Shown here: piece after piece, positions 1-34,316 of the stretch | Layout of the letters: every line of letters begins with the position of its first letter | How positions within the stretch are numbered: the stretch's first letter is position 1 | NCBI GenBank assembly: GCA_029884425.1 | Contig: JAOUHV010000033.1 | Coordinates: forward strand, 1-34,316 | DNA: 34,316 nucleotides | Reading direction: 5' to 3' | DNA from: Gammaproteobacteria bacterium | Lineage (GTDB): Bacteria > Pseudomonadota > Gammaproteobacteria > S012-40 | The notes under the pieces: generated by a model | The model's database searches: none | What the model was told of the DNA's origin: nothing | Seen by the model: the letters and a program-made list of their open reading frames with translations, nothing else | Position numbers and translations under genes: made by a program

Positions 1-3000
1 CAGGGAATATTCAACCGATGCCGAATACAGAGCGTTGCTGCCCGAGCTGAATCACCCCAACATCTGCTCACTCATCGAATATAGTGAAGACAGTAATTAT
101 TACTATTTTTACAACCACAACATTGATGGCGACGTGCTCTATAACCTCATTGAAAACTCACTCAATGAATCCAGTATCATCGACATCACTCTCAGCCTTC
201 TAAGCGCACTTGAATATATCGAAGAACTTGATTTATCGATAATTAATTTAAATCCTAAAAATATCCTCATCTCCCACGATTACCGATCCACTTTCTTATC
301 TCCCGGCATTATATTGAAGAAGACTGCCCAACAAGCAAAATATGCAGCCGAAGAAAAAACGCTAGACACTTACAGTCTTCGCTATTTATCACCTGAGTCT
401 CTGGGAAGGATAACAAAGCCCATTGATGCAAGAAGTCAGCTATATTCTCTGGGAATCATCCTGTTCGAAATGATAAATGGGGTAGCGCCATTCACCAGCG
501 ACAATCCAATCGAAATCATTCACATGCATACAGCCAAGCCAGCCCCGGAACCGAAACTCAACAAACAAAGAATCCCTCAAGAACTGTCAAATATCTGCAA
601 AAAATTATTGGAAAAAATGCCTGAAAACAGATACCAGTCTTTTTATGAACTACGAAATGAACTAATCACTTTCCAAGCATCATCACAAAACATAAAAAGA
701 AAATACAATTCAACAAAACTTTATACTGTCAAAGATCAACAAAAAATAGCGCCGCCCAAAATGATATACGGAAGAAGCACACAGCTTAGATTATTACGGG
801 AAAGCTTTGATCTTCTTCTATCCGGAAAGCCAAACACACCCTTCATATCTGGCGAATCTGGCAGTGGAAAAACCTACCTGTTCAACACATTCTTAGATGA
901 AATAAAGAAAGAGAACCCACTCTTCATAATGAAGGGAAAGTTTGACGAACATAGCATTAGCACACCACATTCAGCCATCACCCAAGCAATTGAAAACTTT
1001 GGATCCGATCTGTTAAAAGAAAACGATGAGTTACTGGAAACAATAGAATCTAATATAAATAGAGATTTAGGCGATAATTGCGCCATAATAACATCAATAA
1101 GTCCATCTTTCGAAAAGATACTGGGAAAACAACCAGAATTATCAACACTTCACGAAAATGAATCTTCAAATAGATTTAACGACACAATAATTCAATTTTT
1201 CAAATCCATCTCATCATGTAATATACCTACAATATTATATATAGATGACATTCAATGGGCAGAGGATTCATCCATTGAACTAATAACCTCTATAGCTTCA
1301 AACACCAACAGCCTGCTTACGGCAATAAGCTATAGATCGGATGAGATAGAAAAACAAAAAATATCCAGAATTAGAAGAGCCATCAACCCATCAAAACCAA
1401 CAATCATCATTAAGACAAAAAACCTATCATTGCAAGAAACATCAAAAATAGTCCAAGAAATGCTTAATTGGAACGCGCCCCAAGCACAAAAACTAGCAAA
1501 ATACACCTTCGAGCAAACGGGCGGGAATGCATTTCATACAGTCAAAAGCATATTAAATCAGTACAAAGTAAAAAATATATCCATAAACCCAGAAAGCGAC
1601 ACATGGGAATGGAATAAAAACGAAACCCTCTCCAAGAAAGATGAAACAAATATAAGAAAAACCCTTGATACATTATTTGATTATTTAGACAAAGAAACAA
1701 AAGAAATTCTACAGACAGCGTCCTGTCTTGGTAATAATTTCAACAAGGATACGCTCTTGTATTTCGGATACAATATCAAAGATCTAGAGAGAAGCCTGCA
1801 CTGCGCTGAAGACAGTGGAATCATATTAAGATCAGAAAATGACTTCTATTTCACGCACGACCAAACAAGACAGTCAATATACTCTTCAATAGACAATAAT
1901 AAAATTGGACTACTTCACTTAAATATCGCAACAACCCTATATTCCAATTTGGTTTACTGTGAAACAAGCTACGATAACTATGACCTGGCAAGACATATAA
2001 ATAAAGCCAGATATTCTTTGATGAGCAATAATCAAAAATCCATTTCATCAAAAATAAATTATTGGTGCGCAAAGCAGTCAATAACTCAAGGAGCATACTC
2101 AAGCGCAAACTATTACGCTTCACAAGCACTACATTTTTTCGATAAAAAAACAAACAGAATACGCCCATCCTTATTTGACATAGAAATCATTAAGACCAAG
2201 TCACTATTTTTATCCGGACAGAAATCTGAAGCTATAAAATTCGCCAAAAAAACACTTTCGTTGGCATCAACACCCCGTGAAAAGATTGAATCCTATGCAA
2301 TAACAAAGAATATACTTCTCAACATGGGAAGATCCTACCTCAAGGCAGTAAATATCGGGTTATCAATATGCAAAGATCTAGGAATTTTTATTCCTGGCAG
2401 CATCGAAGAGGTGATCCATGAAACCAGAAAGGCATCTGATGAAATCAGCGCCATATACAATAAAATAACAAAAAACATAACGACTTCAACAAACTTGCAA
2501 AATAATAATACCTCCATAGAAATTGACTTACTTAGCCAACTCTGGGAGGCATGCTACTACGCGGGACTAACAAATCACCTGCATCTGATATCTACCTATA
2601 TGACGAGAATTTCATTGACTGAAGGAGATTATGAAGGATCAGAGTTCGGCTATGTTACTTACGCTGCATTTTGCATAGAAAGAAAAAGATTTAATGAAGC
2701 TAAATATTTTGGAGATTTAGCTATCAACAACATAACCAATTCATCATCACCATTTAAACCAAAAGTATATAACCTATATAACAACTATATAGGGTATTTC
2801 TTTAACAACTTTCACCACTCTCACTTACTTTACGAAAAAAGTCTAAATTATTCGAAAACATATGGCGACTATCTATTTGGCGCATGGGCGGCTCTATTTT
2901 CATCATGGTCGCTATTCATTAGTGGATCACCACTTAAAAAAGTCCGAAAAGTTATCGACGAAAACAAAAAATTCATTGAGAAAACCGGGGATAGGAAGAT

Positions 3001-5824
3001 CATAGATGCAATAAACTGCCTAGAAATAGCCATATGCTCCATTGACGGCAGTGAAACAACCCCATTTTATGAGCAAAAATTCATTCAACGAATACAGAGC
3101 GAGTGGGATAGAGAAAAATTCCTGCCTGGCGGCCTATGGCTGTGCGTCATAGCCGGTCAATTATCATCCACCCTAGAAAAAAGGGCCGAATATCTCTCTT
3201 TCAAAACAAAGTCAAATATAGAACAACATCCATCAATAGCAATGTTTCCAAAGTCACAATTTTATTTCTTTGACGCTATAAACATTAAATTCTTCGATAA
3301 TACGTCTACCATACCAGAGGAGACTATCGAATATTATAGAATAATGTCCCAAAATAACCCCTCCAGCTTTGAATACATGCTCTACATACTATTGGCCTTA
3401 AAAAATTCCGATAATCGCCAGAAATCTTCTGAATTTTTCATAAAAAGCATCCATTCAGCATGCAACTCATCAAATCTTTATGCCAAAGCCATATCCAACG
3501 AGATGTATGCCGATTTCTTGATGGGAAAAGATGAAAACATGTGTGCAAAACATGCAAATATCGCATGCGCTTTTTATAGCGAATGGGGAGCCATAAAAAA
3601 AATTAAACAACTAAAATCAAAATACATAAAATATATCACCCGATTAAATTATTTAGACAACAACAAATTACCAAATCAAACAACAATCCACGAAAACACC
3701 TACCTTGATCTTGAAAAAACAGACCTCATCGGCGCAATTCGCACAAACATTAAACTATCAAGTAAAAATTGCATTAATGACATATTATACGAGACTCTTA
3801 CCAACATAATCGAATCTACAGGAGCTCAAAGAGCGGCGTATTTCACAGAAGAAAACAAGATACTGCATCTTCAAATGATTGTCGACAATCACGGAACAAG
3901 TGAAATTAATGAAATAATAACAAGAAAAACCATACCCATGGAGATAATAAAAGAAACAATAAACTTAAATGAAGACATCATAATAGATAATGCTGGAACA
4001 AACCAAGATTATAAAAATATCTCATGCGTAATTGAGAAATCAATTAAGTCAGTTATATGCACAAAGTTTTTCCACAAAAATAACCAGCAAACAATTATAT
4101 ACCTGGATAACAGTCTAATTCCCGGTATATTTTCTAAAAAACACGTATCCATAATACAAATCAATATGCAGCACGCTTCGATTTACCTTGAGAATATTTC
4201 GTTAATGAATCAATTAAAATCGGAAATAGTCCATAGAAAAAACAATGAAGAGGAATTAAAAACTGGTGAGGAGAGAATGCGACTAGCGCAACAGTATGCA
4301 AACATAGGAACATGGGAGATGGATTTATCAAAAAATAAACTATTATGGTCAAATAACGTATATGAAATGTTTGGCTTTAGTAAAATATATCCTCCAGAAA
4401 AGACTTATGATCTATTCTCAAATTCTGTCCATCCAAACGATAAGGATCTTGTCGACCAGTCATTGAAAAAATCTTTCTATGATGGAAACTACGAGATTAT
4501 TCACAGAATAATTCGCCCCGATAATTCTATCCGCTGGATGCGTGAACAGGCCACCATATTTTTCGGAAGAAATAACAAACCCAAAAAAGCTCTTGGCATA
4601 GTTCAAGATATTACCGACTGGAAGAATTCACAAATTGAACAGGAAAAGCTGAGAAATCAGCTACTCCAGGCACAAAAGATGGAATCAATTGGCCATCTTA
4701 CAGGTGGAATTGCGCACGATTTCAATAACATTCTTACTTCCATTATGGGGTTTTCACAATTAGCAATTCGCCTCAATGAAAAAAATGGATCAGGGAAAAT
4801 GAATGTTTATCTCAATGAAATCCTAAACTCAGGTAACCGAGCACAGTCTTTAGTCAAACAAATGTTGACTTTTAGCAGAAAAACTGACCATTCAAAAACT
4901 AGAATCAATATTTTTGAACAGCTCTCTGAAATTGTCCTGATGCTTGACACTACCTTCCCATCAACAATTAAATTTTCTCTTTCTTCTTCATTAAAAAATC
5001 TATTCACAACTATTGACCCAGTTCACTTTCACCAGGTTCTAGTTAATCTTGCGATTAATGCCAGAGATGCAATGCAAAACTACGGCACCATAAGAATATA
5101 TTTGTGCGCCACCACAAAACCAAAAGGCGATTGCGACTCCTGCCACCAGAACTTGTCTGGAAAATATGCTGTTCTTCAAGTACTCGACAACGGTTCAGGA
5201 ATAAACAGGCAACATCTTTCTCATATTTTTGAGCCATTTTTCACGACAAAGGAAATAGGAAAGGGATCTGGAATGGGACTTTCAATGGTGCATGGAATCA
5301 TGCATGAAACTGGCGGTCACATTCAGGTACATTCATTTGATGATATTGGCAGCTGTTTCCAACTTTATTTCCCTATTGCTGACACTTCCCATCAGGAATT
5401 GCACAACAATAAATTTTCGTCGTACACAAGCACTCCTTCTGTAATCGATACAAAAGTTGTGTTACTCATTCACAAAGATCCCACGCTATCTACATTCATT
5501 AGTACCTGTTTACCTGGGGATGATTTTAATGTCATTTGCTGTTCAAACTTGCATGTCGCCATGCAACATATCGGTGAAGACAGCCCCCCTCTTACCGCGG
5601 TGATCATTGGCCACAGTGGTGACGAACACACCCCATCTGTCGTCACTGGTTTTCTTCAACATCTTCAAGAAAATGTTCCCATTTTTCTATTGGACGATTT
5701 GGGCAACCATGCCAGCAACGCCCTATACCCTGAAAGTATCGGCCGACTTTCCCTGCCTCTGGATCCGGGTCAATTGCTCTCAGCAATTAATCACCAAGAA
5801 CTGGCCACTGCGGAAGTGATATAA
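1..5824 (+). CDS. Giant hybrid sensor: pseudokinase-ATPase-GAF-PAS-histidine kinase-pseudoreceiver (5' partial)
   Basis: The frame is open from base 2 and the first codons already read as a kinase alpha-C region, so the true start is upstream and the TTG at 35 is only an internal codon. Numbering residues from 35: kinase C-lobe about 1-215, with a good activation-segment end (YLSPESLGR near 117-124) but a catalytic loop IINLNPKN (69-76) in which the usual Asp is Asn. An ATPase follows, with Walker A GESGSGKT (273-280) and Walker B ILYIDDIQW (400-408). Then come a long helical TPR-like region (about 620-1200), GAF (about 1250-1390), PAS (about 1411-1530), HisKA with GGIAHDFNN (near 1560) and HATPase with NLAINARDAM and GSGMGLSMV (about 1670-1755). 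The C-terminal receiver-like domain (about 1807-1929) lacks a clear phospho-acceptor Asp. This matches the family of fused Ser/Thr kinase/ATPase/histidine kinase proteins. The ligand is unknown. Most of the gene is much richer in A+T than its neighbours. Confidence 0.85.
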   Translation, partial: REYSTDAEYRALLPELNHPNICSLIEYSEDSNYYYFYNHNIDGDVLYNLIENSLNESSIIDITLSLLSALEYIEELDLSIINLNPKNILISHDYRSTFLSPGIILKKTAQQAKYAAEEKTLDTYSLRYLSPESLGRITKPIDARSQLYSLGIILFEMINGVAPFTSDNPIEIIHMHTAKPAPEPKLNKQRIPQELSNICKKLLEKMPENRYQSFYELRNELITFQASSQNIKRKYNSTKLYTVKDQQKIAPPKMIYGRSTQLRLLRESFDLLLSGKPNTPFISGESGSGKTYLFNTFLDEIKKENPLFIMKGKFDEHSISTPHSAITQAIENFGSDLLKENDELLETIESNINRDLGDNCAIITSISPSFEKILGKQPELSTLHENESSNRFNDTIIQFFKSISSCNIPTILYIDDIQWAEDSSIELITSIASNTNSLLTAISYRSDEIEKQKISRIRRAINPSKPTIIIKTKNLSLQETSKIVQEMLNWNAPQAQKLAKYTFEQTGGNAFHTVKSILNQYKVKNISINPESDTWEWNKNETLSKKDETNIRKTLDTLFDYLDKETKEILQTASCLGNNFNKDTLLYFGYNIKDLERSLHCAEDSGIILRSENDFYFTHDQTRQSIYSSIDNNKIGLLHLNIATTLYSNLVYCETSYDNYDLARHINKARYSLMSNNQKSISSKINYWCAKQSITQGAYSSANYYASQALHFFDKKTNRIRPSLFDIEIIKTKSLFLSGQKSEAIKFAKKTLSLASTPREKIESYAITKNILLNMGRSYLKAVNIGLSICKDLGIFIPGSIEEVIHETRKASDEISAIYNKITKNITTSTNLQNNNTSIEIDLLSQLWEACYYAGLTNHLHLISTYMTRISLTEGDYEGSEFGYVTYAAFCIERKRFNEAKYFGDLAINNITNSSSPFKPKVYNLYNNYIGYFFNNFHHSHLLYEKSLNYSKTYGDYLFGAWAALFSSWSLFISGSPLKKVRKVIDENKKFIEKTGDRKIIDAINCLEIAICSIDGSETTPFYEQKFIQRIQSEWDREKFLPGGLWLCVIAGQLSSTLEKRAEYLSFKTKSNIEQHPSIAMFPKSQFYFFDAINIKFFDNTSTIPEETIEYYRIMSQNNPSSFEYMLYILLALKNSDNRQKSSEFFIKSIHSACNSSNLYAKAISNEMYADFLMGKDENMCAKHANIACAFYSEWGAIKKIKQLKSKYIKYITRLNYLDNNKLPNQTTIHENTYLDLEKTDLIGAIRTNIKLSSKNCINDILYETLTNIIESTGAQRAAYFTEENKILHLQMIVDNHGTSEINEIITRKTIPMEIIKETINLNEDIIIDNAGTNQDYKNISCVIEKSIKSVICTKFFHKNNQQTIIYLDNSLIPGIFSKKHVSIIQINMQHASIYLENISLMNQLKSEIVHRKNNEEELKTGEERMRLAQQYANIGTWEMDLSKNKLLWSNNVYEMFGFSKIYPPEKTYDLFSNSVHPNDKDLVDQSLKKSFYDGNYEIIHRIIRPDNSIRWMREQATIFFGRNNKPKKALGIVQDITDWKNSQIEQEKLRNQLLQAQKMESIGHLTGGIAHDFNNILTSIMGFSQLAIRLNEKNGSGKMNVYLNEILNSGNRAQSLVKQMLTFSRKTDHSKTRINIFEQLSEIVLMLDTTFPSTIKFSLSSSLKNLFTTIDPVHFHQVLVNLAINARDAMQNYGTIRIYLCATTKPKGDCDSCHQNLSGKYAVLQVLDNGSGINRQHLSHIFEPFFTTKEIGKGSGMGLSMVHGIMHETGGHIQVHSFDDIGSCFQLYFPIADTSHQELHNNKFSSYTSTPSVIDTKVVLLIHKDPTLSTFISTCLPGDDFNVICCSNLHVAMQHIGEDSPPLTAVIIGHSGDEHTPSVVTGFLQHLQENVPIFLLDDLGNHASNALYPESIGRLSLPLDPGQLLSAINHQELATAEVI

Positions 5825-5979
5825 AATTTATTTGGCATTTTAGCTATTGACATAATATATTCATATCCGGATGACAAACTCATGATAGGGTTTGCTAGCA
5901 CATAGTCGCAGCTCGATAGAGCTCGGCATGCTGAATGCATTGAATATATATTGTAAAACGTTTTAACAAGGGATGCTTT

Positions 5980-6261
5980 ATGACCATCAGCAACAAGGGA
6001 AAGCTGCTGCTCCAACAACTGGGGGAACCTCATACCCAGATCATTACGCAGCTACTGAATAACCCAAACGAACTCGTCTGGTTCCAAGCCAGACCCCTGC
6101 TACTTTGCGCAGACCCGTTACTTACATTGGAGATGGCTGTCAAACGCGTGAGTGACCAGTCATTACGCACCATGCCCGACACGTTTGTCGTCCTCAAGGC
6201 ACTTTCCTACGCGTGGGACAAATTCAACGAGCAAAACGAAGAAGCCGCCAAGCAAGCTTGA
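5980..6261 (+). CDS. Small protein of unknown function (93 aa)
   Basis: I do not recognise this gene. It starts at ATG 5980 with AAGGGA 7 bases upstream and ends at TGA 6259-6261. The product is soluble-looking and mostly helical, with no signal peptide and no membrane segment. The middle has a conserved-looking stretch (ELVWFQARPLLL, about 31-42) and the tail is Lys/Glu/Gln rich. Base composition resembles the flagellar block rather than the A+T-rich gene before it, which supports it being real. It lies alone on the plus strand, 155 bases after the giant sensor and convergent to the end of the chemotaxis operon. The 155-base spacer contains a TTGACA (5847-5852) and a TATATT (5947-5952), but these are too far apart to form one promoter. 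Confidence 0.55.
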   Translation: MTISNKGKLLLQQLGEPHTQIITQLLNNPNELVWFQARPLLLCADPLLTLEMAVKRVSDQSLRTMPDTFVVLKALSYAWDKFNEQNEEAAKQA

Positions 6262-6267
6262 CGGCTT
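6242..6267. terminator. Hairpin between convergent genes, possible bidirectional terminator
   Basis: AAGCCG (6242-6247) pairs with CGGCTT (6262-6267), and inside it CAAGC (6249-6253) pairs with GCTTG (6256-6260). The stem covers the TGA of the 93-residue gene. The plus side continues TTTATACTTA and the minus side TTCGTTTTGC, so both T-tracts are short. It sits between that gene and the end of the leftward chemotaxis operon, where a shared terminator is expected. The stem is clear; the terminator function is an inference. Confidence 0.45.
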
Positions 6268-6322
6268 TATACTTACTTCGCAATTCTTTCCGGTTCTTCT
6301 ATTCTATTCCATTCTCATACTG

Positions 6323-6754
6323 CTACGCAGCGGACTTGTCGCCTTTCCTGCCCGGATTCATACCGTTCAACAACTGCAATAACTCTGCTTCGCCGCGCGA
6401 AATACCACTGCGCTCCATAACAGTCGAAATATCTTCCCCGTGACGCACCATACGCAAAGCGTGACTGTATATCTGCTCGCTCGGTTCTTTCATGGAGATC
6501 TGATCTTGTCTTTGTTCTAGCTGGCGTAAACGTTGTTCCAATTGATTGAGCTTTTCACCCATACCTTCCGCCGAACTCAGCAAGGCATGAATTTCTGTTT
6601 GTGACGCCTGCATTTTAGCCGCGTGATGCTGCGCCATATGATTCAATTTCCGCTGAAAAAGGCGAGCCTGTCCCAGCATACCGACCAATACGGCCAGTGA
6701 TACCAACATGGATGTATCAAACGGAAATGAAAACAGTGCGTCTGCACCCATCAT
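6323..6754 (-). CDS. DUF2802-type membrane-anchored coiled-coil protein at end of chemotaxis operon
   Basis: The chosen start is the first of two adjacent ATGs (6754-6752), because GAGGGGAGG (6758-6766, minus strand) lies 3 bases upstream. An earlier in-frame start would run 40 bases into cheW. The product is 143 residues: an N-terminal membrane segment (about 13-28, MLVSLAVLVGML), a Gln/Glu-rich coiled coil (about 30-95) and a compact C-terminal helical domain with ISRGEAELLQLLNG near the end. This matches the DUF2802 proteins encoded directly after cheW in Pseudomonas-type loci. The function is unknown. It is probably the last gene of the operon, since the next gene is convergent and a hairpin lies between them. 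Confidence 0.75.
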   Translation of the reverse strand: MMGADALFSFPFDTSMLVSLAVLVGMLGQARLFQRKLNHMAQHHAAKMQASQTEIHALLSSAEGMGEKLNQLEQRLRQLEQRQDQISMKEPSEQIYSHALRMVRHGEDISTVMERSGISRGEAELLQLLNGMNPGRKGDKSAA

Positions 6755-6779
6755 GCGCCTCCCCTCAGAACCCTGCTGC

Positions 6780-7241
6780 CTAGCCCATTTCACTGCTGTC
6801 GAGAAACTTGTTGACATCAATAAGTATCAACAAACGACCATCAATGCTGGTGACTCCCTGAATATAGCGTGACGTTTCTGCATTGCCGATATTCGGTGCA
6901 ACTTCAATTGCCGAAGCGGCCAAATCCACCACCTCGGCAACACTATCCACCAACATTCCAATTTCCTGACCTGCTACTTCGATAATCACGATGCGACTAC
7001 TATCCGTCGCTTCAACAAACTCCAAACTAAATCGTTTGCGGGTATCAATCACCGTCACCACATTTCCACGCAGATTAATAATTCCCAGCACATAATCTGG
7101 CGCACCTGGCACAGGTGCAATTTCCGTCAACCTTAAAACCTCGCGGACCTGATCAACGTTAATACCGTAAGTCTCGCCATCCAGATGAAATGTTACCCAC
7201 CGCATCAAGCGATCATCTTGTACTTTGCGATCTTCGCTCAT
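6780..7241 (-). CDS. cheW: Chemotaxis coupling protein CheW
   Basis: This is a single CheW domain of 153 residues, the normal length. It links CheA to chemoreceptors in the polar array. Diagnostic stretches are the opening beta-strand region VTFHLDGETYGINVDQVREV (about 16-35), the APDYVLGIINLRGNVVTVID segment (about 47-66) and VDSVAEVVDL (about 98-107). AGGAG sits 9 bases before the ATG at 7241. The gene follows parP after 82 bases without a gene, the second-largest gap in the block after flhA-flhF apart from the cheY leader, so it could have its own transcript start. I saw only a weak sigma-28-like GCCGATTG there, without a matching -35. Confidence 0.95.
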   Translation of the reverse strand: MSEDRKVQDDRLMRWVTFHLDGETYGINVDQVREVLRLTEIAPVPGAPDYVLGIINLRGNVVTVIDTRKRFSLEFVEATDSSRIVIIEVAGQEIGMLVDSVAEVVDLAASAIEVAPNIGNAETSRYIQGVTSIDGRLLILIDVNKFLDSSEMG

Positions 7242-7323
7242 TGTGTTTTCTCCTAGTATTTCAATCGGCGACGATCATCCGACAGCCAACAGTTAAGCCT
7301 TGTTCTGCACAAATCATTCCTGG

Positions 7324-7830
7324 TTATTTAGGCAGCATCGATTCCATTTGCGATACGTTGAGAAGCAACAACCCCGTCCCCTGTTCAATACCGGCCAACC
7401 AGCGGCGCTGCCCATCCTCGGTCTGCCACGTCACCTGCTCATCATAGATACTTGCAGCGCCTTCTACCTGATCTACCAGCAGGGCAAAAGATCCCTGATT
7501 AAGCAGAATAAATTGTTTGCCCGCCAAAGCAGAAAAAACCGGAGTCGAACGTACAAGTCCCAGTAAATCAATGAGTTTGGTTTGTTGAACCGTTTCTGCA
7601 AGATATCCAATCAACCATGGTGGCGCCTCTGTAGGCCATGTCGTCACCCCGCTCGCTGGCATGATGCCCGCCAAATGACGATACTCCACCGCACAACGAA
7701 ATTTTCCCGCCCGAAAACTCAGCACCTTGCGCTTTGTTCCTTTCGGCACCGACGATGCAACCTGGGGAGCGTTCAGCAAAGACTGCAGGTAATTGCCTAA
7801 GACAAATTGTTCCTTGTCTAAGTCATCCAT
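7324..7830 (-). CDS. parP: CheW-like array protein, ParP type (short form)
   Basis: From the ATG at 7830 the product has 168 residues; the reading frame upstream of it is basic and lies inside parC, so it is unlikely to be translated. The body is a divergent CheW fold (about 40-168): VLSFRAGKFRCAVEYRHLAGIM, PPWLIGYLAE and FILLNQGSFALLVDQVEG match CheW strands. The gene sits between parC and cheW, exactly where Pseudomonas and Vibrio loci carry parP, whose product ties ParC and CheA together at the pole through its C-terminal CheW-like (AIF) domain. This one has only about 35 residues before the CheW fold, so the long Pro-rich N-terminal ParC-binding part of Vibrio ParP is largely missing. It overlaps the parC stop by no bases but starts 4 bases after it. 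The alternative reading is simply a second CheW. Confidence 0.7.
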   Translation of the reverse strand: MDDLDKEQFVLGNYLQSLLNAPQVASSVPKGTKRKVLSFRAGKFRCAVEYRHLAGIMPASGVTTWPTEAPPWLIGYLAETVQQTKLIDLLGLVRSTPVFSALAGKQFILLNQGSFALLVDQVEGAASIYDEQVTWQTEDGQRRWLAGIEQGTGLLLLNVSQMESMLPK

Positions 7831-7834
7831 GGCG

Positions 7835-8638
7835 CTATGAAACCTTTTCCTTACGTGACAACGTCGGTTGCATCGGCGCATCACGCATCATCAGCACTGA
7901 CATCAGCAGTCGCCGATACGCCATCGCCCCATGGCTACGCGGACTTAGCAAACACAGCGGCTTACCCAACGCCGCAGCCTCACGAAAACGCGTATCCACC
8001 GGAATAACGTGGTCCCACATGTTGTAGGGATAGGTATCGCGCAAATGTTGCAGCACCTCACGTGCAGCACGGGTACGTCTATCGTACATGGTTGGCACCA
8101 CGGTATAGGGCAACACCTCGCCACGCGCCTGCGAAATCATTTTCAGCGTACGAACCATTTGCTCCAGACCCTTCATCGCGAGAAACTCGGTCTGCACCGG
8201 AATCAGTAATCGCTGCGCCGCTGCCATAGCATTCACCATTAGCACCCCCAGTATCGGCGGGCAATCGATCAGAACATGCGCGTAATCGTCAATTACGCTT
8301 TGTAGCGCGTCATAAATGACCAGCCCTTTGCCTTCTTTGACGCCCAATTGCCGATCCAATGTAACCATCGCTGGTGACGCCGGCAAAATACTCAAATTCG
8401 GCACCTTGGTCGGTTGAATCAAAGCAGAAATACCTGGCGATTTTTCCTGAAAAAGCTGGTAGGCGCTCTGCTCAACGGCATGCGATGAACACCCTAAATA
8501 GGTGCTCATTGATCCATGGGGGTCCAGGTCAATAACCAGTGTTTTGCGGCCTGCCGCTGTCAGCAAGCCCGCCAAATTGACTGCCGTCGTCGTTTTACCG
8601 ACGCCGCCTTTTTGATTAGCAATGGCCCAAACTTTCAA
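7835..8638 (-). CDS. parC: ParA-family ATPase, ParC type (polar positioning of chemotaxis array)
   Basis: This is a 267-residue Walker ATPase with deviant Walker A KGGVGKTT (about 10-17), Walker A' VIDLDPHGS (about 35-43) and Walker B VLIDCPP (about 121-127). Members in this genomic position (between motD and a CheW-like gene) are the ParC/PA1462-like proteins, which place chemotaxis arrays at the pole rather than segregating DNA; no parB or parS-like repeat is present nearby. The start is TTG (8638-8636), and it is well supported because AGGAGG (8644-8649, minus strand) lies 5 bases upstream and no ATG is available before the Walker motif. The gap to motD is 70 bases. Confidence 0.88.
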   Translation of the reverse strand: MKVWAIANQKGGVGKTTTAVNLAGLLTAAGRKTLVIDLDPHGSMSTYLGCSSHAVEQSAYQLFQEKSPGISALIQPTKVPNLSILPASPAMVTLDRQLGVKEGKGLVIYDALQSVIDDYAHVLIDCPPILGVLMVNAMAAAQRLLIPVQTEFLAMKGLEQMVRTLKMISQARGEVLPYTVVPTMYDRRTRAAREVLQHLRDTYPYNMWDHVIPVDTRFREAAALGKPLCLLSPRSHGAMAYRRLLMSVLMMRDAPMQPTLSRKEKVS

Positions 8639-8643
8639 ACTAG

Positions 8644-8649
8644 CCTCCT
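8644..8649 (-). promoter_or_regulatory. Consensus Shine-Dalgarno deciding a TTG start (parC)
   Basis: The minus strand reads AGGAGG five bases before TTG AAA GTT. The match to the anti-SD is full-length, which fixes the otherwise unusual TTG as the start codon of parC. Confidence 0.75.
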
Positions 8650-8708
8650 AGCGCTTCCCACTTTCCGAACTCAGCGGTCATGAAAAATTAATGCACAAAG
8701 AGCGCCAT

Positions 8709-9581
8709 TTAATTGTCATTGGTTTTTAATTGCGGAAATCCGGTGCCATCCTGTGGTCTGCGATCGGCATTTTCCAGGGCTTCCTTAAAGCGCACGTTCA
8801 TGTCTTTAGCCAGAATAGCCAGAACAACTCTGCGATTTTTAGCTCGCCCAGCCTCGGTATTATTGTCAGCAATGGGGCGGTATTCGCCGTAGCCAATCGC
8901 CGTCATGCGCTTGGGATCAATCCCCGCTCCGGCAAACAAATGCACAACGCTGGCTGCTCTGGCGGCTGACAATTCCCAATTGGAGGGATAGGTGTCGTTG
9001 TTGATCGGTAGATTATCGGTGAAGCCTTCCACATTGATCGGATTGGGAAATGGTGCCAATATTTTGGCTACTCGCTTCAGTAGCGGATCGGCATTAACCG
9101 AGAAATCTGCCTCGCCGCTGGGAAACAGGACACTGCTGCTAATCTCGATCTCCAGCCAATCATCCGATCGGCGCATCGCGACCAGATCGTTATTGATCAA
9201 ACCCTGCATCGCCTTCTGCATGTCATCGGCCATTGCCCGCAAATTAACTTGCATTTGCTCGTCGGCTGCTGGTGATTCGCTGCTATCACTGCCTGCTGAG
9301 TGAGTTCTCAACTCCACCAACGTATCGCGTTTGATCCGATTAATATCTCCCTCTTGCACTGGTTCTGCTGATCGTGGTGGAGAATCAAAGGCTTCGGTAA
9401 GTGACTCTGACAGAACCCGGTACTTTCCTTCATTGACTTGAGAAATGGCATAGAGCACAACAAAAAAAGCAAATAGCAGCGTGATGAAATCCGCATAAGA
9501 AATCATCCAGCGATCGACATTCTCGCCACTCTTTCCCAAGCCGCTTTTAAATCGCCTTAGACGTCTCGATGCGCGCCGCAC
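8709..9581 (-). CDS. motD: Flagellar stator protein MotD (MotB family)
   Basis: This 290-residue MotB-family protein pairs with MotC as an ion-driven stator. After a basic cytoplasmic tail there is one membrane helix (about 28-46) with the ion-binding Asp in YADF (D31). A linker follows, then the plug/linker helix region and a C-terminal OmpA-like peptidoglycan-binding domain (about 150-265) with VEGFTDNLPI, NWELSAARA and GRAKNRRV. The start is GTG at 9581; it shares its G with the motC stop (TAGTG), the sort of 1-base overlap seen with coupled translation. The extended basic N-terminus (MRRASRRLRRF) and the cheB-motC-motD-parC setting point to MotD rather than the separately encoded MotB. 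Confidence 0.93.
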   Translation of the reverse strand: MRRASRRLRRFKSGLGKSGENVDRWMISYADFITLLFAFFVVLYAISQVNEGKYRVLSESLTEAFDSPPRSAEPVQEGDINRIKRDTLVELRTHSAGSDSSESPAADEQMQVNLRAMADDMQKAMQGLINNDLVAMRRSDDWLEIEISSSVLFPSGEADFSVNADPLLKRVAKILAPFPNPINVEGFTDNLPINNDTYPSNWELSAARAASVVHLFAGAGIDPKRMTAIGYGEYRPIADNNTEAGRAKNRRVVLAILAKDMNVRFKEALENADRRPQDGTGFPQLKTNDN

Positions 9582-10321
9582 TAGCCAACAAAGCCTTTCA
9601 GTTTCAGCTCAATGTTGCGCGGATTTTCTCCCTCGGCAATGCTGATAATACCCTCCATCAGCAATTCGCGCGTTCGAGTTTCGCTCTCAATAATGGCTTT
9701 GAGCTTATTCGCCACTGGCAGTAAAAAAAGATTGGCCAATGCAACCCCGTAAATCGTTGCCACAAAAGCCGTCGCAATACCTGCACCAAGAAGAGAAGGA
9801 TCAGACAGGTTTTCCATAACCTGAATCAGTCCTATAACCGCGCCGATAATACCAATGGTTGGCGCATAGCCCCCCATGGATTCAAAAACTTTCGCCGCAG
9901 CCATATCACGCTGTTCAGCGCAATCAATATCAACTTCCAACGTTGAACGAATCGCCAGCGGATCACGACCATCCACCAGCATCTGCAAGGCTTTCCGCGT
10001 ATAGGGATCGTTCTCCTGGTCCAGTGAATTTTCCAATCCCAGCAAACCATTGCGTCGCGAAATATCGCTCCATTCCAGCACTTTGCCAATGGCCAAGTGC
10101 GACCATTGCTGTGGAGGAAACATCACCCAAGGGAAAATTTGCAACGCACGTCGAAAATTTGAAATCGGTGATTGCAGCATGATGGCTCCGACCGAACCGC
10201 CCAGCACAATAAGTAACGCGGGTCCGTTGAGCAATGATAATGCAGACCCGCCTTCCATACTTTGTCCAACCAGGATGGCTGTCAATGCCACCACCGCGCC
10301 AACAAAGGAAAGCGAATCCAT
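9581..10321 (-). CDS. motC: Flagellar stator protein MotC (MotA family)
   Basis: The product is 246 residues with the four membrane helices of MotA-type stators: two near the N-terminus (about 5-22 and 33-50) and two in the C-terminal half (about 153-172 and 182-203). The conserved GYAPTIGIIGAVIGL segment carries the stator Pro (P154). The cytoplasmic loop (about 60-145) is where MotA contacts the rotor. The gene starts 4 bases after the cheB stop and ends by overlapping motD by one base. In Pseudomonas a MotAB and a MotCD set both work on the same motor; only the MotCD set is in this window. Confidence 0.93.
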   Translation of the reverse strand: MDSLSFVGAVVALTAILVGQSMEGGSALSLLNGPALLIVLGGSVGAIMLQSPISNFRRALQIFPWVMFPPQQWSHLAIGKVLEWSDISRRNGLLGLENSLDQENDPYTRKALQMLVDGRDPLAIRSTLEVDIDCAEQRDMAAAKVFESMGGYAPTIGIIGAVIGLIQVMENLSDPSLLGAGIATAFVATIYGVALANLFLLPVANKLKAIIESETRTRELLMEGIISIAEGENPRNIELKLKGFVG

Positions 10322-10325
10322 GAGA

Positions 10326-11399
10326 CTAAACCTGCTTGACTATTTCACTGCCGATTTCATCCAGCGGCAAAATTCTATCAGTAACACCTGCTGCAGCAAC
10401 CGCCGCCGGCATTCCATACACAGTGGACGTTGCTTCATCTTGCGCCCAAACCAGCACACCCTCGGTTTTAAGTTTTTTGCAGCCCTCGGTACCATCCATT
10501 CCCATCCCGGTCATAATCACTGCCAAGATCCGACCATTGAACTGTCCTGCCAGCGAAGAAAATGTAATGTCGACACAAGGCTTGTAAGTCTGCGACGGTT
10601 GCCCATCAACAACTTGCAAGGTACTGATATTGCCACGACGTCGCACAGTCATCTGCTTTCCACCGGGAGCTAAGTAAGCCACGCCCGGCTCCAGCTTATC
10701 CCCGTCCGCCGCTTCCTTTACCGAAATCGCGCACATGCCATCAAGCCGCTTGGCAAACGCCGGCGTAAATGTACCCGGCATATGCTGAACCATAATAATC
10801 GGAGCCGGAAAATCCTTGGGCAAAGCCATCAACACTTTTTGTAGCGCAACCGGCCCACCAGTCGATGTACCAATAGCCACCAGATCGATATTGCCTTTGG
10901 CGTTGCGATTAATAGAACCACCTGCCAACGATGACGACGGCTTGCCAAGCTTTGTGGATGTTTCAGTCTTGCTTGCAACCGCTGTCGATGCCTGTACGCG
11001 CGAACGTCTTGACACCGCAATAATTCGCTCACACAATATTTTTCCAGCAACATCTTTATTACTGGAAATATCTTCGAATTTTTTTGGAATAAAGTCGACC
11101 GCACCCGCATCCAGCGCATCCAGCGTGGCTTTGGCACCATCGGTAGTGAGCGATGAAAACATCAGGATAGGAACCGGATAGGTGCGCATAATGCGCCGCG
11201 TTGCTTCAATGCCATTCATCACCGGCATCTCCACATCCATGGTCACCAAATCAGGTTTTAACTCTTGAACTTTATCAACTGCCTCTTGACCATTTTCAGC
11301 AGAGCCAATGACTTTTATCCGTGGGTCTTGAGTAATAATTCGCTCAATCTGGCGCCGAAAAAAACTGGAGTCGTCGACAATAAGAACTCGAATCGCCAT
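10326..11399 (-). CDS. cheB: Chemotaxis methylesterase/deamidase CheB
   Basis: This is a 357-residue two-domain response regulator that removes methyl groups from receptor glutamates for adaptation. The receiver domain (about 1-120) has the acidic pocket DD (9-10), phospho-acceptor D55 in TMDVEMP and Lys in FIPKKF (about 106). The C-terminal esterase (about 165-357) has the Ser of GTSTGG (S179), His of VQHMPG (H206) and Asp of GMGMDGTEG (D302). AAGGGG precedes the ATG at 11399, which lies 10 bases after cheA. No cheR is in the window, so the methyltransferase must be elsewhere. Confidence 0.96.
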   Translation of the reverse strand: MAIRVLIVDDSSFFRRQIERIITQDPRIKVIGSAENGQEAVDKVQELKPDLVTMDVEMPVMNGIEATRRIMRTYPVPILMFSSLTTDGAKATLDALDAGAVDFIPKKFEDISSNKDVAGKILCERIIAVSRRSRVQASTAVASKTETSTKLGKPSSSLAGGSINRNAKGNIDLVAIGTSTGGPVALQKVLMALPKDFPAPIIMVQHMPGTFTPAFAKRLDGMCAISVKEAADGDKLEPGVAYLAPGGKQMTVRRRGNISTLQVVDGQPSQTYKPCVDITFSSLAGQFNGRILAVIMTGMGMDGTEGCKKLKTEGVLVWAQDEATSTVYGMPAAVAAAGVTDRILPLDEIGSEIVKQV

Positions 11400-11409
11400 A
11401 AATTACCCC

Positions 11410-13614
11410 TTAGTAACGACGAGCATATGCCTTGACAAGACTAGGCACATCCAGAATCAATGCGATCCGTCCATCACCGGTAATAGTTGCACCTGATAGA
11501 CCCTTTGTCCCATGCAACAAAGCACCCAGTGGTTTGATAACCACTTCCTCCTGCCCAATCAAATGCTCGACAACGAATCCCACTTTTTGATTACCAATGG
11601 TCACCACAACAACGTGCCCCTGTTTTGGCATTTCTTCACCGAAGGCACCCTTGATTAACCATTTTTTGAGAAAATAAATTGGCAGTGGACGATCACGCAA
11701 CATGATAACCACTTGGCCATCTACGCGATTGGTCTGGGTCAAATCCAAATTGAAAATTTCGCTGACACTAACCAGCGGCAAGGCAAAGATCTGTTTGTCC
11801 AACATCACCATCAAGGTCGGCATAATCGCCAAGGTCAATGGCACTTTTATTTTCAGGCGCGTTCCCACACCTTGCTGTGATTCAATTTCCACGCTACCGT
11901 TGAGTTGCACGATACGTGTTTTCACCACGTCCATGCCCACACCACGACCCGAAATATCTGAGATTTCATCCTTGGTAGAAAATCCAGGGGCGAAAATCAA
12001 GTTGTACGCGTCATTTTCTGTCAGGCGAGAGGCAGCATCCTCATCCATCAAGCCCTTCTCAACCGCTTTCTGGCGCAATTTGTTAGGATTCATACCGCCG
12101 CCATCATCGCTGATGATCAGCAAAATATGATCACCTTCCTGCTCGGCACTGAGTATAACGGTACCGGTTCTGGATTTCCCTGCGGCCTCACGAACTTGCG
12201 GCATTTCAATGCCGTGATCAACGGCGTTGCGCACCAAGTGAACCAATGGGTCGGCCAAGGCCTCCACCAGATTTTTATCCAGATCAGTTTCTTCACCGCG
12301 TAATTCCAACTGAACTTCTTTTTTCAGATGGCGAGCCAAATCGCGAACCACGCGAGGGAAACGACCAAAAACTTTTTTGATCGGCTGCATGCGGGTTTTC
12401 ATCACCGCTGCCTGCAAATCGGCTGTCACTAAATCAAGATTACCAATGGCCTGAGTCATCTCCTCATTCGCCATACTGCCTTGCAGCGTCACCAACCGAT
12501 TACGCACCAGCACCAACTCGCCCACCATGTTCATGATGTCATCCAGGCGTTTGGTATCAACACGAACCGTTGTTTCCGCTTGTGCGGCTTCTTTTTTCTT
12601 GGCGTCGTCGGCGTCGTCTTTATCTTTGGCAACAGGTTTAGGAGCAGCGGGTTGTGATGCTGCTACTTTTGTCGGAGCAAGTTTCGCCGCAGGTGGCGCA
12701 GCCACAGGCTTGGCCACCGCAGCTGCCGGTTTTTCCGCAACAGGTGCGCCTACAAACTTGCCTTTGCCATGCAAGGTATCCAGTAATTCTTCAAACTCGT
12801 CTTCACTAATATCTTCACTCGACGGTGCTGCACTGGCCGCCTTGGGGGGCGATGCAGGAACAGCAGGTGCTTCCGCTGCAGGCGCAGCTGCAGCAACGAA
12901 TTTGCCTTTGCCATGCAACTTGTCCAGCAGCTCTTCAAATTCAGCTTCAGTGATATCATCAGAACCGGCGGGGACAGAAGTTGTTGTAGTGGCTGGCGCT
13001 GCGGGTTCAGCTTTGGGGGCTGCAGCAAACTTGCCCTTGCCATGGATGTCATCAAGCAGATTTTCGAATTCTTCTTCGGTGATTTCATCTGCCCCAGTGG
13101 CAGGTTCCGCACTGGCGTGCGCCTGCACTTCAGGATCGCTAAGCATTTGATCAAGCTGTTCATCAGCCGAGGCTACTGCAACTTGTTCAGATGCACCCTG
13201 AGCATCATCTGCGCCACCAGGATCACCACCAGACAAAATCAGCTTAAGCTGCTCGAGCAGTGCAGCTTCGGCAGGTTCTGGCAAGTTTCCCGCGCGCACA
13301 GTGTCAAACATTGCATTGAGTGTATCAAGCACGCGCAAAAACACGTCCATGATACCTGCAGTAATTTGTCGCTCGCCGTTGCGCAACAAATTGAAAATGT
13401 CTTCTGCCTTGTGACAGACCTCGACAAGGTTATCCAAGCCAATGAAGCTGGCGCCACCTTTAATTGTATGAAAACCACGGAACACTGCGTTTAGCAGATC
13501 AGAATCATTTGGACTTTGCTCAAGATCTACCAACTGTTCGCCCAATAGCTCCAGGATCTCGCCAGCCTCTACGAGAAAATCCTGAACTATTTCGTCTTCG
13601 ATATCAAACGACAT
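11410..13614 (-). CDS. cheA: Chemotaxis histidine kinase CheA with triple linker motif
   Basis: This 734-residue kinase phosphorylates CheY and CheB. The Hpt domain (about 1-115) carries the phospho-His in FHTIKGGASF (H49). A long Ala/Pro linker follows (about 130-345). Next come the dimerisation domain (from about 350, LDDIMNMVGELVLVRNRL), the ATPase domain with NAVDHGIE, DDGGGM and GRGVGMDVV, and a C-terminal CheW-like domain (about 600-734). I see no separate CheY-binding P2 fold. Instead the linker has three copies of a motif ending LHGKGKF (residues 176-196, 220-239 and 267-287). In Vibrio a linker region of CheA binds ParP; these repeats are the obvious candidate here, which is an inference. 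GGAAG precedes the ATG at 13614, 10 bases after cheZ. Confidence 0.96.
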   Translation of the reverse strand: MSFDIEDEIVQDFLVEAGEILELLGEQLVDLEQSPNDSDLLNAVFRGFHTIKGGASFIGLDNLVEVCHKAEDIFNLLRNGERQITAGIMDVFLRVLDTLNAMFDTVRAGNLPEPAEAALLEQLKLILSGGDPGGADDAQGASEQVAVASADEQLDQMLSDPEVQAHASAEPATGADEITEEEFENLLDDIHGKGKFAAAPKAEPAAPATTTTSVPAGSDDITEAEFEELLDKLHGKGKFVAAAAPAAEAPAVPASPPKAASAAPSSEDISEDEFEELLDTLHGKGKFVGAPVAEKPAAAVAKPVAAPPAAKLAPTKVAASQPAAPKPVAKDKDDADDAKKKEAAQAETTVRVDTKRLDDIMNMVGELVLVRNRLVTLQGSMANEEMTQAIGNLDLVTADLQAAVMKTRMQPIKKVFGRFPRVVRDLARHLKKEVQLELRGEETDLDKNLVEALADPLVHLVRNAVDHGIEMPQVREAAGKSRTGTVILSAEQEGDHILLIISDDGGGMNPNKLRQKAVEKGLMDEDAASRLTENDAYNLIFAPGFSTKDEISDISGRGVGMDVVKTRIVQLNGSVEIESQQGVGTRLKIKVPLTLAIMPTLMVMLDKQIFALPLVSVSEIFNLDLTQTNRVDGQVVIMLRDRPLPIYFLKKWLIKGAFGEEMPKQGHVVVVTIGNQKVGFVVEHLIGQEEVVIKPLGALLHGTKGLSGATITGDGRIALILDVPSLVKAYARRY
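12754..13089 (-). repeat. Three tandem copies of a 20-residue acidic-HGKGKF motif within cheA
   Basis: The copies encode DEITEEEFENLLDDIHGKGKF, cut here as residues 176-196, plus DITEAEFEELLDKLHGKGKF (220-239) and DISEDEFEELLDTLHGKGKF (267-287). They are separated by Ala/Pro/Val-rich spacers of about 23 and 27 residues. At the DNA level the HGKGKF codons stay nearly identical (CATGGCAAAGGCAA on the coding strand). Confidence 0.9.
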
Positions 13615-13624
13615 GGTAATCTTC

Positions 13625-14377
13625 CTAGAAACCTAAACTGGACAACAAGTCATCCACTTCGTCCTGGCCGGAAACTGCGTCTGGTGACTCCATGCCTGGC
13701 ACCTGTGGTCCCTCAAGTACGCCGTTTTTGCGTTCGCCGGCACCGCCTTCCCTAGGTTTCACTTTTCCACCCTTGTAGCCAATACGAATCAAATTGACGA
13801 GATTCATTTCGACTTCGCCCACCAGCGTAATCACCTTACGAATAATTTGTCCGGTAATATCCTGGAAATCCTGTGCCATCAATACATCAGTCAGGTGTAT
13901 GCGAATTTTGTCAGTACTATCGTGGGTATGATCCAAGTAGAAATCAATATCTTTCACCAGCGATCGGAACTCTTCGACTTCCATTTCTTTTTGTCGAAAT
14001 TTTTTCCATTTCTCCAACAAGCTCCCCGCGTTCCTGGCCAATTCCTCGCACAATGGTAATGACGACTCCACTGCACTTAAGGTACGATGCGCGGCATCTT
14101 CCGTGCGACTAATTACGTAACTCAAGCGCTCTTTGGCATCAGGAATGTCTTCCTCAGTAATTTCGGCGAAGCGCACATCATAACGAAAGGTATTGAGCGC
14201 TTCGTGGAAATCACGGGTGAGTTTTCCTAGTTCGTTAAAAAGCTCGCTTTCATGCAGCGCAGTGATTTCTCCCAACGCAGCATCTGCAGCTTCTTTGTTC
14301 CCTGACTCCAACGCCTCGACAAGTGTTTTGGCTGACTTGAGTAGATCAGGGTCTGGCACATTGGCCTGTTCTGACAT
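13625..14377 (-). CDS. cheZ: CheY phosphatase CheZ
   Basis: The product is 250 residues, slightly longer than the enterobacterial protein. It speeds dephosphorylation of CheY-P. The long helical hairpin ends in AQDFQDITGQ (about 168-177); the catalytic pair corresponds to D173 and Q177. The last residues, DEVDDLLSSLGF, are the C-terminal CheY-binding peptide, joined by a Gly/Pro-rich flexible linker (about 205-235). It follows cheY by 28 bases and precedes cheA by 10. Confidence 0.95.
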   Translation of the reverse strand: MSEQANVPDPDLLKSAKTLVEALESGNKEAADAALGEITALHESELFNELGKLTRDFHEALNTFRYDVRFAEITEEDIPDAKERLSYVISRTEDAAHRTLSAVESSLPLCEELARNAGSLLEKWKKFRQKEMEVEEFRSLVKDIDFYLDHTHDSTDKIRIHLTDVLMAQDFQDITGQIIRKVITLVGEVEMNLVNLIRIGYKGGKVKPREGGAGERKNGVLEGPQVPGMESPDAVSGQDEVDDLLSSLGF

Positions 14378-14405
14378 GCCGTTCCTTCCAACTTAAGCGA
14401 AGCAA

Positions 14406-14795
14406 TCAACCATTGACCCGTTCAAATATCTTGTCGATTTTTTCCTTCAGTGTCGTTGCTGTAAAAGGCTTAACCACATAACCATTAACTCCGGCCTGTG
14501 CAGCCTCGATGATTTGTTCTCGCTTTTGCTCTGCGGTCACCATTAATACTGGCAACGTGTTCAAATCTGGATCGGCGCGCACAGCTTTGAGCAAGTCAAT
14601 TCCTGTCATACCTGGCATATTCCAGTCAGTAATCAGAAAATCATATTTTCCAGATTTGAGCATGGGTAACGCCGTCTGACCGTCATCCGCTTCTTGCGTG
14701 TTATTAAAACCCAGATCGCGCAACAGATTTTTTATGATGCGTCGCATCGTTGAAAAATCGTCCACTATCAGAATACACATGTCTTTATTAATCAT
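14406..14795 (-). CDS. cheY: Chemotaxis response regulator CheY
   Basis: This is a single receiver domain of 129 residues that carries the signal from CheA to FliM at the motor switch. The acidic pair is D12/D13, the phospho-acceptor is D57 in ITDWNMPGM, the conserved Thr is in MVTAEQ (about 87) and the Lys is in VVKPF (about 109). The start at 14795 gives the usual N-terminus; an internal ATG at 14780 would cut into the first strand. The ribosome site is weak. The 45 bases between fliA and cheY contain an inverted repeat GTAAT/ATTAC (14829-14844) across the fliA stop, of unknown meaning. Confidence 0.96.
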
Positions 14796-14840
14796 AATGA
14801 CCAGCCCATCGTTTTTTCATGCTTAAAGGTAATTCGCCGA

Positions 14841-15572
14841 TTACTCAGGCTTGTTCCAATCTCCCATACGGGCTTGTAAACGAATCACGGCCTGGCTATG
14901 TATCTGACAAACACGTGACTCACTAACACCTAGAACGTCACCAATCTCACGCAGGTTTAATTCTTCATCATAGTACAGAGCCATGACCAAGCGTTCTCTC
15001 TCTGGCAAACTAGCGATAGCCTCGGCCAAAGTTCGCTTAAAATCTTCTCTTTGCAGACCTTCCAGTGGACCACCACGGTCATCGGCAAATTGATCGGCTT
15101 CTGCTTCGTCACCGGGAGCCAGATCTTCAAAACTGGTTACCCGATATCCACTGGCAGCCTGCAACACCTGATGATATTCATCCAATGGCAAACCCAGCGC
15201 TTGTGCAACCTCGTGATCACGCGCATCACGACCGGTTTTGTTTTCGATCTGCCGTACCGCTTCAGCCACCATGCGCGCTTTTTTGTGCACTGAACGCGGC
15301 GCCCAGTCGCTGCGACGAATTTCATCCAGCATGGCTCCGCGGATACGAATACCTGCGTAGGTTTCAAAACTGGCACCCTGGGTGGAATCGTAGTTACGCG
15401 AGGCTTCCAGCAGTCCGATCATGCCCGCCTGAATTAAATCGTCTGGCAACACACTGGGGGGCAAACGACTCACCAAATGATAGGCAATACGCTTCACCAA
15501 GGGTGCATACTTGGTGACTAGTTCGCTGTCTTCCTTCTTGGTCGCTGACTGATAGCTTTCGACACCACTCAT
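14841..15572 (-). CDS. fliA: Flagellar sigma factor sigma-28 (FliA)
   Basis: The 243-residue product directs RNA polymerase to late flagellar and chemotaxis promoters. Region 2 (about 20-95) includes DDLIQAGMIGLLEA and FETYAGIRIRGAMLDEIR; region 3 follows (about 100-150); region 4 (about 185-240) ends with the recognition helix-turn-helix LREIGDVLGVSESRVCQIHS. Its ATG overlaps the fleN stop as ATGA, so the two are probably translated in a coupled way. No flgM is in the window. Confidence 0.96.
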   Translation of the reverse strand: MSGVESYQSATKKEDSELVTKYAPLVKRIAYHLVSRLPPSVLPDDLIQAGMIGLLEASRNYDSTQGASFETYAGIRIRGAMLDEIRRSDWAPRSVHKKARMVAEAVRQIENKTGRDARDHEVAQALGLPLDEYHQVLQAASGYRVTSFEDLAPGDEAEADQFADDRGGPLEGLQREDFKRTLAEAIASLPERERLVMALYYDEELNLREIGDVLGVSESRVCQIHSQAVIRLQARMGDWNKPE

Positions 15573-16453
15573 GCTATAACCCCCACATTAGATTGGCTAG
15601 CCTGAATCAGGCGCTCAACAAAGAATTCCAAATGACCATTCGCTTTTGAAGACACAGGCCATCTATCGGCTTTTTGCGCGAGGTTCTTAAACGCCGTCGC
15701 GATACGGCTGCGAGGAAATGCCTCAACCACAGGCCGCTGTTTTTGTACTGCTTTTCTAACCAGCGGGTCGTAAGGTAATACCCCAACAAATTCAAGTGTG
15801 ACATCCAAAAAACGATCCGAGGCTCGAGATATTTTTTCAAACAATTCCCTTCCCTCCTGTGCGGAATGTGTTTGATTGGCCAGAATCCGAAAACGGCGTA
15901 TGCCGTGTTCGCGACTCATCACCTTAATCAGTGCATAGGCATCGGTAATGGAAGTCGGCTCATCACAGACCACCACCAACACTTCCTGTGCCGCCTTGCA
16001 ATAACTTACAACGCTGTGTGCAATCCCTGCCGCCGTATCGATCACCAACGTATCAACACGATGCGCTAAATCGCTAAAAGCACGAATCACGCCGGCATTC
16101 TCTGCCTCGGTAAGTTCGGCCATTCGCTGTGTACCTGACGCAGCTGGCACAATTTGCACGCCTTGCGGTCCTTCTACCAGAATTTCTTCCAATGTACGTT
16201 CGCCACAAATAACGTGTGACAGGTTGTACAGTGGATGTAGCCCCAGCATGACATCCACGTTGGCCAGCCCCATGTCGGCGTCCATCAAAAATACGCGCCG
16301 CCCCATCTCGGCCATTGCCACCGACAAATTGACGGCGACATTGGTTTTGCCCACTCCGCCCTTGCCGCTGGTCACGGCAATCACCTGCACGGGATGTGAC
16401 CGCTTCATTTGCCGCAATCCGGCCGCCTGATCAAACTGCCTGTTAGCTAACAT
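15569..16453 (-). CDS. fleN: Flagellar number regulator FleN/FlhG (MinD-like ATPase)
   Basis: This MinD/ParA-type ATPase limits flagellar number, in Pseudomonas by binding FleQ. The start is set at ATG 16453 (294 residues): GGAGAGG lies at a proper distance, and a longer version would read deep inside flhF. DQAAGLR (8-14) is the N-terminal motif that stimulates the FlhF GTPase in FlhG proteins. Deviant Walker A SGKGGVGKT is at about 29-37, MDADMGLANVD at about 61-71, and LVIDTAAG at about 137-144. The C-terminus (about 250-294) extends into a probable membrane-targeting amphipathic helix region. The gene overlaps flhF by 11 bases and fliA by 4. Confidence 0.94.
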   Translation of the reverse strand: MLANRQFDQAAGLRQMKRSHPVQVIAVTSGKGGVGKTNVAVNLSVAMAEMGRRVFLMDADMGLANVDVMLGLHPLYNLSHVICGERTLEEILVEGPQGVQIVPAASGTQRMAELTEAENAGVIRAFSDLAHRVDTLVIDTAAGIAHSVVSYCKAAQEVLVVVCDEPTSITDAYALIKVMSREHGIRRFRILANQTHSAQEGRELFEKISRASDRFLDVTLEFVGVLPYDPLVRKAVQKQRPVVEAFPRSRIATAFKNLAQKADRWPVSSKANGHLEFFVERLIQASQSNVGVIA

Positions 16454-17951
16454 GGTTGGCCGCCGCCTCTCCAAAAGCCATCTCGACCATTTCGTCATCG
16501 ATGACGTGATTTGATTTCTGCATCATGCCAATGGCGCGCTTAACCAACGTCACGGCTTTTTCCATATGTAAATCTTCGGGTACACGCTGACCATCACAGA
16601 CATAGGCGATGGGCAATTGTTGTTCCGCCGCGACGGACAAGGCACTTCCCAAACTGTTGGTTTCATCCAGTTTGGTAAAAATGCAGCCATCCAGCACCAC
16701 CTTGCCGTATGCTTTGGCGGTTTCTTCCATGACGCTGTATTGAGTTGAAGCAGACATCACCAGATAGGTTTTAATCTGCGAAGTACCATCGCGCAGCATG
16801 GAGAACTGTTCGGTCAGTCGCATATCGCGCTGACTCATGCCGGCGGTATCGATCAACACCAGCTTGCGGTCGTACATGGATTTGAGAATGTCTTTGAGTT
16901 CTGCCGAATCATTGGCAACGCGTACCGGCGCTTCCATGATGCGGCCATATGTGCGCAACTGCTCCAGTGCGCCCACGCGGTAATTGTCGGTGGTGATCAA
17001 GGCAATTTTGTCGGTGCCGTGCTGCAACGCATAACGGGCAGCCATTTTGACCAGCGTGGTGGTCTTGCCCACGCCGGTGGGTCCCACCAGCGCGAATACG
17101 CCACCACGCATCAACACGTCATCCTGAATCACCGGCAGGCGGGAAACAAAATTGGCCAGCACCTGACGCCAAACGAGTTCAAAGCTCTGATCTGTGTTGG
17201 CCGATTCAACCAGTCGGCGACAAATACCGGGCGAAACGCCCATTTGCAACAAATGCCGCATAGCCTTGGCGCGATAGGGATGCTTACGCCCCATTTCGCC
17301 CCAGGCCAGTGATGACAGTTGCTGTTCCAGCAAACCACGCAGGTTGCTCAGTTCAGACCATACTTCGCGCATGGACTGATCTTCAGTCTGTTTTTGTGTT
17401 GCCACGGGAGACTTTTCCTGGCGAGGTGTTGCCGCTTTGGCCGGCGCTGGGCGACGAACTTCAGTGTCGTCATCGAGTTCGTCATTTTCGTCCATGTCGG
17501 GATCATCAAATTTGGCCAGCCATTCCATCGTTTGCTGGTCATCATCGGTATTTTTAGCTTTGGGCTTGGCTTTGACTTTTGCTTTGTTGGCTTTGGGGGC
17601 TGAGGCAGGGGAATCATTTCCATCGTCGGTCGCAGCCAGTTTATCTTTGACGTGTTTCCAGAAAGGTTCTTTACCGCCCACCTGTTTGTCCATCATTTGG
17701 GCAAAGGCGCTTTGTTCTTCCGCGTAGGCGCGCGCACCAGTCACGGGCGCTGATTTTTCGGCTACCGCGCTACGCTCTGAGTGTGGTGTTTTTTGCTGCA
17801 GCATGGCGTCGTCATAGTCGATGGCGGCAATAATTTCCACGCCCCCGTCCGTTTGCCGATTGGACAGAATGACTGCGTCCGAACCGAGTTCGTCGCGAAC
17901 TTTATTTATGGCTTGCCGGATATCCGGGGCATAAAACCGCTTTAGTTTCAT
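16443..17951 (-). CDS. flhF: Flagellar placement GTPase FlhF
   Basis: The 502-residue SRP-type GTPase marks the pole where the flagellum is built. The N-terminal B domain (about 1-60, MKLKRFYAPDIRQAINKV) is followed by a charged, Lys/Asp-rich variable region (about 90-200). Next come the helical N domain and the GTPase core: P-loop GPTGVGKTTT (about 288-297), TTDNYRVGALEQL (about 320), VLIDTAGMSQRD (about 363) and FTKLDETNSLG (about 425). Its start follows GAGAGG by 8 bases. There are 66 bases between the flhA stop and this start. Confidence 0.95.
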   Translation of the reverse strand: MKLKRFYAPDIRQAINKVRDELGSDAVILSNRQTDGGVEIIAAIDYDDAMLQQKTPHSERSAVAEKSAPVTGARAYAEEQSAFAQMMDKQVGGKEPFWKHVKDKLAATDDGNDSPASAPKANKAKVKAKPKAKNTDDDQQTMEWLAKFDDPDMDENDELDDDTEVRRPAPAKAATPRQEKSPVATQKQTEDQSMREVWSELSNLRGLLEQQLSSLAWGEMGRKHPYRAKAMRHLLQMGVSPGICRRLVESANTDQSFELVWRQVLANFVSRLPVIQDDVLMRGGVFALVGPTGVGKTTTLVKMAARYALQHGTDKIALITTDNYRVGALEQLRTYGRIMEAPVRVANDSAELKDILKSMYDRKLVLIDTAGMSQRDMRLTEQFSMLRDGTSQIKTYLVMSASTQYSVMEETAKAYGKVVLDGCIFTKLDETNSLGSALSVAAEQQLPIAYVCDGQRVPEDLHMEKAVTLVKRAIGMMQKSNHVIDDEMVEMAFGEAAANHVS

Positions 17952-18017
17952 GACTACAACCTCTCAGAAACCACCCTAGCCTTGCACTCTGGTGGGAAAA
18001 CTTGTTATGACGCTTGT

Positions 18018-20138
18018 TCAAGCCCTCATCGGGGACGCTGCACTGCCTACGTTTGCTACCACAACGATTTCCTTGTTGTCTGGAATCTCGTTGTAGGAAA
18101 GAACATGCAATCCCGGTATGGCGCGTCTGGCGAACTTGGACATCATCTCTCGCAGTGGCGGAGAAACCAGTAACACCGATGGTTTACCTGTCATTTCCTG
18201 CTTTTGAACCGCTTCGGCCAAAGAATCATGGATGCGTTCTGCCAAGCCTGGTTCTACCCCGGCTTCGTTTCCACCACCGGCCTGAACGGTCTGCAGCAAT
18301 ATCTGTTCCAGAGTCGGGTCAAGCGTAATGACCGGCAAAGTCATGTCCAACCCATTAATTTGCTGAACAATTGAGCGGCTAAGTGCCATACGCACCGAGG
18401 CCGTCAAATATCCGACATCTTTATTATGTTGGGCGCTATCGGCCAGGGACTCGGCAATACTACGCATATCGCGGATGGGAATGCCCTCGTTCAGCAGGCT
18501 CTGCAGCACCTTCACCACCATGCCCAGCGTCAGAGTATCCGGCACCAGTTCTTCCACCAGTTTTGGAGCAGTTTTCTTAAGATTATTAAGTAGTTGCTGC
18601 ACTTCTTCCCGCCCCAGCAATTCGCTGGCATGACTCTGCAGGATTTGGCTAAGGTGAGTGGCCACCACCGTACTGGGGTCTACCACGGTATACCCCAAGG
18701 TCTGCGCATGATCACGCTGGCCGGGCTCGATCCAAACGGCCTCCAGGCCAAACGCTGGATCACGACCTGCCATACCGTTGAGGCGGCCATAAACCTGGCC
18801 AGGATTGATGGCCATTTCTCTATCGGTATAAATTTCAGCCTCGCCTATGGGCACACCGTGCAGGGTGATGCGGTAGGCACTGGGGCTGAGCTCCAGGTTG
18901 TCACGAATGTGTACCGGCGGAACCAGGAAGCCCAGCTCCTGCGACAGTTTTTTGCGCACGCCCTTGATCCGCGTCATCAGCTGGCCGCCCTGGTTTTTGT
19001 CCACCAGCGGAATCAACCGGTAGCCCACTTCCAGACCAATCAGATCCACGGGCACGACGTCATCCCAACCCAGTTCTTTGGGCGGCTCAGCCTTAGGCGC
19101 TTCAGCGACGGCTTGCTGTTGAGTACGTAGCACGCCTTCCTTGGCTTTTTGGTTCATCATATAAGCGCCGCCAATTGCCGCACCCCCCAGAATCAGGAAG
19201 GGCAAATTGGGCATCCCAGGAATAATTCCCATACCAGCCATAATGCCGCCACTCACCGCCAAAGTACGCGGCGAGGCGAACAGTTGCGACACTACGTCAT
19301 TACCCATATCACCGGACGCAGAAACCCGCGTCACAATAATGGCGGCAGCAACTGACAGTAACAGTGCTGGAATTTGTGCAACCAGACCATCACCGATGGT
19401 CAGCAGCACGTAGTTGCGCGAGGCATCTGCCAAGGCCATATCGTGCTGGATCATACCGATGATCAAACCACCGATGACGTTAATAAACAGAATCAGAATA
19501 CCGGCGATGGCATCACCACGAACGAACTTGCTGGCACCGTCCATGGAACCGTAAAAATCTGCTTCCCTGACAATCGCCTCACGGCGATTTTGAGCTTCTT
19601 CCTGAGTGATCGAACCTGCGTTCAAATCTGCATCGATCGCCATCTGTTTACCTGGCATCGCATCCAAGGTGAAACGCGCAGTTACTTCAGAAATACGCCC
19701 CGATCCTTTGGTAACTACGATGAAATTGATAATAACCAGAATCGCGAAAACGACGATACCAACCGCATAATTACCGCCGATAACAAATTCACCAAACGAT
19801 TCGATAACCTGACCTGCTGCGTCAGTCCCGGTATGACCTTCGAGCAGCACAACACGCGTCGATGCAATATTCAACGCCAACCGCAACAATGTTGCCACCA
19901 GCAACACCGTGGGAAACGCGGAGAAATCCAGGGGGCGATCAACATAAATAGCCGCCAGCAAAACCACCAGCGACAACGTGATGTTGAAGGTAAAAAGCAT
20001 GTCGAGCAAGAAAGGAGGCATTGGCAAAATCATCATGCCCAGCATGACGATCAGCAACAATGGTACACCTAGCCCACTGTGAATAATGTCCTTAAATGTG
20101 TGTTGAATTGAGGCTCGATCGAACTGTAATGCGGCCAT
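18018..20138 (-). CDS. flhA: Flagellar export gate protein FlhA
   Basis: The 706-residue inner-membrane subunit forms the ring of the flagellar type III export gate. It has about eight N-terminal membrane helices (to about residue 325). The conserved cytoplasmic loop of the FHIPEP family is present, with ADFYGSMDGASKFVRGDA (about 192-209). The soluble C-terminal domain (about 355-706), which docks substrate-chaperone complexes, begins after a Lys/Glu/Pro-rich linker. The start at 20138 gives the usual N-terminus but has only a weak Shine-Dalgarno. It lies 27 bases after flhB. Confidence 0.97.
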   Translation of the reverse strand: MAALQFDRASIQHTFKDIIHSGLGVPLLLIVMLGMMILPMPPFLLDMLFTFNITLSLVVLLAAIYVDRPLDFSAFPTVLLVATLLRLALNIASTRVVLLEGHTGTDAAGQVIESFGEFVIGGNYAVGIVVFAILVIINFIVVTKGSGRISEVTARFTLDAMPGKQMAIDADLNAGSITQEEAQNRREAIVREADFYGSMDGASKFVRGDAIAGILILFINVIGGLIIGMIQHDMALADASRNYVLLTIGDGLVAQIPALLLSVAAAIIVTRVSASGDMGNDVVSQLFASPRTLAVSGGIMAGMGIIPGMPNLPFLILGGAAIGGAYMMNQKAKEGVLRTQQQAVAEAPKAEPPKELGWDDVVPVDLIGLEVGYRLIPLVDKNQGGQLMTRIKGVRKKLSQELGFLVPPVHIRDNLELSPSAYRITLHGVPIGEAEIYTDREMAINPGQVYGRLNGMAGRDPAFGLEAVWIEPGQRDHAQTLGYTVVDPSTVVATHLSQILQSHASELLGREEVQQLLNNLKKTAPKLVEELVPDTLTLGMVVKVLQSLLNEGIPIRDMRSIAESLADSAQHNKDVGYLTASVRMALSRSIVQQINGLDMTLPVITLDPTLEQILLQTVQAGGGNEAGVEPGLAERIHDSLAEAVQKQEMTGKPSVLLVSPPLREMMSKFARRAIPGLHVLSYNEIPDNKEIVVVANVGSAASPMRA

Positions 20139-20165
20139 ATGATTTCTCGTAAACGATCCCGGCTA

Positions 20166-21302
20166 TTAGTTGTCACGCCTGAACCCTTCGGGAATCGTGA
20201 CATCAGTAAACTCCAATGGCCTTGAAAAATCTGTACCAGGCTTGTCTTTGAGCGAGAAAATATATGCAAGTACCTTGGCAACTGCCAGGTATAACTCGGA
20301 TGGAATCTCTTCATCCAGGTCGGTACTGTAGTAAACAGCACGCGCCAAGGCGGGTGATTCGAGTATGGGAACGTTATGTTCATTTGCAACAGCACGAATG
20401 CGGAACGCCAAAGTGTCCGTACCTTTGGCCACAACTACCGGAGCGCCACCGGATTCCTGATCGTATCGTAACGCAACCGAATAGTGGGTCGGGTTGGTAA
20501 TAACCACATCTGCGGTTGGCACTTGTTGCATCATCCGACGTCTGGCCATCTCAATTTGCACACGACGGATACGCGATTTGGTTTCGGGGCTACCTTCCTG
20601 GTTTTTATTTTCGTCTTTGACTTCTTTCTTGGTCATCTTCAACTGCTGGGTGTTGTTCCATATCTGAAATGGTGTATCCATCGCTGCAACAACAATCAAA
20701 CTAAATGACATTAAAATAAAAAACCAAATAATATCGCGACCAAGAAACTCCAACGCGACTTCCACCGGCATATATCCCAAACCCATTATAGAATCGGCTT
20801 GCCACATCAAAATGGCAACCGCAACCCAACCTATCAGGACCACCTTGGCGATTGCCTTCACCAGCTCCATCAATCCCTGAGCACCAAAAATACGCTTTGT
20901 ACCTTTCAATGGATCAAGCTTGCTGCCCTTGAACGCCATGGCTTTGAAGGAAAAGTTCCAACCACCAACAATCATGGGGATAAATAATGCGACCAAATAA
21001 AGCATCAACATCAAGGGTGCCATCAAAATCAGACTTTCAAGTATCCGATCCTGTAGTAGCAATGCCATAAATTTGGTATCAAAGATTTGCTCACGTGTTG
21101 GCGAAAAGCCAATTTTGAGAATGTCCAGAAGTTTGTCCATCATGGTCGGCCCCAACATCAATAGCCCTGCACCTGATGCGATCATCATAAAGAAGGTGTT
21201 GAATTCACGCGAGCGTGGCACCTGACCACGCTCGCGCGCATCGGTTCGACGTTTCTCCGAGGGGGCTTCCGACTTTTCTTGGCCGTCTTCGTTCTCTGCC
21301 AT
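20166..21302 (-). CDS. flhB: Flagellar export specificity switch FlhB
   Basis: The 378-residue product has four membrane helices (about 33-55, 88-113, 145-168 and 188-210). Its cytoplasmic domain carries the autocleavage site NPTH (270-273), which switches export from hook to filament substrates. The N-terminus has the expected charged EKSEAPSEKRR start. The ATG shares one base with the fliR stop (TGATG). Confidence 0.97.
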   Translation of the reverse strand: MAENEDGQEKSEAPSEKRRTDARERGQVPRSREFNTFFMMIASGAGLLMLGPTMMDKLLDILKIGFSPTREQIFDTKFMALLLQDRILESLILMAPLMLMLYLVALFIPMIVGGWNFSFKAMAFKGSKLDPLKGTKRIFGAQGLMELVKAIAKVVLIGWVAVAILMWQADSIMGLGYMPVEVALEFLGRDIIWFFILMSFSLIVVAAMDTPFQIWNNTQQLKMTKKEVKDENKNQEGSPETKSRIRRVQIEMARRRMMQQVPTADVVITNPTHYSVALRYDQESGGAPVVVAKGTDTLAFRIRAVANEHNVPILESPALARAVYYSTDLDEEIPSELYLAVAKVLAYIFSLKDKPGTDFSRPLEFTDVTIPEGFRRDN

Positions 21303-22078
21303 CAGCGAACGTGACCTATGGTTTTAATAACTTCCATGCCATCCAGTGACAAATGCTTAAAGCTTTCAAGCATCATAGGCAACGACAACAGGATGATATA
21401 AAAACCTCCGGCAATCGTAATGGCAAAGCCCACCGCAAAAATATTCAGCTGGGGCGCTGCACGTCCCATAACACCCAGAGCAATATTCACCAGCAACAAC
21501 GCTGTTACCGCCGGCAGGGACAGCATTAATGCCCCTTCGAACATTTTACTGCCCCAGTCGACAATCATCTTGAATGCGGATTTATCCACACCTTCCAGTC
21601 CTATAGGCAGCGTTTGAAAACTATCTGCCAACATACGTATCACCGCCAAGTGACCATCCATGGCCAGAAAAAACAGCGTGACCATGATCAAAAACATCAT
21701 ACTCAAAACCGGCGCCTGTGAACCATTGACAGGATCAATCATGGTGGAAAAGCCCAAACCCATTTGCATCGCAATAATCTGACCGCCAATTACGAATGCA
21801 CCAAACACCATGTGAAAAATAAATCCCATCGATACGCCAATCATCACCTGCTGAATAACCAGCATGAAACCCTCGGCACTCACCGGATCAATTTGTGGAA
21901 CTGCAGGAACAGAAGGAACAATGGCAATCGTCAATGCCAACGCCAGAACCACTCGAACCTGAATTGGAATAAACGCAGAACTGAAAATGGGAAAGGCAGC
22001 AACAAATGCGGTAACGCGCACAAAGGGCCATAAATACTGACCTATCAAACCACCGATTTCAGCGCCAGTAAACAACAT
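21302..22078 (-). CDS. fliR: Flagellar export gate protein FliR
   Basis: The product is 258 residues, the normal length, with hydrophobic segments through most of the protein (six predicted). VNGSQAPVLSMMFLIMVTLFF (about 118-138) and the Gly/Ile-rich C-terminal helix (about 208-236) are typical. It forms the core export gate with FliP and FliQ. The gene starts 4 bases after fliQ and overlaps flhB by one base. Confidence 0.96.
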   Translation of the reverse strand: MLFTGAEIGGLIGQYLWPFVRVTAFVAAFPIFSSAFIPIQVRVVLALALTIAIVPSVPAVPQIDPVSAEGFMLVIQQVMIGVSMGFIFHMVFGAFVIGGQIIAMQMGLGFSTMIDPVNGSQAPVLSMMFLIMVTLFFLAMDGHLAVIRMLADSFQTLPIGLEGVDKSAFKMIVDWGSKMFEGALMLSLPAVTALLLVNIALGVMGRAAPQLNIFAVGFAITIAGGFYIILLSLPMMLESFKHLSLDGMEVIKTIGHVR

Positions 22079-22082
22079 GGCG

Positions 22083-22352
22083 CTAACCTATCATCATCGG
22101 GATATCCACGATCATGCGGTGCATGTATGAAAGTAACAAATTCAACATATACGGACCAGCAACCATGAGAGTTGCAAAAGTTATTAAAAGCTTTGGAATG
22201 AAACTAAGGGTCATCTCATTAATGGAGGTCGCCGCCTGGAACATCGCAACAACCAAACCGATCGCCAACGCTGGCAACAAACAGATGCTTACTAACAAAG
22301 TTAACAGCTCGAGCGTATCCTGGAATATATCGACGACTGACTCAGGTGTCAT
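22083..22352 (-). CDS. fliQ: Flagellar export gate protein FliQ
   Basis: This is an 89-residue protein with two membrane helices (about 14-37 and 51-74), starting with MTPESVVDIFQDTLELL, a typical FliQ head. It stacks around FliP/FliR in the export gate. It lies 9 bases after fliP and 4 before fliR. Confidence 0.96.
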   Translation of the reverse strand: MTPESVVDIFQDTLELLTLLVSICLLPALAIGLVVAMFQAATSINEMTLSFIPKLLITFATLMVAGPYMLNLLLSYMHRMIVDIPMMIG

Positions 22353-22361
22353 ATAAAGCCC

Positions 22362-23111
22362 TCAGATATAAAAACTCGATGCCAGCGTTCCCATAATCAA
22401 CGCCCAACCATCAACCAAAACAAACAACATGATTTTAAAAGGCAGTGATATCATCATGGGAGATAGCATCATCATACCCATCGCCATCAACACGCTGGCC
22501 ACGATAAGATCGATAACCAAAAATGGTATGTAGATCAAAAAACCAATTTGAAATGCTGTTTTCAATTCACTAGTCACAAATGCGGGAATCAGCATAGAAA
22601 ACGGAACATCTTCAGGCGAAGAAATATTGGTATGTCCAGAAATATTACCAAACATTTCCAAATCACTTTCCCGGGTTTGTGCCATCATAAATTCTCTGAA
22701 TGGCCCTTGTGCCGCCTTAAAGGCTGCGGGCGCTTCAAGCTTTTCATCCATATAGGGCACAATGGCTTCGTTATAGACTTTGGTAAAAACCGGCTCCATG
22801 ATAAAGAACGTCAAAAACAGTGAAAGACCGATAAGGACCTGATTGGATGGCGCCTGCATCAAACCGATCGCCTGGCGAAGTATCGACAGTACAATCACTA
22901 TACGAGTAAATGCAGTCAACATCATCAACGCTGCTGGCAAGAAAGTAAGCAGCGTCATAATCGCAAGGACTTGCAGCGTCAAACTGTAAGTTTGTCCACC
23001 ATCAGGGTTTGTCTGTACGGACAATGCGGGAACACCCGGATCCGCTGCCATCACGACTTCTGGCATCCACGCCACCAACAAAAGTGCTGCAAAAATAAAG
23101 AGTCTATTCAT
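22362..23111 (-). CDS. fliP: Flagellar export gate protein FliP
   Basis: The start is placed at ATG 23111, giving 249 residues and a neat ATGA overlap with the fliO stop; a GTG at 23120 is the alternative and would add three residues. A cleavable signal peptide (about 1-22, ending VVMA) is followed by four membrane segments. The family signature [20 protein letters not shown] is at about 63-82 and the soluble periplasmic loop lies between segments two and three. FliP is the central gate subunit. Confidence 0.95.
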
Positions 23112-23623
23112 CTTTTCCACTGCTTTATTACCGCGTTAAGACGTTCAGAAAAGGCTGAGCCAACCACCGAGTTCTCGGTTGAAACATCAACTGGATACTT
23201 TAAAACATGCAAGGTTTGTATGCGACCAGGAGAAATTCCAACAACAATTTGTTCATCGCCAACTTGTATAAGAACAATTCGATCTCTTGTACCTAACGAC
23301 AAACCAGAAATAATTTTCATCGTGTCATTGGCAATAAAGGCTGTGCCAGCAAAGCGTTTAAATGCCCAGGCACTTCCAAAAATGGCCGCAACTACCAATC
23401 CAAGTCCCAGCGTTACCTTAAGCAAGGCCGAGGTAGTGTCCGGCGCACTATAGGATTGGTGAGATTGAATTACAGGCCTTGCCGGAGCAGTAGAAACTGC
23501 CGGGGCAACGACTGCATCTGCAGATGCGATCTGCAAAGATTGTTCGTCAACACGCTGCACAGCATCCGCAGAAAAAACGGCGATGGGAAAGATCATCAAA
23601 AGTATTATCAGTGCACGCATCAT
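23108..23623 (-). CDS. fliO: Flagellar assembly protein FliO
   Basis: The 171-residue product starts with a signal-peptide-like stretch (about 1-18, [15 protein letters not shown]). It then has a periplasmic Ala/Val/Pro-rich segment, one membrane helix (about 65-86) and a cytoplasmic domain with [21 protein letters not shown] (about 109-129), typical of FliO. It helps FliP oligomerise. The ATG overlaps the fliN stop by four bases. Confidence 0.92.
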
Positions 23624-24030
23624 TGTAGTTTCTTTATACGTTCCATGGCAGTAATAACGTCGGTCAAACGAATACCGAATTTTTCGTTAACCACAACGAC
23701 TTCTCCATGAGCAATCAGCGTACCGTTAACCAGCACATCCAGTGGCTCGCCAGCGAGGCGATCCAGTTCAACCACCGAACCTTGGTTCAGTTTAAGCAAG
23801 TTGCGTATGCTGATTTGTGTTCGACCAATTTCCATCGAGATGGTGACGGGAATATCCAGAACCATATCCAAGTCGACAGGTTCCTCACCACTTTTTCCTG
23901 CCTGGCCAGCAATTTCACTCAACGGCGAAGTGCGAAATGCGCCATCATCGGTATCGCGTTGTTCCGCCAGCGCTTCTGCCCAAGCATCCTCAACACCATC
24001 ACCATCTAAATTGTCGCCTTGTTCTGCCAT
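23620..24030 (-). CDS. fliN: Flagellar motor switch protein FliN
   Basis: The product is 136 residues: an acidic N-terminal extension (about 1-50) followed by a SpoA/FliN domain with LDIPVTISMEIGRTQISIRN (about 58-77) and EKFGIRLTDVI. FliN builds the lower C-ring with FliM and binds FliH and CheY-P. AGGAG lies 6 bases before the ATG. The gene sits 17 bases after fliM and overlaps fliO by 4. Confidence 0.96.
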   Translation of the reverse strand: MAEQGDNLDGDGVEDAWAEALAEQRDTDDGAFRTSPLSEIAGQAGKSGEEPVDLDMVLDIPVTISMEIGRTQISIRNLLKLNQGSVVELDRLAGEPLDVLVNGTLIAHGEVVVVNEKFGIRLTDVITAMERIKKLQ

Positions 24031-24047
24031 TTCAACACTCCTGCCTC

Positions 24048-25037
24048 TTATTCTTCACCCGGTTGCACATGCTTGATTGCTTCGATAACTCGCAGTGCCT
24101 TATTGCCATGTTGCACACCATGCTCGCAGCGTATAATTGGAACGCCTGCGGCCCGTAACACAACATTTTCTGGCATTTCAAATGAAATAATGTCACCTAC
24201 ATTTAAATCTTTGACCTGTCGCAATGTAAGACGCGCCTTGGACAATTCAGCACGCATTTCCACTTCTGCATCCAATATTTCTTCACGAAGTGCCTGACTC
24301 CAGCGTTCGTCCATTTCAACGTGATCGCTCAATACCCCGGCATCTAGCAACTCACGGATGGGTTCGAGCATGATATATGGGAAGGTAACGTGCATTTCAC
24401 CGCCGCCACCTTCCAGCTCCACGTTGAACGTACTGACAACAACAACTTCACTAGGGCTTACGATATTGGCAAAATGTGGATTGACTTCAGCACTCAAAAA
24501 TTCATAATCGACCTGCAATACAGGTGACCAGGCTTCAGCCATGTCATGAAAGGCTTTTTGCAGTATTCCTTCGACGATTTTTAATTCGGTAGCGGTAAAT
24601 TCGCGACCTTCTATTTTGGTGTGGAAACGCCCTTCACCACCAAAATAATTATCAACCATGATGTACACCAGCTTAGGGTCAAACACGAACAACCCCGTGC
24701 CACGCAGCGGATTCATCCGCACCATATTCAGGCTGGTCGGCACGAATAGGCTATGTACGTATTCAGCAAATTTCATCATTTGTACGCCGTTCACAGAAAT
24801 TTCTGCTGCACGACGCAACTTGTTGAATAAACTCACGCGGAAAAAGCGCGCAAAACGCTCGTTAATCATTTCCAGGGTCGGCATCCGACCGCGAACAATG
24901 CGATCCTGGCTGGCAAAATCAAACGTGGCAATTTCATCATCGCCACTCACACCACTATCTGTTTCAACACTACCGCCGGAGACCCCGTGCAACAGCGCGT
25001 CAATTTCGTCTTGCGATAATATATCCACGCCAGCCAT
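24048..25037 (-). CDS. fliM: Flagellar motor switch protein FliM
   Basis: The 329-residue product is the C-ring switch subunit. The N-terminal CheY-P binding peptide is visible as DILSQDEIDALL (5-16). The middle CheC-like domain (about 45-225) is followed by a C-terminal SpoA domain (about 250-320) with LNVGDIISFEMPENVVL. AGGGG lies just before the ATG. It follows fliL by 15 bases. Confidence 0.97.
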   Translation of the reverse strand: MAGVDILSQDEIDALLHGVSGGSVETDSGVSGDDEIATFDFASQDRIVRGRMPTLEMINERFARFFRVSLFNKLRRAAEISVNGVQMMKFAEYVHSLFVPTSLNMVRMNPLRGTGLFVFDPKLVYIMVDNYFGGEGRFHTKIEGREFTATELKIVEGILQKAFHDMAEAWSPVLQVDYEFLSAEVNPHFANIVSPSEVVVVSTFNVELEGGGGEMHVTFPYIMLEPIRELLDAGVLSDHVEMDERWSQALREEILDAEVEMRAELSKARLTLRQVKDLNVGDIISFEMPENVVLRAAGVPIIRCEHGVQHGNKALRVIEAIKHVQPGEE

Positions 25038-25052
25038 GAACTACCCCTGTAT

Positions 25053-25571
25053 TTATTGCGTGACAAAACTGGTGAAATAGAGAGCTTCCACTGCGTCTTT
25101 TTTCCCTGTTTGTTCTTCCAATATCCGCTTTACAACCTCAAGTGCTGATTGACGCAACGACTCCTTTCCTTCAGCGGAGTACAACGTTTCTGACGTCTGG
25201 CCACTAAACAGCATCAGCAAATCATTACGTATCAGCGGCATGTGAGTTTCCAGAGACTTAACCACTTCCTCTTCGCGCGTCATGACCTGTACAGATATCT
25301 GCAAATAGCGCGTGCGACCACGGTCCTGAAAATTAACCACGAACGCGGGTTCAAATGGATGGTAGAGCGGGGGCTTGTCTTTGTTGGCTTGCTCAGACGC
25401 CGAAATTTGCGCGCTTGCTGCGCCAGGTGGATTCAGCATTCCCATGGATTTGAGCAGGAAAAAAATTCCACCCATGCTGGCGAGTACCAACAAAATAGCG
25501 CCAAAGACAATGATGATTACGAGTTTGGCGGAACCTCCGCCGGAACTGGGTGCTGACGCTTCTTCTGCCAT
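25053..25571 (-). CDS. fliL: Flagellar basal-body associated protein FliL
   Basis: The product is 172 residues, with a short cytoplasmic head, one membrane helix (about 17-40) and a periplasmic domain (about 65-172) with RYLQISVQVMTREEEVV and PLIRNDLLMLFSGQ. FliL rings surround the stator and support torque. It is the first gene of the leftward block; AGGACAGG precedes the ATG, and a sigma-54 type promoter lies about 45 bases upstream. Confidence 0.95.
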   Translation of the reverse strand: MAEEASAPSSGGGSAKLVIIIVFGAILLVLASMGGIFFLLKSMGMLNPPGAASAQISASEQANKDKPPLYHPFEPAFVVNFQDRGRTRYLQISVQVMTREEEVVKSLETHMPLIRNDLLMLFSGQTSETLYSAEGKESLRQSALEVVKRILEEQTGKKDAVEALYFTSFVTQ

Positions 25572-25615
25572 GGAACCTGTCCTTTTCTGTATTTGATCGA
25601 GACCATAATCAAATT

Positions 25616-25631
25616 AGCAAGACATATGCCA
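25616..25631 (-). promoter_or_regulatory. Sigma-54 (RpoN) -24/-12 promoter for the fliL operon
   Basis: The minus strand reads TGGCATATGTCTTGCT. This matches the TGGCAC-N5-TTGCW consensus at all but one or two positions, and the GG and GC pairs are exactly 10 bases apart. It predicts a start near 25605 and a leader of about 33 bases before fliL. In Pseudomonas and Vibrio this operon is RpoN- and FleQ/FlrC-dependent. The activator sites were not identified. Confidence 0.82.
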
Positions 25632-25759
25632 GGCAAATATTGACAAATTTCTATGAAAATAAATGAGTTATACTACGAAAAAGGATGCCGCCAAATTTAC
25701 GTCTCTTGCAAAAACCCCCTTTTCTACGTTATCTGGCAGTAATGCCGGCACCAATAACA

Positions 25760-26887
25760 TCACGCGGATTGATCGGAGTATCGTTCTCTGATCGCAACAA
25801 ACTCATCCAGGTGAGCCAAAAATATATCGATCAAATGGGGATCAAAATGCAGGCCCGCCCCTTCACGCAGATAGTTTATTGCATCATCAAGCGACCAAGC
25901 TTTTTTGTACGGACGCTCAGAGGTCAGGGCATCAAACACATCGGCAACAGCAACAATACGTGCAAACAATGGAATCTGCTCCGCCCGCAAACCTGCCGGA
26001 TAGCCACTGCCATCCCATTTTTCGTGATGGCACAAGGCAATTTGCCGCGCTGCCTCCAACAGCCCGGAGGCATGGCCCGACAACAGCTCTGCACCGATTT
26101 CCGGGTGTTTTTGCATAGTTTGCCACTCCGCTGGGGCCAGTTTGCCGGGCTTAAGCAGAATGGCGTCGGGAATACCTATCTTTCCCACGTCATGCATAGG
26201 ACTCGCGTTCAGAATCAAATCGCAATCGGCTTTTGACAAGCCTAGCTTTACTGCCAACAACTTCGACATTTTGCTCATACGGACAATGTGCAGACCGGTT
26301 TCGTTGTCACGATACTCAGCCGCACGTCCCAAGCGACGAATAATTTCGAGCCGGGTCTGTTCCAGTTCCTCGGTGCGCGCCCTAATTTTTTCTTCCAGGG
26401 CATCATTTTGCATTCGCACCTGATGATGCAACATGCGCACTTCCAGCATGTTGCGAATCCGATTTATCAATTCAACAACATCGAATGGTTTGTTCAAAAA
26501 ATCCCGCGCACCCGCTTGCAGTGCTCGAATTCGGGTATCTCGATCAATTTGCGCCGTTAATACCAGTACCGAAAGATAATCGCTGGTTGTCAGTGCGTTC
26601 AGTCTATCCATCACCTCAAAACCATCCATGTGCGGCATATTCAGATCCAGTAGCACCAACTCGTACGGTGACTGTTGGTAGCTATTTACCCCCTCACGCG
26701 GGTCGGTAAAGCAGCTCACGCTCGAATAGCCTTCTGAACGCAACATTTTTTCAATGATCTTCACATTGGCGGGCTGATCATCAATCACCAAAATGCGCGC
26801 ACTTTTGATATCCACAGAATCCAAGTTTGGAGCCAACGCCTTTCCCCCAGACCAACTCACGCCCAACAAACATCGTCCGATTGCCAT
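25760..26887 (-). CDS. Response regulator with HD-GYP c-di-GMP phosphodiesterase domain
   Basis: The 375-residue product has an N-terminal receiver (about 29-150) with the acidic pair D36/D37, phospho-acceptor D81 in LLDLNMPHMDG and the Lys in LNKPF. A coiled-coil linker (about 152-185) leads to an HD-GYP domain (about 185-370). The metal and signature residues are all present: HDVGKIGIPD (232-241), HPEIG (261-265) and HHEKWDGSGYP (287-297), so it should be an active c-di-GMP hydrolase. The start is likely ATG 26887; residues 1-25 are not part of the receiver, and a later start cannot be excluded. It lies 72 bases after the HhH gene and 188 bases before fliL, without a convincing terminator on either side. 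Confidence 0.93.
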   Translation of the reverse strand: MAIGRCLLGVSWSGGKALAPNLDSVDIKSARILVIDDQPANVKIIEKMLRSEGYSSVSCFTDPREGVNSYQQSPYELVLLDLNMPHMDGFEVMDRLNALTTSDYLSVLVLTAQIDRDTRIRALQAGARDFLNKPFDVVELINRIRNMLEVRMLHHQVRMQNDALEEKIRARTEELEQTRLEIIRRLGRAAEYRDNETGLHIVRMSKMSKLLAVKLGLSKADCDLILNASPMHDVGKIGIPDAILLKPGKLAPAEWQTMQKHPEIGAELLSGHASGLLEAARQIALCHHEKWDGSGYPAGLRAEQIPLFARIVAVADVFDALTSERPYKKAWSLDDAINYLREGAGLHFDPHLIDIFLAHLDEFVAIRERYSDQSA

Positions 26888-26959
26888 ATTATTCGTCCAT
26901 GTGTTTTTTTTCTACATAGAAATCATCAGCAAGGTTGTCAGCCCAAATTAACAATAAGG

Positions 26960-28840
26960 CTATAATTCCCGCCACACTCGCCAAACGACATAACGCTCGT
27001 CATCGGTTAGCGTCCGACTAATGCCCGCTTGCCACTGTTGCTGGATACTTCCCTGGAGACTGGCTCCTATCACCATTCGCTTTTCACCCTCGGCGTCCGT
27101 CGGCAAAGGATGATGCGCATTAATCCATATCCCTTGACGACGCTGCCCCAAACGCCACGTTCCTCGCCACCCACAACTGCCATCATCCGCGCAACGCAGC
27201 TGTTGTTGCCACAAGTCATCGCCTCGGCGATGCTCTAACTGCAGACTGACTGACATCAGCTCCGCGCCTTGCTCAATACCCGCGCCCAGCTTAAATTGGG
27301 GCGCAATCGCCTGCGTCACTCGTTGTGACCAGCGCTGCTTCCATAACTTTTCATTCGACGTATCATTCGCGTCCACAACCACCGCTCGCCAACTGTCTAC
27401 ATATCCACGCCACTGCACCGAGCCAATGCGCATGTCATGCTGCCACAACCAACCGATTTCGTTTCGCTGACGACTGCCCAAATATTCATCACTGGCAGCT
27501 AATCCCCGACTGTAGGGGTTTATATAGTCTTGCGCGTAATAGCGTACAGTCAGCTGTTCAAGAACATTTTCATCATGCCACGATGTCCACACTAACAGGG
27601 CTTTACCACCATTATTGCCAACGGACACTTCACCATCCAAGGCGAATTCCGACCACGATTTGGCCAAACCCAAACCCGCAACCTGGTACTGCAATGCCGA
27701 CGGAAATTTTGCTGACGGCGCAAAACGCAACTGCGGTGCAGCCAGCACAAACTGATTATTCGCCTGATAGTACACAAACCTGCCCCGCCAGTCGGTTGTG
27801 TCACCCCACAACCAAGCCATACCGGATAAGGTTTCATGCATCGCATCCCTAAGCTGAGTGTAGTACAGCGGCTGTCCCTGTTGATCCAGCACGGTGGTCG
27901 CATACCATTGACCATAGCCATCGCAGGTAAATCCCATGCTCTGACTTCCCGTCGTATGACACTCCCCCAACGCCTGCAGACGGGCAGCATCCGGACCAAA
28001 CCGCAAATCGTACTGATAGAGATCGCGCAACTGCGACGAAGCGAACAAAAAATACTGCTGCCTGACACCTAAACAGTCGGCACATTCATACTGCGCAGCT
28101 GCGCCAAACAGCATGTCATCAAACCGATATCGCCCGGTTGAAGCAACAAATGAGGCTGGAGCAGGCTCAGACCAGCCCTCTGCCGAGGTGACCGGGCGAT
28201 TGGCAAACGACAATCCCCGACCAAATGCCAAACGATAATGCCCTAACGTGTATGACCAGGGACGCTGTTCTGCCCAGAAAAAGACTGAGCGCGGTTGCAA
28301 AATATCGGATTGCGGCTTCGCCTGCCAACTTTCCAAGGCAAAGTTATAGCTGACCTTCTCGCCGGTGCGCTCCGCCCATTCGCTGCCCAGTCCCCATTGG
28401 CGTTGTCGCTGTTCGACCGCAAGCACCGTGGAAGGCGATGATTGATCGGACGCAGCAGTGCCCATCTGCCAACGAAAAAATCGCCGTCCATGATTTACCG
28501 TCACATAATCCAGCCACAACCAGTACGTGGCCAGATCGACACCAGGCAAGATAGTCAATTCACTCACACTTTTGAAGCGCCCGAGGGCCTGACGATGCGC
28601 CAAAATCTGTGATGCCAAGGTCGGTGTCATTTGCGGCAACCACAGCAGATCCGTCAACCCGGCCTGATTCAAATCCAGTGGCTGTTGCCGCCACTGCGAT
28701 AACACCCATTGCGTATACTCATCTTCATTCAGCACATCGTCAGTCACAAATGCCCAGGAGGCGACTGGCGTACAAAAAATCAAGATGAGGCAAACACAAC
28801 CAAACCTAACACCCCGATGAGTCCGCATTGGCGGCACCAT
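26960..28840 (-). CDS. Secreted helix-hairpin-helix (ComEA-like) protein with barrel-like C-terminal region
   Basis: The 626-residue product has a signal peptide (about 10-30, ending VASWA). A ComEA-like HhH region follows (about 55-112): LDLNQAGLTDLLWLPQ and FKSVSELTILPG match the NLN-A..EL..LPG pattern of DNA-binding HhH pairs. The remaining 500 residues are rich in Trp, Tyr and alternating polar/hydrophobic strands with turns, like an outer-membrane beta-barrel; several Cys pairs are present (for example C-A-D-C near 255 and C-A-D-D-G-S-C near 553). The ATG at 28840 overlaps the lipoprotein gene by 35 bases with no clear ribosome site, so translational coupling is likely; ATG 28828 is the alternative start. 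HhH-plus-barrel proteins beside LTD proteins are better known from Bacteroidetes. Function is not established. Confidence 0.7.
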   Translation of the reverse strand: MVPPMRTHRGVRFGCVCLILIFCTPVASWAFVTDDVLNEDEYTQWVLSQWRQQPLDLNQAGLTDLLWLPQMTPTLASQILAHRQALGRFKSVSELTILPGVDLATYWLWLDYVTVNHGRRFFRWQMGTAASDQSSPSTVLAVEQRQRQWGLGSEWAERTGEKVSYNFALESWQAKPQSDILQPRSVFFWAEQRPWSYTLGHYRLAFGRGLSFANRPVTSAEGWSEPAPASFVASTGRYRFDDMLFGAAAQYECADCLGVRQQYFLFASSQLRDLYQYDLRFGPDAARLQALGECHTTGSQSMGFTCDGYGQWYATTVLDQQGQPLYYTQLRDAMHETLSGMAWLWGDTTDWRGRFVYYQANNQFVLAAPQLRFAPSAKFPSALQYQVAGLGLAKSWSEFALDGEVSVGNNGGKALLVWTSWHDENVLEQLTVRYYAQDYINPYSRGLAASDEYLGSRQRNEIGWLWQHDMRIGSVQWRGYVDSWRAVVVDANDTSNEKLWKQRWSQRVTQAIAPQFKLGAGIEQGAELMSVSLQLEHRRGDDLWQQQLRCADDGSCGWRGTWRLGQRRQGIWINAHHPLPTDAEGEKRMVIGASLQGSIQQQWQAGISRTLTDDERYVVWRVWREL

Positions 28841-30956
28841 TCAATAACGCGGGCATTTTGTCAGGTACGGCACACCACGACGTACCAAGATCATTATCTG
28901 CTTGCGGTGAAATTAAACGCTGTGCCACGCCGGAGACACCTTTAGCCGCGTGAGCAGAATCAATCGACACACTCCCCTGCCATAATTGCAGTGTGCCGAC
29001 CTCACTGGAGTACATATCCAGGCCGCTGATGGTCATAGCATTAATATTGAGAGCCGCCAAATCGTTGCCATCACCGCTCAGTATCAATGGTTTGCCCGGC
29101 AACGCTTCCAAACAGTCCGCCGATAATAATTGCCAACGACGCTCACTGCCTGTCAACAAACGATGTACCACGCTCGCATCATTCAGATCTCTGGCTTCGC
29201 TGGTTGTCAGCCGTAACTGCAACCAATCACGACCATTATCAGCACCCTCCGGATTGGTTAAAATTTCGGTAATTTGCAAATCTGCGGGCATCAATTTTCG
29301 CAGCGGCTGCCATGTGCCTTGTCGCCAGCACACCTCACCACACGGATCATTCGCTGTACCCGGTGAAGATTTTCCCCACGCGGATTCCCGTCTGGCCGAA
29401 CAAAACTGCTCAGTTCGATCATTTTCAGAAACCTGATATTGCTCAAAGCTGACTCCCGACGACACATTATTGATCGCAACAGGAAGTAGCGCGTTATCAA
29501 TCTGCTGCCCCGCGCGCAATAACGATATTTCACTGACATCGTTATAGAGTTGCAATTGAGGAATGGAGATAGCCTGTTTACCCAAGCCGGGCAACGAAGC
29601 ATCCGCAGCAATGACCGCGTAACTTTGTGCCGCCAATGGCACGCACTGCTTCGCCTCGAACGTCCAACGCCGTTCATTGCCAGTCAAACTATTTTTCTGT
29701 TTTATTTCCAGCCCATTGGCCAATCTTGGCGTGGTCGAATTGACATAAATTTCCAGCCATTCCCGCCCCTGATCCGCGCCGTCCGGATTTGCAAAAACTT
29801 CACTAATCAGCAACTCGCCTTCTACCGCCGTCGGCAATCGTCGCCAGCGATAATTTGAATCCAGACAAGCGGCTTCGCAAGCATCGTTGAGCTGACCCGG
29901 TGTGGCATATTCACTGCCATCCCAGGTTATTAATCCACTTTGAGCTGCACAAACGCCGCCGGATGGCGTCAACTCAGTCACATTCAAACCATCCACGCCC
30001 TGCGATATTCCCGAAGAAAATTCGCTTGCAGCGACAAACGTTGATTGTGCCATTCCACGCAATGCCAACTGAAAAGTCACCGCTTTATTTGCTAACGCAT
30101 CCCCCGCCAGCCAGTAATCCGCAGCAATTGTGCGCAACCTGGACACATCAGACTGCACCCCGACCACTGTGTATTCTGCGGGCTGCAACCACATACAGCG
30201 CGATGACATTAATCGCCATTGCTGATCATTGGTCGAAATATGCAAACCATTTAACAATACCGGACGGGAATGCATCGACAGCAATTCAAACCATTCATTA
30301 TTGCCATCCTCACCGGAAGGATTAGCCATGATTTCGTTCAGGCGCACGCTGCCGGCAATGGCAGGCGGAACCTTAACCCATTGCTCATTATCATCCAAAC
30401 AGCGCAACGTACCGCAGGCAGGATTATCCGTCCCCGGTGTTGCCTCCCCCACCGAGGATGCTGCACACCAGGCATTGGCATCGTGATAATTCGAAGTATC
30501 TTCAAAGACGAAAGGTGAAACAATAATGCTGTCTGCCGCTGCCAGCGGTAAATCGGGAACTTGCCAGGAGAAGAAATTCGCGCCATCACAACTCATCGAC
30601 AGTCCAGTGGCACGATGCAATGGCAACGTATCCACGTGATAGTCACCAGACAACGAACTTTCGCGGGTCACCACCAACACGACTTTACCTGCAGGCACCT
30701 GCTGGGTTCCCTGCAAAATAATCGGTTCAGTTCGGCCTTCCAGAGATAACAGCAAGCGATGCAGAGACAACGATCGCGATGAAGTGTTTTTTAATTCCAG
30801 CCACTGCAAATCCGGCTGTTCGCTATCAACATGCCACTCGGAAAGCAGCAGTTCGCCCTCACGAATATCACAGGGCGTATCCAGGGGAGATTGAATGCCT
30901 TGTCCACAACCAATCAAAAACAACGCAAGCAACAAAAAAAGCCAACGGCACACCAT
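28806..30956 (-). CDS. Lipoprotein with four tandem lamin-tail-like (LTD) modules
   Basis: The start is ATG 30956, because AAGGAGG (30962-30968, minus strand) lies 5 bases upstream; a GTG further up would spoil the signal peptide. The 716-residue product has a lipobox LIGC with the lipid Cys at 17 and Gly at +2, as for outer-membrane lipoproteins. Four modules of about 175 residues follow, each opening with an LTD-like strand pattern: LLLSEWHVD...QWLELKN (about 36), VRLNEIMANPSG..NEWFELL (about 204), LLISEVFANPDG..REWLEIY (about 382) and LQITEILTNPEG..RDWLQLR (about 560). Modules close with a Cys plus [TS]PG and a second Cys. LTD domains in secreted bacterial proteins are proposed to tether polymers such as DNA or polysaccharide; that role is only inferred here. 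Confidence 0.78.
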   Translation of the reverse strand: MVCRWLFLLLALFLIGCGQGIQSPLDTPCDIREGELLLSEWHVDSEQPDLQWLELKNTSSRSLSLHRLLLSLEGRTEPIILQGTQQVPAGKVVLVVTRESSLSGDYHVDTLPLHRATGLSMSCDGANFFSWQVPDLPLAAADSIIVSPFVFEDTSNYHDANAWCAASSVGEATPGTDNPACGTLRCLDDNEQWVKVPPAIAGSVRLNEIMANPSGEDGNNEWFELLSMHSRPVLLNGLHISTNDQQWRLMSSRCMWLQPAEYTVVGVQSDVSRLRTIAADYWLAGDALANKAVTFQLALRGMAQSTFVAASEFSSGISQGVDGLNVTELTPSGGVCAAQSGLITWDGSEYATPGQLNDACEAACLDSNYRWRRLPTAVEGELLISEVFANPDGADQGREWLEIYVNSTTPRLANGLEIKQKNSLTGNERRWTFEAKQCVPLAAQSYAVIAADASLPGLGKQAISIPQLQLYNDVSEISLLRAGQQIDNALLPVAINNVSSGVSFEQYQVSENDRTEQFCSARRESAWGKSSPGTANDPCGEVCWRQGTWQPLRKLMPADLQITEILTNPEGADNGRDWLQLRLTTSEARDLNDASVVHRLLTGSERRWQLLSADCLEALPGKPLILSGDGNDLAALNINAMTISGLDMYSSEVGTLQLWQGSVSIDSAHAAKGVSGVAQRLISPQADNDLGTSWCAVPDKMPALLNGAANADSSGC

Positions 30957-30961
30957 ACCAT

Positions 30962-30968
30962 CCTCCTT
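30962..30968 (-). promoter_or_regulatory. Strong Shine-Dalgarno of the LTD lipoprotein gene
   Basis: The minus strand reads AAGGAGG, then ATGGT, then the ATG at 30956. It places the start directly before a classic lipoprotein signal peptide. Confidence 0.7.
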
Positions 30969-31086
30969 GATATCGTCAAACACCGTTTCCGATCAGCCAT
31001 CCTGGCCAATCACGCAGTACCATTATCATCAACTATCGCATAAAATGCTAGCGTGGCAATGGGCCAGCACTGTGAAGACGTCCTCT

Positions 31087-33315
31087 ATGAACTCATCGGG
31101 CACCAATGACGCTCTCCTCACCGCAGGAGATCAAAAAGAACAAGAACAAAAACAAGCATTTCACGCGCAAGTCACGCAACTATACCAAGCGGGCTACTCG
31201 GCTTTAATCGGCATGCCCGCTGCAGCGGTGGTGCTGTTCCTCGCCTTAAAAGACCAACTTCCCACCAAATACCTGGTGATCTGGCTGGCATGCATCATTG
31301 GCATTTCGGCCATGCGTGGTATCTGTCTGCACGCATTTAACATGCGTTCCCCCGATAGTAAAATTTCAACCTGGTTTTATTTCTATTGCGCCATCGAAGT
31401 TCTGTCTGGCCTGGCTTGGGGTGGCACCGGATTTTTTATTTCCTACGTGGAAATTGAACATCAGCTGCTAATCTATTTTGCTTTGATTGGCATGGTCGGG
31501 GGAGCCATCGCCCTACTTGCACCGGTTTATGCCTGCTACGTCTGTTTTTCCATTCCGGCCCTTGTCACTTTCGTAGTATTTTTGGCACAGCTACACAGTG
31601 ACGTTTACACCTATATGATCGTTCTGATTGTACTGGCCGCGCTGGTTGTTACCCACACCACTCGCACCCTGACCCGCCACATTCATCGGTCGTATGTACT
31701 CGCCTTTGAAAATGAAAATTTGACGGAGCAAACACTCAAATCCAACCAACAGTTACGCGATGAAAATACTGCACGTCATAGCTACGAGGAACAATTACGT
31801 GCATCAGAAGCACGCCTGTCGAGCATCCTGAATAATATGCAGGATACCTATTTTCGAACCAACGTCCTTGGCCAAATCATCATAGTCTCACCGTCCGTCA
31901 AAACGCTGCTGGGATACACGCCCGAAGAACTGCTCGGAACACAAATCTCCGACTTGTATGTCAACCCCAATGGTCGCGATCACATGATTCGCCTGGTTGC
32001 CGACAATAATGGACTGCTCCTCAATTACCAGTCACAACTGGTACGCAAAGATGGCCAACTGGTTTGGGTAGCTACCAATGCCCAGTATTATTTTGACAGC
32101 AACAATCAGGCACAAGGCGTTGAGGGCACAACACGCAATATTGACGATATTCAAAAATACATTCGCCAACTGGAGATTTCGCGCAAGGAATATCAAAACC
32201 TGTACGAAATTAATCAGAACATTCTGGAACACTCGCCGATTGGCATTTTGTTTATCGACAAAAACAGCCGTTTTTCTTACATCAACAGCAACATGCACGA
32301 GATACTTGGCGTACCGCCAAACACACGCCACCACATGCTGGGGCAGCGTTTCCTTGAAATTCCCAACCTAGCCAAAGCGGGCTTAAGCAGTTTTGCCCGC
32401 CAACTGCTCGACGGCCGGCGCCTCAGCATTAATATCCCGTACACCTCGGCATATGGTAAATCGACTATTCTGTCAGTTACTGGTGTTCCTCTCAGCGAAA
32501 ATGGCCAGTTTGCCGGCGCGATTGTGCTTGCCGCTGATATCACCGACAAAGTTCATCAGGAAAAACAGCTGGTCGACGCACTCAGAAAAGCGGACGATGC
32601 CAACCAAACCAAAAGTCGCTTTCTGGCCAACATCAGCCATGAATTACGCACTCCGCTCAATGCCATCATTGGTATGGCTTCGTTGCTAAAACAGTCCGAA
32701 CAATGCGCCGAACACAAAGAAAGCCTGGACATCATTCAGCATTCCGGCGAAAACCTGCTGTCATTGGTCAACACCATTTTGACCCTGACTCAATTGGAAC
32801 AAGGCAGCTATCAGTCAGAAAAAGAACTGATGAACCTATCAAGCTATCTGTTCCCTCGCTTGCGTCCATACATTGATACGGCAGAACAAAAAAATCTGGA
32901 ATTCATCATCGAAGATGATCCCGATATTCCACATTCACTGATCATCGACAAACACTGCATCGACTCAGGCATCCTGCCACTGGTTGATAATGCGGTGAAA
33001 TTCACTCGCACTGGCCACGTCAAATTAACAACTCAATTGCTGTCGCAAAATCACAAGGCAATTATTCGTTTTCGTATTGAAGACACCGGCCCTGGTATGA
33101 GTGCAGAACAAGTCGGCAAAATGTTTGATTATTTTTCGATGGCAGATGACGCATCCAATCGTCGCCACAGTGGCCTGGGATTGGGTGCCAGCATTGCCAA
33201 ACAGTTGATTGAAAATAATGGCGGCAGCATCAACGTCACTTGCGCACCCGCCAACGGCTGCGTGGTAGAAGTTACGCTACCGTTTGACTTGCCTCAGGAT
33301 AGCGTCGCGCACTAA
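31087..33315 (+). CDS. Membrane sensor histidine kinase with two PAS domains
   Basis: The start is set at ATG 31087 (742 residues). In-frame ATGs at 30895 and 31045 are possible, but the first lies inside the divergent lipoprotein gene. An N-terminal region with about six membrane helices (about 35-195) is followed by a coiled coil, PAS-1 (about 238-360) and PAS-2 (about 368-490). HisKA has FLANISHELRTPLNA, with phospho-His about 518. HATPase has NAVKFT, DTGPGM and SGLGLGASIAKQL (about 630-735). There is no receiver, so a separate partner is needed; the nearest receiver is in the HD-GYP protein at 25760-26887. A TAAAAT (31041-31046) could be a -10 element, but no good -35 is visible. Confidence 0.88.
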   Translation: MNSSGTNDALLTAGDQKEQEQKQAFHAQVTQLYQAGYSALIGMPAAAVVLFLALKDQLPTKYLVIWLACIIGISAMRGICLHAFNMRSPDSKISTWFYFYCAIEVLSGLAWGGTGFFISYVEIEHQLLIYFALIGMVGGAIALLAPVYACYVCFSIPALVTFVVFLAQLHSDVYTYMIVLIVLAALVVTHTTRTLTRHIHRSYVLAFENENLTEQTLKSNQQLRDENTARHSYEEQLRASEARLSSILNNMQDTYFRTNVLGQIIIVSPSVKTLLGYTPEELLGTQISDLYVNPNGRDHMIRLVADNNGLLLNYQSQLVRKDGQLVWVATNAQYYFDSNNQAQGVEGTTRNIDDIQKYIRQLEISRKEYQNLYEINQNILEHSPIGILFIDKNSRFSYINSNMHEILGVPPNTRHHMLGQRFLEIPNLAKAGLSSFARQLLDGRRLSINIPYTSAYGKSTILSVTGVPLSENGQFAGAIVLAADITDKVHQEKQLVDALRKADDANQTKSRFLANISHELRTPLNAIIGMASLLKQSEQCAEHKESLDIIQHSGENLLSLVNTILTLTQLEQGSYQSEKELMNLSSYLFPRLRPYIDTAEQKNLEFIIEDDPDIPHSLIIDKHCIDSGILPLVDNAVKFTRTGHVKLTTQLLSQNHKAIIRFRIEDTGPGMSAEQVGKMFDYFSMADDASNRRHSGLGLGASIAKQLIENNGGSINVTCAPANGCVVEVTLPFDLPQDSVAH

Positions 33316-33794
33316 CGTCTGGCTTTGAAAAACGCTCGCAGCATCTCAGCGCTTTGCGATTCCAGCACACCGCTGCTGAGATCGCAGCGATGGTTCAGCT
33401 GATCATTCTGCAGCAACTGAAACACCGTACCTGCCGCGCCGGTGCGCGGATCAGGTGCCGCAAACACCACTCGCCCAACACGCGCATGCACCATCGCTCC
33501 CGCACACATAGGGCAAGGCTCCAGAGTGACATATAACGTGGTGCCGCGCGGCAAACGATAATTCTGAATTTTTTCGCAGGCGGCGCGCAGCGTTTGAATT
33601 TCTGCGTGCGCCGTTGGATCATGCTTGGAGATAGGCAGATTCCAGCCTTCGGCCAGAATCTGATTATCGAGAACTAACACTGCCCCTACCGGAACTTCAC
33701 CCTGAGCTTCGGCACGTTGCGCCAAAGTCAGGGCGTGTTGCATCCAGTAGGCATCGATTTCCGCCGGATTGGCGGAGTCGAAGTTTATTCCCAT
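33312..33794 (-). CDS. tadA: tRNA adenosine(34) deaminase TadA
   Basis: The product has 160 residues and makes inosine at the wobble position of tRNA-Arg(ACG). Zinc and catalytic residues are visible: HAE (H63, E65) and PCPMC (C94, C97). The [15 protein letters not shown] opening matches the family. The ATG at 33794 overlaps the guaA stop by 10 bases; a longer frame would run into guaA and has no family match. Its stop codon is interlocked with that of the convergent histidine kinase gene. Confidence 0.94.
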
Positions 33795-34316
33795 TCGATG
33801 GTGCCCGGCGGCTTGCCGGTAATGTCGTAAACCACGCGGGAAATACCAGCCACTTCGTTGACGATGCGACGGCAAACATGATCCAGGAACTCGTACGGCA
33901 GATGCGCCCAACGCGCCGTCATGAAGTCGATGGTTTCCACTGCACGCAGCGCCACCACCCACTCATAACGACGACCGTCACCGGTTACGCCTACGGATTT
34001 CACTGGCAAAAACACTGCAAATGCCTGCGAGGTTTTGTCGTACAAATCATGCTTGCGCAGTTCTTCGATGAAAATATGATCGGCCAGACGCAATACGTCG
34101 GCGTATTCTTTTTTCACCTCACCCAGAATGCGCACACCCAGACCTGGACCAGGGAACGGATGACGGTAAACCATGTCGTATGGCAGCCCCAGCTCCACGC
34201 CCAGCTTACGCACTTCGTCTTTGAACAATTCGCGCAGTGGTTCCAGCAGTTTCAGCTTCATGTGCTCGGGCAGGCCACCCACATTGTGGTGCGACTTGAT
34301 CACGTGGGCCTTGCCG
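33785..34316 (-). CDS. guaA: GMP synthase (glutamine-hydrolysing), C-terminal part
   Basis: Only the last 176 or so residues are in the window; the frame is open to the right edge, reading [16 protein letters not shown]. The sequence contains [48 protein letters not shown] and the invariant end KPPGTIEWE. These belong to the end of the ATP-pyrophosphatase domain and the dimerisation domain of GuaA. The enzyme makes GMP from XMP and glutamine. Confidence 0.97.

Follow-up and report, generated by a model that had tools for sequence, protein, structure and literature searches.

Overlapping genes for a lamin-tail lipoprotein and a helix-hairpin-helix barrel protein in a gammaproteobacterial family and in Myxococcota: a possible outer-membrane route for nucleic acids

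ComEA is the periplasmic helix-hairpin-helix (HhH) DNA receptor of natural transformation, ComEC is the inner-membrane channel of DNA uptake, and AlgE, the alginate exporter, is a polyanion channel. In V. cholerae, changes at G60 of the GxG motif of ComEA abolish DNA uptake (PMC3879209). ComH replaces ComEA in H. pylori, where NucT is an outer-membrane-associated PLD-type nuclease (PMC6877725), and Riemerella anatipestifer has its own non-pilus uptake proteins, one of them a separate HhH protein (PMC8459023); both serve here as precedents, with no homology claimed. The function of lamin-tail domains (LTD) is still unsettled and they have been proposed as membrane-directing domains (PMC6085458); secreted DNases repeatedly contain LTD and also duplicate HhH domains (PMC4486849), and proteins joining an LTD to a nuclease are known in DNA-degrading bacteria (PMC8289736; PMC6085458).

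The locus considered here lies in a window (the whole stretch of DNA that was analysed) of 34,316 nucleotides from an uncultured gammaproteobacterium and encodes a multi-module LTD lipoprotein followed by an HhH-barrel protein. The latter has a signal peptide and the HHH_3 fold in common with ComEA, but ComEA is a small standalone periplasmic protein that keeps the DNA-contacting GxG hairpins, whereas the HhH-barrel protein has 626 residues with a modelled barrel, has lost GxG from its head and is coupled to an LTD lipoprotein. The pair resembles the PilQ channel of the type IV pilus as a proposed outer-membrane entry upstream of ComEC; PilQ is however a secretin, whereas the window barrel is a single-chain protein of AlgE type with no pilus genes at the locus. 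The likeness to Riemerella lies in uptake without a pilus, through a protein at the surface, another predicted to be a barrel and an HhH protein of its own, whereas HhH and barrel form one chain with an LTD partner in the window; the Riemerella families (DUF5689/DUF5017 and carboxypeptidase-regulatory-like) are set apart by annotation, not by sequence comparison (PMC8459023). H. pylori NucT is related to PLD nucleases found beside the barrel in Myxococcota, but no LTD-barrel pair is described alongside ComH and NucT in that work. ExeM-type extracellular nucleases (PMC6085458) also tie LTD to extracellular DNA handling, but unite LTD and nuclease in one secreted protein. Our literature search found no paper joining LTD, helix-hairpin-helix and outer membrane, or both protein names.

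The gene pair and its predicted products

The LTD lipoprotein gene (28806..30956, minus strand; 716 aa, ATG at 30956 and stop at 28806, from its ORF and Pfam) is preceded by a strong ribosome site, read from the sequence as AAGGAGG-N5-ATG, and its product starts with a signal peptide and the lipobox LIGC, which places the lipid site at Cys17. The HhH-barrel gene follows on the same strand (26960..28840; 626 aa, ATG at 28840 and stop at 26960). The initial annotation of this DNA had placed the end of the lipoprotein gene inside the start of the HhH gene and had seen no clear ribosome site for the latter, and both observations hold: the overlap (28806..28840, minus strand) is 35 nt, or 23 nt if translation begins at Met5, the likely start of the signal peptide (28751..28828, minus strand; residues 5-30, from sequence), and a ribosome site was sought at both possible Met starts and found at neither. 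Because of this overlap and the lack of a ribosome site, the two genes are likely to be translationally coupled. Chance adjacency is negligible, since a profile search of the 2.9 Mb genome gives only two LTD loci.

According to sequence and Pfam, the neighbours of the pair are genes for an HD-GYP response regulator and for flagellar FliL, FliM and FliN on one side, and for a PAS histidine kinase on the other; neither nuclease nor polysaccharide-synthesis genes were seen next to the pair in the window. The HD-GYP gene (25760-26887, minus strand) is by sequence also near the pair in two other family genomes (G007 and G008), and fliM is near it in G000, G001 and G007, a proximity that possibly reflects shared regulation or an ancestral location. 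The histidine kinase ORF as listed (30895-33315, plus strand) begins inside the divergent LTD gene; the real start probably lies downstream of the listed one.

A search with the Pfam LTD and HHH_3 models matched both domains. The LTD match (PF00932, E=2.3e-20, 73.4 bits against a cut-off of 34.3) covers three of the four modules that had been proposed, and all four are present in the predicted fold. On the minus strand, modules 1 (30561..30851; residues 36-132) and 2 (30030..30347; residues 204-309) rest on the predicted fold and a genome HMM match, module 3 (29484..29813; residues 382-491) is the best Pfam match and is also seen in the predicted fold, and module 4 (28947..29279; residues 560-670) was recognised from the predicted fold. 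By Foldseek against solved lamin LTDs, the modelled repeats have the Ig-like LTD fold and correspond to the LTD of lamin A/C and B (probability 1.00, TMt up to 0.70), in models that, for the two proteins, were built on shallow alignments of 6 and 5 rows. A PDB sequence search with the LTD profile gave no match.

In the HhH-barrel protein, residues 118-519 (27284..28489, minus strand) are likely to form an outer-membrane beta-barrel of AlgE/Occ-porin type, as judged from well-modelled strands and from their alignment to AlgE (Z 16.9, 281 residues aligned, rmsd 5.2) and to Occ porins (Z 15-16). A barrel had been predicted for this protein and the model is barrel-like, with strands at about 70-88 between residues 118 and 519, but its overall confidence is low (mean pLDDT 52.9, pTM 0.49, from six sequences). 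The fold shared with AlgE and Occ-type porins (Z 15-17) goes with only 5-10% identity, and the HhH head and LTD partner are the window pair's own. The matches from PDB sequence searching cover HhH segments only.

The HhH head itself (28523..28684, minus strand; residues 53-106) has the fold (HHH_3, E=4.7e-9). The initial annotation described a DNA-type HhH head with a signal peptide; the signal peptide and the HHH_3 match stand, and the DNA-type assignment is not supported, since GxG is replaced by PQMT and PGVD in the two hairpins of the window protein and is found in the first or second hairpin of none of the 46 heads detectable among 49 barrel proteins (the family copy of G002 is without a detectable HhH). 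GxG hairpins are present in the true ComEA of the same family, and the HhH-barrel protein scores 27 bits against the NCBIfam comE model TIGR01259, far below the cut-off of 152. Because the GxG hairpins are lost, a role in docking or gating appears more likely for the head than DNA contact. At one Myxococcota locus (L120) where the barrel has neither LTD nor nuclease neighbours, a tandem HhH protein whose GIG-type loops are intact is encoded just upstream (L120:4636-5502, plus strand) and might supply a DNA-binding HhH function.

Distribution of the pair and of competence genes

The genomes studied are mostly MAGs, and 13 of them represent the uncultured gammaproteobacterial family of the window. 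Seven of these 13 carry the pair, always with the LTD gene first (in G007 the barrel gene was located by reading the locus, where it adjoins the LTD gene). In six of the seven the two genes overlap or directly adjoin, the exception being G002 with a gap of 128 nt; adjacency and order are conserved across all seven genomes. Pairwise identity between the family's pair proteins is only 17-54%, from which we conclude that the pair is old.

Samples of the class (274 genomes) and of the phylum Pseudomonadota (398 genomes) contain no further barrel, the other matches in both covering the HhH segment only; in the phylum sample these matches, the window's own copy aside, have the look of ComEA- or Tex-type proteins. 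Among named genomes, a scan matched three Gammaproteobacteria MAGs and two Myxococcales only, and 49 of 284 Myxococcota genomes match a barrel-only profile. The initial annotation regarded pairs of this kind as better known from Bacteroidetes; the nearest relatives found, in searches covering samples of Gammaproteobacteria, Pseudomonadota and Myxococcota and the named genomes, are Myxococcota. No barrel relative was present in the plasmid collection, with either query, or among viral contigs. The seven gammaproteobacterial barrels group in one deep clade (support 100/99) with long branches, the 42 Myxococcota copies falling outside it, and the suggestion that the window copy may have been transferred is not borne out, at least for a recent transfer. 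Longer frames with HhH in G009 and G012 turned out to be unrelated proteins, as is a frame of 2,583 aa in G007 (L165:3645-11396, minus strand) with several HHH_3 matches, which adjoins large genes.

Within the family, standalone ComEA and the pair are mutually exclusive: ComEA (ORFs of 93-99 aa) is encoded by none of the seven pair-bearing genomes and by four of the six pair-free ones (G003, G005, G009 and G011). In a hand calculation that ignores kinship, the Fisher probability of this distribution is 15/715 = 0.021, and 4/120 = 0.033 when counted by genus. The genes keep the order lapA-lapB-pyrF-(comEA)-next gene; comEA follows pyrF in these four genomes, and the slot is empty in all pair-bearing genomes where it could be read (G000, G001, G004, G007, G008 and G010) and also in the pair-free G006, which is without ComEA. 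The gene that comes after pyrF/comEA, present in all 11 genomes read (L172 and the other pyrF loci, L168-L178), begins with a conserved region, MGLLG(G/T). ComEC is encoded by 11 of the 13 genomes, including all seven with the pair. PilQ was absent, above the cut-off, from the near-complete G000, G001 and G008, all pair-bearing, the two best secretin matches of G000 looking from their neighbours like GspD and MshL, and is present in the pair-bearing G002, G004 and G007. We also considered that the barrel might always replace ComEA and rejected this for Myxococcota: barrel-bearing genomes there keep short standalone HhH proteins, and the exclusion is therefore particular to the window's family.

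Nuclease neighbours in Myxococcota and the proposed function

We read 42 Myxococcota loci (L064 and L065 included) on the barrel's strand, over stretches of up to about 14 kb; gene starts in these high-GC loci are approximate. An LTD gene is present in 36, a nuclease gene of SNase or PLD type in 33 and both in 31; SNase genes occur in 26 loci and PLD genes in nine, two loci having both kinds. Of these assignments, all 26 for SNase, the seven PLD-only ones and all 36 for LTD are borne out by Pfam. Four loci (L114, which ends at a contig end, L120, L126 and L131) have neither. Typical orders are LTD-SNase-barrel, LTD-barrel, PLD-barrel-LTD and barrel-LTD-SNase, with gene overlaps of 7-12 nt (9-12 nt in the LTD-barrel order), and the LTD or nuclease gene often overlaps that of the barrel. 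The SNase proteins align to thermonuclease and the PLD proteins to Nuc and NucT, and also to mitochondrial cardiolipin hydrolases. Two loci encode a large protein directly downstream of the barrel, one carrying two PLD domains as well as a weak match to LTD (L100:2015-5284, minus strand), the other with a PLD profile match by HMM only (L101:1-2640, minus strand).

The window's genome encodes, apart from the pair's contig, an SNase-LTD fusion of 426 aa (contig C68, L179:2750-4030, minus strand), whose homologue at the Myxococcota loci is the second, longer SNase protein (31% identity, E=7e-22). By this homology the genome holds the same set of parts, and the fusion is likely to be a further component.

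The initial proposal of an outer-membrane complex for extracellular DNA gains support from the SNase and PLD neighbours in Myxococcota and from the absence of comEA in genomes with the pair, transport itself being what we infer. Our tentative reading, to which we give slightly less than an even chance, is that the pair is an outer-membrane nucleic-acid import complex that stands in for ComEA in the window's family. The lipid-anchored LTD array would capture or scaffold DNA at the outer membrane and would contact the barrel, which would act as the pore through which DNA passes inwards, with its periplasmic head docking or gating; at many Myxococcota loci a lipoprotein nuclease (SNase or PLD) would cut DNA at the pore, and ComEC, to which the pair may be coupled, would take it onward. 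In the window's family the pair would replace ComEA and, in three near-complete genomes including the window's, PilQ too. More doubtful is the fuller version, a new nucleic-acid importer of Myxococcota and one gammaproteobacterial family that would be the DNA counterpart of the SusCD glycan importers. It would combine an AlgE-like pore bearing an HhH head with an LTD lipoprotein and, optionally, a lipoprotein nuclease of SNase or PLD type, and would replace PilQ and ComEA in natural transformation in the gammaproteobacterial family. Gene order, domains, the barrel-like model, conservation, nuclease neighbours and the exclusion between comEA and the pair speak for import, as do the likeness of the barrel to the polyanion channel AlgE, the ComEC of all seven pair-bearing genomes and the three of these in which PilQ was not found; against it stand the standalone HhH proteins of barrel-bearing Myxococcota, the absence of GxG from 46 heads, the PilQ kept by G002, G004 and G007, the absence of ComEA from G006, the missing nuclease gene in the window, the low confidence of the barrel model and an exclusion drawn from 13 related genomes.

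The SNase and PLD nucleases of the Myxococcota loci, together with the SNase-LTD protein of the window's genome and the LTD and nuclease proteins of DNA-degrading bacteria (PMC8289736; PMC6085458), would also fit nutrient scavenging, in which extracellular DNA is captured by the complex and cut by the nuclease, and oligonucleotides reach the periplasm through the barrel to serve as a source of phosphate, nitrogen and nucleosides, with no link to transformation. We consider this rather unlikely: it leaves unexplained both why comEA is gone from its slot in the window's family and why the gammaproteobacterial pair has no nuclease gene beside it. Because the comEA slot is empty, natural transformation appears favoured over scavenging in the window's family. 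That the barrel instead exports or anchors a polymer other than nucleic acid, such as an acidic polysaccharide, with the LTD as surface tether and the HhH head as protein dock, is suggested by AlgE as the best fold match, by the lost DNA-contact glycines of the head and by the membrane-directing role proposed for LTD (PMC6085458), but is improbable given the recurrence in Myxococcota of nuclease neighbours from two unrelated families and the lack of polysaccharide-synthesis genes seen beside the window pair. A role as an envelope barrier, destroying the DNA of incoming phages or plasmids in the periplasm, is very improbable, since the PADLOC model SNc+LTD that the Myxococcota SNase matches (E=4.6e-17) is only a candidate, no PADLOC model matches either protein of the window pair and no nuclease gene lies beside it.

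How DNA gets across the outer membrane where no type IV pilus takes part is an open matter for most bacteria. If the import reading is true, the pair would name a pore and its partners in two lineages, would give the bacterial lamin-tail lipoproteins a function and would explain how a genome can keep ComEC while being without ComEA and PilQ.
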